From Nitrospirota bacterium (GTDB taxonomy: Bacteria; Nitrospirota; Thermodesulfovibrionia; UBA6902), in assembly GCA_016214845.1 (NCBI GenBank), contig JACRMS010000004.1, forward strand, positions 1-59,597: DNA of 59,597 nucleotides, written 5' to 3'. A program made the position numbers and the translations under genes. The notes beneath the pieces are model-generated. The model was not told where the DNA came from. It worked only from the letters and a program-made list of their open reading frames with translations, and searched no databases. Shown here piece after piece: positions 1 to 59,597 of the stretch; position 1 is the first letter of the stretch; each line of letters begins with the position of its first letter.

Positions 1-606
1 GCGTCGTTGATGATTGCGTTGTTGACAGAGAGTAAGACTTATAATGCGGGCATCGGTGCGATTCAGTATGTATACGGTACAATGACCATCCCGAATTATT
101 ATGCATCCGGCAACTACGACTTGCAGCACTGGCTTTCCGTGAGCGCTAATTCAAGTGTAATTTCCCAAGCATTAAGCAGCGGCGGTATCCCTTCAACTGT
201 TTATTATTGGGACACAAATATGGATCGTGTGTGGGTAAAGGCAACGATTAACGGAACGGAATACATGTTTGACCCGGCATTTAAGAAGTATGGTGATACA
301 ACCGGCATTGATGTGAAAAGCGCCATGCTTTAGCTCTGCTGACCGCAGCGGGAGGCGAAACAGGTACGGATTACATTCGCAACCTTAATGACAGCGCTCT
401 CCGCAGCAAGCTTGTGGAATACTCAACAAACCTGACATCATTTCTCCGCACAAATTATCCGAATTCTGAAATGTCTGAGATACTCGGAGACAGAAAGATT
501 GTTACTGAAATAACTGAACAGTATCCGGCAGGGTTATAACTATTGGGATGAGGTTCCCGATGCGTTTGTCCATAAAATTCATGTTCAGCATGGGGGGATA
601 GACCGG
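1..606 (+). pseudogene. 5' part of RHS gene: transglutaminase-like domain broken by two frameshifts
   Basis: Seen: frame 1 is open from the window edge to a TAG at 331-333. Frame 3 then continues sensibly (starting about 327-330) to TAA at 537-539, and frame 1 resumes at about 532-535 and runs without a stop into the large RHS reading frame, through the ATG at 607. Read across both shifts it gives one continuous protein: a transglutaminase-like core ending in a 'FDPAFK' motif, a linker, then 'YNYWDEVPDAF' and 'IQHGGID'-like text (here 'VQHGGID') that I associate with transglutaminase domains at the head of RHS proteins. The catalytic His expected before the 'VWV' strand reads Arg ('DRVWVKA'), a one-base CGT/CAT difference. 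The catalytic Cys would lie upstream of the window. Either this is a decaying gene with compensating indels or there are two sequence errors; net frame is preserved. Confidence 0.7.
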
Positions 607-3600
607 ATGTTTTCAATCCCGGAAATTGCCGGGAAGAAATTGGCGATAACGTATAAAATTGATCCCGGTAATTTGAATGTTTCTAATTCTATTACTCAGC
701 CACCTTTATACACTAACAAATTCACGATCCCCCCAAGTACTGTTTTACCTGCACAAGAAAATCCTCCTGTATTTGTAACTTCTGCTAATTGTGTACCAAT
801 TGATGATTTAAGTTCACTGATAAATATGGGCGCAATAACTAATGAGTCTAATAGTTGCACGGAGTGGAAAAGGACGCTTTCTAATCCGTCGGGAAGTCTT
901 GCTCTTATGCGAGTGGACTCAAGTCTGAGTATGGGGTCTGCATACTCATGTACAAATTGTGGTTCACACTTACTGAATATCGGGCAAAGTGTAGAGATAG
1001 TTGTAACATTCTCCGGGGCCGGACAATCAAGGGGGACAAAGACAGCGCAACTCCATATTGAACATTGTACTGAATGTATTCATACTGTCATTCAAGAGGA
1101 CTATGCCTTTACAGGAATGATAATTGAATACCCCAACCTGATCGGCTCATACGGCGCAAGCATGCAAACATTTCTGAATGAGCCTGTTACAAGCTTTGCG
1201 CGGATAATAAACAATGGTTCACAGAACCTTACAATTACAGATATGTCACTGACCGGTAATGATCCAAGCTTATTTCAGTTCGGGTTAGAGAGCAACACGG
1301 TTCCCGGCGGTGGTTACGTGGATATCCCTTTGCAATACTTAGCTTCTGCACAGGGCGCACACAGTGCGCAAATTCATGTTACATACACATACGAAGGCAT
1401 AAACTATCAATATGATCTGCCTCTGCAAGGGCAAACCAGACTCAGACCCGATGTTTCCGGCTCCAGTATTAATTTTGGGATACGTTATTACAACCAGAGC
1501 ACTAATGCGGCAGCACAATTGGTAAACAACGGGGCTCTTGATCTGACGATCAACAGCATAACCTTGACCGGCGCAAATCCGGGACAGTTTCAGATAAGCT
1601 GGAATACAGGGACCCTTCCCTCAGGTCAAACCCGCAATATAGACGTAACTTATATGGCTAATGCTGTTGGCTCACACAGCGCGTCAATCGATGTCGCTTT
1701 TACATACGATGGGCTTTCGTATTCCATTCAACTGCCGTTGTCGGGAGAAACGATCCCCGTCCCTGCTGCTCAGCTTTGGCTTGATGATGTTTTAATTGAC
1801 GAAGAGAGCCAGCCGGTTTCGTGGGTTGATAATAATACACTCAGGCCAGCTCTGACCTTAAACATTGATCATCCTTATGCCGCTCCATGTGTCCCGGGTG
1901 GACCTCCTGGATGTTATGCCGACCAGCCCTCAACGTATATCCTGAAGCGGGGCGCTTCCTACGCAATTATTTCTGATTTCGGTGGAAGCAAAGATGGCTT
2001 GCTGCTAAAGAAGCGCCAAAAAATCCTTAATGATTACCGGGCAATTGACGGACTACAGGACATGTCAAGGGAGGTTAGAACGGAAGCCCTTAACATCGTT
2101 GGGCAGACATGGATGCACCAGACTACGATGTCAGATAATTTGCTGAGTCAGTTGGCGAACGTGATCCATGTCAGACATCATCGTTTCGGTATCATGGCGC
2201 AGGAAAAAGGCTACTATGTGGATGTCAAGACGCAAATGTATTCCTACACTTCCCGGAACAATACAGCAGATGACGAATATAAGTGCTTTAAGTCCGGCGG
2301 TTTTCTTAACAGCGCTATGGAGCATGGGGTGCTTGAGCAGTTGCAGGGCATTGACAGACCGGCAGCTTCCACAATTAAACTTATCACCATAGCCAACACA
2401 AACGGAAGTAAAATATTTTTTGCTAACGGAAGTGATTTCCCGGCTATAAGACCCCAATTATCAGGATATAATGAAGAAGACCTGAATGATATTGCAGTTA
2501 GAGTCAAGCCGATTGCCGAGGGAGGGGACGGGGCCGTTTATATTCTTCCGGCAAACGGCCTGATTCCTCTTGGACAGTGGCAGGGCAAGGGATACGTGAA
2601 GTTTACTAGTTCGGAAATAGGTATGATTATCGGGGGGGATTATTATGGAGGATATGCAGGGTACGAAGGAGACTTGGAAGTTGATCCGGTTTACAATGAG
2701 TATTTCCCTGATCTTCTACCTCCTGCCGAAATTTCAAATCCTGTAAGCATGGAGCCTGTGGATATGGCGACGGGAGCGTATACGTTTGAGCATGAAGACC
2801 TCTCGCTTGGGGCCGCGGAGCCGATGGGGCTGCATTTCAGGCGTTATTACAATAGTGATAATAACACCCAGGAAAGCTCCCTCGGCTATGGATGGAGCCA
2901 TAGCTACGACATATATTTGAACGTTCACAGCGATGTTAAATCAGGTCTTGCCATGCGCCAGCCGATAGACGCTGCTGCTTTATTAGTGTCTTCAATCGTT
3001 ACGCTTGATCTTATGAGTATGAGCCAGGAGCAGCCGGGAATAAAAGAATGGATGACGGCAGTATTGACCAACAAATGGGCGATGGATCAGCTCTTCGAAA
3101 ATTCCGTTTCGGTACATCTTCAAAACAAGGTCCTTAATTATATCAAGCTGCCGGACGGCATTTCTTACAACCCACCTCCGGGTGAGACAACGCAACTTGT
3201 AAAAGAAAACGGCCTATACCGTATCGAAGAACGCTTCGGCACCAAAATATATCTCGATTCAAATAACCGTATCAGCCAGTTAACCGATGTTGACGGAAAC
3301 GCCATGACCTTCACATATGACAGTAGCGGATTAAAGACTGCGCGGGATGCCTTTGGACGAATGCTAACTTTGCAATATTCAGGGGACAAGATCACTTCGG
3401 TCTCGGATTCAGCCGGGAGAACGGTAAATTATTCCTATGGAGCGGACAATTTAACGGCTTATTCTGATCCCGAAGGGAATGGATGGGGCTATGGATATGA
3501 AGATTCAAACAACCCTCACAGGATGACCAAATTGACCAACCCAATGATAGTAAATACGGCAATAAATACATATGACAGTCTCGGCAGGGTAAAGACGCAG

Positions 3601-6015
3601 TCTGTACCACGGCAGGGAAGCAACAATACGAGGGTCAACTACAATTTCTATTTCTCACGCTTTAAAAACATGGAAGAAAATCCTGATGGAAACACCATTG
3701 GCTACTATTTCGATGATAAAGGAAGACAGATTGCCAGGGAAAACGAGCTGGGGCATAAAAGCACAACTGAATACGACGGACAAAATCACGTGATCAGGTA
3801 TACGGATCCTAAATCGAAAGTCACACAATTTCTCTATGATGACAGCAGCCACAACTTAAAAAAGATCACCAATGCCCTCAATGAAGAGACTAAATATTCA
3901 TACGATTCCCTGTTCAGGCTTAGAGATACAGTTGCCCCGTTGTTTAACGGTGCGCATATCGAATACGATGCAGAGCATCATCCTGTTTTAGCTAAATTCG
4001 GCGTAAGATATGATGCGACTCTTTCACCTGTAGACAGCGGCATTTTTCAGACCTCGGCTTCTTATTATGCAAACGGCCAGACTGAAACCACTTCTGACGG
4101 ACGCGGTGCAGTCACAACTTTGACATACGATGACTATGGCAACCCCAATACGATAAGAGTCGGCAGTCATAGGTTTGTGAATTATACATATTACTACGAG
4201 ATCGGGAAGATAGGGTACCTGACCGACCAGGTAGGCTCAATAACCAGTTTTGATTATGACAAAAGAGGGTTGCTTGAAAGCAAAACCGACCCTATGGGTA
4301 AAACTACATCTTTCACTTATTGGAGCACAGGAAATCCATTTAGCAGAACCGACCGCAACAATCATACAATTTATTATTCTTATTCACTAACAGATAAATT
4401 GGAATCGATAACTTATCCCGACTTTTCTACCGTTCGACTTACTTACAACCAGCATGATGATCTTTCAGGAGTGCAGGACAGTGTTGGCAATATTAGTTAC
4501 ATCTATGATGCGGCGCACCGTCTCATTTCTATGACCAATCCGTATAATTCTGCAGTGTCTTATGCATATGATGCAAACGGCAATCTCACGGAGCTTACGT
4601 ATCCGGGGAATAAAAAGGTCGTTTATACTTATGATGCATTGAACAGGTTGAATAGCGTAATGTTGGACTGGGTAACTCCAAAACAGACGGCAAACTACTA
4701 TTATGATGCGGCAGGGCGTCTGGATTATGCCGTGAACTTCAATGGAACGATAATGGATTATGATTATGATAATGCTAATCGTTTGACGACTCTTGTAAAT
4801 AAAAAGTCAGATGCAGCAACACTGGCAAGCTACAGCTTCACCCTTGACGGCAATGGCAACAGGACGCAGATTGTTCAGGATGAACCACTGACACTCTCAC
4901 CAGCCACAGACGCTTCGTATGCTTATAACGCGAAGAAGAATCGTCTGTTGACAGCAGGCGCTTTCAGTTTTGGATATGATGATGAAGGGCAATTACAAAC
5001 CGGATACAGTTCCACATATTCATTTGATTACGAGCATCGACTCACCGGTATCGGTAGCAATATTCAGTTCTCTTATGACCTTGTCGGCAATCGCCTTCAG
5101 GCAGAAAGAAACGGGGTGACCACGCGCTACATCTACGATGCAGGAGGGAACCTGCTCGCCGAAGCAGACGGATCGAATAACATTACACGCTATTACATTC
5201 ACGGTTTAGGCTTGTTGGCGATGGTTACGCCGGGGAATCAGACATACTGCTATCACTTCAATGCAGTAGGCAGCACGATAGCAATGACGGATTTATCCCA
5301 GTCGCTCGTGAACAAATATGCGTATGATGCATTCGGAACGGTCACGAGTTACGCAGAGAACATTCCGCAGCCGTTCAAGTTCGTAGGTCAATTCGGCGTC
5401 ATGACCGAGCCGAATGGGTTCTATTACATGCGGGCGAGGTATTATGATCCGAATGTGGGAAGGTTCATAAGCGAAGACCCAATCGGCTTTGAGGGCGGAG
5501 ATATCAATTTGTATGCGTACGTCGGAAACCAGCCAGTAAATTATAATGATCCGAATGGGCAATTCTGTCCATGGTGTGCAGTAGTAGGGGGTGTAACCGG
5601 AGCAATTGGCGGATATACTGCCGGAACTATTAGTGGCGATGGTAGTACAATAGCAGCATTAGGAGGGGGATTAGTTGGCGGCCTTGCTGGTGCAATTGTG
5701 GGACTCTCTGGCGTGGGAACTTTTGGTGGAGGTGCAATTGGCGAGGCTGCAGGTTCAATTGTTGGAGGTTTTATAGGCGGTGGTGTCGGGAGTATTGCTT
5801 CACGGCAAATTGATAATAAAGAATTCAGCTTAAGTGCAACAGGGGTCGGTGCGCTTGCAGGAGGATTGTCTGCAACAATCGCATCACCCGTTGTCTGGGG
5901 TGCTGCAGCTCTTGGTGCATCTGAATTTGCAACATCACTTGCTGGTGGAACAATGGGTATTATGGGTGATACTCTTATAGGTACTGGAGCAGCGATTCAT
6001 AATAGTTGGAAATGA
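607..6015 (+). CDS. RHS/YD-repeat polymorphic-toxin-like protein
   Basis: The 1802-residue frame is probably the body of a longer protein that begins before the window (see 1-606); the ATG at 607 is internal. From the N terminus: about 190-390, two immunoglobulin-like ASH/'choice-of-anchor D' repeats (each with 'NNG...LTI' and a 'GSHSA/GAHSA' strand); about 390-700, a poorly recognisable region; about 710, the RHS-start motif 'DMATGAYTFEHEDLSL' (DUF6531 type); about 850-1570, many YD repeats; about 1573-1652, the RHS core hallmark with 'YYMRARYYDPNVGRFISEDP' and a terminal 'NDPNGQ'. The last 150 residues are a variable tip rich in Gly zippers (GGxxGG), consistent with a membrane-inserting domain. 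In known RHS proteins the sequence after the core is a toxin released inside the shell; that role here is inferred. The stop overlaps the next gene (ATGA). Confidence 0.85.
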   Translation: MFSIPEIAGKKLAITYKIDPGNLNVSNSITQPPLYTNKFTIPPSTVLPAQENPPVFVTSANCVPIDDLSSLINMGAITNESNSCTEWKRTLSNPSGSLALMRVDSSLSMGSAYSCTNCGSHLLNIGQSVEIVVTFSGAGQSRGTKTAQLHIEHCTECIHTVIQEDYAFTGMIIEYPNLIGSYGASMQTFLNEPVTSFARIINNGSQNLTITDMSLTGNDPSLFQFGLESNTVPGGGYVDIPLQYLASAQGAHSAQIHVTYTYEGINYQYDLPLQGQTRLRPDVSGSSINFGIRYYNQSTNAAAQLVNNGALDLTINSITLTGANPGQFQISWNTGTLPSGQTRNIDVTYMANAVGSHSASIDVAFTYDGLSYSIQLPLSGETIPVPAAQLWLDDVLIDEESQPVSWVDNNTLRPALTLNIDHPYAAPCVPGGPPGCYADQPSTYILKRGASYAIISDFGGSKDGLLLKKRQKILNDYRAIDGLQDMSREVRTEALNIVGQTWMHQTTMSDNLLSQLANVIHVRHHRFGIMAQEKGYYVDVKTQMYSYTSRNNTADDEYKCFKSGGFLNSAMEHGVLEQLQGIDRPAASTIKLITIANTNGSKIFFANGSDFPAIRPQLSGYNEEDLNDIAVRVKPIAEGGDGAVYILPANGLIPLGQWQGKGYVKFTSSEIGMIIGGDYYGGYAGYEGDLEVDPVYNEYFPDLLPPAEISNPVSMEPVDMATGAYTFEHEDLSLGAAEPMGLHFRRYYNSDNNTQESSLGYGWSHSYDIYLNVHSDVKSGLAMRQPIDAAALLVSSIVTLDLMSMSQEQPGIKEWMTAVLTNKWAMDQLFENSVSVHLQNKVLNYIKLPDGISYNPPPGETTQLVKENGLYRIEERFGTKIYLDSNNRISQLTDVDGNAMTFTYDSSGLKTARDAFGRMLTLQYSGDKITSVSDSAGRTVNYSYGADNLTAYSDPEGNGWGYGYEDSNNPHRMTKLTNPMIVNTAINTYDSLGRVKTQSVPRQGSNNTRVNYNFYFSRFKNMEENPDGNTIGYYFDDKGRQIARENELGHKSTTEYDGQNHVIRYTDPKSKVTQFLYDDSSHNLKKITNALNEETKYSYDSLFRLRDTVAPLFNGAHIEYDAEHHPVLAKFGVRYDATLSPVDSGIFQTSASYYANGQTETTSDGRGAVTTLTYDDYGNPNTIRVGSHRFVNYTYYYEIGKIGYLTDQVGSITSFDYDKRGLLESKTDPMGKTTSFTYWSTGNPFSRTDRNNHTIYYSYSLTDKLESITYPDFSTVRLTYNQHDDLSGVQDSVGNISYIYDAAHRLISMTNPYNSAVSYAYDANGNLTELTYPGNKKVVYTYDALNRLNSVMLDWVTPKQTANYYYDAAGRLDYAVNFNGTIMDYDYDNANRLTTLVNKKSDAATLASYSFTLDGNGNRTQIVQDEPLTLSPATDASYAYNAKKNRLLTAGAFSFGYDDEGQLQTGYSSTYSFDYEHRLTGIGSNIQFSYDLVGNRLQAERNGVTTRYIYDAGGNLLAEADGSNNITRYYIHGLGLLAMVTPGNQTYCYHFNAVGSTIAMTDLSQSLVNKYAYDAFGTVTSYAENIPQPFKFVGQFGVMTEPNGFYYMRARYYDPNVGRFISEDPIGFEGGDINLYAYVGNQPVNYNDPNGQFCPWCAVVGGVTGAIGGYTAGTISGDGSTIAALGGGLVGGLAGAIVGLSGVGTFGGGAIGEAAGSIVGGFIGGGVGSIASRQIDNKEFSLSATGVGALAGGLSATIASPVVWGAAALGASEFATSLAGGTMGIMGDTLIGTGAAIHNSWK

Positions 6016-6539
6016 TTAATAACCAGAGACAAAAAAATATTAATGTATACACTTTTGGTTTTAAGTCGAGGTTTGCTGAACTTATATGGAATCATCCCTG
6101 GTTTTCGTTGCTCTTTTTCTATATATTTACAGGATTCATATTTATTTGTGTGGAAAGTAAAATTGAGAAGGTAATATGGGCTTTGGAAGTAGTGCTACCA
6201 TATTATGTTGGTTGTTTTGTTTTAAGTCGGTATTTTCTTAGAAATTCATGTTATAGAGTTGTTATTGACAATGATCAACAAATCATAAGATTTTATGTGA
6301 TGTTTAACAAGGGAATTGTAACCGTTAAGATGAGTGATATTAAAATTGTTATAGGCAGAAATTTTAATTGTGTTGTCAATGGAAAAAAATTTGTGTTGAT
6401 GAATAATCTCTTGCATGATGTAGTAGCTTTATTACCAGAATCTACAGAGATCAAGTTTGTTGGTTTTTGGGGACGGCTATGGGAAAAGGACTTGATTAAG
6501 AGGAATAGAAAACTCAGGCCGGGAAAAAGGCTGGGTTGA
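6012..6539 (+). CDS. Small membrane protein, candidate immunity protein of the RHS tip
   Basis: 175 residues starting at the ATG that overlaps the RHS stop codon (ATGA); an in-frame TTG at 6006 is less likely. Two hydrophobic segments near residues 27-47 and 53-75 are followed by a soluble C-terminal half of beta-rich character ('CYRVVIDNDQQIIRFYV'), an arrangement like proteins with two membrane helices and a small PH-like domain. I recognise no family. The sequence is much richer in A+T than its neighbours, as is common for toxin-tip/immunity cassettes gained by transfer. Translational coupling to an RHS gene and membrane localisation suggest it protects the cell from the Gly-zipper tip of that protein. 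This is inference; an unrelated membrane protein remains possible. Confidence 0.55.
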   Translation: MINNQRQKNINVYTFGFKSRFAELIWNHPWFSLLFFYIFTGFIFICVESKIEKVIWALEVVLPYYVGCFVLSRYFLRNSCYRVVIDNDQQIIRFYVMFNKGIVTVKMSDIKIVIGRNFNCVVNGKKFVLMNNLLHDVVALLPESTEIKFVGFWGRLWEKDLIKRNRKLRPGKRLG

Positions 6540-6601
6540 TTTTCAATAACCAATTGGCTGTTTAGACGGCAAATCCTAATCTATTATTGAAGTGGCGTAG
6601 A

Positions 6602-7486
6602 ATGAAAAGAATTGGAATATTTAAAAAGTTTTTATTGGTATTGTTGTCTTTAAGTTTAGTGGCGGTGATCATGGCGTGCGGAGGAGGAAGCAGCAGCGGT
6701 GGCGGGGGCAGCAACGCTGGGAACGATCTTAATAGTGTCAGCGGGAATAAGTTTGTAATATCTAAGGTCGAAGAATATACCTATGTTGATGGCGAGCTGT
6801 ACTCATATGACATTGGACACTACACTTATGACGCCAACGGAAACAAAACGAAATATGAGGAAGACTGGGATAATAATGGAAGCGTGGACTGGGTGACATA
6901 TTACACAAACGATGCGGACGGGAACGTGATTAAATGGGAAGGCGACCAATATAATGACGGACACATGGACTCGGTTTTTTCTTACGTCTACAATGCTGAC
7001 GGGGAAATGATCAAGATCGAGCTTGACTATAATGGTGACGGGAAGCTTGAAGATATTGGACACTACACCTACGACGCTGACGGCAAGTTGATAAATGATA
7101 AGCATGATTATAACAATGACGGGTCGATTGACGGGATTTGCTATCACACTTATAACTCTGAAGGGAAAGAGGCGAAGCGGGAATTTGGAAACGGCAGTGG
7201 AGAGATAGGCGGCATTGGATATTTGATCTATGACTCTGCCGGAAATAATACGAAGTATAAGATTGACTGGGACAATGACGGGAAGATGGAATATGTTCAC
7301 AATTATACTTATGATGCCAATGGGAACATGATTAAATGGGAAGTTGACGAATACGATGATGGGAAGACCGACCAACTCGAAAATTATGCCTATGACGCTG
7401 ACGGAAACCGGGTTAAAGAGGAGGTTGACTGGAGTAATGACGGTAAGATCGACAGGATCACTTATTACACATGGCAAAAGATTTGA
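6602..7486 (+). CDS. Repeat lipoprotein with YD/calcium-loop-like repeats
   Basis: About 294 residues from ATG 6602 (a TTG at 6587 would add five residues). An N-terminal signal with lipobox ('VIMAC') places a lipidated Cys next to a Gly/Ser-rich linker, so this is an exported lipoprotein. The rest is about eight repeats of roughly 28 residues with the pattern 'YTYDADGN...K.E.DxNNDGxxD'. Each joins a YD-type motif to an Asp-rich loop (DxNxDGxxD) that resembles calcium-binding loops. The repeats relate it to the YD motifs of the RHS protein upstream and the N terminus of the next protein, so the three genes look like a set of cell-surface proteins. Binding partner and exact function unknown. 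The stop lies 32 bases before the next start, with a G-rich Shine-Dalgarno region between. Confidence 0.75.
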   Translation: MKRIGIFKKFLLVLLSLSLVAVIMACGGGSSSGGGGSNAGNDLNSVSGNKFVISKVEEYTYVDGELYSYDIGHYTYDANGNKTKYEEDWDNNGSVDWVTYYTNDADGNVIKWEGDQYNDGHMDSVFSYVYNADGEMIKIELDYNGDGKLEDIGHYTYDADGKLINDKHDYNNDGSIDGICYHTYNSEGKEAKREFGNGSGEIGGIGYLIYDSAGNNTKYKIDWDNDGKMEYVHNYTYDANGNMIKWEVDEYDDGKTDQLENYAYDADGNRVKEEVDWSNDGKIDRITYYTWQKI

Positions 7487-7518
7487 GGGTCTAAAAATTT
7501 TTTTGGGGGGGTAGAGAA

Positions 7519-10500
7519 ATGCTTCTAAAGCTTACGCGCAAGACATTAATGATTTCTGTCAGCATCGCTTTCACCTTATTATCGGGTGCCATCTCTTTTG
7601 CCGAAACAATTAATTACGTCTACGACGATCTGAACCGGCTGACGCGGATAGAGTTAGAGGATGGGGCCAAGGTTAATTACTTCTATGATGAGGTTGGTAA
7701 TAGACTGGAAGTAATGCGGGACAGCGACGGAGACGAAATGCCTGACAGATGGGAAGCTATCAACGGTCTAAACCTCAACGATCCTACCGATGCAGGGTAT
7801 GATTACGACAATGACGGGTTTAGCAATCTGGAAGAGTATCGGCAAGGGACACATCCGGCGGAGAGCATACAGTGTGTGGATTGCCCGAGGAATTATTCGT
7901 CCAGTTATCCTGTTTCTACCCGCGCCATTGCGATAGACAATATGAACAGACCTCATATCGCATATGGCGGAGACCATCTCTATCATGCTTATTATGATGG
8001 AACAACATGGAGGTATCAGACGGTTGACAGTTCACCGGGAGTTGGCCAATATGCCTCCATCGCTATAGATTCAAATAACAGTGTGCATATCAGTTATCAT
8101 GACGGGTATCGCCTCAAATATGCCACAAATGCCTCAGGCTCATGGAATATTTCCACAATAGACTCAACACCAGGTGTGGGACAATATACTTCCATCGCTG
8201 TAGATTCAAATAACAGGGTGCATATCAGTTACTATGACTATTCCAACAGCGACCTTAAATATGCGACGAATGAATCAGGCTCATGGGTTGCTTATAAGAT
8301 AAATCCAACAGGTGATGTTGGATCATACAGCTCCATAGCTGTAGATTCAAACAACAGGGTGCATATTAGTTATTCTGAACAATTTGTTGTTAATCTTCAT
8401 GTTGACTATGATCTCAAGTATGCGACGAATGCTTCAGGCTCATGGGTTGTTTCAACAATTGATACGGCAGGGAGTGTAGGACAATACTCTTCCATAGCAG
8501 TGGATTCCAACAATAAGGCGCATATCGGCTACTATGACTGGGACAATGGCGATCTTAAATATGCCACAAACTTATCTGGGACATGGACTATATCTGTAAT
8601 AGATTCAACAGGGTATGTGGGACAGTATTCCTCCATTGCTACAGATTCCGATAACGAAGTTCATATCAGCTATTATGATTACACGAATAGTGATCTTAAA
8701 TATGCGACAAATGAATCAGGCTCATGGGTTGTTTACACGATAAATTCAGCAGGGGATGTTGGTACATATAGCTCTATTACCATAGATTCAAACAAGAAGG
8801 CGCATATCGGTTACTATGATTCCACAAACGGGAATATCAAATACGCAACTAACACCTCCGGCTTTTGGGTGTTATCAGCGGTGGATTCGATAGGGGCAAG
8901 TGTAGGTTATTATTCCTCTATCGCAATAGATTTAAACAAGAAGGCGCATATCAGTTATTATGATTACACTAATAGTGATCTCAAATACGCTACCAATGCA
9001 TCTGGGGCATGGGTTACATCTACAATAGATGCAACGGGATATGTGGGACAAACTCCCTCCATAGCCACAGATTCAAACAACAAGATTCATATTAGTTACT
9101 ATGACGGGCCCTTTAACTATAACCTCAAGTATGCCACCAATGCCTCGGGCACATGGGTTATATCTGTAATAGATTCAGAGGGAGACGTGGGGGCATATTC
9201 TTCTATAACCATTGATTCTAACAATAAGGTTCATATCAGTTATTTAGACGCCACCAACTATGACCTTAAGTACGCCACCAATGCCTCAGGTTCATGGGTT
9301 ATATCAACAATAGATTCAGCAGGGTATGTGGGAGCATATTCTTCCATAGGCATAGATTCAAACAACCGGTTGCATATCAGTTACTTTGATTCTACAAATG
9401 CCTACCTCAAATACGCCACTAACGCTTCAGGCTCATGGGTTATTTCAATGGTTGATTCTATTGATTATGTTGGAGACTATAGCTCGATAGCGGTTGATTC
9501 AAACAATAAGGCGCATATCAGTTATTATGACTGGAATAAGTGCGTTCTCAAATATGCTACAAATGCGTCAGGCTCATGGGTTGCTATGATAGCTGATGGT
9601 GATGGTGCTTGTATGGAAGATGTAGGCAGGCACAGTTCTATCGCCATAGACTCAAACAACAATATACATATCAGTTATTCGGGTGCTGGCCGCCTTAAAT
9701 ATGCTGTACGCACTTCAGGTTCGTGGGTAGTTTCCACTATAGATTCCTCAGGAGCGTATACCTCCATAGCTGTAGATTCAAACAACAGCGTGCATATAAG
9801 TTATTCAAGGTCCGTTAGAGATGGTTATTTTAGCAGCAATGGAGAATTGGCGTATTTCACAAACTTTGTCAACAACTCGCCCGCTGCAAATCCCGGAGGT
9901 CCATATTCTGGAGTTGAAGGTCAGGTAATAACTTTTAACGGCTCAGGCTCTATCGATATTGGCGGAAGCATAGTGCTTTATGAATGGGACATAAATAATG
10001 ACGGAACGTATGATTATTATTCTTCATCCCCGGCTCAAAGCCACACCTATACACAACAAGGTGCATTTACTGTTAAACTGAGAGTCACTGACAATAACGG
10101 CACAACAAATGAGGCACAGACAAACGTTAACATTTCAGATACTTCTCCAGCAGCATCAATTACAGTGTTGCCGGGGTCAGGCATAGAGCCTCTTACTGTA
10201 AGTCTTACAGATGCATCCACTGCATATGATGGAACAGTATCCCGCTCTTGGAATTTCGGAGACGGAAGTCCGGGTAACTCTGAAGTCTCGGTACCTCATG
10301 TTTACGCACGGAATGGTGCATACACCGTCACTCTTTCAGTAACAGATGGTGACGGTTCAGCCACCGTAAAAACAGAACTTGTAACTGTCAACGATGCGTT
10401 ACCGACAGCAAATTTTACAGCATCACCGACAAGTGGAATCGCTCCTTTGATAGTGAATTTTACCGATCAATCCACAGGCTATGATCAACCGTTCACCTAC

Positions 10501-10950
10501 TTGTGGGATTTCGATAATAACGACACTATTGATTCAACCGATCAGAATCCTCAATACATGTATTCAACTACAGGCACTTACACGGTAAAGCTTACCGTCA
10601 CGGATTCGGACGGGAGCACGAATACGCTGATACGGTCAAATTATATAACGGTAACCCCATCTTGTTTACAGCCCGCAAGAATAATGAGAGCCGCAACTGT
10701 TATCAGCTATTACACCACACTTCAGTCCGCCTACGACGCGGCAGTTGACGGAGATATCATTCAGAGCCAAGTGGTGCTATTTATAGAAAACCTTATTATC
10801 AATGACCCGGCTACTCCAGGCAAAGCGGTTACATTCGAGGGCGGATATGATTGCGGTTATACAAACAAGACTGGGAATACCGAGTTAAAAGGGCAAGTGA
10901 CAAACAGTAAAGGGATTGTCAAACTTAAAAACTTTGTAATTAAAAAATAA
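7519..10950 (+). CDS. Secreted 14-repeat propeller-like protein with three PKD domains
   Basis: 1143 residues. Signal peptide of about 28 residues (cleavage after 'SGAISFA'), two YD-type units, then an Asp-rich segment ('DSDGDEMPDRW', 'DYDNDGFSNLEEY') typical of thrombospondin-3/EF-like calcium loops. Residues about 130-780 hold one degenerate and 13 clear copies of a 47-residue unit (YSSIAIDSNNKVHISYYD ... LKYATNASGSWV). Fourteen such beta-rich units could fold as two seven-bladed propellers; this is inference from the count. Three PKD domains follow (about 790-1055; 'WDINNDG', 'WNFGDGS', 'WDFDNND' motifs). The C-terminal 90 residues ('LQSAYDAAVDGDII') resemble the start of a parallel beta-helix. 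Probably an adhesin or surface-binding protein; no enzyme motif seen. The nucleotide repeats of about 141 bp are a likely site of copy-number change. Confidence 0.8.
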   Translation: MLLKLTRKTLMISVSIAFTLLSGAISFAETINYVYDDLNRLTRIELEDGAKVNYFYDEVGNRLEVMRDSDGDEMPDRWEAINGLNLNDPTDAGYDYDNDGFSNLEEYRQGTHPAESIQCVDCPRNYSSSYPVSTRAIAIDNMNRPHIAYGGDHLYHAYYDGTTWRYQTVDSSPGVGQYASIAIDSNNSVHISYHDGYRLKYATNASGSWNISTIDSTPGVGQYTSIAVDSNNRVHISYYDYSNSDLKYATNESGSWVAYKINPTGDVGSYSSIAVDSNNRVHISYSEQFVVNLHVDYDLKYATNASGSWVVSTIDTAGSVGQYSSIAVDSNNKAHIGYYDWDNGDLKYATNLSGTWTISVIDSTGYVGQYSSIATDSDNEVHISYYDYTNSDLKYATNESGSWVVYTINSAGDVGTYSSITIDSNKKAHIGYYDSTNGNIKYATNTSGFWVLSAVDSIGASVGYYSSIAIDLNKKAHISYYDYTNSDLKYATNASGAWVTSTIDATGYVGQTPSIATDSNNKIHISYYDGPFNYNLKYATNASGTWVISVIDSEGDVGAYSSITIDSNNKVHISYLDATNYDLKYATNASGSWVISTIDSAGYVGAYSSIGIDSNNRLHISYFDSTNAYLKYATNASGSWVISMVDSIDYVGDYSSIAVDSNNKAHISYYDWNKCVLKYATNASGSWVAMIADGDGACMEDVGRHSSIAIDSNNNIHISYSGAGRLKYAVRTSGSWVVSTIDSSGAYTSIAVDSNNSVHISYSRSVRDGYFSSNGELAYFTNFVNNSPAANPGGPYSGVEGQVITFNGSGSIDIGGSIVLYEWDINNDGTYDYYSSSPAQSHTYTQQGAFTVKLRVTDNNGTTNEAQTNVNISDTSPAASITVLPGSGIEPLTVSLTDASTAYDGTVSRSWNFGDGSPGNSEVSVPHVYARNGAYTVTLSVTDGDGSATVKTELVTVNDALPTANFTASPTSGIAPLIVNFTDQSTGYDQPFTYLWDFDNNDTIDSTDQNPQYMYSTTGTYTVKLTVTDSDGSTNTLIRSNYITVTPSCLQPARIMRAATVISYYTTLQSAYDAAVDGDIIQSQVVLFIENLIINDPATPGKAVTFEGGYDCGYTNKTGNTELKGQVTNSKGIVKLKNFVIKK

Positions 10951-10961
10951 ATATCAGAAAA

Positions 10962-10989
10962 CTGGATTCCCGCTTTCGCGGGAATGACA
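10962..10989. repeat. Interspersed inverted repeat ('IPAKAGIQ'-type)
   Basis: The arms ATTCCCGC and GCGGGAAT (10966-10973 and 10978-10985) pair around TTTC, flanked by CTGG and GACA. Read on the minus strand it encodes the phrase 'VIPAKAGIQ', a well-known signature of a dispersed intergenic repeat found in many bacteria. It lies just after the stop of the PKD protein and just before the Shine-Dalgarno of the fibre gene, so it may also act as a terminator or mRNA-end hairpin. Confidence 0.7.
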
Positions 10990-11004
10990 AATAAGGAGGG
11001 AGAT

Positions 11005-12042
11005 ATGAAGAAGAAAATAATAATTTTAATGGTAGGCGTTTTACTCATTGCAGCAAATCTCTTTGCGGGAGACGGAGATTTGATTGTGGAGGGGAATCTT
11101 GGAGTTGGCACGTTAAGCCCGGCCAATAATTTAGAAGTTGTTGGCACAACGAAATTAACAAACAATTCAGGGACTGATTTGATTTTTAACCCATCAGCGG
11201 GATTCTATAAACTCTCTGGCACCACCGCCAATAATTTCGGCATTAGGTTTTATGCGGATGGTAATGCAATAGCTTCTTTGAGTTCTCAGGGACCGAACAC
11301 CTTTAATCAAGAAGTTTATTCCAATGTCAATTATCCGAGATTTTATGGATCGAGGTCAAGAGGAAGTAACACATCAAGGACTGCCGTTCAAGCTAATGAT
11401 ATTTTTTATTCAATTGAAGGCGGCGGCTGGTATGTGGATGCAGGGGCGCCTACCGCCAATATTGGAGGCAAGATACAATTCGCAGCTTCACAAGATTGGG
11501 CAAGAGACACCGGAGGGCCACACTTCGGGACAAGAATATCTTTTTTCACAACGGCAAATGATACAGAAACTAATATTGAAAGATTAAGAATAGACCACGA
11601 CGGCAATGTCGGCATCGGGACGACAAGTCCAGCTTATAAGTTGGATGTAGCAGGTGATATCCATACAACAGGAACTTATTATCCTACTTCTGACGGAAGA
11701 TTTAAAAAAGATATAGGCGAAATAGATAATCCACTTGGAAAAATTCTGATGGTAAAAGGAGTGTCTTATAACTGGAAGACATCCGAATACAAAGACAAAG
11801 GATTTGACAAGGGAAGGCATTACGGCGTGATAGCTCAGGAGGTTGAAAAAGTTTTTCCTGAGACAGTAAAAGAAGGATCTGACGGCTCTAAAGGCGTAGC
11901 CTATACAGAATTGATTCCTGTTCTTATTGAAGCAATAAAGGAACAGCAGAAGATTATTGAGAGTCAGGAGAAAGATATGGATGAACTTAAAGCTAAAGTC
12001 CAAAAATTGGAGGCTAAGGATTTCGTGGCAAGGGCTCGGTAA
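11005..12042 (+). CDS. Tail-fibre-like secreted protein with C-terminal S74 chaperone domain
   Basis: 345 residues from ATG 11005, chosen because AAGGAGG (10993-10999) sits just upstream; the longer frame from 10984 would begin inside the interspersed repeat. An N-terminal signal (ends 'AANLFA') is followed by a fibre-like region with repeated 'NLGVGTLSP'/'NVGIGTTSP' motifs, typical of trimeric shafts. From about residue 230 the intramolecular chaperone (peptidase S74) begins with 'SDGRFKKDI', containing the Ser and Lys of the self-cleaving dyad, then 'YGVIAQEVEKVFPE', and ends in a coiled coil ('EQQKIIESQEKDMDELKAKV'). In known members the chaperone trimerises the fibre and cuts itself off. 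The signal peptide and the neighbourhood suggest a bacterial surface fibre rather than a phage gene. It converges with the next gene, with 15 bases between stops. Confidence 0.85.
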   Translation: MKKKIIILMVGVLLIAANLFAGDGDLIVEGNLGVGTLSPANNLEVVGTTKLTNNSGTDLIFNPSAGFYKLSGTTANNFGIRFYADGNAIASLSSQGPNTFNQEVYSNVNYPRFYGSRSRGSNTSRTAVQANDIFYSIEGGGWYVDAGAPTANIGGKIQFAASQDWARDTGGPHFGTRISFFTTANDTETNIERLRIDHDGNVGIGTTSPAYKLDVAGDIHTTGTYYPTSDGRFKKDIGEIDNPLGKILMVKGVSYNWKTSEYKDKGFDKGRHYGVIAQEVEKVFPETVKEGSDGSKGVAYTELIPVLIEAIKEQQKIIESQEKDMDELKAKVQKLEAKDFVARAR

Positions 12043-12057
12043 GAGCTTTTGCCACAG

Positions 12058-12564
12058 TTACAGCTTCTTGAGCGCCTCGGACTTTTTCTTTTCAGTTTTC
12101 GACTGTTTCTTCGGGTTGCCTTTTTGCCGGGCGGGGACCATGGCAGCTTCATCGTCAGCGTCAGGGGTCTCTTCTTCTTCACGTTTACTTGCGTCAAGGG
12201 CCGCCTGAAGCTTTTTTTCAAATTCGTCCGAGGTGAGGGCCACGAAATCCTTTTTCTCCGCAAAGTCGTAGATCTCCCTGTCCGAGCTTACGACAATCCA
12301 CGGTGTTGCGGCAGCGGATATTAATAACCTGATAACCTGGTCCGCTTTTTCACCGAGCTTTGAATAGATGATGGTCACCTTGCCGATCTTCGTTCTCGTT
12401 TCAGTCAGCTTGCCGTCCTTCCACCCGTCAAAGACGACGGTGAGACTGTGGCCTTTTATTTGCGCGTAATCGTAGAGTTTCTGCACGAGGTCGTTGCGTG
12501 CCTTTTCAAGGTTCCAGTGGGCGGTGCCGATTAGGTTGTAGCCGTCTATCAGGATGTGGGACAT
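12058..12564 (-). CDS. YacP/Rae1-like NYN-domain nuclease
   Basis: 168 residues. The start 'MSHILIDGYNLIGTA' carries the first conserved Asp of the NYN/PIN-like fold ('IDGYN'). 'VVFDGWKDG', 'EKADQVIRLLI' and 'IVVSSDREI' supply the remaining acidic residues, in the order seen in YacP (DUF901) proteins. Family members are putative ribosome-associated or free endoribonucleases (Rae1 in Bacillus). The core ends near residue 125 and is followed by a charged, Lys-rich tail (PKKQSKTEKKKSEALKK) that may bind RNA or ribosomes. It is last in the minus-strand series downstream of the NuoG-like gene, after a hairpin, and may be only loosely linked with it. Confidence 0.8.
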   Translation of the reverse strand: MSHILIDGYNLIGTAHWNLEKARNDLVQKLYDYAQIKGHSLTVVFDGWKDGKLTETRTKIGKVTIIYSKLGEKADQVIRLLISAAATPWIVVSSDREIYDFAEKKDFVALTSDEFEKKLQAALDASKREEEETPDADDEAAMVPARQKGNPKKQSKTEKKKSEALKKL

Positions 12565-12630
12565 TAGGTATTATACATCATGAAGAAATAAAGAGGGCAG
12601 CCGCGGGGGGTTAATACATTTAATACAATT

Positions 12631-12659
12631 GTAAGGGCGGGTTTAAAACCCGCCCCTAC
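12631..12659. terminator. GGGCGGGTTT palindrome after the NuoG-like gene
   Basis: GTAAGGGCGGGTTT and AAACCCGCCCCTAC form a nearly perfect hairpin, starting 7 nt after the stop codon of the minus-strand NuoG-like gene (stop 12667-12669). The same motif is a common dispersed intergenic repeat in many bacteria. No strong T-run follows on the minus strand, so it may be a processing or mRNA 3'-end stabilising hairpin rather than a classic Rho-independent terminator. Confidence 0.55.
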
Positions 12660-12666
12660 GTCAAAT

Positions 12667-14688
12667 TTATACCGTTACTTTTTCTGCTACTTCTTTCAGC
12701 CATACAAGTCTTGATGAGTAGATCACTGACTTGTTTATAGAATCGTTCAACTCGGCAGGGTCCACGTCGAGGCCCTGTTTCTTCTCGAAGGGGTTGAACT
12801 TCGGTTTGTCCTTAACCTGAAACGCGCTCTTCATTTTTGCTGCTGATTCTTTTATCGGAGCTCCCATGACTTTTGAAAGTTCAATAAGAATGTTCTTGTG
12901 CTGTCTGGACTCGCCAACAGGCTCGATCACTTTGACGGCGTCTTTTACCTTGCCGAGATAATTGATCATCGTGCCTTCCGATTCAAGATATGCAGCGGCA
13001 GGCAGGACAACATCAGCCTGTTTCGCAAGCTCTGTCATATATGATGACTGGACTACCAGGAAATTAACATTGGGTCTCTTGGCAACCGGCACTTCGCCGA
13101 CAGCGTAAAGAACGTCTACTCCGCCGCTGGTCATCTCTTTGTAAGTCTTGCCCTCGGTAGTGAGTCCCAAAGCAACCACGCCTCTGGCATTGGCCTCATA
13201 CGGCACAGCGATGACTTTGATATCCATCAACAGGGAAATATTCCTTGAGGCGTTAAAGAGGGAAGGGGCGCAGAATATTACAGGAGACTTCGCTTCAGCC
13301 AATAAGTCCGAAGCTTTACCCGCATCCTCTGATACGGCCGCTCCTGAGACGGCGGTTTCAAGCGCCTTGTCCGTTTTTTTACCTTTCGCGATGAGCGCCT
13401 TTGCGACCTGCGCAAGCGATGAAGCCTCATCGGCTTTAATATTCACTGCCGCAACAGACGCGGCCCTTGTCTCTTCATGATTTATCACAATGAGTTTTGC
13501 TCCTCTTGCAACTCTTCTTCTTATCGCGGCGTCAAGCGCGGGCAGGACCCTTTCCCATTGTGAGGGGGCCAACCCGGCAAGCACGATCACGTCGGCAGAA
13601 TCAATGTCTGCTGAATCGGAAAATTTCATCGAGTCCGTGTCCGCATAGAGGCTTACGGTTGTATCAATGTTCTTGGTCCTTACGGCGTTCGATGCGAATT
13701 GTGAAAGCACGAAGGCGTCCTGGTTTAGTATGCCGGCGGTGCTGATGATGCCGGTCTTGCCGCCTGCCGTCTTTAATTTTTCCGCAACCGCGGCCAGCGC
13801 GTCCTTCCATGAAGCCTCTTTCAATTCTCCGTTCACCCTGATCATCGGGGTCATGGCCCTTGCATCCGACGATAAGGCATCAAAACCGTACCTGCCTGTG
13901 GCGCAGATATATTTCTCCACGGAGCCTTCAGCCCCGCCTGAGTTTATTTTTGCAAGGCTGCCGTCTTTTGTGCTGACAACTATATCGCAGCCGTTGCCGC
14001 ATGAAAGGCACACGGACTTTGTTTTTGTATAGTCCCACTCCCTGCCTTTTCTCCACCTGTCCGCTTCAAGCAACGCGTTGACGGGACACGCGTCCACGCA
14101 GCTTCCGCAGAACGTGCATCCTGACTCCTGGAGTGGTTTGTCCATGGCAGTGACGACTTTTGCGCCTACGCCTCTTCCCATGAAATCAAGGACGTTCGTG
14201 CCCTGCTCCTTGCAGACCCTCACGCATCTTGCGCAGAGGACGCAGTAATCCGGGTCTCTTTTTATAAACGGGTTCGCGGCATCTATCGGATAGCCGAATT
14301 TCTTTCTCGTGAAATTCGATTCCTTTATCCCATAATCATATGAATATTTCTGGAGTGTGCACACACCGGCCTTTGTGCAGGTCATACAGTCAAGGGGATG
14401 CATGGAGAGGACAAGGTCGAGTACAAACTTTCTCATCTCCTCGATCTGGGGCGTGGTCGTCTTTACGCTCATGCCTTCCTTGACCCTCGTGATACAGCCG
14501 ACAACGGACGACTTCATGCCTTCTATCTCAACAAGGCACATCCTGCACGCGCCGATGCTTCTCATGCCTTTGAGATAGCAGAGGTTGGGGATATGAATCC
14601 CCGCTGATTCAGCGGCGTCAATGAGATTGGTCCCTTCAGGGACCTTGACGGCCTTTCCATCTATTTTTAAAGATACTGTCTTTGACAT
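12667..14688 (-). CDS. NuoG/HndD-like iron-sulfur, molybdopterin-fold subunit
   Basis: 673 residues; GGGAGG precedes ATG 14688. Order: plant-type [2Fe-2S] domain (about 1-80; Cys of 'NLCYLKGMRSIGACRMC' and 'VGCITRV'); His-Cys [4Fe-4S] site ('HPLDCMTCTKAGVC', about 97-110); two ferredoxin clusters ('CVLCARCVRVC', 'CTFCGSCVDACPV', about 147-200); then a [4Fe-4S] site ('CLSCGNGC') and a molybdopterin-oxidoreductase fold of about 440 residues. The segment where formate dehydrogenases carry the catalytic Cys/Sec shows neither, so it resembles NuoG rather than FdhA. It is last of a NuoE-NuoF-ferredoxin-NuoG series directly behind acsA, so it probably relays electrons between CODH, ferredoxin and NAD(P)H. 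Catalytic competence of the Mo-type fold is doubtful. A true formate dehydrogenase role is not excluded. Confidence 0.85.
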   Translation of the reverse strand: MSKTVSLKIDGKAVKVPEGTNLIDAAESAGIHIPNLCYLKGMRSIGACRMCLVEIEGMKSSVVGCITRVKEGMSVKTTTPQIEEMRKFVLDLVLSMHPLDCMTCTKAGVCTLQKYSYDYGIKESNFTRKKFGYPIDAANPFIKRDPDYCVLCARCVRVCKEQGTNVLDFMGRGVGAKVVTAMDKPLQESGCTFCGSCVDACPVNALLEADRWRKGREWDYTKTKSVCLSCGNGCDIVVSTKDGSLAKINSGGAEGSVEKYICATGRYGFDALSSDARAMTPMIRVNGELKEASWKDALAAVAEKLKTAGGKTGIISTAGILNQDAFVLSQFASNAVRTKNIDTTVSLYADTDSMKFSDSADIDSADVIVLAGLAPSQWERVLPALDAAIRRRVARGAKLIVINHEETRAASVAAVNIKADEASSLAQVAKALIAKGKKTDKALETAVSGAAVSEDAGKASDLLAEAKSPVIFCAPSLFNASRNISLLMDIKVIAVPYEANARGVVALGLTTEGKTYKEMTSGGVDVLYAVGEVPVAKRPNVNFLVVQSSYMTELAKQADVVLPAAAYLESEGTMINYLGKVKDAVKVIEPVGESRQHKNILIELSKVMGAPIKESAAKMKSAFQVKDKPKFNPFEKKQGLDVDPAELNDSINKSVIYSSRLVWLKEVAEKVTV

Positions 14689-14710
14689 GTATGACCTCCC
14701 AATATATTTT

Positions 14711-14781
14711 TAGGGGTTAGGGATTGGGGGTTAGGGGTCGGTAAAAAAAACCAAACCCTGATCCCCAATCCCCAATCCCTG
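14711..14781. repeat. Heptamer hairpin element A
   Basis: Left arm TAGGGGT TAGGGAT TGGGGGT TAGGGGT and right arm ACCCTGA TCCCCAA TCCCCAA TCCCTG are each degenerate 7-nt tandem repeats. The 31-nt arms pair around an A-rich loop (about 14742-14750); most differences are transitions. On the minus strand it starts 4 nt after the stop of the 14786-15373 gene and ends 22 nt before the NuoG-like start. Confidence 0.8.
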
Positions 14782-14785
14782 TTTT

Positions 14786-15373
14786 TTATACTCCTACCGG
14801 TTCCTTCACCTTTGCGTCAACGAGTATGATCGCGCCTGTCGGGCAGACCTTTATGCAGTCGCCGCATTTCTGGCATTTTTGCTGTCTTATCTCAAACGGG
14901 CGGTATCCGCTTTGAAAAGGTTTTTTCTTTTCGCCGTGGACCGCATTATAAATGCAGACGTCTTTGCACAATCCGCACATGTTGCATTTATCAGGGATTA
15001 TCCTGTACTCGATAAATGCAACGCATGTTCTATCAGGGCATACGCCTTCAAGATGTTTTTTAAACACGTCCGTATCGATCCATTCCAGTATGAATTTCGC
15101 GGTGTCCTTGCCTTTCTTGCACATGGACGCTTCGAGCATATTTCCCGCGATCCTCCTGACAGCGGCCAGATCATCCTCATTGCCGATGCCGTCAGCGATA
15201 TGCTGAAGCCTGACTTTCGCCTCATAAGAGCCGAGGGAGCACGGGAAGCATTTGCCGCACATGGGACCTGACAAGAATTCAGTTACATAGTAGAGCGCTT
15301 TTTCCACGGCGCAGCTTTTTTCATCCGCTGCTTTCTTGACGTCTTCGACCTTTAATTCTTTCTGTTCGTTCAT
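14786..15373 (-). CDS. NuoF C-terminal-domain/ferredoxin subunit
   Basis: 195 residues; GAGGT precedes the start. The first 110 residues match the four-helix [4Fe-4S] domain at the C terminus of NuoF/HndC ('CGKCFPCSLGSYEA', with a distal Cys in 'ASMCKKGKDTA') but no FMN/NADH domain is present. Residues about 128-185 form two [4Fe-4S] ferredoxin motifs ('CNMCGLCKDVC', 'CQKCGDCIKVCPTGAI'). It therefore duplicates the C-terminal part of the full NuoF-like protein encoded 9 nt upstream and likely sits beside it as an extra electron wire. It belongs to the CODH/ACS-linked NuoEFG-like unit. I know of no established gene name for this fragment-like subunit. Confidence 0.75.
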   Translation of the reverse strand: MNEQKELKVEDVKKAADEKSCAVEKALYYVTEFLSGPMCGKCFPCSLGSYEAKVRLQHIADGIGNEDDLAAVRRIAGNMLEASMCKKGKDTAKFILEWIDTDVFKKHLEGVCPDRTCVAFIEYRIIPDKCNMCGLCKDVCIYNAVHGEKKKPFQSGYRPFEIRQQKCQKCGDCIKVCPTGAIILVDAKVKEPVGV

Positions 15374-15382
15374 TCTTTACCT

Positions 15383-17725
15383 CTAATACATATCTTCAGC
15401 CATATAGATTATTTCGGGCAGGACATATGAAACAAGGTCACGGTAGGTGATCATTCCAACGATCCTGTCTCCCTCAACAACCGGCAGATGTCTTACTTTT
15501 TTATTTGCGACAACCGATATGGCCGCGCTGACTTCAGTGGACGGAGTAAAGGTTATCACCTCGCGGGTCATGATGTTCTGTATTATCTCGTTTAAGAACG
15601 TCCCGCCCTTTGACAGGCCGCGGACTATGTCCCTCTCGGTGATCATTCCCTTTAATTTCTGGCTTTCGTCAACAACCATTACCGCGCTGATATTTCTGTC
15701 GTTCATAAGCTTTATCGCGTCCGCGACCCTGTGGTTGGGGGTCATGGCGAAAAGCTCATACGATGCCTTTGTTTTCATAATGTCGCCAAGCGTCATTTTT
15801 GCCCTCCTGTCTATTACCTCTATTTTGTCGGTAGAAACCTTGAATATTTCCTCAAGCGCAACATGTCTGGGCTTCTTTATCTTGACCGCCTTGATCGGAC
15901 ACGCTGTATAACAGGCCTTGCACTGGGTACAGGCTATGCGGTCAATCAGAAACCTGTTTTTCGTCTCGATGACGGCCCCAAAGGCGCACGCCTGTTTACA
16001 CAAGCCGCATCTGAAGCATTCATTCTGGTCTATAACGAACGCGCCAAGCCCGCTGCAAGCGCCGGCGCGGCAGTACTTATCGTAAATGTGCTCCTCATAT
16101 TCTTCCCTGAAATACTTGATCGTGCTGAGAACGGGGTTCGGTGCGCTCTGTCCGAGGCCGCAGAGAGAGGTCTTCTGAATATTCTTGCCCAGATCAACAA
16201 GTCTCTGTATATCGCCCGGCTCGCCTTTGCCCGATGTTATTCTCTGAAGTATCTGGAGCATCTGAGACGTTCCTATTCTGCACGGCGGACATTTGCCGCA
16301 GGACTCGGACTGCGTGAATGAGAGAAAGAATTTCGCCACGTCGACCATGCAGGTGTCTTCGTCCAGGACAACCATTCCGCCGGACCCCATCATGGAACCG
16401 ACGGAGGACAGTGAGTCAAAATCAACGGGCAGGTCGAGATATGAAGCCGGTATACAGCCTCCTGAGGGGCCGCCTGTCTGGACCGCCTTGAACTTCTTGT
16501 CGCCAAGAATACCGCCTCCGATGTCAAAGATAATTTCTTTCAAAGTAATGCCCATCGGGACTTCAACGAGTCCGGTATTTTTAACTTTCCCGGTCAGGGC
16601 GAAAACTTTTGTGCCGGGAGATGTCTTTGTTCCAATCGAAAGAAAGTAGTCTGATCCCTGCTCAATGATAACGGGGACGCAGGCGTATGTTTCAATATTA
16701 TTAAGATTGCTCGGATAACCCCACGCGCCGCCGCCAGGCTCGGAAAGCCTCGGGGGCCTCGGCCTGGGAAAACCCCTCTCACCTTCAATAGACGCGACAA
16801 GCGCAGTGGACTCGCCGCACACAAACGCGCCAGCGCCTTCTCTGATGTCCATGGTGAAACTGAAATCGGAGCCGAGTATGTTTTTGCCAAGCAGCCCCAG
16901 CTCTTCCGCCTGTTTTATGGCGATCCAGAGATTCTTGACCGCGAGGGGATACTCGTGTCTCACATAAATAATTCCGTACTGCGCTCCTATTGCGTACGCG
17001 CAGAGCGCCATTCCCTCAAGCAGGCTGTGCGGATCGCCTTCCATGATCGACCTGTCCATGAACGCGCCGGGGTCGCCTTCATCGCCGTTTGCGATAACAA
17101 ATTTAATATGGCCCGGTGCGGATTTGGAATGCTTCCATTTTTTACCGGCAGGGAACCCCGCGCCGCCCCTTCCCCTGAGGTTTGCCCTGTCCACTTCAGC
17201 AAGGACCTCGTCAGGGCTCATTGTTGATAAGGCCTTCTCCAGTCCGGCATAACCGCCGACCGCGAGATAATGGTCAATATTGCACGGGTCAATATTCCCG
17301 TTATTTCTAAGCGCGATCCTTTTTTGTTTCTTGTAAAAGGGCACTTCTGTCATTTCCGGCACCGGCTCGCTGAGGAAACTGTCCCTGTAAAGCCCCTGCC
17401 TGTAAGGCATGTTGCCGAGAATGGAATAGCTCATGATCCAGGAAACGTTTTCAGGCTTGGTCCTCTGGTAAAAAATATCCATCGGCTCCACTTTTAACAC
17501 GGGGCCTTTCTGGCAGATCCCCTGACAGCCGGTCTTTACAATCTCAAGGTCTATGCCTGAATTGGCAGCTTCCTTCTTGAATTCATCAATGACCTTGTGA
17601 GCGCCTGTAGCAGTGCAAGCGGTGCCGCAGCAAACCCTTGTCCTTAGCGTATTGGGTTTGAAGGTTTCCCGCGCAAGCTTCTGCCTCAGTTCCTTTAATT
17701 CGTTTGCGTTGTTCAGTTTTGCCAT
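15383..17725 (-). CDS. NuoF/HndC-like NAD(P)H dehydrogenase subunit with C-terminal CBS pair
   Basis: 780 residues, longer than a usual NuoF (about 430) or HndC (about 600). Order: thioredoxin-like [2Fe-2S] domain (about 28-110; 'VCCGTACTATGAH', 'GCQGICQKGP'); NuoF core with the NADH glycine-rich loop ('RGRGGAGFPAGKKW') and the FMN region ('ANGDEGDPGAFMDR'); SLBB; the [4Fe-4S] N3-type site ('SCGKCPPCRIGT', 'TSLCGLGQ'); two ferredoxin clusters ('CFRCGLCKQAC', 'CTQCKACYTACPI'); and from about 645 to the end two CBS domains ('AVMVVDESQKLKGMITERD', 'HLPVVEGDRIVGMITYRD'). CBS pairs bind adenine nucleotides in other enzymes, so this subunit may be gated by energy charge. The CBS fusion is unusual and not a feature I know from standard NuoF or Hnd proteins. 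Confidence 0.9.
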   Translation of the reverse strand: MAKLNNANELKELRQKLARETFKPNTLRTRVCCGTACTATGAHKVIDEFKKEAANSGIDLEIVKTGCQGICQKGPVLKVEPMDIFYQRTKPENVSWIMSYSILGNMPYRQGLYRDSFLSEPVPEMTEVPFYKKQKRIALRNNGNIDPCNIDHYLAVGGYAGLEKALSTMSPDEVLAEVDRANLRGRGGAGFPAGKKWKHSKSAPGHIKFVIANGDEGDPGAFMDRSIMEGDPHSLLEGMALCAYAIGAQYGIIYVRHEYPLAVKNLWIAIKQAEELGLLGKNILGSDFSFTMDIREGAGAFVCGESTALVASIEGERGFPRPRPPRLSEPGGGAWGYPSNLNNIETYACVPVIIEQGSDYFLSIGTKTSPGTKVFALTGKVKNTGLVEVPMGITLKEIIFDIGGGILGDKKFKAVQTGGPSGGCIPASYLDLPVDFDSLSSVGSMMGSGGMVVLDEDTCMVDVAKFFLSFTQSESCGKCPPCRIGTSQMLQILQRITSGKGEPGDIQRLVDLGKNIQKTSLCGLGQSAPNPVLSTIKYFREEYEEHIYDKYCRAGACSGLGAFVIDQNECFRCGLCKQACAFGAVIETKNRFLIDRIACTQCKACYTACPIKAVKIKKPRHVALEEIFKVSTDKIEVIDRRAKMTLGDIMKTKASYELFAMTPNHRVADAIKLMNDRNISAVMVVDESQKLKGMITERDIVRGLSKGGTFLNEIIQNIMTREVITFTPSTEVSAAISVVANKKVRHLPVVEGDRIVGMITYRDLVSYVLPEIIYMAEDMY

Positions 17726-17741
17726 AGTTCCACCTTATTTT

Positions 17742-17827
17742 ATTTAGGTAGTTAGTAGCAAGTAGTTAGGGGTGCTTTCTAATGACCTGCACATTACTAA
17801 CTACCTTTTTCCCTTAACTACTGTCTA
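17742..17827. repeat. Heptamer hairpin element B
   Basis: Degenerate heptamers TAGGTAG TTAGTAG CAAGTAG TTAGGGG (17745-17772) face TTACTAA CTACC ... TAACTAC TGTCTAC (17794-17827). The NuoE-like stop codon (minus-strand TAG, 17825-17827) is itself inside the right arm. The pairing is less regular than in the other elements. Repeat words are shared with element E. Confidence 0.7.
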
Positions 17828-18298
17828 CTTTTTTATCTCTTCAATAACTCCTTCAACCTTCTTCATGTCTATCTCGCCGACAACGTCTTCGTTTATTGTG
17901 GCTACCGGCGCAAGTCCGCAGCATCCGATACATCCCACCGTCTCAAGCGTCATCGCAAGGTCGGCAGTGGTTTCGCCTTCTTCGATGCCGAACTCATTTT
18001 TTATTTTATTGAGCACTTTGTCCGCGCCCCTGACATGGCACGCTGTGCCGGTGCATACACGCACTATCTTCTTACCGCGCGGTGAAAAATAGAACTGCTT
18101 GTAGAAAGTGGCGGTGCTGTAAACATCAGACATAGGGATATCAAGATTTTTCGACAGCCTTCTCAGCTCTTCTTCAGGGAGAAAATTGTGCTCTTCCTGT
18201 ATCTTCTGAAAGGCGTGGATCAAGATCCCGCGTTTCTTCTGGTCTTCAGTTAAGACGCTGCCAACGTGTCCGATGATCTCATCAGTTTTCAGACTCAT
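17825..18298 (-). CDS. NuoE/HndA-like [2Fe-2S] subunit
   Basis: 157 residues from ATG 18298, chosen because GGAGGT lies just upstream; a longer frame to 18400 would run deep into acsA. Helical N-terminal part (LTEDQKKRGILIHAFQ ... FLPEEELRRLS) and thioredoxin-like [2Fe-2S] domain with Cys82, Cys87, Cys123 and Cys127 ('VCTGTAC', 'GCIGCCGLAP') as in 24-kDa subunits. The start overlaps the end of acsA by 17 nt, so translation is probably coupled to the CODH subunit. It would pass electrons to or from the flavin of the NuoF-like subunit encoded next. The close link to CODH suggests NAD(P)H-dependent redox coupling of CO/CO2 or acetyl-CoA chemistry; that partner assignment is inference. Confidence 0.9.
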   Translation of the reverse strand: MSLKTDEIIGHVGSVLTEDQKKRGILIHAFQKIQEEHNFLPEEELRRLSKNLDIPMSDVYSTATFYKQFYFSPRGKKIVRVCTGTACHVRGADKVLNKIKNEFGIEEGETTADLAMTLETVGCIGCCGLAPVATINEDVVGEIDMKKVEGVIEEIKK

Positions 18299-20288
18299 TG
18301 ATACCTCCAACACCAGCGTGAGGCGCTGCCGCCCTTTCGATCTCTCTTCTTGCCGCCATATCCATGAGGACTCTCTCGGCCCCGAATTTACCGGGTTCAT
18401 ATTTTCTCAGCTTCAGGTTTACCCTTGCCTTGTCAATGTAATCCAGGGTCATAGCGAGCATCTTCTCCGGGTCCGGCTCAAAATGCAGCGCTCCCATAAA
18501 TCTTTCAAACCATACTTCGGTCATGATCCTTGTGACTTCCTTGCTCGCGCCTACAGGAGATTCACCGCCAAATATTACGGGCACTCCTGACGCCGCAAAG
18601 TAGCAGCCGATGGCGATGGCCTTTTCAGACATCCATTCAGGGGCGATACCTACAGCGGGCATTCCGCCGATCTCTTCTGAAAGTCCGCCTTCTGCCGCCA
18701 TCGCGGTTGCAATCGTTAAGATCCTTGAATTGTCAACGCACGAGCCTAAATGCAGGATCGGCGGTATTCCAATTGCCTCGCAAACTTCTCTGAGTCCGGG
18801 GCCTGCGTTTTCCAGCGCCATTTCCGGTGTAAGGAACCCTGCGGTGCCGCATGCGGCAGAGCCGCAGCCTGTTGAGACGATCAGGACGTCATTCTTTATC
18901 AACTCGGTTGCAATATATCTGTGGAGTCCCTGAGACGGCACCCTCGGATTATCGCATCCCGCAAGGCCGACAACTCCGCGTATTCTTCCTGCCATGATCG
19001 CGTCATTTAACGGCCTGAATGAACCGCGCCATCTTCCACCCTGCATGTATTCGATGTATTCATGCGAGAAGCCCGCGATGACAGGGAATTTATCTGTGAT
19101 ATGACTTCCCTTTGTGGTCCTGTTCGGATAATTGTCGATAGCCATTCTCACGATCTTCTCCGCTATTTCACGCGCATGGTGTTCTTCATATTCAACATGA
19201 ACCGCTCCGGGTATCATCGCCTTTCTGCTTGTCGTGATTATTTTAGTATGGAATTTTTTTGACAGCTCGGTAATCGCGGGCATGATGCACTGAACGTCTA
19301 CCGTCATTGCATCAACGAGCCCTGTCATAATACCCAGCTCCTGATTTGTAAAACCTCCGGCTGTCGGAATGCCGTGCCTCATAAGGACTTCATTTGCGGT
19401 ACAGCACATGCCGCCGAGGTTAATGCCTTTTGCGCCTTTGGACTTCGCATATTCGATCATCTTGGGATCATATGTAACGTCAACGATTATCTCGGCTAAC
19501 GAGGGCTCATGACCGTGAACGACAATATTGACCTCGTCTTCCTTGAAGATGCCGAAGCTTGCCTCCGCCTTGACAGGGCTTGGGGTCCCGAAGAGTATAT
19601 CGGTAATGTCCGTTGAGATCATACATCCGCCCCATCCGTCAGCAAGGGCAACTTTTAAACCATGTGTCAGAAGGTGGTCGGGGTCGTGATCGACACCGAT
19701 ATTGGTCCTGTGCATTGCCTCGACAACTTCCCTGTCAATGCCACGGGGAACGATGCCCCATTTTCTCCATCTCTCCTGTGTCTTCTTGGGCGCCCTCGCA
19801 GCGTAATTGATCTCGCCGGTCTGACGGCCGAAGTCTTCTATGAATTTAAGGGCCACGTCTTTTGCAACATCGTTAACGGGTCTTCCTTCAAATTCAATAC
19901 CGATAATGCCCGCTACTCTGTATAGTTTTTTCACGTCAGTGATCTTGAAATCTTTTGCCTCACCGGTTGCCGCCGCAAGCAGTGTCATTGCCATGTCTCT
20001 CGCGTGGTCGGAATGTGCTGAAGTGCCAGCCGCGATCATTCTGACAAAATTCCTCGCGGCAATCGTCGGGAGCTGTGCGCCGCAGACTCCGCGCCCTTCC
20101 TCCTCCGCGTTTTTACCTACAAGCCTGCACGGCCCCATGTGGCAAACCTTGCAGCACGCGCCTGATTCGCCGATAGGGCAGGGCTTGAGTTTTTCCGCGC
20201 GTTCAAAGCATGTATCTATCTTCTGCTCTTCGCCCCATTCGATTATTTTTTCCGCAAATGTATCTGCGCTTTTCATTGTCTTATCCAT
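18282..20288 (-). CDS. acsA: Carbon-monoxide dehydrogenase catalytic subunit of CODH/ACS
   Basis: 668 residues, close to the 674 of the Moorella enzyme; GGAGGT precedes ATG 20288. The N-terminal Cys region ('CPIGESGACCKVCHMGPCRL', then 'GVCGAQ') supplies the D- and B-cluster ligands. The long C-terminal part carries further conserved Cys sites for the Ni-Fe-S C-cluster ('GGMCCTANEVLMRHGIP', 'GCDNPRVP', 'STGCGSAACGTAG', 'LGSCVDNSR'). It interconverts CO2 and CO and, with AcsB encoded upstream, feeds CO to the A-cluster. Orthologues not paired with AcsB are named CooS. Its neighbours acsB, acsC, acsD, acsE and cooC make the CODH/ACS assignment firm. Confidence 0.97.
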   Translation of the reverse strand: MDKTMKSADTFAEKIIEWGEEQKIDTCFERAEKLKPCPIGESGACCKVCHMGPCRLVGKNAEEEGRGVCGAQLPTIAARNFVRMIAAGTSAHSDHARDMAMTLLAAATGEAKDFKITDVKKLYRVAGIIGIEFEGRPVNDVAKDVALKFIEDFGRQTGEINYAARAPKKTQERWRKWGIVPRGIDREVVEAMHRTNIGVDHDPDHLLTHGLKVALADGWGGCMISTDITDILFGTPSPVKAEASFGIFKEDEVNIVVHGHEPSLAEIIVDVTYDPKMIEYAKSKGAKGINLGGMCCTANEVLMRHGIPTAGGFTNQELGIMTGLVDAMTVDVQCIMPAITELSKKFHTKIITTSRKAMIPGAVHVEYEEHHAREIAEKIVRMAIDNYPNRTTKGSHITDKFPVIAGFSHEYIEYMQGGRWRGSFRPLNDAIMAGRIRGVVGLAGCDNPRVPSQGLHRYIATELIKNDVLIVSTGCGSAACGTAGFLTPEMALENAGPGLREVCEAIGIPPILHLGSCVDNSRILTIATAMAAEGGLSEEIGGMPAVGIAPEWMSEKAIAIGCYFAASGVPVIFGGESPVGASKEVTRIMTEVWFERFMGALHFEPDPEKMLAMTLDYIDKARVNLKLRKYEPGKFGAERVLMDMAARREIERAAAPHAGVGGINESEN

Positions 20289-20303
20289 ATAACCTCCATT
20301 TAA

Positions 20304-20370
20304 AGGGGTTGGGGATTAGGGATTGGGGATTAGTTTTTACTAACCCCTGACCCCTAACCGCTAATCCCTG
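20304..20370. repeat. Heptamer hairpin element C
   Basis: AGGGGTT GGGGATT AGGGATT GGGGATT AGT (20304-20334) pairs with ACTAACC CCTGACC CCTAACC GCTAATC CCTG (20339-20370) around a 4-nt loop. It starts 3 nt after the acsB stop (20374-20376) and lies 15 nt above the acsA start. Its repeat words (GGGATTA/GGGATTG) are shared with elements A and G. Confidence 0.8.
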
Positions 20371-20373
20371 TCT

Positions 20374-22587
20374 TTAGAACATCGGGTCCATCTCAAGCGC
20401 GGGATGTCCGACGCTTGCGAGGAATTCCATTAACTTTTCCGAATCTTCAGCAACGGATTCGTCCGCTATTTTATCAAGCAAGTCGGGCACTCCTTCTTCG
20501 GCTGCCCGTTTATTGAAATCTTCTCCGAGCCTTTCTTTCAGGTTCTTTGTCATCCACACGATCCTCCTGAGGCCGCCGTCGGCATAGAGGAATTTTTTGC
20601 TTGTAATGAAGTTCACGCCGATTCCCATGAAGCCGGGGTTCTGCGTGCCGCCGCCTACAGTCCCCGCAAGCGTGGAGAACTTCATTCCCGCAGGCGTCAT
20701 GCCCGTGTGTCCTCTCTGCACAAGCATTATTCCATTTGCCTCAGGAATAATTGCAACGATACACTCAAAGCAGCCGCAGGATGTCATCGGGTTGTCCATG
20801 ATCGTGTAGAGGTTTAAAGATTCCACCGCGCCCGCAGAATTACTTTTTAAATAAGTATCAACGCCGGCCCATCTGCCTCTCGTTGCGTCCAGTGCCTCGC
20901 CTTTGATGATCGGCTGGTTGCCGCCTGTCGGGTCAATTTCAAACGCAGCCTTTGTATCAAGCCAGTTGTACGCTCCGCACAGTCCGAGACGTTCAGGGCT
21001 GATAACACAGACGTGTGATGGAGCAAAGGACTGGCAGAGCAGGCATGAATAAAAGGTGTCCACTGATTCATCCGTCAGTCCTGCAAGCCTGTGGTCTCTT
21101 TCCTTGTAGACTTTCCGCGCTTCATCCTGTAAAGCAAGCACGTCCTTTTCATCCACATAGATCGTGACCTGTACTTTGTCCACGATTGACTTGAACCTGT
21201 TGTGCGTCATTACGTTATGAATTACTCCAAGATGCTCAAGGGTGATGCCGTCTTTATAGGCCTGGTTGCTGATCCTCATCCAGACGATATCGCGCTGCCC
21301 CATGTGCCAGAGCCCCTGCGCTTCATTAATGTTGTGATGGAGTTTCCGCTCGATGATCGCCTCGAAATCTTTCTGCATCTTTCGTCCGGCGACATCTATA
21401 ACTACGGCCATAGGCATCAGGCCGCCTTTTTTGTACCTTTCCTCAACATCAGTGCCTACAATGACTACCTTGTTATCTTCGATCTCGTTAAGCTCTTTGG
21501 TCCTCACCCATTCAAAAGCAGGTGAGCGCTGTCCGCCGAACTCGATGAACATGTCTTCTTTCCTGATCCTTTCTCCCTCGAACGCCGGGCCGAATGATAC
21601 CGGTATCGGCGGTTTTTCAACAGTTACCTTGAGGCCGCGCACTTCGATTACCTTTTGAACGATCTTGCTGTGGTCAAATTCTTTGTCCACGTGTTCATAG
21701 GTGCATACGCCTGTGGGATGAATTACGGGAACATCCGTGTCGCACACAGCAGGGAAGCCCATGTTTATTGCGCCCGCTCCGGTAGACCACTTGACGTCAT
21801 CAAGTTCGCCAAGGACAAGGGCGAATGCGAAGACCCTGTCTTTCTGGTATTTGAGATGTTCTTTGTAGTCGCCGGGTTTCTTGCCGCCGAATATTAGCGA
21901 CGCCCTTATTGCCCAGTCAAGCGCGTACAGAGTATGTTCAGTATCGGGGCCGAGCGGGACAATGTATGTCTCCCAGCCCAGCGCGACATTTTGTTTCAGA
22001 AGCTGACGCGTTACGCTGGTCAACTGTCCGTTTTTATCTTTTGCCTGGCCCGAAAGAAAGATCAGAATATTTTTTTCCTGTAACTCCCTGACGATTTTAA
22101 CAGCTATCTCTTCATCGGGGGCTGCACCGATGATGGCTGCAAAGCCGGGCATCCTGCCGTCAACGAGGGCTATGCCGAGGTTTCTCTGAATGGTATCTGT
22201 AATGAAGCCGTTATAAACGTATCCTGTTTCAGGATCAGTCACAGGTTCAAGTCCATTGATATATCTCAACGCCAGTATGATCTCCTCGGCGAAAAGAGTT
22301 GCCATCCCTGAATCAAGCGCCTCGCCCAAATAGGGTTTCCAGAGTTTTTCCTCCGGCACATCATGCAGCATCTCTCTTGTCATACTGAGAGCGACCTTCA
22401 TATCGGCCAGTGTTTTGACCGGGAAGGCCGTCATCGCATATATCATCGGGAGATAAAATGCGGTGTCCGGGAATTCAAATACAAAATCCTTGCCTTTCTC
22501 TGCAATAGCTTTCTCAAGCATATCCTCTGCTCTTTTTACGAGCATGTGTGCAGCCTTGATGGCGGCAGAGGCTATTATTTTTGACAT
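20374..22587 (-). CDS. acsB: CO-methylating acetyl-CoA synthase
   Basis: 737 residues, the bacterial full-length form (Moorella about 729) with the N-terminal CODH-contacting domain; archaeal homologues lack it. AGGAGG precedes the start. The A-cluster ligands are visible: 'SCLLCQ', 'SHVCVI', 'GLCGAYNW' and the Cys-Gly-Cys of 'TSCGCFEC' that binds the distal Ni. It condenses CO from AcsA, a methyl group from the corrinoid protein AcsCD and CoA to make acetyl-CoA, or runs in reverse. It is the first acs gene downstream of fur and probably read from the fur promoter. Confidence 0.97.
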   Translation of the reverse strand: MSKIIASAAIKAAHMLVKRAEDMLEKAIAEKGKDFVFEFPDTAFYLPMIYAMTAFPVKTLADMKVALSMTREMLHDVPEEKLWKPYLGEALDSGMATLFAEEIILALRYINGLEPVTDPETGYVYNGFITDTIQRNLGIALVDGRMPGFAAIIGAAPDEEIAVKIVRELQEKNILIFLSGQAKDKNGQLTSVTRQLLKQNVALGWETYIVPLGPDTEHTLYALDWAIRASLIFGGKKPGDYKEHLKYQKDRVFAFALVLGELDDVKWSTGAGAINMGFPAVCDTDVPVIHPTGVCTYEHVDKEFDHSKIVQKVIEVRGLKVTVEKPPIPVSFGPAFEGERIRKEDMFIEFGGQRSPAFEWVRTKELNEIEDNKVVIVGTDVEERYKKGGLMPMAVVIDVAGRKMQKDFEAIIERKLHHNINEAQGLWHMGQRDIVWMRISNQAYKDGITLEHLGVIHNVMTHNRFKSIVDKVQVTIYVDEKDVLALQDEARKVYKERDHRLAGLTDESVDTFYSCLLCQSFAPSHVCVISPERLGLCGAYNWLDTKAAFEIDPTGGNQPIIKGEALDATRGRWAGVDTYLKSNSAGAVESLNLYTIMDNPMTSCGCFECIVAIIPEANGIMLVQRGHTGMTPAGMKFSTLAGTVGGGTQNPGFMGIGVNFITSKKFLYADGGLRRIVWMTKNLKERLGEDFNKRAAEEGVPDLLDKIADESVAEDSEKLMEFLASVGHPALEMDPMF

Positions 22588-22609
22588 TTCAACCTCCTGA
22601 ATTATTTAT

Positions 22610-22681
22610 AGTGATCAGTGTTAGTGAATAGCGCCGGTCAGGGGATTTTTTTTCTGACACTATTTACTGACACTGATCACT
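22610..22681. repeat. Heptamer hairpin element D
   Basis: AGTGATCAGTGTTAGTGAATAG (22610-22631) pairs with CTATTTACTGACACTGATCACT (22660-22681); the two differences are both G-U compatible in RNA, so the 22-nt stem is continuous. AGTG words recur every 6-7 nt. It starts 4 nt after the fur stop codon and lies just above the acsB Shine-Dalgarno. Confidence 0.85.
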
Positions 22682-22685
22682 GCCT

Positions 22686-23075
22686 TTATTTACATTTCCT
22701 GCATGTGCCGAAAAATTCTATGCTGTTGCCTGTTACGTCGAACCCTTTTTTTAATTCGTCCGGCAGGCTGAGTTTGTAATCTTTATTTATATCGACAATG
22801 TTCCTGCATTTTGTGCAGATGAAATGGTGGTGTCTCGTGCTGTCAGGATCATATCGCTTTCTCTTGTCGTCGATCTTGAGCTCAATGACACCGCCACGCT
22901 TTTTCAATGCCTCAAGGGTGTTGTAGACCGTTGCAAAAGACATTGTAGGAAACTGCTTCTGGACCGCTTTATATATGTCTTCAGCCGACGGGTGCGTCTT
23001 GTTACCGTTCAGATAACTCAATATCGCAAGCCGCTGCGGCGTAAGCTTAATGTTCAGATGCCTGTACTTTTCCAT
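22686..23075 (-). CDS. Fur-family (PerR-like) metalloregulator
   Basis: 129 residues. Winged-helix DNA-binding domain (residues 1-80; 'KLTPQRLAILSYL', 'SFATVYNTLEALKKRG'), then the metal-binding dimerisation domain with the His cluster 'TRHHHFICTKC' and a C-terminal 'GTCRKCK' that together form a structural Cys4 zinc site. The short length and Cys4 site suggest PerR rather than ferric Fur, but the subfamily cannot be fixed by eye. It sits between acsC and acsB in the CODH/ACS locus, with its own promoter and a palindrome overlapping it. It is therefore a candidate peroxide or iron sensor controlling itself and the downstream oxygen-sensitive Fe-S/Ni enzymes. Confidence 0.9.
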   Translation of the reverse strand: MEKYRHLNIKLTPQRLAILSYLNGNKTHPSAEDIYKAVQKQFPTMSFATVYNTLEALKKRGGVIELKIDDKRKRYDPDSTRHHHFICTKCRNIVDINKDYKLSLPDELKKGFDVTGNSIEFFGTCRKCK

Positions 23076-23097
23076 GGCAAAATTCTCTTTAATACCA

Positions 23098-23135
23098 GAT
23101 AATAAACATTATCACATAAGAATTCTTGCTGTCAA
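23098..23135 (-). promoter_or_regulatory. fur promoter with overlapping Fur/PerR-type operator
   Basis: On the minus strand TTGACA (23130-23135) and GATAAT (23108-23113) are 16 nt apart, a good sigma-70 promoter 33 nt above the fur start. GATAAT (23108-23113) is also one arm of a perfect inverted repeat, GATAAT-N4-ATTATC (23098-23113), that contains the half-sites of classical Fur boxes. Repressor binding there would cover the -10 element, so autoregulation is likely. Confidence 0.65.
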
Positions 23136-23194
23136 ACAGCCTTCAGCATTTACAAACTTATTTCCAACTGACGGATGTCCTGCAATTTCAGGTC

Positions 23195-23219
23195 TGCCCG
23201 GAGTTATTATTCTCCGGCA
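23195..23219 (-). terminator. Hairpin after acsC
   Basis: TGCCCGGAG and CTCCGGCA (one bulged base) enclose an 8-nt AT loop, 9 nt downstream of the acsC stop on the minus strand. No T-run follows, so it is more likely an mRNA 3'-end or processing hairpin than an efficient intrinsic terminator. It separates acsEDC from the fur promoter. Confidence 0.4.
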
Positions 23220-23227
23220 AACGTTAA

Positions 23228-24571
23228 TCAGGCGACGCGGCCTTTCAAGAACGTCGGGATGGCGTTCGCCTCTCTCGGTCCTACCGTGATCTTCCATCCC
23301 TCAAGCTTGTCTTCAAGCGCCCCGCTGAGGATGGCGACCTGCCCGGGAATAATGAGTTCCTTATGCTTTATCTGGCCTTCAATTCCGCTGTCTTTTATGA
23401 ACTGCGCTATCTTTGCAGCGGTGAACTTGCCCGCTGCCCATGCCGTGAGCACCGAAAGTCCCTCGGAGTCCATAACGGCAAGACGGCTTGGGACCTTGCT
23501 GTTTTCTATTTCGCCTGAAACTATAAAGTATGTCAGCGAGAAATTGGTTGTTATCATCAGGGGCGACTCAGCGGTCGGTTCACCGATATTGTAAATCTTC
23601 TGCTCAACCTGCATCGGCACCTGCGGGTCAGTGTATATATTCTGTCTCAATGTGAACAGCACAAGGTTCTTCCATTTCTCTATGCTGCTGAGAATAACAA
23701 TTGAGGCATACTTGGCGATAGCTACAGATGCAATGGTCGCTTCGAGAATGGAATCCTCGCGTATCACGCAGTTAAGGACAGGGAACCCGAGCGGTTTAAA
23801 ACCTTTCTTAAGCGCTGACCGTCTGATTTGTGTGTTGTGCTCGAGGATCTCTTTTGCCGAATTTGCTCCGGAGTCAAGCACAATATCATTTACACCCAGC
23901 CCCTGTAATTTTTCCGTAAGCGCGCTCAAAGCCTCAAGACCCTGCGCGCTGGCGCAGAGCGGGACACCGTGTGTCTTGGCGATCTTTGCCATTGCGTCAG
24001 CGTTCTCATTAGTAGCGGCGTAGATGAGGGGCTTGCGTGCTGCAATTACCTTGACTGCAGCTTCTGCAGCGGCAGCGTCCTTGCAGTTCAGTATGATCGC
24101 AGCAGCAGGGGCCTTTTCAGCTACAAGTTTCACGGCCTTTTCATATTGCGCGCTGTTGTTTGATGCATATTCAATAGAGATGGCGTCAACTCTGAGCTTC
24201 TGTCCTACGCGGTTCAGTTCAGAGGTCGCGACCCCGGTCGCATTTTTTACAAGCTCATCATCGCTGAGGCTGTCTTTTATATTAATTGCCAACGCGCATG
24301 GATTGAAGAATTTTTTGTCATGCCTGAAAAGCACGGTCTCTCCGCCAAGCTTCACCGCAGTGTCTCCGGCGCCGAGAGCAAAGGTCCTTATCGGCGGGGC
24401 AGAGGCTTCGCCGAGGGTCTTTTTTGCTTCCTCTGAGACATCGGGACATTTTTCAAGCGCTATCTTGCCCTGGGCGAGCGACATTGCAAACGCAAGGCAG
24501 GTGGGAAAACCGCATTTTTTGCAGTTTGTCTTGGGGAGAAATTTAAATATCTGAACACCGGTTAATGCCAT
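23228..24571 (-). CDS. acsC: Corrinoid iron-sulfur protein large subunit
   Basis: 447 residues, the usual family length. The N-terminal [4Fe-4S] domain begins 'KTNCKKCGFPTC' with a fourth Cys near residue 42 ('EKCPDV'). A TIM barrel and a C-terminal Rossmann-type B12-binding domain follow. The protein carries the methyl group on its cobamide from AcsE to the A-cluster of AcsB, partnered by AcsD. GGAGG precedes the start. The downstream gene order acsC-fur-acsB is unusual because a regulator separates the methyl carrier from the synthase. Confidence 0.97.
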   Translation of the reverse strand: MALTGVQIFKFLPKTNCKKCGFPTCLAFAMSLAQGKIALEKCPDVSEEAKKTLGEASAPPIRTFALGAGDTAVKLGGETVLFRHDKKFFNPCALAINIKDSLSDDELVKNATGVATSELNRVGQKLRVDAISIEYASNNSAQYEKAVKLVAEKAPAAAIILNCKDAAAAEAAVKVIAARKPLIYAATNENADAMAKIAKTHGVPLCASAQGLEALSALTEKLQGLGVNDIVLDSGANSAKEILEHNTQIRRSALKKGFKPLGFPVLNCVIREDSILEATIASVAIAKYASIVILSSIEKWKNLVLFTLRQNIYTDPQVPMQVEQKIYNIGEPTAESPLMITTNFSLTYFIVSGEIENSKVPSRLAVMDSEGLSVLTAWAAGKFTAAKIAQFIKDSGIEGQIKHKELIIPGQVAILSGALEDKLEGWKITVGPREANAIPTFLKGRVA

Positions 24572-24587
24572 TTTGATCCTCCGTAAA

Positions 24588-24660
24588 TTAGTAGTAAGTA
24601 GTCAGTAGTCAAGGAATGGATCAGGACTTTTCGCCTAACTACTTGCTACTAACTACTGTC
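24588..24660. repeat. Heptamer hairpin element E
   Basis: TTAGTAG TAAGTAG TCAGTAG TCAAGG (24588-24614) pairs with CCTAACT ACTTGCT ACTAACT ACTGTC (24634-24660). Period 7 in both arms. It starts 6 nt after the acsD stop and sits above the acsC Shine-Dalgarno. Same words as element B. Confidence 0.8.
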
Positions 24661-24666
24661 TTCAAT

Positions 24667-25608
24667 TTATGTTAATTCCGCTATCGTCTTTTCAACCGTC
24701 TCAATCGCCTTCGGATGTCTCATGATCAGAAGGTTTGTGCCGGCAATGATCATGCCTGTTGCCGTCATCGCTTCCCATGCTATTCCTCTTTCCGCGAGAG
24801 TGCCCCATTCAGGGACGTCGGATTCAGATGCAACCGTTTCTTTGACCTTCCATACATACATCCCGACGTCGCCGAGTATAGGCGGCTGCATGGTGGCGTC
24901 GTTCTGCATAAGACCGGCAAGCCTGATCCTCTCCATGACCGAATAGGTATATTCAAGACCGTACCCGAGCGCTGAACACATGGGGTCCGTTATCAGTTTT
25001 TCTTTATCAAAACCCATTTGAGTGATGAGGATGTTGAGCTGCTTGGCAAGGTTTATATCAAGCTCGGACATGGCGATTAATTTGTGGTTGTGGGCGAGCG
25101 CCGCGGCAACTATCGTTTTGTAATTTCCTTCCTGCGCCTTTCCAATGATGCAGTTGTATCCGCTTGCGGCCTCGGCAGCGGCAACAAGTACGGTTGCGTC
25201 TTTTTCTATATGATTGGAGCCGAGAATGATAAGCGGTACTTCAATGGCTGTCAGGACGTCCTTTATCGTCTTTGCCGCGTCTTCGGCAGAGCGGTTGTCC
25301 CTGTCGGGATGAGTGCTTACCAGCCTGAGCGCGATGGCTTTTGCCTTTAATTCATTCTGGCAGTATTTGGCCCATGTGACAGGATCGCCGCTGACGTCTT
25401 TGTACGCGTTTTGTACAGTGTCGGGCCAGTCAACGGGCGGGATGTCCTGGATCTCGTATGCGATAACAGGGCGGTTCAGGATCTCGCCTTCAAATGATAA
25501 AAAAGGAAGACAATTTTCTCCGCCGATATTAAGGGCTTTATCGCCTTTTCCAAAGTCAACATTTAAAACCTTGCCGCTGCAGGATTCTTTCGGAACAACG
25601 TATGACAT
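24667..25608 (-). CDS. acsD: Corrinoid iron-sulfur protein small subunit
   Basis: 313 residues from ATG 25608, chosen for the GGAGGT just upstream; an upstream ATG at 25632 would place the start in the repeat element. A TIM barrel typical of the small CoFeSP subunit ('LRLVSTHPDRDNRSAEDAAK', 'ITDPMCSALGYGLEYTYSVMERIRLAGL'). It forms a heterodimer with AcsC and helps hold the cobamide. It sits between acsE and acsC, the usual neighbours. Confidence 0.95.
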   Translation of the reverse strand: MSYVVPKESCSGKVLNVDFGKGDKALNIGGENCLPFLSFEGEILNRPVIAYEIQDIPPVDWPDTVQNAYKDVSGDPVTWAKYCQNELKAKAIALRLVSTHPDRDNRSAEDAAKTIKDVLTAIEVPLIILGSNHIEKDATVLVAAAEAASGYNCIIGKAQEGNYKTIVAAALAHNHKLIAMSELDINLAKQLNILITQMGFDKEKLITDPMCSALGYGLEYTYSVMERIRLAGLMQNDATMQPPILGDVGMYVWKVKETVASESDVPEWGTLAERGIAWEAMTATGMIIAGTNLLIMRHPKAIETVEKTIAELT

Positions 25609-25624
25609 ATCAACCTCCGTAATT

Positions 25625-25705
25625 TTAAGCAATCAGCTTTAAGCTCTCAGCGATCAGCTTAAGAATTTTCTTAGCTGACTGCTGAATGCTGACCGCTGAT
25701 AGCTG
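25625..25705. repeat. Heptamer hairpin element F
   Basis: TTAAGCA ATCAGCT TTAAGCT CTCAGCG ATCAGCT (25625-25659) faces TTAGCTG ACTGCTG AATGCTG ACCGCTG ATAGCTG (25671-25705). AGC recurs exactly every 7 nt, five times in each arm. It starts 3 nt after the acsE stop. Confidence 0.85.
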
Positions 25706-25708
25706 TTT

Positions 25709-26497
25709 TTACATTTCCAGATACGAATGCGCGTAAAGCGTTTTACCCAAGAAGACATCTGTTGTCTTCAGCGTGTCCATAAGTTCTTTATCAAGAGGGT
25801 TCATGATAGCTGCTGTCAGTCCTTCATACATTAATAATGTCAGATAGACCCTGTCTATAAGCCCCCTCATTTGTTTGGGTACGCCGTTTGAAATATTGCT
25901 GAGCCCCACGACTGTTTTCATGGGGGGATCATTTAATTCCTGAAACATCTTGATGGCCTTGATGGAATGCATCGCCTGATCTTGTGTTGTGCAAACCTGG
26001 AGAATGAGCGGATCAAGGAAGATGTCTTCAAGCGGCACTCCAAACTCTGCCGCCCTGGCCATGATCTCCGCTGCGATCCCGCATCTCTCTTCGGCATCAG
26101 CAGGCAAACCGCCTTTGCCAACGGTAAGCGCTACTATCTGGGCGTTGTACTTTGCCGCAAGCTCAAGCATTCCAAACCTTTCAGGATCATTCGATGTTGA
26201 ATTAATGAGAGGTCTTCCCCACTGGTTATTGTGGGCCTTGAGGCCGGCTTCAAGCGCGGAAGCATTAGTGGTGTCCAGGCAGAGCGGAGCGTGGACTACA
26301 GCCTGAATGCTTTGCACCATCCATGTCATCAACTCCTCGCCTTTTTCCTCGGCAGGGCCGGTGTTAACATCTATAAAATGAGCTCCTGCTTTCCACTGCG
26401 TATTTGCAAGCTCCTGGATCGGCTTTGGGTCACGGGCGTTCATGGCCTCTCTTACTTTTTTGGCAATAACGCTGATTTTTTCGCCAATGATAATCAT
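25709..26497 (-). CDS. acsE: Methyltetrahydrofolate:corrinoid methyltransferase
   Basis: 262 residues from ATG 26497, preceded by AAGGAG; the frame extends to 26578 but without homologous sequence. A pterin-binding TIM barrel with 'GAHFIDVNTGPA' and 'LINSTSNDPERFG' (the Asn that protonates N5 of methyl-THF lies in this kind of strand), 'EDIFLDPLI' and 'VVGLSNISNGVPKQMR'. It moves the methyl group from methyl-THF to the cobalt of AcsCD. First gene of the acsEDC unit, with a candidate promoter upstream. Confidence 0.95.
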   Translation of the reverse strand: MIIIGEKISVIAKKVREAMNARDPKPIQELANTQWKAGAHFIDVNTGPAEEKGEELMTWMVQSIQAVVHAPLCLDTTNASALEAGLKAHNNQWGRPLINSTSNDPERFGMLELAAKYNAQIVALTVGKGGLPADAEERCGIAAEIMARAAEFGVPLEDIFLDPLILQVCTTQDQAMHSIKAIKMFQELNDPPMKTVVGLSNISNGVPKQMRGLIDRVYLTLLMYEGLTAAIMNPLDKELMDTLKTTDVFLGKTLYAHSYLEM

Positions 26498-26561
26498 GCT
26501 TGTTTCTCCTTTTAGGTTTTTCTTGCAGTGAATACATAACTGCTTAGAAGCAAAGTCTAAA

Positions 26562-26590
26562 ATTATAACATAAGGCAATTAAAAAAATGC
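26562..26590 (-). promoter_or_regulatory. Candidate promoter of acsE
   Basis: TATAAT on the minus strand (26562-26567) lies 64 nt above the acsE start in a very AT-rich gap. The -35 position (26585-26590, GCATTT) is a poor match, so an activator may be needed if this site is used. Confidence 0.35.
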
Positions 26591-26600
26591 ATCGTTATTT

Positions 26601-26643
26601 GATAATAAAAAAAATAAATAGAGTGATCCCTAAAGGGAGGGAT
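26601..26643 (-). terminator. Possible intrinsic terminator after cooC
   Basis: ATCCCT and AGGGAT pair around a 6-nt loop and are followed on the minus strand by a T-rich run (CACTCTATTTATTTTTTTT). The stem is short, so termination is probably partial. It lies 33 nt after the cooC stop. Confidence 0.4.
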
Positions 26644-26676
26644 TTAATAAAGAACATGGTAATTAAAAGTAGTATA

Positions 26677-27444
26677 TTAAGGGATATTGACGGAGTCCAA
26701 TAATTCAAAAACCGTCTTCACAGCGACCGAATCAGAGGGCAGAGCGAAGACAGGCTTTCCTTCAAGGTCGAGGTTGAAAATATTTTCGTCTTCCGGGACG
26801 TTAAAGGCTTTTTCAAAAGGTAATCCTCCTGAAACATTTTTGAGCCTGTCAAAGTTTTCAGACGATATTCTATTTACAATTAACTCGCGTCTGTTTATGT
26901 CCAGGGCAAGCTCGTCTACGAGGTTGTTTATCCTCTTTGCCGTCTGCAGCCCTTTCTGGGTGGGGTCGCTGATCACAAGCAGGAGGTCGACTTTGTGAGT
27001 AGTGCGCCTGCTCAAATGTTCCATTCCGGCTTCATTGTCGATAACAACGTAAGGATATTTTTCGGAAAGCTTGTCGGTATATTTCCGGATAATATTGTTG
27101 GCTGCGCAGTAGCATCCTGGACCTTCCGGCCTGCCCATTACCATGAGGTCGAACCCTTTTGCCTCGATTACGGACTGCTGTACCTGGTAGTCAAAGAGCT
27201 GCTCCATGCTCATTCCGCCGGGACGTTCGGCGCCGCTGCGCACCTTGGCAAGAGACTCTTCACGCAAACCGCCGATAGTCGCGTGCACCGGCACACCGAG
27301 CGCTTCATTCAGACACGAGTTGCTGTCAGCGTCGACCGCGAGGACCGCCCTGCGTTTTTTCTCGACAAGGTAACGGACTGTCAGCGCCGCGATGGTCGTC
27401 TTGCCTGTGCCGCCTTTGCCTGCTAATGCTATTACGAATGCCAT
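26677..27444 (-). CDS. cooC: CooC-type CODH nickel-insertion ATPase
   Basis: 255 residues. A deviant Walker A P-loop of the MinD/CooC type ('GKGGTGKTTIAAL', residues 9-21), switch 'DADSNSCLNEALG', the CooC metal-site motif 'GCYCAANN' (two Cys that bind Ni/Zn at the dimer interface) and 'VVIDNEAGMEHLSRRT' as Walker B. It hydrolyses ATP to mature the Ni-Fe-S cluster of CODH and probably ACS. It is 21 nt behind ccoS and ahead of acsE, so it joins the cbb3-assembly genes to the CODH/ACS operon. No clear Shine-Dalgarno is visible. Confidence 0.95.
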   Translation of the reverse strand: MAFVIALAGKGGTGKTTIAALTVRYLVEKKRRAVLAVDADSNSCLNEALGVPVHATIGGLREESLAKVRSGAERPGGMSMEQLFDYQVQQSVIEAKGFDLMVMGRPEGPGCYCAANNIIRKYTDKLSEKYPYVVIDNEAGMEHLSRRTTHKVDLLLVISDPTQKGLQTAKRINNLVDELALDINRRELIVNRISSENFDRLKNVSGGLPFEKAFNVPEDENIFNLDLEGKPVFALPSDSVAVKTVFELLDSVNIP

Positions 27445-27465
27445 AGTTTTTAATGATACAACATA

Positions 27466-27615
27466 TCAGTCTGTTTTTGTATCGTCCTCCAGCATCCTGT
27501 GCTTGGGCCTCTCAGCGTCATCATACTGGCCGCTTTTTACCGCCCACATAAAGAATAACCATGCCCCGATTCCGAGGATTATTGAAAGAACTATTAAAAA
27601 GTATATCGTCCACAT
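27466..27615 (-). CDS. ccoS: CcoS, cbb3 oxidase assembly protein
   Basis: 49 residues. One N-terminal membrane helix ('IYFLIVLSIILGIGAWLFFM') followed directly by the family hallmark 'WAVKSGQYDDAERPKHRML' and an acidic end. Length and motif match CcoS, which is needed for haem or copper incorporation into cbb3 oxidases. It follows ccoI, its usual partner, across heptamer element G. Confidence 0.92.
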   Translation of the reverse strand: MWTIYFLIVLSIILGIGAWLFFMWAVKSGQYDDAERPKHRMLEDDTKTD

Positions 27616-27623
27616 ACAATTCA

Positions 27624-27690
27624 GGGGGGTTAGTAGTTAGGGATTGGGGATTAGTAAAAAACCAACCCCTGACCCCTAATCCCTAATCCC
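27624..27690. repeat. Heptamer hairpin element G, containing the ccoI stop
   Basis: GGGGGTT AGTAGTT AGGGATT GGGGATT AGT (27625-27655) pairs with CCAACCC CTGACCC CTAATCC CTAATCC CG (27662-27690). The ccoI stop (27676-27678) lies within the right arm: its last codons read GGG ATT AGG GAT TAG, so the element encodes the terminal 'GIRD' and the stop. Confidence 0.8.
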
Positions 27691-30168
27691 GTCTGTTATC
27701 CTCCTTATCCGAAGAGAGTTCCCTACAACAAAAAGAGAGCTCGCTGCCATTGCCCCTGCGGCGACAATGGGGTGAAGAACTCCAAGGACCGCCAGCGGGA
27801 TTGCAACCACATTATAGAAAAACGACCAGAAGATATTCTGTTTTATAATTGAGTATGTCCTTTTGGAAAGACCAATAAAGTATGGAATAAGCTTCAGGTC
27901 GTTTCTGACCAGCACCGCGTCAGCGCTCTCCATCGCGATGTCCGTTCCGCGCCCCATTGCCATTCCTACTGATGCCTCTGTCAGCGCAGGCGCGTCATTG
28001 ATGCCATCACCTGCCATTAAAACGCGGCCGCCTCTATTCTGAATATTCTCAATTACATCTTTCTTTTTCACCGGCAATGCCTCTGATATTGCGTTATTAA
28101 CCCCAACCGCCGACGCTATTGAGTCAGTGGTTGTTTTATTGTCACCGCTTATAATAAACGTCTCAAGATTCATCCCATTAAGTTTATTCACCGCCTCCAA
28201 CGCTTCAACTCTAATAACATCGGAGATTACAAATACCGCCCTCACTGTTTTGTCCCACGCCATATAAACAACTGTATCGCCGTTTCTCTCAAATTGCAAT
28301 ATGTTTTCATTCAGAAACTCCGTCCCTGAATTATTCTCATTCATAAAAATCCTGTTGCCGATGAACATTCTTTTACCGTCTGCTGTCCCCTCAACGCCTT
28401 TTCCTGTTGTCGCCCTGAATTCTGAAACATTAAATTGTTCAAGCCCCTTTGCCGCCTCTGTTATTGCGTGTCCTATGCTGTGCTCCGACAGTCTTTCAAT
28501 AGAAGCTGCAAGCGATATGACGTGTTCTTTATTTACATTGTTATCTAAAACGACAACTTCCTTCAGCACGGGTTTGCCGATTGTTATGGTGCCTGTCTTG
28601 TCAAATATCACGCCGGTCAATCTGCTCGCATTCTCGATCACGTCGCCGCCCTTGATCAATACCCCTTTTGATGACGCCATGGTTGTAAACATCATAACAG
28701 ACAACGGGGTTGCAAGCCCCAGACTGCAAGGACACGCAATAACAAGCACTGAGATGCCTGTCATCAATGCGAGCTGCGCCGGCGCGCCGTTCAATAGATA
28801 AAACACGACTGTCAACGCGGATATTATCAGCACAGCGGGAACAAAGACGCCGACAATCCTGTCTGCCAGCCTTTGTATGTGAGGCTTCTTGTTCTGCGCG
28901 TCTTCAACAGCTTTGATAATGCCGGACAGCACGGTCTCTTTCCCTGTTGCGGTAACTTCAAATACCAGCGAGCCGTAAAGGTTCATGCTCCCTCCGATAA
29001 CTTTTGAACCGGAGGTCTTCATAACAGGCCTTGATTCACCGGTAATAAGAGACTCGTCAACTTCTGACTCGCCGCTGATCACGTTCCCGTCCAACGGGAT
29101 TTTTTCACCAGGAATGACCTGAATCAGGTCTCCCTTATTGATTGAGGAAACAGGAACTGTATCTGTGTTCTGTGTTCTGTCTTCTGTACTCTGTCTTAAA
29201 ACTCTGGCCTCTTTCGGCGTCAGTCCCGATAATTTTTCAATCGCCTCCGAGGCCTTGCCTTTTGCGTTTACCTCAATATATCTTCCAAGCAGTATCAGAG
29301 TTATTATCATTGCCGATGTATCAAAATAGACCTTGCCGCCGGTCCGCATCTGGTAGATGCTGTATATAAATGCCGAACCTGCGCCAATGGTAATAAGTGA
29401 GTCCATGTTGAAGCGCAGATTTCTTAAGCCGCTGATAGTCCCCTTAATAAAGGGCATACCTGAGTAAAAGATAACAGGGATAGTGATAAGCATCGCGATA
29501 CTTTCAAAAAGAAATTTGTCCTGTTGCTCGATACCCTGGAAATATCCCGCGTAAAGCGCAATGCTGAAAAGCATCAACTGTGACGACAGAAACCCGGCGG
29601 TCCCGAACCTGATGAGCAGGTCTCTTGCCTCTGCCCTTTGTGCCTTGAACCTTTCGGATTCAGAATAAGGTTTGGGAATGTAGCCAATGGATATTATCCT
29701 CTTGAGTATTTGCTCAAGGCCGACAAGCTCCGGCTGCCATCTTATTTTCGCTTTGTGGGTCGCATAGCTTACCTTCACATAATCAACGCCATTCAGCCTG
29801 CTCAATATTTTTTCATTCAGCCAGATGCATGACGCGCAGCGGACACCTTCTATGAAAATATCTATTTCCTTCTGTTGTCTGTGCTCTGTGCTCCGGGCTC
29901 TGTCTTCTGTCTTCTGTCTTCCGCCTTCAACATTCACGACATGTTCCGTAAAGGGTTTTATATCTATCTCTCCGGTAAGCAGGGATGCTGAGATGCCCGC
30001 GTCCTTCCACATCCTTTTTTCATAAAATTCGTCAAGCCCTTCTTCATGGATCAATCCGTATATGCCGCGGCAGCCGTTACAGCAAAATGTTTTTTTCATG
30101 CTGTCTATTTCGTCATAGACCGCTTCTCTTTCGGGGAATTCCAGCAGGCAGTGGTCGCATTTAAGCAT
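27676..30168 (-). CDS. ccoI: CcoI/CopA2-type copper P1B-ATPase
   Basis: 830 residues. N-terminal Cys-rich metal site ('CDHCLLEFPE', 'CCNGC'), one HMA domain ('GVRCASCIW', about 105-165), eight predicted helices, the CPC copper motif ('VIACPCSLGLATP'), the phosphorylation site 'DKTGTIT', 'ISGDN' and 'GDGINDAPAL'. The family exports Cu to the periplasm for cbb3 oxidase assembly and sits in ccoGHIS loci, as here. Two low-complexity heptamer-repeat tracts are read in frame: one in the linker before HMA and one in the actuator-domain region. The C terminus ends inside another such element. Start ATG 30168 overlaps the preceding gene by 8 nt. Confidence 0.95.
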   Translation of the reverse strand: MLKCDHCLLEFPEREAVYDEIDSMKKTFCCNGCRGIYGLIHEEGLDEFYEKRMWKDAGISASLLTGEIDIKPFTEHVVNVEGGRQKTEDRARSTEHRQQKEIDIFIEGVRCASCIWLNEKILSRLNGVDYVKVSYATHKAKIRWQPELVGLEQILKRIISIGYIPKPYSESERFKAQRAEARDLLIRFGTAGFLSSQLMLFSIALYAGYFQGIEQQDKFLFESIAMLITIPVIFYSGMPFIKGTISGLRNLRFNMDSLITIGAGSAFIYSIYQMRTGGKVYFDTSAMIITLILLGRYIEVNAKGKASEAIEKLSGLTPKEARVLRQSTEDRTQNTDTVPVSSINKGDLIQVIPGEKIPLDGNVISGESEVDESLITGESRPVMKTSGSKVIGGSMNLYGSLVFEVTATGKETVLSGIIKAVEDAQNKKPHIQRLADRIVGVFVPAVLIISALTVVFYLLNGAPAQLALMTGISVLVIACPCSLGLATPLSVMMFTTMASSKGVLIKGGDVIENASRLTGVIFDKTGTITIGKPVLKEVVVLDNNVNKEHVISLAASIERLSEHSIGHAITEAAKGLEQFNVSEFRATTGKGVEGTADGKRMFIGNRIFMNENNSGTEFLNENILQFERNGDTVVYMAWDKTVRAVFVISDVIRVEALEAVNKLNGMNLETFIISGDNKTTTDSIASAVGVNNAISEALPVKKKDVIENIQNRGGRVLMAGDGINDAPALTEASVGMAMGRGTDIAMESADAVLVRNDLKLIPYFIGLSKRTYSIIKQNIFWSFFYNVVAIPLAVLGVLHPIVAAGAMAASSLFVVGNSLRIRRITDGIRD
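29161..29201 (-). repeat. Heptamer tract H inside ccoI
   Basis: Plus-strand words ATCTGTG TTCTGTG TTCTGTC TTCTGTA CTCTGTC, with CTGT every 7 nt. On the coding strand it reads CAGNNNN heptamers and encodes a polar segment ('LRQSTEDRTQNTDT') just before 'VPVSSINKGDLIQV', at the edge of the ATPase actuator domain. No inverted second arm is present. Confidence 0.8.
29869..29924 (-). repeat. Heptamer tract I inside ccoI
   Basis: Eight plus-strand heptamers (TTCTGTT GTCTGTG CTCTGTG CTCCGGG CTCTGTC TTCTGTC TTCTGTC TTCCGCC). The coding strand reads 'GGRQKTEDRARSTEHRQQKE' in the linker between the N-terminal Cys site and the HMA domain. Same words as tract H; 56 nt with no stop in this frame. Confidence 0.8.
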
Positions 30169-30847
30169 TTGGATATATACCCTTCAAAAGAAAATACGCG
30201 CCAAGAGCCATTACGACCACCCCGCTTATCCTGTAAGCTATCCCTCTGGTCCTCTGGCTTGCAAACGTAATCACTACGCCGAAGAGGAGCAGGGCAGGGA
30301 GGGTCCCCACTCCAAAAAAGAACATGACAAGCATCCCCGAAAGAAGATTGCCTGTGCCTGCAGATGCAATAAAAGCGGTGTACGAAAGGCCGCACGGAAG
30401 AAATCCGAGCAGCAGCCCAAGCGGATAGAACCGCAAGACAGATTCACCGTGCAAAATACTTTTTCCTGTTTTCAGGACAAGATTATTATGCTTCTCCAGC
30501 CATTTCATTCCGCCCGCGATTCCTGAAATGCTCAGTCCCATGAGTATCATCATCAGTCCTGCCAATATTGCCACCATGTTCTGAAACCCTGATATCCTGC
30601 CTGCCACGTTAACAAACGAACCTGTAAGCCCCATTAAAGAGCCTACAAACATATACGTGGTAATTCGTCCTATATTGTACAAGAGATGCGGAAACACCAC
30701 CCTAATAAAATGGGGATTTAGAGGGGTTGCTGATTGATGACTACTACGAAGAGTATAAGTGGCAACAAGCGGGCCGCACATGCCTATGCAATGGCCGAAC
30801 CCGCCAAGCAGCCCTGTCGTAAATGCGAGAGTATAGCTGAGTTCCAT
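30161..30847 (-). CDS. SafE/UreH-type membrane protein of the cbb3 cluster
   Basis: 228 residues from ATG 30847; a GTG at 30877 would start inside a repeat element. Six to seven helices. The first carries 'GGFGHCIGMCGPL' and the fourth 'PLGLLLGFLPCGLSYTAF', the paired Cys/Met-containing motifs of the cytochrome-biogenesis SafE/DsbD-like family often found beside ccoI and proposed to move copper or thiol reductant. The role in cbb3 maturation is from genomic context in related clusters and is not proven here. The stop overlaps the ccoI start. Confidence 0.85.
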   Translation of the reverse strand: MELSYTLAFTTGLLGGFGHCIGMCGPLVATYTLRSSHQSATPLNPHFIRVVFPHLLYNIGRITTYMFVGSLMGLTGSFVNVAGRISGFQNMVAILAGLMMILMGLSISGIAGGMKWLEKHNNLVLKTGKSILHGESVLRFYPLGLLLGFLPCGLSYTAFIASAGTGNLLSGMLVMFFFGVGTLPALLLFGVVITFASQRTRGIAYRISGVVVMALGAYFLLKGIYPNA

Positions 30848-30871
30848 CTTGATTTTATTAGTCCGCTTAAA

Positions 30872-30928
30872 AAACACTGAGGCACTGAGACACAGAGAAA
30901 AGCTCCGTGCCTCGGTGCCTCTGTGTTT
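30872..30928. repeat. Octamer hairpin element J
   Basis: The 26-nt arms 30872-30897 and 30903-30928 pair at 22 positions around a 5-nt loop. Words CACTGAGG CACTGAGA CACAGAG repeat every 8 nt rather than 7. It begins 6 nt after the stop of the gene ending at 30935, the same placement as the heptamer elements. Confidence 0.8.
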
Positions 30929-30934
30929 AGATTA

Positions 30935-31408
30935 TCACTTCACTTCAAACAGGTAACTCACCGTCGCAGCCTTGCCGTTTCGCTCAACAGTCACATCCGC
31001 CCTCCACAGCTTACCGCCGTGAGGACATACGGGTATGACACCTTTGCCTTCATATCTCCCATCCTTGACATGTTTGAGAGCAGGCCTGTTAACGCCCATG
31101 AACATGCCCGGCATTGTCAGGTCCACAGAGACCGCAGCATCGGTGACGGGTTTTTCACCCTCTTTAAGAGTGACGTTGAAAAAGAGGTCCGCCATCGGAT
31201 TTACCGGTTTGGGATTGATGTCCAATATCACCTTAAGGTTATCAAGCTCTATGGTCTTTGCGCACGGCCCGGCATTGATATCGCAATCTGTTTTTGTCCC
31301 GGAAGCGGCATGTTCATGCTGCATCCCCCGACTGTTTAACGGCAGCAGAAAAAGAGACACTAACATCAGCAGGAAAAGTTCCAATTTCATTTTATTATAC
31401 GTTATCAT
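30935..31408 (-). CDS. Exported YtkA-like domain protein
   Basis: 157 residues starting at an ATG that directly abuts the hemerythrin stop (TAG-ATG), with a GGGGTGG Shine-Dalgarno; an in-frame ATG at 31390 is an alternative. Signal peptide, then a His/Cys-bearing segment ('GMQHEHAASGTKTDCDINAGPC'), then a beta-sandwich of the YtkA/FixH-like type ('VTDAAVSVDLTMPGMFMGVN', 'GRYEGKGVIPVCPHGGKLWRADV'). Met, His and Cys residues could bind copper, which would fit a periplasmic helper of cbb3 assembly. Family placement is by fold-like pattern only. Confidence 0.7.
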   Translation of the reverse strand: MITYNKMKLELFLLMLVSLFLLPLNSRGMQHEHAASGTKTDCDINAGPCAKTIELDNLKVILDINPKPVNPMADLFFNVTLKEGEKPVTDAAVSVDLTMPGMFMGVNRPALKHVKDGRYEGKGVIPVCPHGGKLWRADVTVERNGKAATVSYLFEVK

Positions 31409-31816
31409 CTATACCACCCCCTTGCTGTTTAAAAAAGGCGCGTATTTTTTGTCCTCTCCCATGATGTGATCAATAAGCCATTTGTTAAGGAAATTCAGGG
31501 TACGGGCAGTGACTATAATATCTCCATGATCAAATTTGTCTTTGAGTTCTTTCACCTGTTTTGTTAAATCACTGTGCAGTTTTTTATGCTGCATGTATTC
31601 CGGATACCCGTGTTCCTGGAACAGCTTTTCCTCTGTAAGAAAGTGATAGACCGTATAGTTCACAAGCTCATTTAATATTATGCCGATTACGTCCTTTCCC
31701 CTTCCTATCCTCATTTTGTCGAATAGATTATTTATGAGTTCAATAAGCTTCTGGTGCTGCGTGTCAATCTCTTTTATGTTGACGCTGTATTCTTCATTCC
31801 ATGTTATGAATGGCAT
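31409..31816 (-). CDS. Bacteriohemerythrin
   Basis: 135 residues, the standard length. All di-iron ligands are present: His21, His58 and Glu62 ('HFLTEE'), His77 and His81 ('HKKLH'), His117 and Asp122 ('HIMGED'). The protein binds O2 reversibly and may store or deliver O2 to the oxidase or protect the O2-sensitive enzymes encoded nearby. It sits within the cbb3 accessory genes between ccoH and the YtkA-like gene. Confidence 0.95.
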   Translation of the reverse strand: MPFITWNEEYSVNIKEIDTQHQKLIELINNLFDKMRIGRGKDVIGIILNELVNYTVYHFLTEEKLFQEHGYPEYMQHKKLHSDLTKQVKELKDKFDHGDIIVTARTLNFLNKWLIDHIMGEDKKYAPFLNSKGVV

Positions 31817-31845
31817 GGTTATTTCCCTTCTTAGTTTTAATTCTT

Positions 31846-32292
31846 TCAGTTATCTGCAAATATTCTTTCTTCCAATAACGCATCCTTGCCTTTCCGCCCT
31901 ACGTGTATCTTCATGTCCCAATATCCGTACAGAGGGAAGTTGACCGCAGCGGTGTATAATCCTTCATGAAGTTTAACGGTCTTATAATCTTTATCGTACG
32001 CGTTTGTTGACGGCCTGCTGACTATCAGGGAGACAGTAGCGTCGGAAAGCGGTTTTCCTTCTTTGTCAAAAACAGAGATACTGACCTCCCCGTCACCTGT
32101 TTTAATTTTCCCGTTATTGATGACAGCGCTCCAGCCCAATTCAGACTTGCTGTCCTGTATCCTGTCCCATAACAGACCCTGTTCGTAAGGCTTCTCAACT
32201 ACAACTCCGTCAAACATCTTTTCACCCACAATAATTGATCCGCCCACAGCGGAAAGCGCAATTATGGAAACGATAATAATTAAAATTTTCAT
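31846..32292 (-). CDS. ccoH: FixH/CcoH-like protein
   Basis: 148 residues with an N-terminal membrane anchor and a periplasmic beta-sandwich ('DGEVSISVFDKEGKPLSDATVSL' region split by the turn, then 'LHEGLYTAAVNFPLYGYWDMKIHVGR'). The 'G.W' and final strand pattern are typical of FixH, which stabilises cbb3 assembly. It lies 13 nt after ccoG, in the canonical GHIS order interrupted by the hemerythrin, YtkA-like and SafE genes. Confidence 0.85.
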   Translation of the reverse strand: MKILIIIVSIIALSAVGGSIIVGEKMFDGVVVEKPYEQGLLWDRIQDSKSELGWSAVINNGKIKTGDGEVSISVFDKEGKPLSDATVSLIVSRPSTNAYDKDYKTVKLHEGLYTAAVNFPLYGYWDMKIHVGRKGKDALLEERIFADN

Positions 32293-32305
32293 TTATACCT
32301 CCCCC

Positions 32306-33517
32306 TCATCCCTCCGGAATAATAAAATTGGCCTTTTTGACCACCTCAACTCCCGGTGAATCTTTAGAACGGATAGATATATCAATGGCCTCAATATTTT
32401 CTTTCACGGATATATGTTTTAAATGAACGTAGACAGGGATTTTTTTAATGCTTCCAGCGGAAAGCCGGACACTGTCCGGGGTTATTTTTATTCCGTCCCC
32501 TTCTACTTTTGCGTTAATCTCAAGCTCCACATCCGACCTTCCCCTGTTCTTCACGGACAAGGTGTATGAGTTTATCACTCCGCCGTCTGCCGCGATGCGG
32601 GGCGGGAAAGAATAATTCGGCAGAACGGTCATATCAATGGCAACGCGCGTCAACAAAAGATAGATAAAGAAAACAAGAAAGACAGTGGTGACCGAACCCA
32701 GCAATACAGCATTCTGGCGCAGTATCCTTCCGGTCTCTCCCGGCAGTCCGAAGAAGTAACCTATCAGAGAGTCCTTCTTCCTGTGCCCCATCATTTTTGT
32801 ACATGCATCGATGCATTCTGCACAGCTTATACAGGCCGCGTTCAGGCCTTCCTTTATGTCAATCCCGACAGGGCAGGTCCTTACACACGCCATGCATTTC
32901 ATGCATTCTTCCTTTCTCCTCGGGTCAAATGAAATTACAAGCGTTTTACTATCGAACAGAACGCTCTGCAGTTTCGCATACGGACAGACGGTAGCGCAAA
33001 ACTTGTGTCTGAGCAGGATGAAATTCAGGGATAATATCCCCGTTAAAACCAGCCAGAATCCCCAAGTCACACTTCCGAGATTTCCCTCCATGACCTCCGG
33101 GATGAATTCATATGGGGAAACGAAGTACCATATGAGATTTGCCGCGACTAAAACACTTATCAAAAACATCGCCGGGTACGAGCCCAGTTTATATGCCGGC
33201 CTTTTTGACTTCGCCTTGTCCACAAACCGGGTGAAGTCGACGATCACTGTCTGGGGGCAAAGCCACCCGCACCAGATCCTTCCGAACATCAATGTTATAA
33301 ATACAACCAGGAAAGTAAGAAAAATTATGCCGATGAGGACGATGAAAAATTCTTCCATCCAAATGCTTGCGCCGAAGAAGTGCAGTCTCAGTGAAGGGAC
33401 ATCAAACCTTAACGCGCTCTCGCCTTCTATCTTCAGGAAAGGCAGGCCGACAATAAGAAACGCCTGAGCAGCCTCCACAACGCGTCTCCACGGTTGTATC
33501 CTCTTAGTCTTCGTCAT
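32306..33517 (-). CDS. ccoG: CcoG, cbb3 oxidase accessory Fe-S protein
   Basis: 403 residues from ATG 33517 (the frame also offers TTG at 33520). Several membrane helices with the 'GRIWCGWLCPQTV' and 'FCATVCPYAKLQ' motifs, two [4Fe-4S] sites ('CMKCMACVRTCPVG', 'CISCAECIDACTK'), and a C-terminal immunoglobulin-like periplasmic domain. CcoG is a cupric reductase feeding copper to cbb3 assembly. The start overlaps the 47-residue gene upstream. Confidence 0.93.
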   Translation of the reverse strand: MTKTKRIQPWRRVVEAAQAFLIVGLPFLKIEGESALRFDVPSLRLHFFGASIWMEEFFIVLIGIIFLTFLVVFITLMFGRIWCGWLCPQTVIVDFTRFVDKAKSKRPAYKLGSYPAMFLISVLVAANLIWYFVSPYEFIPEVMEGNLGSVTWGFWLVLTGILSLNFILLRHKFCATVCPYAKLQSVLFDSKTLVISFDPRRKEECMKCMACVRTCPVGIDIKEGLNAACISCAECIDACTKMMGHRKKDSLIGYFFGLPGETGRILRQNAVLLGSVTTVFLVFFIYLLLTRVAIDMTVLPNYSFPPRIAADGGVINSYTLSVKNRGRSDVELEINAKVEGDGIKITPDSVRLSAGSIKKIPVYVHLKHISVKENIEAIDISIRSKDSPGVEVVKKANFIIPEG

Positions 33518-33647
33518 CAAGCATTTTATACTTTGCTTCTTCGACTTTTTTGTGCCTCTTTTTTGAATAGTAAAAAACTATTATCACCGTAAATGCGACA
33601 ACGAGCGTGACACCAAAAACAAAATATGCTATCTCCTGAGGGTCCAT
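33504..33647 (-). CDS. 47-residue membrane protein, CcoQ-like
   Basis: One membrane helix ('IAYFVFGVTLVVAFTVIIVF') followed by a basic stretch ('YYSKKRHKKVEEAKYKML') and an acidic end ('DDED'). Size, topology and position in a cco operon fit CcoQ/FixQ, the small cbb3 subunit, but the sequence is too short to prove it. AAGG lies above the ATG. It overlaps the ccoG start by 14 nt. Confidence 0.6.
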   Translation of the reverse strand: MDPQEIAYFVFGVTLVVAFTVIIVFYYSKKRHKKVEEAKYKMLDDED

Positions 33648-33658
33648 ATGTACCTTGC

Positions 33659-33751
33659 TCACTTTTTCCGCACAGAAGCAAAATAAAGATAAAGCACCCC
33701 GATCACGGCGATAGTTGTGAATCCAATTGTTGCTATAACAGATATGTCCAT
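33659..33751 (-). CDS. 30-residue single-helix membrane peptide
   Basis: Reads 'MDISVIATIGFTTIAVIGVL' then a short basic tail ending 'SVRKK'. AAGGA lies upstream. It fills the gap between the CcoP-like anchor and the 47-residue gene exactly, with no other reading frame plausible, and resembles other oxidase micropeptides in form only. Could be the second candidate for CcoQ. Confidence 0.5.
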   Translation of the reverse strand: MDISVIATIGFTTIAVIGVLYLYFASVRKK

Positions 33752-33765
33752 AAAGTTGACCGTCC

Positions 33766-33951
33766 TTACTTCTTTAAAGATTCTTCGTATGCTTTTTCCT
33801 GCGTCCATCCTGTAATCGCCGGTGTGTAGGCTGTAAAATAAAAAACACTCCAGAGTATCAAACCCCAGAAAAGTATCAGCCATCCGACAGGGAGCTTGTT
33901 TACTGTTTCTTTTGCTTCAAACTCTTCCAGGTTGTCCAGTTCTTCTACCAT
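33766..33951 (-). CDS. CcoP-like N-terminal membrane anchor without haem domain
   Basis: 61 residues; AAGGAGG precedes the ATG and overlaps the end of the Zn-ribbon gene. The segment 'KLPVGWLILFWGLILWSVFY' followed by 'GWTQEKAYEESLKK' resembles the N-terminal domain of CcoP (FixP_N), which is a helix with a 'GW' turn. No CXXCH follows, so the haem domains of CcoP are missing here. One CcoP-type haem domain is found fused to CcoO instead. Confidence 0.7.
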   Translation of the reverse strand: MVEELDNLEEFEAKETVNKLPVGWLILFWGLILWSVFYFTAYTPAITGWTQEKAYEESLKK

Positions 33952-34121
33952 GAATCCTCCTTATTAAAGGTTTTCCCGCAAAGGGGGCACGTGGCATCGT
34001 CCTCGTCATTCCACATTTCAACGTCCGCTCCGCAATGAGGACATTTTACATCCGTTGGAAACGGGGCTGCCTTGTCAGAGCATGCGGGCTTTTCTTTAAA
34101 CCTTTGACTGTTCCCGTTCAT
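33945..34121 (-). CDS. Small zinc-ribbon protein of the cbb3 operon
   Basis: 58 residues from ATG 34121, with GGAGG upstream. Two CXXC knuckles ('VKCPHCGADVEMWNDEDDAT' and 'CPLCGKTFNKE') make a clear zinc ribbon of the rubredoxin-like type. The start lies within the end of the preceding gene and its own end overlaps the CcoP-like anchor by 7 nt, so it is part of the cbb3 operon. Function unknown; metal delivery or assembly is a guess. Confidence 0.7.
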   Translation of the reverse strand: MNGNSQRFKEKPACSDKAAPFPTDVKCPHCGADVEMWNDEDDATCPLCGKTFNKEDSW

Positions 34122-34545
34122 TTGCCTTCCTCCATCCGTCAGCGGCAAGCTTTTGCATTCTTTCGATACCCCACTTTTTGATCTCCTGAAAATATCTCTT
34201 GGGGTCTGTTTTTGCAAGCTTTAAAATCTCGCTGCGTTCGGTTACAGAATCTATGTGGTCCGTCGGATAAACCCCTCTCCACGTGCAGTAACCTTCGTCA
34301 AAGAGCATATCAGGCGTGATCTCCGCAAAAGGGATATTCTTGCCCATGAACCTTGCGATGTCCATGTCAAATTCTATTATCCAGCCATTGTCGTTGACCA
34401 TAGTCGCCGGGTCATGCGGAACGTCCGTTGAACAATCGGGGCAGTAGAGCCTGTTTACGATTTCTACGGGCATTACCCCGTCCCTTAAATTAAAGCTTGC
34501 AGTGCTGCCGCCGCAGCAGCAGCTCTTTTTGTAATCCATACACAT
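34096..34545 (-). CDS. Unknown Cys-rich protein between ccoOP and ccoP-like anchor
   Basis: 149 residues; AAGGAGG lies upstream of ATG 34545. The N terminus holds a Cys cluster ('KKSCCCGGS') and a 'LYCPDCS' knuckle; 'GYCTWRGVYP' adds a further Cys. The rest is hydrophilic and helical, with no signal or membrane segment. I do not recognise the family. It follows the oxidase catalytic genes by 17 nt and overlaps the zinc-ribbon gene, so it is probably a cytoplasmic metal-binding or assembly factor of this oxidase. Confidence 0.75.
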   Translation of the reverse strand: MCMDYKKSCCCGGSTASFNLRDGVMPVEIVNRLYCPDCSTDVPHDPATMVNDNGWIIEFDMDIARFMGKNIPFAEITPDMLFDEGYCTWRGVYPTDHIDSVTERSEILKLAKTDPKRYFQEIKKWGIERMQKLAADGWRKANEREQSKV

Positions 34546-34562
34546 CTTGTTTGAATCCTCCT

Positions 34563-35507
34563 TTATTTTTTCTCTGCGTCCTGTATCGATCTGATATATG
34601 AGACCAGAGACCAGATTTCATCTTTTTTCAAAGTGTCTTTAAAAGCGAGCATACCGCCTTTTGCAGTGCGCCCTTCTTCTATCATACCGGGGGATGTCCC
34701 GTTGTTGATTATTTCAAAATAGTCATCGTCAGGCACATCTCCCTCAACGTACAGGAATTTATTTCTGTTCGTCAGGTCAGGGCCGATGTCGCCTTTTGCA
34801 TTCTCGCCGTGGCAAACAGCGCAATGTTCTCCAAAGAGCTTTTTCCCAAGGGCAATTGCCATCGGATCTCCTGCAAGCGGATTTGGAATATGCTGTTTCG
34901 CTGCAACTGCGGGTTTTGCCGCGGGTCTCTTGGCAACTGAAGTGCCGATCACTTGCACGTACGAAACCAGCGCGTCAAGCTCCGTCCTGTCTTTCAGCGC
35001 AGTAATATCTTCGGGCGTATACGGAAAGTTCAATGCCTTCATATGCGCTTCGACATCGGCAGGGTCAAGTATATTGTTTTTCAACCAGTTGTAGGACGGC
35101 ATGTTGGAATCCGCAAAGAAGGCCCTCGGGTTTTCAAAATGCCTGTAGTGCCATGCATCGGCGTATTTACCTCCGATACGGGCGATGTCAGGCCCGGTCC
35201 TTTTTGATCCCCACAGAAACGGATGGTCATATGCGAACTCTCCGGCCTTTGAATATTCACCGTATCTCATCACCTCTGTTTTAAGAGGCCTGACGGTTTG
35301 GGTGTGACAATAAGCGCATCCCTCTCTCTGATAAATGTCCCTGCCGGCAAGCTGTAAGGCAGTAAATGGTTTCAGTGTTTCAAGCTTCGGATGCATCTGC
35401 CGGGTGAACATCGGATAGATTGCGGTAACGATACTCCCGATCAATACAGCTACAGTAGCAACTATCGCAAACAGTATTGGTTTTCTATAAAGTTCGCCTT
35501 TCATCAT
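34563..35507 (-). CDS. ccoO: CcoO fused to a CcoP-type cytochrome c domain
   Basis: 314 residues; ordinary CcoO is about 200-240. Residues 1-200 are CcoO: membrane anchor, haem motif 'CAYCHTQTVRP', and 'GSKRTGPDIARIGGKYADAW' plus 'PRAFFADSNMPSY'. A Pro/Ala linker (about 195-210) leads to a second class-I cytochrome c domain with 'CAVCHGENAKGDIGPDL' and Met ligand candidates in the 'KGGM' segment, as in CcoP. So this single gene supplies two haem groups. It overlaps ccoN by 4 nt (ATGA). The reduced haem count relative to CcoO plus diheme CcoP implies one haem fewer in the electron path. Confidence 0.93.
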   Translation of the reverse strand: MMKGELYRKPILFAIVATVAVLIGSIVTAIYPMFTRQMHPKLETLKPFTALQLAGRDIYQREGCAYCHTQTVRPLKTEVMRYGEYSKAGEFAYDHPFLWGSKRTGPDIARIGGKYADAWHYRHFENPRAFFADSNMPSYNWLKNNILDPADVEAHMKALNFPYTPEDITALKDRTELDALVSYVQVIGTSVAKRPAAKPAVAAKQHIPNPLAGDPMAIALGKKLFGEHCAVCHGENAKGDIGPDLTNRNKFLYVEGDVPDDDYFEIINNGTSPGMIEEGRTAKGGMLAFKDTLKKDEIWSLVSYIRSIQDAEKK

Positions 35508-36913
35508 GCCACCCCCTGCGCTCCTGACGCCGCCAGTTCCTTGCCCCTGCGGATCGTCATGTAGATGTTATAGATGAAGAAGAGCATCCCGACGGTAAAT
35601 ATAATGCCGCCGATGGTCCTCATCTTCCAGAAAGGATAATTTCTTACAAGGGTTTCAACGAAGGTATACTTAAGTGTTCCGTCCGGATTAACCGCCTTCC
35701 ACATGGCGCCCTGCTGAATGCCGGTAATCCACATTGTAATTGAATATATGAGCTGGCCTATGAGTACGAGATAGAAATGAGTGTTGGCGATCTTTACGCT
35801 GTATATTTCCGTTTTATAAATTTGCGGAATGATGTAGTACATCGCGGCAACTAATACCATCGCATCCCACCCCATTGCTCCCATATGCACATGTCCGGGG
35901 ACCCAGTCAGTATAATGGATTAACTGACTCACCACTCTTAATCCCTGGGTCGGTCCCTGTATAGTCTGGAGTCCGTAAAACGTTATCCCGAGTATGAAAA
36001 ATTTTGTAAGGTAGTTTGTCCTCATCTTGGACCAGTCGGCGCCGACGGTATAATAACCGTTCACCACCGAACCCCAGGAGGGCGCAATGAGAAACACGGT
36101 GAAGGCGATTCCGAGTGTTTGTATCCAGTCAGGAAGCGGCGTGTAAACAAGATGATGGGCGCCGGTCCAGAGATATGTGAACACCAGCGACCAGAAAGCG
36201 ATGATTGATAATCTGTGGCTGTAAATCGGCATCTGTGTTGACTTGGGCAGAAAGTAATAGAAAATGGCAAGCACCGCCATTGTGAGCTCGGAACCGACAG
36301 CGTTATGCCCGTACCACCATTCAACATTAGCGCTGTTGACTCCAGCGAAAAGATGATAAGACTTAAACAGCCCTGCTGGAATTGAAAGGTTGTTAACGAT
36401 ATAAATTACCGCAATGGTTATCAGTGTGGCGATGACATACCAGAGCGAGATATACATCTGCTCCTCTTTCCTTTTGATAACAGTTCCGAGAATATTGATT
36501 GAGAACAGGACCCATAAAATTACGACTCCTATATCGAGCGGCCATTCAAGTTCGGCATATTCGATGGACTGGGTCATCCCCCAGAAAAGCGTTAGCGTAG
36601 CCAGGGCTATGGCTGCGTTAAACACATACAGGGTAAGTCTTGCAAGTTTCGGGAAGAGAAGAGGGCGCTTTGCAAGCCTCATCGTTATATAGTAGAAGAT
36701 TCCCATAATAGCCCCCAAAACAAGTCCGAAGGCTAAAATGTTTGTGTGTATCACCCTCAATCTTCCAAAGGTAAAATAAGGTGAGATGTTCCACGCAGGA
36801 CTCCACATCTGGATCGATACCCATATCCCTGCAAGGATGCCTACAACGCCCCAGAAGATAGAGGAAGTGATGAACCCTTTGACCGTTTGATTATCATATT
36901 GATAATCATTCAT
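35504..36913 (-). CDS. ccoN: cbb3-type cytochrome oxidase subunit I
   Basis: 469 residues, 12 or so helices. Haem and copper ligands are visible: His56 (haem b), His203 of 'WWYGHNAVG' and His253-His254 of 'GAHHLVYTPLPDW' (CuB), His341 and His343 of 'WVPGHVHMG' (haem b3 and b). Tyr247 in 'FTYLWTGAHH' corresponds to the helix-VII Tyr cross-linked in cbb3 enzymes. High-affinity O2 reduction coupled to proton pumping. AGGAGG precedes the ATG; 74 nt separate it from the Rrf2 stop. Confidence 0.96.
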   Translation of the reverse strand: MNDYQYDNQTVKGFITSSIFWGVVGILAGIWVSIQMWSPAWNISPYFTFGRLRVIHTNILAFGLVLGAIMGIFYYITMRLAKRPLLFPKLARLTLYVFNAAIALATLTLFWGMTQSIEYAELEWPLDIGVVILWVLFSINILGTVIKRKEEQMYISLWYVIATLITIAVIYIVNNLSIPAGLFKSYHLFAGVNSANVEWWYGHNAVGSELTMAVLAIFYYFLPKSTQMPIYSHRLSIIAFWSLVFTYLWTGAHHLVYTPLPDWIQTLGIAFTVFLIAPSWGSVVNGYYTVGADWSKMRTNYLTKFFILGITFYGLQTIQGPTQGLRVVSQLIHYTDWVPGHVHMGAMGWDAMVLVAAMYYIIPQIYKTEIYSVKIANTHFYLVLIGQLIYSITMWITGIQQGAMWKAVNPDGTLKYTFVETLVRNYPFWKMRTIGGIIFTVGMLFFIYNIYMTIRRGKELAASGAQGVA

Positions 36914-36987
36914 GGTTTACCTCCTCTTTAAAAATTGTTATTAAAGTTTAAGAGCTTCTATTGTTTATCTAATATCACAGTTTAAGC

Positions 36988-37428
36988 CTAATGACAATCT
37001 CTTTTTATGACTTTCTGAGATTTTCTTATACCCGCTAGTTTTGCAAAAGTCCAGCTCTTCAGGCGGTTTTTTATATCTTTCCGCAGTTCAATCCAAACAG
37101 GATGTACAGAGCAGGAAGAGCTGAACCCGCACATTTTTTTATCAACGGCGCATACATTCATCGCAACAGGGCCGTCAATGGCTTCAACGACATCAAGCAA
37201 GCTGATCTCCTCCGGTCCTCTTGCAAGTTGAAACCCTCCTTTGACCCCGCGGGTCGAGTTTACTATTCCTGTCTTCATGAGGCGCTGGAGGATCTTGGCG
37301 AGAAAGGTTTTCGGCACAGACATCTCTCCGGATATCTCATCAACACTTGATACCCGGTCAATATGTCTTGACAGGAAAAGGACGCATCGTACAGCATAAT
37401 CAGCCTTCCTCGTTATATGCATATTCAT
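36988..37428 (-). CDS. Rrf2-family Fe-S sensor regulator
   Basis: 146 residues. Winged helix ('[14 protein letters not shown]', '[20 protein letters not shown]', '[10 protein letters not shown]') and the three-Cys sensor loop Cys93, Cys100, Cys106, as in IscR/NsrR. An Fe-S cluster is likely and would sense O2, NO or Fe-S status. It overlaps the rubrerythrin gene by 4 nt and lies just ahead of ccoN, so it is a candidate regulator of its own operon and of the oxidase. A matching palindromic operator lies upstream of the rubrerythrin. Confidence 0.92.
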
Positions 37429-37850
37429 TTGCCATTAAAAAATCTGCCGAGCAGTCCGTTAAGCATCTGGGCATGTCTTGCCTCATCCCTTGAGGACTCG
37501 TCAAAAAGATCATGGGCTTCATCGACATTCACCTCTTTTGCCTTTACAGCCGCCTCTCTTTTCCCTCTGTTTGCGTTTATCTCTCCATTGAGCATTTTTT
37601 CGAGATTTACTTTAGTGTTGTCAGAGATAAGCCCGTTCAGCTCGGCATATCGCGCTGCGTGGTCTGCCTCTTCAAATGCGATTCTTTTAAGGGCCTCGGC
37701 TATCTCTGCATATCCCTCTCTCTGCGCCTGCCTTGCCATTGCAAGGTAGAGCCCGACTTCATATGTTTCACCTTTAAAATTTGCTGTTACGGCATCCTCG
37801 ACGGGTGTGCCTTTGGCTACGCCAAGTTTGTTTACGTTTACGAGTTCCAT
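37425..37850 (-). CDS. Rubrerythrin-like ferritin-fold di-iron protein
   Basis: 141 residues; AAGGAGG lies above the ATG. A four-helix bundle with paired ExxH motifs ('EEADHAARY' and 'DEARHAQML') and Glu ligands in 'FKGETYEV'. It has no rubredoxin domain, so it is a short rubrerythrin type. Family members reduce hydrogen peroxide or O2 in anaerobes. First gene of an operon with the Rrf2 regulator. Confidence 0.88.
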
Positions 37851-37863
37851 TTTATCCTCCTTA

Positions 37864-37916
37864 TTTAAATAGGACCAATTTAGTCCTATTTAAACACAGC
37901 CAAAAAAATTTGTCAA
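37864..37916 (-). promoter_or_regulatory. Rrf2-type operator and promoter of the rubrerythrin operon
   Basis: The 12-nt arms TTTAAATAGGAC and GTCCTATTTAAA (37864-37875, 37883-37894) are a perfect inverted repeat with a 7-nt spacer; the core GAC-N7-GTC with AT-rich centre is the layout of IscR/Rrf2 boxes. On the minus strand TTGACA (37911-37916) and TTAAAT (37888-37893) are 17 nt apart, so the operator covers the -10 and the start of transcription. Binding should repress. Confidence 0.75.
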
Positions 37917-37949
37917 GAAAAAAAGTGCATGTATGTGTGCGATGTATTT

Positions 37950-38270
37950 TTAGAATGGAAACTGAGAAGAACGCAGTGTATTGACGAGCTCTAAATAATC
38001 TTTATGATCATCCAAAAGCTGTACTGCAACGCCGTCGAAAACATCATTTGATTTTGTCATCCTGATCACTTTGACGGGAACATTCAACAGTTTGTCGTTA
38101 TGAGATATATATATTTCGATTTTTGAATCAAAAGGGAAAGACATCTGTTTTGTGCTGATAAACATTCCGTTTTCAGAGAGATTTGTTACAGTGCCGCAAT
38201 AGTCTGTGTCCCCGCAGTAAAATCTAACGCTTATATTTGACGGTACCCTGTCGAAAATTCTTCGATTCAT
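37950..38270 (-). CDS. PilZ-domain protein 1
   Basis: 106 residues, a lone PilZ domain. The c-di-GMP motif is present: RxxxR in 'RRIFDR' near the N terminus and 'NLSENG' (N/DxSxxG) about residue 30. It likely binds c-di-GMP and acts on an unknown partner. It lies 56 nt before a second PilZ gene, the two not closely alike. Confidence 0.88.
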   Translation of the reverse strand: MNRRIFDRVPSNISVRFYCGDTDYCGTVTNLSENGMFISTKQMSFPFDSKIEIYISHNDKLLNVPVKVIRMTKSNDVFDGVAVQLLDDHKDYLELVNTLRSSQFPF

Positions 38271-38326
38271 ATAATTCTATCCAGAAACTTATTAATGCAA
38301 TTTACCGAATCAAGATCAATCAAATA

Positions 38327-38677
38327 TCAACCTTTCATTTTATCTATCCATGTGTCATAGGCAAAATCCAGTATATCGATCTTTGCTTCTTTATCTATTT
38401 CCTTAAATCTTATTCCTGTCAGCCATCTGTCGTTAAGCCGCTGTTTCCATATCACATCCCCCACTACATGGGCGTAGAGATCTTTCTTCGGGAGTCTGAT
38501 CCTGAATTCCATGGTGTCATCTAATTGAGAATCAAGATTGTTTGATTCAATGCAGCATCCTTCGCGTGAAAAATTCTTTATCACGCCGGTTGAATGTCCA
38601 CCTCCGTTTCCTGTAGAAGGTAATATTACATCAAGGGGAACTTCAAACCGTATATATCTTCTTTTATCTATAAGCAT
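38327..38677 (-). CDS. PilZ-domain protein 2
   Basis: 116 residues, again a lone PilZ domain with RxxxR ('RRYIR') and 'NFSREG'. The C-terminal 'DRWLTGIRFKEI' strand is typical. The first of a minus-strand pair; motility, biofilm or surface-appendage control are possible but not shown. Confidence 0.88.
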   Translation of the reverse strand: MLIDKRRYIRFEVPLDVILPSTGNGGGHSTGVIKNFSREGCCIESNNLDSQLDDTMEFRIRLPKKDLYAHVVGDVIWKQRLNDRWLTGIRFKEIDKEAKIDILDFAYDTWIDKMKG

Positions 38678-39005
38678 TATGCCACCTTAAATGTAAAAGA
38701 AACATATTTAGTAAATAGCATATCAAAATAATAATATCAATGATAAAATATGCAATAAATGAATTTCCTTTCATATGTGAATATTGCAAATTCAATGCCA
38801 TTTGTAATGATGTAATTTATCAAATAGTTAGCTCATTGGTATGTGTGAAAGCAAAGTTGGTTTTTTGACAGAAGGGTTTATCCAGACAATAGCATGACAT
38901 ATTATCAGGAATGAAATTTCAAAAATTGAAAGGATGTTGTTTGCCCTGAAGTAAATGTCGATTATGTCAGTAGAAGAATTTATGTCCAGTGTCAGTCCGA
39001 TTGCA
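38678..39005. other. AT-rich gap, no gene seen
   Basis: 328 nt of AT-rich sequence between the second PilZ gene and the HicB-like gene. A 68-codon frame (38828-39034, minus) begins inside the HicB-like gene and looks spurious. No hairpin, repeat or clear promoter stood out. Confidence 0.5.
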
Positions 39006-39179
39006 TTATTTTGAATCTTTGCAATTACCGGCATTGCAGGGAAAATAAACAGAGAAGGCCTTCTTCATTTTATCAATGGCTTCCAGCTGAGTCTTTCCCC
39101 TGGCAGAAAAGCCGGATATTTTATCGCTTTTAACAATCCAATCTCCATCGTCATCCTGATAAACAAGCAGTTCCTTCAT
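39006..39179 (-). CDS. Orphan HicB-like small protein
   Basis: 57 residues starting at the ATG that overlaps the HDOD stop by 4 nt. The pattern 'LLVYQDDDGDWIVKSDKISG' then 'GKTQLEAIDKMKKAFSVYFP' is that of the HicB antitoxin N-terminal partial RNase-H fold. No HicA toxin (double-stranded-RNA-binding fold) is seen next to it, and no C-terminal DNA-binding domain. It is therefore an orphan HicB-type protein, perhaps regulatory. Confidence 0.7.
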   Translation of the reverse strand: MKELLVYQDDDGDWIVKSDKISGFSARGKTQLEAIDKMKKAFSVYFPCNAGNCKDSK

Positions 39180-40015
39180 TCGAGCAGTTCAGCCGATACC
39201 AGGTCAGATGTTATTCCGGCATCTATGCCTTTCAGGTCGTTCTCCGAGATCCCCAGTATGTCGAGGGAAGAATGGTCAAACGGGTAAGCCGGGTCTTTTT
39301 TCGTCGGGCTGAAAATTTTTTTAGTAGTAATGTAATCCGCTATATGTATAACAGCTACATGTTTGCGGTTCCTTTTTGCAAGTGAGGGCGTATGATGGTG
39401 CAAAGTTGTATCTAAGACTGTTCCAGGCAAATGCCATTCATCGGCAAGCCATGAGCCGATTTCAGCGTGTGTAAAATCCAGGACCGTTTTTTCCGCGTCG
39501 AGCATGGAATTTCCCTGTTCAATTAACTCCAGCACCTTCCGGTAGGTCTCGGAAAAGTGCCTGTTCAGGACTAAATATCCAATATCATGCAGTAAGCCGT
39601 TTATCAATATTTCTTGTGAAAATTCTAACTTGAGTTGCTGAGAAAGCAACCCTGCTGTAAATCCAACTGATACTGAATGATTGAATATCCTTTGATAATC
39701 AAAATCTGTCCCGCGTTTACCGTCATCAAGGACTGTCATTAAGGATATTCCAACGGCTATATTTTTGACGTTATTAAAACCTATCCTGAAAATTGCGTTG
39801 CCCAGAGTTTTCGTAGGTGTTTTGGAGGCAAAGTACGCTGAGTTGGCAACGCTGAGAATTTTTGCGGATATCGCAGGGTCATTCTCGACAATCTTCTCGA
39901 GTTTGCTTATTGATACCAGGTCATCGCCGACAAGGCTTAATATTTGCTGGGCAATAACCGGGATGGTCGGAAGAGTTTTTATTTGTTGAATATAATGTTT
40001 TAATGATTCTTCCAT
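39176..40015 (-). CDS. HDOD-domain signalling protein
   Basis: 279 residues from ATG 40015 (GTG at 40021 possible). HDOD fold: 'IKTLPTIPVIAQQILSLVG', 'ILSVANSAYFASKTPTKTLG', 'GLLHDIGYLVL' and 'HAEIGSWLADEWHLP'. HD residues are retained in the 'HDIG' segment. HDOD proteins act in c-di-GMP and stress signalling. Coupled by ATGA to the HicB-like gene, a link I have not seen described. Confidence 0.88.
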   Translation of the reverse strand: MEESLKHYIQQIKTLPTIPVIAQQILSLVGDDLVSISKLEKIVENDPAISAKILSVANSAYFASKTPTKTLGNAIFRIGFNNVKNIAVGISLMTVLDDGKRGTDFDYQRIFNHSVSVGFTAGLLSQQLKLEFSQEILINGLLHDIGYLVLNRHFSETYRKVLELIEQGNSMLDAEKTVLDFTHAEIGSWLADEWHLPGTVLDTTLHHHTPSLAKRNRKHVAVIHIADYITTKKIFSPTKKDPAYPFDHSSLDILGISENDLKGIDAGITSDLVSAELLE

Positions 40016-40117
40016 AGTCACATTGTACTTTAATCATCTTATTCTTGGCAAATATAATCGAGTATAGCAAAGCGGAATGGAAAGTCAAGAATGGAATAAG
40101 AGTGGATTATGAATGTC

Positions 40118-43100
40118 CTACCATGACTCGCTTCCATTACTGCTGCTGTTGTGATCGCCGCAAGAGCTGTTTGAAGAGTAGCAGTTGCTCTTACTGTAGC
40201 TGCCGGTTGCCTTAGTGAACTTCCTCAGATACACTGTTCCTCCGCCGTTACCGTCAGGTGCAAGTCGTGCAGGCAGGACTGTGAGCGGAGTGGCGCTATT
40301 TGTAGCGCTTATCAGTCTTGAGACTTTACCACCATGCGGTACGCGGATGTGGCATCCGACACAAGGTATGGACTGATGCGCGCTGTCTGAAGTGTGTGGC
40401 GCTACGGCAATGTTATGACAGTTCAGACAGAAAAGACCGTCGTCGGTGTTCTGGCTGGTAGCTCTGTTACTGTATGTCCGGAACGTTCCGGAAGATGTAC
40501 CGTTATTCGACGCTAATGTGTACGGCCAAGCCTTATTCGTTCCTCCCAGCATCCACTTCACGGAAGAACCGTGAGGTCCGGTTGAATTCGCAGAATTGGT
40601 TTTATGACAGTCAGTGCAATACATTGTCTGTCCAGGTGTCCAGCCTCCTGCAAGTGCAGTTGAACTAAGCACGCTCGATCCTGACCCGGAGCTGTTCAGA
40701 GCCGCAACTACAGGATGGAATGACTTATTCCCCAGATTAAAATCAAGCCCTACATCGGTCCAGGCTGCAGCACCCGTTCCACCCCAGTTTGTAACATTTG
40801 TATTCGCTCCGGAGTGACACTTGTAACAGATCTCATACGCTTTCGTTGCGCTTCCCAGGATATATGTTGGCGCCGTCCAGTTGGTCAAAGTTGCTGAAAA
40901 AGGTAAGGCATTAGGCATTGTCGCGTAACTGTCATTTGTTGTGCCTGAGCCATTCCATCTGTATGTTGCCGTGTATGTCGTAGCTGTTGCTCCCCTTGAG
41001 TCTATTTCGAGTTCTACGACTACCCTGTCTCCAGTATTAAGCGAAGCTGTCCCGCCTGCAAGTGTCCATGAGTATGCCGCACTTGTTGTTGTTAATTCAG
41101 AACCATAACTTGTAGGGGCGACAATTACGGTCCCCTTGGTGTTATTTGCGTTCCAGACATATATAGTGGCGCGCATGTAGGCGTTTGCGCCAGCATTGTT
41201 TTCATCGGCCCATATTCTCAATGTCCAGTTACCGGCTGAAATGCTGGAAGAACTCGAAACCGCAGGCGAGATGAAGCTCGTCATTCTCCAGTACTTTGGA
41301 TTGCCTGTGTTATTAATTGTCACTGTCTGCGTTTGCGCTGCCGAACCCTGTGCCGTCAGCATGTTACGTGACTGCCATGTACCTCCCTGGAAAGTGTCGG
41401 TTGAAGCCGTGGCAGTCGGTGTGGGTGTAGCCGGGATAGTATCCCTGAAATACAGAGTGCTCGAGTTTGCTGATATGACTGCTCCGTCCACTCCTCTAAG
41501 GATATCTGAAACCACATTCGTTCCTTGGGTATGTTTTGCTGATCCTGCGGCATGCATATTATGACAGTCGGTGCATTCAACATGTTTGTTCGCGCTTATA
41601 TAGTCCAGTGTCTCGTCGTCGTGTGAAGGTTTATGTAAGCCGCTGTACAGTGAGACGTTATGTCCGTAACCGGTCTTTCCCGGATCATTATAGGTAAACG
41701 GTACGCTTCCAGGAAGTTGGAGACTGCCTGTAGCGCCGCTGCCGAAATAATAAGCTATCGTATATGTGCCGCTCATTGTAACAGAGACCGTCTGTATCTC
41801 GATATCTACCGAGATCTTTTCACCTGCGTTTAGGGTTATAGAGCTGGCAACAGGGATACTTACGGAGCGTAGACCACCCGGTGCCGCTGCGGTTGAAAAC
41901 TCCATGGCATGCGTGGCAGCGGCAATTAAAGTTGTTCCCTTTGTGTCATTGGAATTCCACTTGTAAATCATATAACGAATATTTGCGTTTGCAGATGTGC
42001 TGCTTTCCCGCGAGTAAATGCTTATAAGCCAGTTACCTGCCGGTACTGTAGTAGTTGTAGCAACAACAGGAGATGTAAACGTAATTGCACCCCAATTTTT
42101 TGTTCCGGTAGTAACTGACAGCGACTGACTATAGCTTTCATAGTTTGTTGACGTTGTCCACGGCGACATAGACCTGCCTATCCAGGTCCCGCCTTGGAAC
42201 GTGTCGCCTGATGAATGCGCATTCGGCATTGGCTCAGAAGGAGTTTCAGTGCCTGAGGGTTTAAAGTACAATCTGTCTGTCGTGCTGGTGGAACTTGCGG
42301 GACGTCCACCAGTTGTCTGCATGACAGTAAAGATATCCTGTGCCGCTGTACTCATGTTCGTGGCATTATAATAATCCCTGTTTGCTACTGATTTTGCAGT
42401 ACCTCCGCCCGGATTCGTGTCCGTGCTCTTGCTGTGACAGCGGAAGCAGAGGTCTTCTTCTTCTGTCTCTGACGGAGCTGAGATACCGAGGTTGGCCTGC
42501 AGTCTTCGGATTGAGCCGACATGCACTCCGAACCTGTTTGTGTTGGAAGAATCACCGCTATATTGTCCCTGGAATGTGTTCGACTCATTTTCCTGAGTAT
42601 CATGACATTTGGTGCAATTTGCATTGAAGGTATATCCGCTGTTTGTATAACGTGACGTTACAGCATACTGATGCTTTGCGTTCGTATAATCGGAAATTGT
42701 AATGACCGGCGTCCTCGTTACATGGCTTTCCGTCATCCTTCTTGATGTATCTTTAAGGATTTCCTGCTGATGGCAACTTACGCATATGCCTGTGCCTGTT
42801 GCTGCATTGAAATCGGTATTAGTGAATGTTGTAGTATCGTTTGCATCCGGAATAACATTTATGCCGATCCTCAGGACGTTGGCCCTGTTTGTGGAATTGC
42901 TGTTGAGCAGCGGACTGAATATGTTATGGTCCACATGGCACATCAGACACATCCTGTGATCGGGATTTTCACCGGTTGTTGCATCGCCCTGTGGTGTTAA
43001 TTCAGGATAGTGGTCGGCTGCTGTAGAGTTCATCGCGTGATGATAGCTTGCAGGTGATGTCATATCGATGATGTGACAATCTGTGCAGAGATAGTTGGTT

Positions 43101-46100
43101 GCCGACCATGTCTTCTGCGCGGCATCTGATGCAGGATGACACGAAACATTCATGCATTTTTTCGTGCCCTGGTCATAAGACCCGATTGTCACTGTGGTAT
43201 CTGTCCCGTACCATGTTTCGCCCACGCTGCCGAAGTCCCAGTACGTGCCGCCTCCATCAACGTCATAGACGCCGTTAACATGTTTGGTCCAGTCTGCGAT
43301 TGATGTGTTTGTCGTAGTTGTTGCACCATGACAGTTGACGCACTGAATTTCATTTGAAGGCGTTGTCTGGGTCGAGGTATGGAATATGTGGGCATTGCCC
43401 TTTGGCGAGCCGGAGGTATATAGCGGTGTGGCCTTTCTGTAATCTGAATACGTTGCATTGCCGTGACAGACGTTGCAATCGGTTATGCTGCCTCCATACC
43501 AGTTGGGAGAAGTTTTATCAAAATCCCCGTTGCCCTGCGAATGACAGTATGCGGCGGAGCATGTTACTGATACGCCCTGTGTCTGGCTGTAACCTGATGT
43601 GTCGTCAGAAACACCGTTTTTAGACTTCAATGCGCCGCCGTGGTTTTTATTAAGCGTAATGTTCAATGTTCCGTTTCTGTGATTAGCTGTATCAACTGGA
43701 TGACAGTTGCCGCATCCAAGGTCAACACTGGTTGTCGTGTTGTTTACCGCTGTGCTGCCGTATGCAATTGCCGCAGTCTTCACATGAGCGTTGTGAGCCC
43801 CTGAAGTCGGCAGTGCATTATGACAGGTGCTGCATCCCGTTCCTGAAGACCCCCATGTAGGGGTTGTCTTGTAAGTTCCAAGACCATTGCTGTGACAGTA
43901 TGCTGTTGTACAGGTTGAAAAAGCGCTACCCTTTGTCTTGTTTTGTAGATAACCAAGATCGCCTGAAGTTAAAGCGTAGACATCGATATTTTCGTCAAGA
44001 TGTTGATCAGGAGCCGTGGTGCCTTGCACTGCTCCCTTATGGCAATTGGCGCAACTGACTCCGCCCGCTGCAAGATGTATGCTGTGGCTCCCTGTAGCGG
44101 GCGCGGCAGCGTGACATGCAGTGCAGGCAACTGGTGAACTTCCCCATGCTGGAGTTGTTACGATGCTGCCTCTTCCGTTGTCATGGCATGATGCAGTTGA
44201 ACATGTGCCGTAACCGTTACCAGGAGTACCTGCTGCTGAATATGAATTTGAAACCTCTATTAACCTGTCAACGTGATTTACTGAATTGTATAACGATGCA
44301 TCATTTGATGCTCCCGTATGGCAGTCGCCGCAGCCGTTTACCCCCGTAGCGCCAAGATGAGCGCCGTGGCTGCCGGATGTTAAGCCTGATGCTTTTGTGA
44401 CTTTGTGGCAAGTTCCGCATGTCGCGCTTGAAGAGTCGCCCCATGTCGGGATTGCGTAAGTTGGAGTTACGGAGCTCCCGTTTGTTGTGGACTGCCCTGT
44501 GCTGTGACAGTATGCTGTTGTACATGTTGTAAATGCACTACCTTTTGTCTTATCCTGAGGATATCCAAGGTCGCCTGCAGTTGAAGCATAAACATCAATG
44601 TTACCATCGCGGTGCTGAGCAGGCGCAGTTGAGCCCTGTACCGCTCCGTTATGGCAGTTACCGCATACGGACTTGTTGTATTGTGTTGTCACCACATGTT
44701 TTTGATGACTGCCTGTGCCCGGTATTGTTGCATGACATTCAGAACAGTCGGTTACGCTGGTACCCCATGTCGGTGTCACAGTGAGAGTGCCTGTTCCATC
44801 ATCATGACACGATGCTGTTGAACACGTCCCATAACCATTGCCCGGTGTTCCGTCAGCAGTGTAGGAGTTTGCTGCATCAATCGAACCATTGACGTGATTT
44901 GATGAGTTATATGATGAAGCGTCATTTGACGCCCCTGTGTGACAATCACCGCAGCCGCTTACTCCCGTTGCGCCAAGATGCGCAGAGTGACTGCCGGAGT
45001 TTAATCCTGACGCTGCTGAAACTTTATGACACGTGCCGCATACAACGCTTGACGGATTATCCCATACCGGTGTTGCATAAGTAGGGGTTGAAGAATTTCC
45101 ATCTGTTGTTGATTGTCCGGTGCTGTGGCAGTATAAGTTCGAACAGGTCTTTGCTCCTGTAGTGGAAACCATGGTGACAGGGGAGGTTGATGATGTATTG
45201 TAACTTACTCCTGATTGACCGTTATATGTTCCTCCCTGATAAGCCCCGCCAAACAAAGAAAACCCCATTGTTATTGTTAGAGAACTGTTGTGAGTTGGGC
45301 CCAAACCGGCGCTGTTATAGTGACATGTTGCACATGCATAGCCTTTAGTATTTGCATGCAAGTCATGAGCTCCGGCAGTTGAGGAACCGGTCGTGCCGTT
45401 ATTACTTGCCAAGCCGTTTGGCCCTCCAACAGTATTAACAACCGGCGGATAACCATGACAGGTATCACAGTTGTGTCTGAAGCCTTTCGTGTGAAGGTGG
45501 CATGCTGTGCATTTTACTCCCGAATTATGAGAATGATTTCCTGCCGCGCTGTTTTTATGATATGTTGTTTGCGTGTGGCAGGCTTCGCAAACGCCGTTAT
45601 AAGTTGAGTCTCCATCCGCAAATGAATTTGTCCCGGTTGAATAATAAAACTTAACAGACTTGTTTCCGCTATTTGGAGTGGTGACAGTGCTTCTGATCAG
45701 TTTCCCATACACTATCGCAAATGTATTGCCGGAGCTTGCTTTTGTTAAATCTACAGGGCCTGCAATAGTAAGCGTGTCGCCGGTATTGCCTGTAATTTTA
45801 TAGTTATAATTTTTCTGGGCAATGTTTGGAACAACTACCAAGTCTTTATACTGATCATCAGTCCAGCCCGCGCCGGTTCTTGTAAGTGTTGTTGTTGTTA
45901 CTGATGATACTGTCCCTTGATAGAGATAGCTCGGGCTTCCATATGTTCTGAACTGTCTTTGGTAATGCTGGTCATGACAGGTTATACATTCCATGGTCCA
46001 ATTACCATAGCCGTTGTCTATATTTAAACTGGAATGTGTCCTTACATAGGGAGCGTCAACGTCATTATGACAGCTCCAGCAAAGGGAATTGTACTGGGTA

Positions 46101-46291
46101 TCGTCTATATTCTGCTGAGTATGTGACGTCCATTCCGGCATAAGAGTCGACTGAGTGCCGTATACAAAATGACATGAATCGCATCCGATATTATTTACGC
46201 TGGAATGAGGATAATCCAATGAATAGGCATGGCTTGTTATAAGACAGAATGTTAATACAAGAATGGCTATTATGGTTTCTTTTTTTTTCAT
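40118..46291 (-). CDS. Giant multihaem cytochrome c with CX4CH sites
   Basis: About 2057 residues from ATG 46291 (TTG at 46300 possible). Signal peptide (ends 'TSHAYS'). I count 29 CXXCH and seven CX4CH motifs (CSNLYCH, CSTASCH twice, CTTAYCH twice, CSAAYCH, CMNVSCH), so about 36 haem sites. The CX4CH/CXXCH alternation in the first half matches the Geobacter-type paired repeat family. Two beta-sandwich insertions of about 170 residues, each starting 'DTFQGGTW', lie in the C-terminal half. The end has 'PHGSSVKWML', 'FCLNCH', 'CVGCHIRVPHGGK', shared with the other giant cytochrome. Probably outer-surface or extracellular electron transfer. It follows the NHL protein gene by 2 nt. Confidence 0.92.
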   Translation of the reverse strand: MKKKETIIAILVLTFCLITSHAYSLDYPHSSVNNIGCDSCHFVYGTQSTLMPEWTSHTQQNIDDTQYNSLCWSCHNDVDAPYVRTHSSLNIDNGYGNWTMECITCHDQHYQRQFRTYGSPSYLYQGTVSSVTTTTLTRTGAGWTDDQYKDLVVVPNIAQKNYNYKITGNTGDTLTIAGPVDLTKASSGNTFAIVYGKLIRSTVTTPNSGNKSVKFYYSTGTNSFADGDSTYNGVCEACHTQTTYHKNSAAGNHSHNSGVKCTACHLHTKGFRHNCDTCHGYPPVVNTVGGPNGLASNNGTTGSSTAGAHDLHANTKGYACATCHYNSAGLGPTHNSSLTITMGFSLFGGAYQGGTYNGQSGVSYNTSSTSPVTMVSTTGAKTCSNLYCHSTGQSTTDGNSSTPTYATPVWDNPSSVVCGTCHKVSAASGLNSGSHSAHLGATGVSGCGDCHTGASNDASSYNSSNHVNGSIDAANSYTADGTPGNGYGTCSTASCHDDGTGTLTVTPTWGTSVTDCSECHATIPGTGSHQKHVVTTQYNKSVCGNCHNGAVQGSTAPAQHRDGNIDVYASTAGDLGYPQDKTKGSAFTTCTTAYCHSTGQSTTNGSSVTPTYAIPTWGDSSSATCGTCHKVTKASGLTSGSHGAHLGATGVNGCGDCHTGASNDASLYNSVNHVDRLIEVSNSYSAAGTPGNGYGTCSTASCHDNGRGSIVTTPAWGSSPVACTACHAAAPATGSHSIHLAAGGVSCANCHKGAVQGTTAPDQHLDENIDVYALTSGDLGYLQNKTKGSAFSTCTTAYCHSNGLGTYKTTPTWGSSGTGCSTCHNALPTSGAHNAHVKTAAIAYGSTAVNNTTTSVDLGCGNCHPVDTANHRNGTLNITLNKNHGGALKSKNGVSDDTSGYSQTQGVSVTCSAAYCHSQGNGDFDKTSPNWYGGSITDCNVCHGNATYSDYRKATPLYTSGSPKGNAHIFHTSTQTTPSNEIQCVNCHGATTTTNTSIADWTKHVNGVYDVDGGGTYWDFGSVGETWYGTDTTVTIGSYDQGTKKCMNVSCHPASDAAQKTWSATNYLCTDCHIIDMTSPASYHHAMNSTAADHYPELTPQGDATTGENPDHRMCLMCHVDHNIFSPLLNSNSTNRANVLRIGINVIPDANDTTTFTNTDFNAATGTGICVSCHQQEILKDTSRRMTESHVTRTPVITISDYTNAKHQYAVTSRYTNSGYTFNANCTKCHDTQENESNTFQGQYSGDSSNTNRFGVHVGSIRRLQANLGISAPSETEEEDLCFRCHSKSTDTNPGGGTAKSVANRDYYNATNMSTAAQDIFTVMQTTGGRPASSTSTTDRLYFKPSGTETPSEPMPNAHSSGDTFQGGTWIGRSMSPWTTSTNYESYSQSLSVTTGTKNWGAITFTSPVVATTTTVPAGNWLISIYSRESSTSANANIRYMIYKWNSNDTKGTTLIAAATHAMEFSTAAAPGGLRSVSIPVASSITLNAGEKISVDIEIQTVSVTMSGTYTIAYYFGSGATGSLQLPGSVPFTYNDPGKTGYGHNVSLYSGLHKPSHDDETLDYISANKHVECTDCHNMHAAGSAKHTQGTNVVSDILRGVDGAVISANSSTLYFRDTIPATPTPTATASTDTFQGGTWQSRNMLTAQGSAAQTQTVTINNTGNPKYWRMTSFISPAVSSSSSISAGNWTLRIWADENNAGANAYMRATIYVWNANNTKGTVIVAPTSYGSELTTTSAAYSWTLAGGTASLNTGDRVVVELEIDSRGATATTYTATYRWNGSGTTNDSYATMPNALPFSATLTNWTAPTYILGSATKAYEICYKCHSGANTNVTNWGGTGAAAWTDVGLDFNLGNKSFHPVVAALNSSGSGSSVLSSTALAGGWTPGQTMYCTDCHKTNSANSTGPHGSSVKWMLGGTNKAWPYTLASNNGTSSGTFRTYSNRATSQNTDDGLFCLNCHNIAVAPHTSDSAHQSIPCVGCHIRVPHGGKVSRLISATNSATPLTVLPARLAPDGNGGGTVYLRKFTKATGSYSKSNCYSSNSSCGDHNSSSNGSESW

Positions 46292-46293
46292 CT

Positions 46294-49062
46294 CTACCAA
46301 TATACATTTCCTACCGCAACGTTTACGCCGTATCTTGTATCTAAAGCCTTAAAGTATGCTTTCTCTATTCCGTTAGAATCAAAAACCTTTACCATTGCCT
46401 TATTGCCTGCTCCTGCTCCCGCCCCTGCCACTATCTCTGTTAGTCCGTCATCATCCAGGTCGCCGATCGCTATATTTACTCCATAATTTCTTGCTATATA
46501 TGGCCTGAACGTTGATATACTGTCGCCGTTTATATCATAGATGTCTATTTCGTCGCGCATCTTGCGGTCAGCTATGACGCCGGTTACAATTTCGTCATAA
46601 CCGTCGCCATTCATATCTCCGGCCGACAGGCTTATACTATAACCATATCGAGATTTTATCGGATACTCTTTAGTCTCTGAAACAGTCCAATGTCCTGTTC
46701 CTGCTGATGTATTCACTGTCCACATTTTTATTACAGAGGTATTAGTTCCATTACCTGGGGCTGTAATTATCTCGTCAATACCGTCATTGTCAACATCTCC
46801 GGCCGCAACTTTTACTCCGCTGCCCCTGTCATATGCAAGCAGGTTGATGCCGCTGTCTATCATCTTCTGCTCTGTCGGATCATAGACGAATACTTTCACA
46901 TATGCAGGATTGCCGGCTCCTGAACCGGTACCTACTATGACCTCGCTGCGGCCGTCGCAGTTAAAATCTCCGGACCCCACATGCGCCCCATAGGAATACT
47001 CAAATACGTCAATTTTCAGGTTGGTCAGCTCATCGCCGTTATGGTCAAATATTTTTACTTCCGCAGGATTTTTCGGTCCCGGACCTGGTGCCGTGATTAT
47101 TTCATCTACCCCATCATCGTTGATATCGCCGGTTGCTACATTTACTCCATATTTATATTCGTGGGCAATAAACTCTATTCCGGCCTCACTGCCGTCTGCA
47201 TCGAACACCTTTACAATACCGGTGTTTTGCTCGCCGGGGCCTGCTCCAACAATAATCTCTTTCCTTTTATCTGGCTGGATTACCACTTGACTGACGTATT
47301 CACCTCTGAAATTTATTCTGCCATCAGCCTGCAATGTCTGGCTCTGTGAGGAAGGCTTTCCGTATCCGTCTACATCCCCGAATACTATTGAGTACGCACC
47401 CACAGTGGCATTTGTTTTTGACCAGAGAGACCCGGCTCCTGTGTAGGATTCGGGGCCGTTTATTATGAAAGTCGCTCCGGGAATGTTTGTTGTCACAAAT
47501 ATTGTGCCTGTAATATGGATTATATTAAGCGTAACGTCTATGACTGCCGGACTCGATAATACGTTTTCTCCTGCTATTGTTATTGCTCCAGAATAAGTGC
47601 CTGCTCCCAATGATGTAATATTTACTGAAACTGAAATGGTATCTGGAGCTGTCCCTGTTTCTTTGTTTATTGAAAGCCAGGCGCTATTTGATGCCGCTGT
47701 CCAGCTCAGCGTGCCTTCGCCTGCATTGGTTATTGATAGGCTCTGTGCTGAAGGCAATGAGCCGTTAACAGATGTAAATTCCAGGAGGGAAGGGCTTACT
47801 GAAAGCACAGGTGTCGGTAAAACAGTAAGCTGGATATATATGACCTCTGTTGAACCGGATGCCGAACTTATATTTACTGTGCCTATGTATGTATTTGGCG
47901 AAAGTCCGCTGATATTTACTCCTATATTAAGAGTTGATGTGCCTGACACCATTGCCACTCCTGATGTCTCCGATAAAGTTATCCATCCGGTCGTAGTGCT
48001 TGCTGTCCATGAAAGAGGCTCGTTACCGTTGTTTATTATTTCCAATGCCTGTGACGGCGGGTTGTCACCATACTGCTGTGCTGTAAATGTGAGAGCCAGC
48101 GGGGTTATCTTCATATTTGTAAATGAAGCCAATCCATAAATTTCAACTGTACAGGCATTAAGCGATGCGATAAAAAGCCTGTTACTATTTGCTATAGTAA
48201 CGCCCATCGGGGTTCTCAGCGGATTATCTGAATCGAATACTGCGCCAAGGTACGCGCCGTTCTTGTCATAGACGAGCGCTACATTGTGATATGTGTCGGT
48301 AACGTATATCCTCCCTTCATTATCAATTGTTATATGCTGAGGTTTGTACATCTGTCCTACATTTTGTCCGTAGCTGCTAAAACCTTTCTTGTACACTCCG
48401 TTCATGTCGAATATTTGTATCCTTGCGCCATCCACCAGCGTGCCATATTGGTCATACGTAACCTGCCGGTCCAGCACTAATATCTCTCCTGCCGCCTCAT
48501 CTATTTCCACTGACATTGGTTTGTGAAATTGACCGTCACCGCTGCCGGAGTTTCCGAAAGATGAATTGAAAGAGCCGTGACTGTTGTATATCTTTATCTT
48601 GTCCTCACTGCTGTCTGCAACATAGATCTTCCCAGCGTTGTCTATTGCGATATCATTTGGCTGAGTAAATTCACCATCTCCGGAGCCAAGCTTAAATAAT
48701 AACGTCAGGCCGGGATTATAAACCTCAACATTCCTGCTGTCTTTGTTTCCTATGAAAATCCGTCCTGCTGCATCTAAAGCAACGCTGATTGGTTTATTAA
48801 GTCCTTCAAGAGTTCCTTTGTATTCGCCGCTCTGTGTGAAGATGAGCAGTTTGTTATTAACTGACTCTGCCACGTAAATGTTTTCCTGATTATCCAGCGC
48901 CAATGCCGTCGGTGCATCAAGGTTACTTGTAACGGGCTGAAGCCTCGTATAATCAGGCATAACGGATGCCTGGGAAATACTAGAACAGAAAATAAATATG
49001 ATAAGACTTATAGCAATGGCGACGTCTGTTTTTATTGCATTATGTTTTGAGACCGTAGTCAT
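46294..49062 (-). CDS. Secreted NHL-propeller/BACON/FG-GAP protein
   Basis: 922 residues with an N-terminal signal helix. About 40-305: six NHL-type repeats ('GDGEFTQPNDIAIDNAGKIY', 'GQMYKPQHITIDNEGRIYV'), a beta-propeller. About 310-510: two BACON-like immunoglobulin domains ('EPLSWTASTTTGWITLS', 'GTLSWTAASNSAWLSIN'). About 515-590: PEGA-like domain. About 600-922: FG-GAP/VCBS units with calcium-type loops ('GDINDDGVDEIITAPG', 'GDMNGDGYDEIV'). NHL proteins often neighbour multihaem cytochromes in metal-respiring bacteria, probably as surface scaffolds; no catalytic motif seen. The stop lies 2 nt before the cytochrome start, so both come from one mRNA. Confidence 0.88.
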   Translation of the reverse strand: MTTVSKHNAIKTDVAIAISLIIFIFCSSISQASVMPDYTRLQPVTSNLDAPTALALDNQENIYVAESVNNKLLIFTQSGEYKGTLEGLNKPISVALDAAGRIFIGNKDSRNVEVYNPGLTLLFKLGSGDGEFTQPNDIAIDNAGKIYVADSSEDKIKIYNSHGSFNSSFGNSGSGDGQFHKPMSVEIDEAAGEILVLDRQVTYDQYGTLVDGARIQIFDMNGVYKKGFSSYGQNVGQMYKPQHITIDNEGRIYVTDTYHNVALVYDKNGAYLGAVFDSDNPLRTPMGVTIANSNRLFIASLNACTVEIYGLASFTNMKITPLALTFTAQQYGDNPPSQALEIINNGNEPLSWTASTTTGWITLSETSGVAMVSGTSTLNIGVNISGLSPNTYIGTVNISSASGSTEVIYIQLTVLPTPVLSVSPSLLEFTSVNGSLPSAQSLSITNAGEGTLSWTAASNSAWLSINKETGTAPDTISVSVNITSLGAGTYSGAITIAGENVLSSPAVIDVTLNIIHITGTIFVTTNIPGATFIINGPESYTGAGSLWSKTNATVGAYSIVFGDVDGYGKPSSQSQTLQADGRINFRGEYVSQVVIQPDKRKEIIVGAGPGEQNTGIVKVFDADGSEAGIEFIAHEYKYGVNVATGDINDDGVDEIITAPGPGPKNPAEVKIFDHNGDELTNLKIDVFEYSYGAHVGSGDFNCDGRSEVIVGTGSGAGNPAYVKVFVYDPTEQKMIDSGINLLAYDRGSGVKVAAGDVDNDGIDEIITAPGNGTNTSVIKMWTVNTSAGTGHWTVSETKEYPIKSRYGYSISLSAGDMNGDGYDEIVTGVIADRKMRDEIDIYDINGDSISTFRPYIARNYGVNIAIGDLDDDGLTEIVAGAGAGAGNKAMVKVFDSNGIEKAYFKALDTRYGVNVAVGNVYW

Positions 49063-49249
49063 ATCTCTTGAAATCCTCAGCCCTTTAACTGCAAATAATA
49101 TGCCTCAATTATCAAATCGTGTAATTAGGCTTTTTATTTAGGTAAATTTGAGCGTGGAATACAAAAGTGCTTTAAAAGATGTGGAAAATAACGCTATGTT
49201 AAGCGACTAAACGCAATTCAGTAAAGAGACAGTAAGAGTAATTATATAT

Positions 49250-49290
49250 ATTATATTGCCGTTAAATAGCTTAAGTGACAAATGTTGTCA
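49250..49290 (-). promoter_or_regulatory. Candidate activator site and promoter for the NHL-cytochrome operon
   Basis: TGACAA-ATG-TTGTCA (49276-49290) is a perfect 15-nt inverted repeat. On the minus strand TATAAT lies at 49250-49255, placing the repeat centre about 40 nt above the expected start of transcription, the class II activator position. The half-sites do not match CRP or FNR consensus, so the regulator is unknown. The rest of this 293-nt gap is AT-rich with nothing else evident. Confidence 0.4.
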
Positions 49291-49355
49291 GCGATGTTAT
49301 CAGATTTACGATAGATAATTGGGGCGCTTATTTACTAAAAAAACAAGGGATGCAA

Positions 49356-50822
49356 TCAGCGTGTAAGTTGAGCATGTAGCTTTTCCAGCATCTTTTTGAC
49401 ATCCTCAGGCATTGTCGTGTCTTTCATTGTTTCCGCGAGATATGAACTTGTGGAAATTATATGAACAACCTTTATCATGAATTCCTTCTTTTTCTCGGTC
49501 ATGCTGTCAAGGGTATTTATTTTATGCATATAAAACTCTCTTGACGCCCTACCAAGTTCTTCAGAGACCTCCGCGAGGGTCATGTTCTTTGGTTTAATCA
49601 CAGGCTCTACGAGATTATATTTGCTGTAATCCGTCACAGCTACATAATCTTTCAATTGCGGATAAAGCTCGGAGTATGGCCAGGGGGCTATTGCCAGAAA
49701 GAATGCAAGGTCAGGGTTGTAAAACTTGGAAAGCTCGAAGGTCTTTCTCATGCTTTCAACTGTGTCATCAGGCATTCCCATTACAAACGATGTCTCGGAG
49801 ACCATATCATGTTCGTTAATCAGGTCAATCGCTTTTTTGGACTGCTCGACCTTTATGTTCTTTTTAAAGATATCAAGCGTCGCCTGCGTTGTTGCTTCCA
49901 CTCCGACGTATATATGGTCGATAAGCGCTTTCTGGTATTTCCACATGATGTCTTCATCACGGAGTATATCGTCTACCCTGGTTTCCATCAGTATCTTGGT
50001 GCCGACTTCTCTTTCAATCAGCAGGTCCAGTATCTTGTCCCATCTCTTCCTGTTCAGAGTGGGCGTTTCGTCGGACATCATGACAACGTTAACGCCATAT
50101 TTATCTCTTAAAAATTCAAGCTCATTCACAAAATTTTCAGCGCTTCTGCCTCTCCATTTTCTCTCCCAGAAAAGCTGCTGCGAGCAGAAGCTGCACTGCT
50201 GATTGCATCCGCGTGATGTGCTGACTATAGCGAGCACCGAATCTTCCATCGGTTTATACGTGTAGATCGACCAGTCTATCAGGTCCCACGCGGTAGGAAG
50301 GCTGTCGATATCCTTGATAAATCCTCTTGTCTGGGTTACAGCAACCTGGCTGCCTGTCCAGTATGCAATGCTTTTAACTTTTGAAACATCTCCCTGCGCA
50401 AAGACCGTGTTTAAGAGGTCTACAAAAGTTTCCTCTCCTTCACCGCGCACAATGAAGTCTAAATACCCGTTGTGTTCCTTCAGTATCTCGTGATAGCAGA
50501 ATGTGGGGTGGACATTTCCTATGACGGTGATGATGTTGGGGTTAATCCTTTTTGCAAGTTTTAATACCTTTAAACCATCAACTATGCCCGCGGTAAACGC
50601 TGTCGTGGCGACAACATCGGGTTTTTCATCCGTTATTCTTTTTTCTATATCATCGTATCCGTGCCAGTGGCTCATCGCATCGTAGATAACAGGTTCATAT
50701 CCCGCGGCCCTGAGACTTCCGGCAATATATACAAAGGCGACATTTAGCCACACGCCTGCCGATTCAACCACACCGGAATGATAAGGGGGGGTTATGAGTA
50801 ATATTTTTTTGCGCTTATTCAT
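49356..50822 (-). CDS. B12-binding-domain radical SAM protein
   Basis: 488 residues. N-terminal cobalamin-binding-type Rossmann domain (about 1-150; the 'GEGE' loop at 128-131 is typical), then the radical SAM barrel with Cys206, Cys210, Cys213 ('CNQQCSFC'). Resembles the BchE/HpnP-like class B family that does methylations and ring chemistry on unknown substrates. Position between cytochrome genes and haem lyases suggests a link to tetrapyrrole or surface chemistry, but the substrate cannot be read from sequence. Confidence 0.88.
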   Translation of the reverse strand: MNKRKKILLITPPYHSGVVESAGVWLNVAFVYIAGSLRAAGYEPVIYDAMSHWHGYDDIEKRITDEKPDVVATTAFTAGIVDGLKVLKLAKRINPNIITVIGNVHPTFCYHEILKEHNGYLDFIVRGEGEETFVDLLNTVFAQGDVSKVKSIAYWTGSQVAVTQTRGFIKDIDSLPTAWDLIDWSIYTYKPMEDSVLAIVSTSRGCNQQCSFCSQQLFWERKWRGRSAENFVNELEFLRDKYGVNVVMMSDETPTLNRKRWDKILDLLIEREVGTKILMETRVDDILRDEDIMWKYQKALIDHIYVGVEATTQATLDIFKKNIKVEQSKKAIDLINEHDMVSETSFVMGMPDDTVESMRKTFELSKFYNPDLAFFLAIAPWPYSELYPQLKDYVAVTDYSKYNLVEPVIKPKNMTLAEVSEELGRASREFYMHKINTLDSMTEKKKEFMIKVVHIISTSSYLAETMKDTTMPEDVKKMLEKLHAQLTR

Positions 50823-50904
50823 TTAATTGTGATCTCCTTAATTTGTCATTTAGTCAAAATTATGAGCAGTGAGTGTCATTTTGACAATCCAGCTACAGTG
50901 TTAG

Positions 50905-50935
50905 CTGCAATTATCATTTTAAAATGATTATGCAG
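50905..50935. promoter_or_regulatory. Palindrome between ccsA and the radical SAM gene
   Basis: CTGCA and TGCAG flank the perfect 16-nt palindrome ATCATTTTAAAATGAT (50913-50928). It lies 83 nt above the radical SAM start; a second repeat, TGTCA-TTT-TGACA (50874-50886), is closer to it. Without a T-run it is more likely an operator than a terminator. The remaining part of this 277-nt gap shows nothing else. Confidence 0.4.
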
Positions 50936-51099
50936 TAAAGAGCAATACTGTTATAAATTATTCTTTATAGAACAGCCGGTTATCTTTCGTTGGTTGTTAC
51001 CCTGAATAGAAAATCTGTATGTCCTTTCTTTTTATCCGGTATTTTAAAAAGCAAAAATAATGCCATGTGCTAAAGACAGCTATGAAAGAACATCTGCTG

Positions 51100-51927
51100 T
51101 TATTTGAAATATTCCGAATGGATCGATGATTCAAGAAACGGCACAAAAAATACGGACAGCAGCGTAAGCAAAAAACACAACATGAAAAGATATGCGGCGT
51201 TTTCCCCCTTTAATCCGAAGAAATGTCTGAGGTGGAGGTATACCCCAAAGAATATCCAGGTGATCAGCGCCCATGTCTCAATAGGGTCCCACGCCCAGAA
51301 TCTCCCCCAGGACTGATAGCCCCAGATGGAGCCGGCAAGAGTCGTTATGGTCCAGAAGGCGAAACCGAAACCTGCAAAGCGGTAGGCGTACACGTCGATC
51401 GTTTCCAGATCAGGGAGTTTTTGCAGCCACTGGGTCCTGGTATGTTTTTTCAGGACGTAGAATATGGAAAAAGCCAGCGCGATAAGCATCGCTCCAAGGG
51501 CGATCTTAATGAACGAGACATGGAGCACAAGCCATATGCTTTTCAGCGAGGGAGGTAGTTGGTCTGCCTTCGGGTCAAAGAAAAGACTCAACCCAAGGGC
51601 AAGCAACGTTACCGGGAAAACAATAACGCTTGCCGGTTTTGTCTTTGGATAGAACTTGATGAATATGAGAAATAGAAACAGCGCGATCCACGCGTCAGAG
51701 GAGATCACCTCGTAGCGCACCATGTAAGGGCCGTGTCCGGATGTTATCCATCTGTAAAGCAGCGCGCTTCCGTGACTGACAAGCCCGGCGCTTACAAAAA
51801 AGTAACTGCGCCTCTCGGATTGTTCCTTGTTGAAAATTACCCCTGCCGCGTTAAAAATAATTGCGATCGCGTAGATAATAACTGCGGCCCAATTGAAAAC
51901 GGATTCAATCATGTACTGATTACTCAT
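51100..51927 (-). CDS. ccsA: CcsA/ResC-type haem-handling protein, copy 1
   Basis: 275 residues, eight predicted helices. The WWD haem-binding motif is 'WGYQSWGRFWAWDPIETWAL' and conserved His residues lie in 'SHGSALLYRWITSGHGPY' and 'VLHVSF'. With ResB it forms the System II cytochrome c synthetase that exports haem and links it to CXXCH sites. It overlaps the preceding resB by 4 nt. It is about as similar to copy 2 (53711) as duplicated genes with long divergence would be. Confidence 0.93.
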   Translation of the reverse strand: MSNQYMIESVFNWAAVIIYAIAIIFNAAGVIFNKEQSERRSYFFVSAGLVSHGSALLYRWITSGHGPYMVRYEVISSDAWIALFLFLIFIKFYPKTKPASVIVFPVTLLALGLSLFFDPKADQLPPSLKSIWLVLHVSFIKIALGAMLIALAFSIFYVLKKHTRTQWLQKLPDLETIDVYAYRFAGFGFAFWTITTLAGSIWGYQSWGRFWAWDPIETWALITWIFFGVYLHLRHFFGLKGENAAYLFMLCFLLTLLSVFFVPFLESSIHSEYFK

Positions 51928-53243
51928 TTGCCGTCACTCCACGCAAAGGCCGAACATATCTCTTTAAACTCTTCCTCATAAAATTTCTCAAACTTTGTCG
52001 GTATCCACACGAGGGAATACCCTTCGCGTTCCTTTCTGATCAGAAACTCCCTCGGAGGGGTGAAGTAGGAAAGTATCACGCCGATTATTATAATTGAAAA
52101 ACCGAAGAAGACGCCGGACATGCCGGGGTCTTGTACAAATATCAGTCCGGACCACCTGGAAATATAAACAAGCCGCGCGGTGTACGGCCCGAGTTCGCCG
52201 CTATCCCCAAGCCTGAGGCGTACCTCATTAACGAGCTTATTTTTATCGTCCGTGATCATTATATTCAAAAGCGGATTCCCGCCGGTCATTTTCTTTTTAT
52301 CCGCGTCTGCAAAATAGCTGGCTTTTATAGGGTAGGGGAGGCCTTCTACATTGAAGCTGCCGTGGCCCGGTTTGTCCCTTCGTCCGGGGTGTTCAATCAA
52401 GAGTATGGTGCTTGTCTCTGCGCCATCTTTGTCAATGAGCTCCACGAAAAATGCATGACCTAACGTGTTGCTCTGGTAAATGCGGGTCCCCTTATAAGTG
52501 ATGATCTTGTTGATGCCGGGCTTGTACTTTCTGGAATTTCCCCGCGGGTCGATGATGGTGATATCCGATGACAGGCTTTTCAGATCGTCTGAATTCCAGA
52601 ACTCGTAGTTGACCTTATCGAGCCGTACCGCATCCGGCAGGACAAATGCGTCTGAAAGCAGCCCGTTCTCTTCAACGGTCCATGGCTTGCCGGGCCCATG
52701 CACCTCTTCCTCCACAAGGTGAAGCAGACCCCTCTTCTGTGTCAGTAAAAGAACGAGAGACGATGCGATGATGGCCACAAGGCCAAGATGTAAGAGCGTG
52801 TTGCCCCAGTATCCCCACGGATGCTTGACGAATCTTTTTGCAGCTTCATATGTTCTGATATTGATGTATCCCTTTTTTCTGACCGCGGACACCAGAGCTG
52901 CTTCGGATGCCTGGATAATTGCGCCTTCTTTTTGAGTGAAAATATCTTTATTAAAAGTCCGGTGGAAAGATTTTTTAATCTGGTCTAATGTTGAAATAAT
53001 CAGTGTGAGCAAGAATATGGAAAGCATTACCGCAAACCACGGTGTCGTGTACACGTGATCGAGGCCGAGTCTTTCCAGCCAGGGGACAAGGCCGGGATTG
53101 GCATACCTCCATTTCTCAATGTCCGCCAGCGATGTGATGAATCTCTGAGGGAAGCTGTATCCGAGCAGGACCACGGAAAGTATAAGAGATATCTGTATAA
53201 TGACGGATTTTCGTGAAAGGAGGAAGGATTTAAATTTGTTCAT
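51924..53243 (-). CDS. resB: ResB/Ccs1-type cytochrome c biogenesis protein, copy 1
   Basis: 439 residues. Three N-terminal helices ('VIIQISLILSVVLLGYSFPQ', a second after 'TTPWF', a third after 'GNTLLHLG'), a large periplasmic domain and a final helix ('GVFFGFSIIIIGVILSYFTP'). This is the ResB/Ccs1 topology. Partner of the CcsA copy downstream; its own start is 3 nt after the lipoprotein stop. Confidence 0.92.
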   Translation of the reverse strand: MNKFKSFLLSRKSVIIQISLILSVVLLGYSFPQRFITSLADIEKWRYANPGLVPWLERLGLDHVYTTPWFAVMLSIFLLTLIISTLDQIKKSFHRTFNKDIFTQKEGAIIQASEAALVSAVRKKGYINIRTYEAAKRFVKHPWGYWGNTLLHLGLVAIIASSLVLLLTQKRGLLHLVEEEVHGPGKPWTVEENGLLSDAFVLPDAVRLDKVNYEFWNSDDLKSLSSDITIIDPRGNSRKYKPGINKIITYKGTRIYQSNTLGHAFFVELIDKDGAETSTILLIEHPGRRDKPGHGSFNVEGLPYPIKASYFADADKKKMTGGNPLLNIMITDDKNKLVNEVRLRLGDSGELGPYTARLVYISRWSGLIFVQDPGMSGVFFGFSIIIIGVILSYFTPPREFLIRKEREGYSLVWIPTKFEKFYEEEFKEICSAFAWSDGK

Positions 53244-53246
53244 GCT

Positions 53247-53714
53247 TTATTGTTGCGCGCTTTTCTCTTCTCCCGCAGCCGTAACATTTATGACGAGCCA
53301 CTTGTCTTTTTCCTTTTTCAGCTCATAAGTCATTTCGTAAGTGAAATCCTTTTCCTCAACCTTTTTCTCCCCGGTATTTATGTCGTAGTGTGCGTAATCC
53401 CATTTCTCACTTGTTGCTGCTACGGCTTTGTCTCTTTCAGGGAAAGTGATCTCTTTGAACTTTATGTCCTTCAACTGCGACTCCATTCTGATATTGCTTT
53501 CGCCGAGCGCGGCCATGTGATAGTAAAGCTTTGTGGCATGGTCCACGGTAGCGACTTCCTGCATGGGATTCATGTTCATATTTTTATATCCTTCAGCGAG
53601 AAGCGCATTGTACTTGTATATCACATGCTTGATATTTTCCGTTTCTTTTTCACTCTTAACGCAGGCAATCAGGGCTGAAATAAGGACTAACAGTAAAATA
53701 ATTTTCTTTGTCAT
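53247..53714 (-). CDS. Unknown lipoprotein between the two haem-lyase pairs
   Basis: 155 residues with lipobox 'LISALIAC'. The mature part is hydrophilic, helix then beta ('YNALLAEGYKNMNMNPMQEV', 'YEMTYELKKEKDKWLVINV'), reminiscent of small periplasmic lipoproteins with a cystatin-like fold. No Cys pair or haem motif besides the lipid-attachment Cys. It overlaps the second ccsA by 4 nt and resB by near contact, so it is part of the haem-lyase operon, perhaps as an apocytochrome-handling factor. Confidence 0.72.
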   Translation of the reverse strand: MTKKIILLLVLISALIACVKSEKETENIKHVIYKYNALLAEGYKNMNMNPMQEVATVDHATKLYYHMAALGESNIRMESQLKDIKFKEITFPERDKAVAATSEKWDYAHYDINTGEKKVEEKDFTYEMTYELKKEKDKWLVINVTAAGEEKSAQQ

Positions 53715-54535
53715 TTGAAGTACTCCAGATGTATGGCGGTTTCAAGGTGTGATGTGTAGAAAAGCGCAATGAGAGAAATTGTGAAACAGGCTATGAGAAG
53801 ATATGCCGCTTTTTCACCGGACCAATTAAAAAATCTCCTCATGTGAAGATAGAACCCCCAGAATACCCACGCAATAAGAGCCCAGGTCTCCACAGGGTCC
53901 CATCCCCAATATCTTCCCCAGGACTGGTGTGCCCAGATGGAACCGGCAAGCACTGCTACGGCCCAGAAAATGAAACCGAAGCCGGAGAACCTGTACGCGT
54001 AGAGATCGATTATTTTGAGCTCAGGCAGGGATTGCAGCCATTTGGACCTCGTACGCGTTTTCAGAATATAGAAGATCGAGAAGGCGAGGGCTATCAGAAG
54101 AGAGCCGAGGGCTATCTTGAAAAAGGAGATATGGAAGATAAGCCAGATACTGGTAAATATAGGGGTAAGGGTCCTGATCTCGGGCGAGAAAAAAATACCG
54201 AGCGCCATCGCAAGGAAAGTCGCGGGAATGACAATTATACTTGCGCGGCTGATGACCGGGAAATATCTTCTAAACACGAGGAAGACCGATATCATGATCC
54301 ATGCGTCCGATACCAGCACCTCATTGCGGGTGATATACGGGCCGTGCCCGGTGATTGTCCACCAGAAACCTATGCCGATACTGTGTACGAGCAGACCGGC
54401 GTACACCATGCGGTAGCCGTTACGCTCAACGTTTTCCTTTCTGAAGATGATGCCGTAGGCATTCAATACGCCGGCGATTATGTACATAAGGACAGCCAGC
54501 CAGAGCAGCCCGGTATAAACAGCGAAATTATTCAT
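53711..54535 (-). CDS. ccsA: CcsA/ResC-type haem-handling protein, copy 2
   Basis: 274 residues, the same topology as copy 1, with the WWD motif 'WAHQSWGRYWGWDPVETWAL' and 'SIGIGFWWTITGHGPYITRN'. The C terminus 'ETAIHLEYFK' parallels copy 1's 'ESSIHSEYFK', marking the two as paralogues. It overlaps the resB copy 2 gene by 4 nt. Confidence 0.93.
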   Translation of the reverse strand: MNNFAVYTGLLWLAVLMYIIAGVLNAYGIIFRKENVERNGYRMVYAGLLVHSIGIGFWWTITGHGPYITRNEVLVSDAWIMISVFLVFRRYFPVISRASIIVIPATFLAMALGIFFSPEIRTLTPIFTSIWLIFHISFFKIALGSLLIALAFSIFYILKTRTRSKWLQSLPELKIIDLYAYRFSGFGFIFWAVAVLAGSIWAHQSWGRYWGWDPVETWALIAWVFWGFYLHMRRFFNWSGEKAAYLLIACFTISLIALFYTSHLETAIHLEYFK

Positions 54536-55863
54536 GTCTCTTTCTCCAGTGCGAGTTTATTTTTCAACTGTCCCAATTCTTCAGAATACAGCTCGGCAAA
54601 TTCGACCGCCTTCCATGACAGGGACAGCTTGTCTCCATGAGTGAACAATATTATCTCCCTTGGCGGCAGAAAGTAATGCGCAAACGCGCCAAGTATTATT
54701 ATAAAAAATCCAAAGAAAATTCCGGGCATTCCGGTTATGTCCACAAAAATTATCCCGGTCCACTTCCGCACGTCAAGGACCTTTACGCGGTATCCGCTTA
54801 CATAAGCTGTTTCACCGCGCGTTAATGAACTCTGCTCCGATATATTATCACCATCCTTGGTCCTTATGACAAGAAGGGGGTTTGTTCCCTCGATGGATTT
54901 TTTGACCGCGTCGGCGAAGTACTTTGTCTGAAGCAGACTGTTTGTCCCCGGCAGTATAAAATCCTGGTAGCTGGCAAGCTCCAGGCTTTCGGGATGAATG
55001 AGCTCAAGTATCATTTTATGTATTTTATTTTCTTTGTCTTCCAATTCGATAAAAAAGGCATGTCCGAAATCAAGCGTCTGATAAATACTGACACCTCTGT
55101 ATTTCCCCATTGTGTTCACTGATAGCGACTGCTTGGACGCTTCATTGTTGTCTTTGATGACAGTGATATCCGATGATATTTGCCGCACACGAAAATTGTC
55201 CCAGAAAACGGGCGCTGTTTTATCGAGCCGCACGGAAAACGGCAGGACAAAATCTGATGCCAGAAGGCCGTTCTCCTGGACTATCCATGGGGTGTCCGGT
55301 TTAAAGGTCTCACCCTCCACGAGATTCACCTTGCCTCTTTGCTGGGTCAGGGCAATGAAGAATGACGACGCTATCACAATGGTGATCCCCGCGTGAAGCA
55401 GGAAATTGCCCCAGTGTCCCCAGGGATTTTTTATGAATTTTACTGCACCTTCCGTCTCAGTGACCTTTGAATATCTGAAACTCTTTATCAGTTCTTCCGC
55501 TTTGCTCCTGCTGACGGAAACGCTCATGCTGCTGCTGTCCGAAGGGGTGATGCGGAAGGTCTTCTTCCGCGAGCCGGAGAACTGCTCTATTGTAGATACC
55601 AGAAGCGCGAGAAAAAGCAGGGACAGGATTATTCCAAACCAGACAGTTGTGAAAATATGGTCCAATCCGTACCACTCATACCTGCTCCTCAAGAAGGGAT
55701 GGGCCTCTTCCCATTTCACTACCTTGTCAATGCCGAGAAGAAATTTCTGGGGAAAATACGTGCTCATTGCCACCGCGGTAATGTTGAGAATTATCAGGGC
55801 GGCGACAACTCCGCGTGACAGGATATATTTTTTTATCGTTCCGTAGATCGCGGGCATTTTCAT
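54532..55863 (-). CDS. resB: ResB/Ccs1-type cytochrome c biogenesis protein, copy 2
   Basis: 443 residues, same plan as copy 1: three N-terminal helices, periplasmic domain ('PGTNSLLQTKYFADAVKKS' parallels 'PIKASYFADADKKK'), last helix 'GIFFGFFIIILGAFAHYFLP'. First gene of the resB-ccsA-lipoprotein-resB-ccsA series. An intrinsic terminator of the upstream cytochrome gene lies 51 nt above its start, so it needs its own promoter or read-through. Confidence 0.92.
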   Translation of the reverse strand: MKMPAIYGTIKKYILSRGVVAALIILNITAVAMSTYFPQKFLLGIDKVVKWEEAHPFLRSRYEWYGLDHIFTTVWFGIILSLLFLALLVSTIEQFSGSRKKTFRITPSDSSSMSVSVSRSKAEELIKSFRYSKVTETEGAVKFIKNPWGHWGNFLLHAGITIVIASSFFIALTQQRGKVNLVEGETFKPDTPWIVQENGLLASDFVLPFSVRLDKTAPVFWDNFRVRQISSDITVIKDNNEASKQSLSVNTMGKYRGVSIYQTLDFGHAFFIELEDKENKIHKMILELIHPESLELASYQDFILPGTNSLLQTKYFADAVKKSIEGTNPLLVIRTKDGDNISEQSSLTRGETAYVSGYRVKVLDVRKWTGIIFVDITGMPGIFFGFFIIILGAFAHYFLPPREIILFTHGDKLSLSWKAVEFAELYSEELGQLKNKLALEKET

Positions 55864-55913
55864 TTCAGGGTCTCTTGAGTCATGTGCAGTAATAGTATAT
55901 TCGATGTCAGGGC

Positions 55914-55946
55914 AAAAAAAAACCGGGGCGAGCGCCCCGGTTTTTT
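55914..55946 (-). terminator. Strong intrinsic terminator after the second giant cytochrome
   Basis: CCGGGGCG and CGCCCCGG (55923-55930, 55933-55940) pair perfectly around AG, flanked by A6 and T9 on the minus strand, 10 nt after the cytochrome stop. A classical Rho-independent terminator; it would also work on the plus strand. Confidence 0.92.
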
Positions 55947-55956
55947 AGAAGTCAGG

Positions 55957-58900
55957 TTACCACCTGTTTGTTGTAGAGATTGTCAGGTTGTGCCTGGTGT
56001 CACAGGTGACGTTACAGTTTGTGCTTGAGCTGCTGTATCCGGTCGGAGTCGCTGCCTTTACAAAGGCCTCCAGGTAGATAGTCCCGGTGCCATTGCCGGC
56101 TGGCCAATAACGCGCCGGGAGTCCTGTGCCGGTCCCGTTGGTATTGTTAGCATTTACAAATCTCGGCATCTTTCCGCCGTGCGGTACCCTTATGTGACAA
56201 TTTACACATGCGGCAGAGCTGTGGTTGCCCTGAGAGTGTACGTTGTTTGCAGTATTCGCACTCGGATGACAGTTGAGACAGAAGAGACCGTTCGCTGTGC
56301 CGCTGCTTGTTGCCTTATTGGACAGCGTGCGGAAACCTGTGGTCCCGGAGGTCCCGTTGCTTGTTGATGCCGTGTACGGCCATGCCTGGTTCGGGCCCTT
56401 AAGCATCCACTTCACAGATGAACCGTGAGGTCCGCTCTGGTTGGTCAGGCTTGAATCATGACAATCCGTACAGGTCATTATCGCTCCCGGGGCCCATGCT
56501 GTCCATGTGCCGCCGGCGCTTGTGCATGTTGCTGAGGTTGTATTCTGCGGCAATGAACATCTTCCGCCTGCAAGCTGGGCTGCTATTAAACGGCTGCCTG
56601 TTGCAAGGGCAGTCCCTATCGGATGCCTTGCGGTGTTGCCTGTGTTGAACTCAAGACCAAGGTCTGTCATCTGCGCTGCGCCTGTGCCAAGGCCAACTGC
56701 TGACTGGCCGGTTGAATGGCACTTGTAGCACAACTGGTACTCAGCCGTGATCGTTGCTGCTGCTCCGTATGTCGGTGCTACCCAGTTTGCGCCTGCAACT
56801 GATACGGGCCTTCCGATGCTTCCTGTAAGTACGCCGGCAAGTGTCGTTCCGTTGGCATGATTGCCGGTGACTGCTGTGTGCTGATCGTGGCAATCAAGAC
56901 ACTTTACCGTGCTGTGTCTGCCTGTGGTCAGGTCAAAGGCGCTCTTTATAGCGTCTACCGCTCCGTTAGCAGGCGTGTTGCCGTGACAGTTGTAGCAGAA
57001 GTTGGTTGCTGCTGTGACCGTGTCGTTAACGTTGTACGTGTAACGTAAGAGCTTGGCCAGGCTGGAGCCGTGAGCATTAATTCCTGCTGTGTCTCCATGA
57101 CATGCCAGACACTTGTTGGTGTTGGCCGCTCCGCTGTGGGCCACTGTTCCAATGGTCCATCCGATGTTGACAGGGGAGTGTGTATCGCCTGAGCCTGCCT
57201 GGTTGAACGGTGTCGCTCCATACAGGGTGCTGCCGTTTGCATCGTGACAGCTTACGCAGAAGGCTTCTGCCGAGCTGCCTGTTCCGTTGTAGATAATGCC
57301 AGCGCCTGTATCCTGGTTCTTCAGGTACGCGCTTACGCCGTCACCGTATGTGGTGTGGTTTGTCTGGTCGTGACATACGATACATGCATCCTGGTTTACA
57401 ATCTGCGATGAAGCAGTTGCGCCAAGCACATGGTGCGATGTCTTTACAAAGTCACCGGTGCCGGGTGTTGATTCCACTATCTGGCGTCTCCTTGTGTCTG
57501 ATGAGCCCGCAGGAGGCGTGCTGTTGTGACACTGTAAGCAGTTGCCTGACGGCTGGAACCCTGCATCGTGGAAATGACAGGATGTACATTTCGCTCCGTC
57601 ATTGTGTGACTGTCCACCGGGTGCAACGCCGTCTGCCTGGTGATGGTTGGTCTGCGTATGACATGTGTTACACAGATAGTTCGCAGTTGTCATGTCAGCA
57701 GGCTTGTTGTTGTCTGATGCGTAGCTGTACTGGCCAGTCTGCGCCTCAAACGCTACGTTGTTGCCTCTTATAGCGCTTCTTACGAACTTCAGGTTTGTGT
57801 TGCCTCTGAAGTTGGTCTGCGTGCTCATCGGGTTATGACACTCTACGCAATTCAGGTTCATCATAACACCGGTTGTCGGGTCTGTGTATGTTGTGCTGAA
57901 GTGTGTGTCCACCTTCAGGTCTGATCCGCCGGCCCCTGTTCCAGGCGCTGCAGGGTCATGACATGTCAGACATGCAGTATTTGGAATCGCTGCATTCGGT
58001 ACGTATGTGTCAGGAGTTGTATGACACGTTGTACATGCCTGCACATTGTGCGGTACAGGTGTTGTTACGTTGTGCTGGAATCCTGCGTTATGAGCATGAC
58101 AGGTCCTGCAATCCGCGCCGTCATTGTGCGACTGGCCGCCCGGGGCAATGCCGTCGTTCTGATGGTGGTTAGTTGCAGTATGACATGTGTTACAGATGTA
58201 GTTTGCCGCTGTCATGTCGGCAGGCATGTTATTGTCGCTTGCATAGCTGTACTGGCCTGTCTGTGCCTCAAACGCTATGTTGCTGCCCCTGATGACGCTT
58301 CTGATGAACTTGAGGTTGTTGTTGAACCTGAAGTTGATCTGCGTGCTCATCGGGTTGTGGCACTCTACGCACTTAATGTCTGCAAGCAATCCCGTTGTCG
58401 GGTCTAAGTAGTTGTCGCTGAAATGCCTGTCTACTTTAAGTGTAGAACCGCCTACGCTTCCGATTCCGTGACAAGCTTCGCACTTGCTGTTCGCAATAGG
58501 CGCGTTGGCGTATGCATCCTGCATCCTGCCGAGTGCGTCTACTGTATGACATGCACTGCATGATGCTGTGTCATGCGGGAACGGAGGAGGTGTCAGTGTC
58601 GGCAGGAAAGCGCTGCCGTGAGCATGACATGCCGTACAGTTTTCGCTGTCGTGGTGCGGTGTGTAGCCGTTTCTGTTGTCAAGCGGCGCTCCGCCGTTGT
58701 ACCACTGATGGTTGGTCTGTGTATGACAGGTCTGACATACGTTCTCATTGAAAGGTATGCCGTCCGCGAATGACCCCGCGCCTGTATATGATGTGAATCC
58801 AATGCTGCTTCCGGCTATTACACTGCCTGCAAGCGTGCCTCTTACATGCTTCTGGTTGCCCTGTGCATGCATTACATCATGACATGCTACGCAGGAGTTG

Positions 58901-59597
58901 GTGTAGTTATACCGGCCCGAGCCGTTTGCCGCTGTGTGTGACAGTACATTCGGGGCTGTTGGGTAGCCTGCCTTCAATGCGCCTGCTGCCGTATGACACT
59001 GCTCGCACTTGCTGTCAGGGATTACGGTTGTGTACGGCTGCGCGTCCACATGACAGTAGTTGCAATTTGTGATTGCATTATGCGGCGCATCAGCAGGTGT
59101 TGCTGTCGGGATAAAGCCTGCGCTGTGCGTATGACATGTTCTACAGTCTGTGCCGTCATTGTGCGACTGGCCGCCCGGGGCTATGCCGTCATTCTGATGA
59201 TGGTTTGTATTTGTATGACATACTTCGCAGATTCCGTCATAAGGCGCTACATTGTCTGCAAAGCTGTTGGCCCCAGTGTATGCCGTAAATACTACTGCAC
59301 TTGACCTTATCGTGCTTCTGATAAGCTTCAGGTTGCTCTGGGCGCTCATCGGGTTGTGACACTCAACGCACTTGATGTCAGCAAGCTGTCCGGTCGTCGG
59401 ATCAATGTAGTTGTCGCTGAAGTGCCGTTCTACTTTAAGCGTTGATCCGCCTGTGGTGCCGATGCCGTGGCAAGTATTACACTTTGCATTCGCTATAGGA
59501 GCATTCGGTATATAGTCTGATGCCGTATGACATGCTGTACATGCCGCAGTGTTGTGCGGGGCGGGCACTGTCACGCTTGACGCCTGGTTTACGAATC
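55957..59597 (-). CDS. Second giant multihaem cytochrome c (N terminus beyond the window)
   Basis: At least 1212 residues; the frame is still open at the window edge. I count 30 CXXCH motifs and no CX4CH. The first 700 residues are repeats of a unit in which 'CHGIG/CHDPA', 'KCVECHNPMS', 'CxTCHTxTNHHQNDG' and 'CRTCHTH' recur, with 'APGGQSHNDG' between. The C-terminal region has 'CLDCHDQH', 'CYKCHSTG', 'PHGSSVKWML', 'FCLNCH' and 'CVNCHIRVPHGGK', like the 36-haem protein. Probably an extracellular or outer-surface electron carrier. A GTG at 59574 is not the true start. Confidence 0.92.
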   Translation of the reverse strand, partial: FVNQASSVTVPAPHNTAACTACHTASDYIPNAPIANAKCNTCHGIGTTGGSTLKVERHFSDNYIDPTTGQLADIKCVECHNPMSAQSNLKLIRSTIRSSAVVFTAYTGANSFADNVAPYDGICEVCHTNTNHHQNDGIAPGGQSHNDGTDCRTCHTHSAGFIPTATPADAPHNAITNCNYCHVDAQPYTTVIPDSKCEQCHTAAGALKAGYPTAPNVLSHTAANGSGRYNYTNSCVACHDVMHAQGNQKHVRGTLAGSVIAGSSIGFTSYTGAGSFADGIPFNENVCQTCHTQTNHQWYNGGAPLDNRNGYTPHHDSENCTACHAHGSAFLPTLTPPPFPHDTASCSACHTVDALGRMQDAYANAPIANSKCEACHGIGSVGGSTLKVDRHFSDNYLDPTTGLLADIKCVECHNPMSTQINFRFNNNLKFIRSVIRGSNIAFEAQTGQYSYASDNNMPADMTAANYICNTCHTATNHHQNDGIAPGGQSHNDGADCRTCHAHNAGFQHNVTTPVPHNVQACTTCHTTPDTYVPNAAIPNTACLTCHDPAAPGTGAGGSDLKVDTHFSTTYTDPTTGVMMNLNCVECHNPMSTQTNFRGNTNLKFVRSAIRGNNVAFEAQTGQYSYASDNNKPADMTTANYLCNTCHTQTNHHQADGVAPGGQSHNDGAKCTSCHFHDAGFQPSGNCLQCHNSTPPAGSSDTRRRQIVESTPGTGDFVKTSHHVLGATASSQIVNQDACIVCHDQTNHTTYGDGVSAYLKNQDTGAGIIYNGTGSSAEAFCVSCHDANGSTLYGATPFNQAGSGDTHSPVNIGWTIGTVAHSGAANTNKCLACHGDTAGINAHGSSLAKLLRYTYNVNDTVTAATNFCYNCHGNTPANGAVDAIKSAFDLTTGRHSTVKCLDCHDQHTAVTGNHANGTTLAGVLTGSIGRPVSVAGANWVAPTYGAAATITAEYQLCYKCHSTGQSAVGLGTGAAQMTDLGLEFNTGNTARHPIGTALATGSRLIAAQLAGGRCSLPQNTTSATCTSAGGTWTAWAPGAIMTCTDCHDSSLTNQSGPHGSSVKWMLKGPNQAWPYTASTSNGTSGTTGFRTLSNKATSSGTANGLFCLNCHPSANTANNVHSQGNHSSAACVNCHIRVPHGGKMPRFVNANNTNGTGTGLPARYWPAGNGTGTIYLEAFVKAATPTGYSSSSTNCNVTCDTRHNLTISTTNRW
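57540..59560 (-). repeat. Direct repeats inside the second cytochrome gene
   Basis: A sequence around 57594, 58116 and 59155 recurs in near-identical form (coding for 'APGGQSHNDG.xCRTCH'-type text), about 520 and 1040 nt apart, and 57720/58238 share a second block. The spacing implies a module of about 520 nt with four haem sites or more, spread by duplication. Confidence 0.75.

Follow-up and report, generated by a model that had tools for sequence, protein, structure and literature searches.

Background

According to a paper on Xanthomonas and Nostoc, heptameric repeats had no detailed literature and their role was left open (PMC4692102). PMC4679880 and PMC4692102 report that in many bacteria heptanucleotides outnumber all other long simple repeats, attribute a proposal of slippage at 7 nt to Mrazek et al. 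2007, and mention a proposed polymerase contact of 7 nt. The cyanobacterial STRR repeats and the TAACTGA repeats of Beggiatoaceae are scattered, multi-copy heptanucleotide tandem arrays with a sporadic distribution between lineages; they are mostly intergenic and built of one word, with few in open reading frames (ORFs) and these mostly at protein ends (PMC4679880). The quadruplex heptamers of Xanthomonas and Nostoc, GGGNATC and GGGGA(C/T)T, often stand in about four units, vary in sequence and length between relatives at the same intergenic place, and are enriched in non-coding DNA but scarcer than expected in ORFs (PMC4692102). In Geobacter metallireducens, the passages on four-copy heptanucleotide elements describe GGGACCG, with 49 copies, and an MTYCTGA class, report copies inside genes, and annotate the elements as putative regulatory (PMC2700814).

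Two other kinds of repeat are also relevant, since they can lie within genes. The Rickettsia palindromic elements, in the part of the account that concerns us, are MITE-like palindromes of about 150 bp that encode conserved peptides, occur in frame in many unrelated metabolic genes and are tolerated by the proteins (PMC10969869). GTAG-tagged REP sequences are short palindromes, sometimes intragenic, that are linked to RAYT transposases and are not tandem heptamers (PMC3733652).

Here we describe period-7 arrays in the genome of an uncultured Nitrospirota bacterium, starting from a 59,597-nt stretch of one contig (the window). The arrays lie in frame, are concentrated in loops and restricted to lineages, and are uniform within an array while differing between relatives at the same site.

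Results

Two heptamer arrays within the ccoI frame

The window encodes, on the reverse strand at 27676-30168, a ccoI-like copper-type P-type ATPase of 830 aa with an intact frame, identified from the ORF, its translation and NCBIfam. The protein matches TIGR01525/TIGR01511 above cut-off and carries the HMA (CASC), TGES, CPC, DKTGT and GDGINDAP motifs; the catalytic motifs are invariant in the alignment, as in heavy-metal P-ATPases.

The original prediction of two heptamer tracts inside this frame, one in the linker before the HMA domain and one at the actuator domain, was borne out by the ORF, a lag-7 scan and TRF, with the positions now assigned to each. Array 1, in the pre-HMA linker, spans 29870-29936 on the reverse strand (about aa 77-99), and array 2, in a beta-hairpin turn of the actuator domain, spans 29158-29197 on the same strand (about aa 323-337). 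TRF, which is independent of the lag-7 scan, reports period 7 at 29157-29197 and 29878-29928. Both tracts are degenerate ANNACAG heptamers read in frame, as RQSTEDRTQNTD and GGRQKTEDRARSTEHRQQ; the coding-strand units are AAGACAG, AGTACAG, AAGACAG, AACACAG, AACACAG and, in the other tract, AAGACAG three times, AGCCCGG, AGCACAG twice and ACAACAG. Because 7 and 3 are coprime, each heptamer word is read in all three frames, which yields the seven-codon superperiod that had been predicted.

In an AlphaFold2 model built from 30 aligned sequences, residues 83-94 of tract 1 have pLDDT < 50, and tract 2 forms the turn between strands 320-326 and 333-339. As to the proposal that the tracts are insertions, the pre-HMA tract is extra sequence relative to ccoI of the same genus, and the actuator loop is no longer than that of human ATP7B.

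Abundance and vocabulary of period-7 arrays

The window's own genome (G000) is a 3.45 Mb draft in 41 contigs; judged by ccoI, it is closest to Nitrospirota MAGs of the Thermodesulfovibrionia/Nitrospirae kind. Searched by blastn, the ccoI region hit 37 other places in this genome, almost always through one of the two tracts, and a four-unit ACAG pattern matched 61 times whereas its reversed control matched 15 times. The lag-7 scan found 108 arrays in 460 kb, against none in dinucleotide-shuffled sequence and 0-17 at the other lags (4-13), which excludes a chance origin of the tracts; the sampling comprised 20 stretches of 20 kb, some of them chosen because they contain known ACAG hits, which probably inflates the density. 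An evenly spaced sample of 240 kb from G040, which is a single contig and belongs to a different family of the class, held 42 arrays, and 140 kb of two control genomes of the same class (G036 and G037) held none. A tandem period well above chance is shared with heptanucleotide long simple sequence repeats, but near-perfect identical units are not: units vary within arrays, as ANNACAG does in ccoI, and the arrays are degenerate.

The vocabulary is limited, and includes AAGACAG, AACACAG, AATCCCC, AACCCCT, AAGTCAG, AAAGGGC, ACCCGTC, AAGTGAG, AATGCGT and ACTGCTG among others. The single repeat family originally supposed is therefore a set of many heptamer words, although its presence in genes stands. 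The vocabulary is lineage-specific: the best 24-mer match scored 21.5 against ectopic arrays within the genome, 18.4 against G040 and 18.7 for shuffled words. Convergence on favoured words could be partly behind the sharing.

An opposite-strand array lies within 80 nt of 41 of the 108 arrays, forming hairpins, and the remainder are single. Such pairs are conspicuous in the window's intergenic spacers. There, inverted pairs occur at 14709-14783 (G-rich, TTAGGGG ... ATCCCCA; a different sequence in G006, a genome of the same genus), at 20303-20370 (GGGATTA/GGGATTG ... CTAACCC; an AGCTGAT-type hairpin in G006) and at 24584-24657 (AGTAGTC ... CTAACTA), and a hairpin of AGCTGAC/TGCTGAC-type heptamers occupies 25635-25707, its 25672-25707 arm being conserved in G006. 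A further array (CCCTAAT) lies at the 3' edge of ccoI, 27661-27694. Rfam and tRNA searches of the window gave no matches.

Other repeats were seen alongside these. Lag 8 is the second commonest short period in the genome sample, and the spacer at 30874-30925 holds an inverted pair of period-8 arrays (ACACTGAG / CTCCGTGC). A tandem repeat of period 141 (8.3 copies, 8405-9582) lies inside a 1143-aa ORF at 7519-10950, probably encoding a repeat-domain protein. Elsewhere in the genome, a dispersed repeat of ~155 bp at L056:3552-3706 (G000:C6 about 23552-23706) has >25 copies in G006 and is probably MITE-like, and a second dispersed repeat, L056:18891-19027, has several copies.

Arrays inside coding genes

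The expectation that other genes would carry in-frame tracts was borne out in the sample, where 41 of 379 ORFs contain arrays. Gene calls came from a simple ORF caller, and arrays near ORF ends may reflect over-extended starts; counts are therefore given separately for deep arrays, defined as >150 nt from the ORF ends, which number 54 of the 108. For the same reason an initial reading of every lag-7 array in an ORF as coding was tightened.

By Pfam, the hosts in G000 include PurL, CbiD, CbiG/tetrapyrrole methylase, Mur ligases, QueC, chorismate synthase, AcrB, LpxK, KdtA, CofH/MqnC, His_biosynth and GMP synthase (GuaA), with seven arrays in PurL, five in CbiD and three in chorismate synthase; in G040 they include EPSP synthase, DnaG, ribonucleotide reductase, UvrD and YbeY. 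Pfam domain matches run across or around the arrays in the core-enzyme ORFs of G000, and likewise in G040.

The coding arrays differ from the intergenic ones in two respects. The words are free of stop triplets on both strands in 37 of the 54 deep coding arrays and in none of the 19 intergenic arrays. Furthermore, between G000 and G006, which are ~90% identical in DNA and were compared over ~95 kb of G006, all 30 coding length differences are divisible by 3, unlike most of the intergenic ones (a tally from the site list, leaving out L057 16303, a difference of -62 near an ORF start that is possibly over-extended). Stop-free coding words and lengths in multiples of 3 are what frame selection in real genes would be expected to produce. 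An assembly artefact of metagenome bins deserves almost no credence: G000 is indeed a draft in 41 contigs, but the pattern recurs in many genomes of different projects and in single-contig G040, and coding frames are kept.

Could the arrays be functional nucleic-acid elements, that is, RNA or DNA binding sites or G-quadruplexes kept for regulation? Such a role has been proposed for the repeats of Geobacter and Beggiatoaceae and considered for those of Xanthomonas and Nostoc, in the relevant passages of PMC2700814, PMC4692102 and PMC4679880, and G-rich words such as GGGGATT could form G-quadruplexes. Against it, arrays are found in genes in both orientations (purine-rich on the coding strand in 31, on the template strand in 18), the host genes are functionally unrelated, and close relatives have different words at one and the same site. 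We regard a regulatory role as very unlikely.

The arrays are concentrated in tolerant surface loops and linkers. Chorismate synthase has three array sites, of which two fall at gaps in the alignment to 1q1l and the third adjoins a gap in the 1qxo alignment; at least two sites in PurL align to residues that are extra relative to the solved homologue 9n9w. This location, at the flexible sites that had been predicted, would also suit conserved functional linkers whose peptides are under protein-level selection. However, the alignments disfavour such linkers, as the residues of the same loop are entirely different between relatives, and we consider the idea very improbable; most likely the peptides that the arrays encode have no function of their own.

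The same loop holds different words in relatives

The actuator turn of ccoI holds AGCGGTC, GGCAAAG, GGGGCAA, AGAAGTC or AGGAGTC heptamers in relatives, or a GTAG-type palindrome, or nothing. Ordinary conservation of the protein, with identical residues written in unrelated codons, was not seen in these relatives: residues and codons both change.

The loops of PurL and chorismate synthase (AroC), compared in 20 relatives (up to 21 genomes), show the same behaviour on a larger scale; with ccoI, these were the three protein families compared in detail. Lag-7 arrays occur in 79 of 185 loop-genome cases, versus 2 of 189 in conserved PurL stretches, and the heptamer word usually differs per genome while being uniform within each array, even though the surrounding protein is conserved. 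At PurL aa 1012-1040, 16 genomes have a common 87-nt loop, mostly in the register RACTYNN, in which NN is near-uniform inside one genome and differs among genomes. Unit-to-unit identity in this loop is 0.84, and permuting the units across genomes lowers it to 0.61 +- 0.014; the corresponding values at aa 952-978 are 0.90 and 0.52. For these two loops the permuted maxima of 2000 runs (0.66 and 0.73) lie below the observed values. The homogenisation signal is weaker at aa 818-842, a loop with only five genomes, for which the highest permuted value and the observed one agree to two decimals. Insertion, as first proposed, is thus only part of the story, for old sites keep array length and register while the word changes. 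Other occupants of the PurL and AroC loops are palindromes of at least three kinds.

In two of the relatives, G008 and G005 (L011; L162/L165), an in-frame palindrome, GTAGGGGCAATTCATGAATTGCCCCTAC, was observed in ccoI and another, GTAGGGGCGATTCATGAATCGCCCCTAC, in PurL; both resemble GTAG-tagged REPs and occupy loops that carry heptamers in other genomes.

Turnover between G000 and G006 is uneven: some arrays are almost unchanged, many have given way to a palindrome or a different word, and other sites hold no array. A clear change of unit number by 7 nt was found at one compared site only (L051 5158).

These comparisons bear on ordinary simple sequence repeats as an explanation, in which local replication slippage is favoured at 7 nt and followed by decay through point mutation. 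Homogeneity within arrays fits such slippage, as do the abundance of heptanucleotides and the proposed polymerase contact noted above. Slippage accords poorly with PurL loops that retain their length and register under a new word, with the rarity of unit-number changes at the sites compared between G000 and G006, with a vocabulary that is genome-wide and lineage-specific, and with the frequency of inverted pairs. We judge slippage by itself to be an improbable cause.

A miniature mobile element, MITE- or REP-like and perhaps moved by a Y1 transposase, with heptamer arrays as its arms and the single arrays as its halves or remnants, would account for the many hairpin pairs, for the palindromes such as GTAGGGGCGATTCATGAATCGCCCCTAC in the same loops of relatives and for the existence of occupied and empty sites; Y1_Tnp genes are present in G000, G006, G008, G005 and G040. 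On the other side, the arrays have no fixed ends, recognised target duplication, or constant length or sequence, more than half of them are unpaired, and at old sites the word changes while the register stays. The occupied/empty or replaced sites inspected showed no recognisable target-site duplication, but they have also been remodelled. The chance of a mobile origin seems to us about as low as that of slippage. A fixed insertion size of 45 nt, hinted at by several occupied/empty pairs, was dropped when gap-aware alignments gave no sharp size peak.

Probable gene exchange between lineages

The pre-HMA array is absent from ccoI of the same genus, present in L080 and L010, and short in L059. 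In the ccoI tree, G000 and G006 group with L080, L059 and G040 (support 0.96), apart from the other genomes examined from their genus; therefore, the gene was probably exchanged laterally. The pre-HMA array is inherited within the nearest ccoI clade (L080, L010, L059) and probably arrived with the exchanged gene. Two irregular ccoI sequences were also encountered. In G040, the ORF of about 650 aa at L153:13661-15616 matches only residues 3-640 of the window protein and may be truncated or frameshifted. In G006, contig C31 starts within ccoI, but its first 135 bases (L021:1-135) have no counterpart in the gene; they lie near the expected position of the actuator-domain array, possibly at an assembly break.

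A probable recombination tract is visible in PurL as well. Over about aa 930-1045 the G006 protein resembles that of G007 at 84-91%, against a background near 78%, and in this stretch the G000-G006 identity falls from about 95% to 59-78%. At least one pair of PurL word swaps is best read as homologous exchange, and in situ rewriting as the sole cause of word swaps was dropped when this tract was seen. Since lateral exchange explains at least one such swap of dialect, the amount of in situ rewriting is uncertain.

Discussion

Proposed origin of the arrays

We consider it likely, with some reserve, that these genomes maintain a lineage-specific, degenerate heptanucleotide vocabulary in spacers and tolerant loops through ectopic spread, homogenisation, exchange and selection. 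The lineage specificity of the vocabulary is not predicted by purely local slippage, and we therefore infer ectopic spread together with homogenisation within arrays. Arrays would reach new sites by ectopic copying, for which ectopic template switching is a candidate step. Standing arrays would then be homogenised unit by unit at constant length, perhaps by transient 7-nt misalignment of the nascent strand or by conversion within the array, and some loops or whole genes would be swapped between lineages by homologous recombination. In genes, selection would keep only those outcomes that are free of stops, preserve the frame and are compatible with the fold. It counts against the proposal that this analysis identified no enzyme or intermediate for array spread and recognised no target duplication at the inspected sites.

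A more speculative version, which we offer tentatively and think doubtful, is that a lineage-specific process active in the class Thermodesulfovibrionia keeps rewriting weakly constrained DNA at a 7-nt periodicity, repeatedly overwriting surface loops of essential enzymes in constant register. Such rewriting would combine dislocation copying from unit to unit with ectopic templating, and, if real, would be a way for protein loops to evolve that has gone unrecognised until now.

The occurrence of species-specific words at the same core-enzyme loop, taken together with the frame and length data, makes it possible to tell slippage, insertion, homogenisation and recombination apart. Proteins such as PurL and chorismate synthase apparently tolerate segments that are repeatedly replaced, which bears on the evolution of surface loops. 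The arrays are also relevant to automatic gene calling and alignment in these genomes.

Comparison with known systems

Heptamer repeats and copies of them inside genes were already known. For their recurrent turnover in core-enzyme loops we found no parallel: our searches of the open-access literature gave no description of word turnover and homogenisation at orthologous core-enzyme loops, and a literature search for heptamers in Nitrospirae returned nothing relevant. The Geobacter metallireducens account, in its passages on these elements, is not about word turnover between relatives, location in loops or homogenisation (PMC2700814).

The arrays share with the Rickettsia elements the presence of in-frame repetitive DNA in many unrelated genes, here including core enzymes by Pfam. 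In place of palindromes with conserved peptides, however, they are mostly tandem arrays of 28-80 nt with variable words, and they lack the defined ends or inverted terminal repeats of such elements and of MITEs, only 41 of 108 being paired and no common ends being seen. Nor are they GTAG-tagged REPs, even though Y1_Tnp genes are present in the genome and some relatives have GTAG-initial palindromes in these PurL and ccoI loops. The G-rich words, such as GGGGATT, recall the quadruplex heptamers of Xanthomonas and Nostoc, but here they are a subset of the vocabulary, stand beside words that are not G-rich, and many lie in ORFs, where they also occur in frame. Finally, like the STRR and TAACTGA repeats, the arrays are scattered, multi-copy and sporadic between lineages; in contrast to those repeats, many words coexist here, most of the sampled arrays are in ORFs, and many lie deep within core enzymes.
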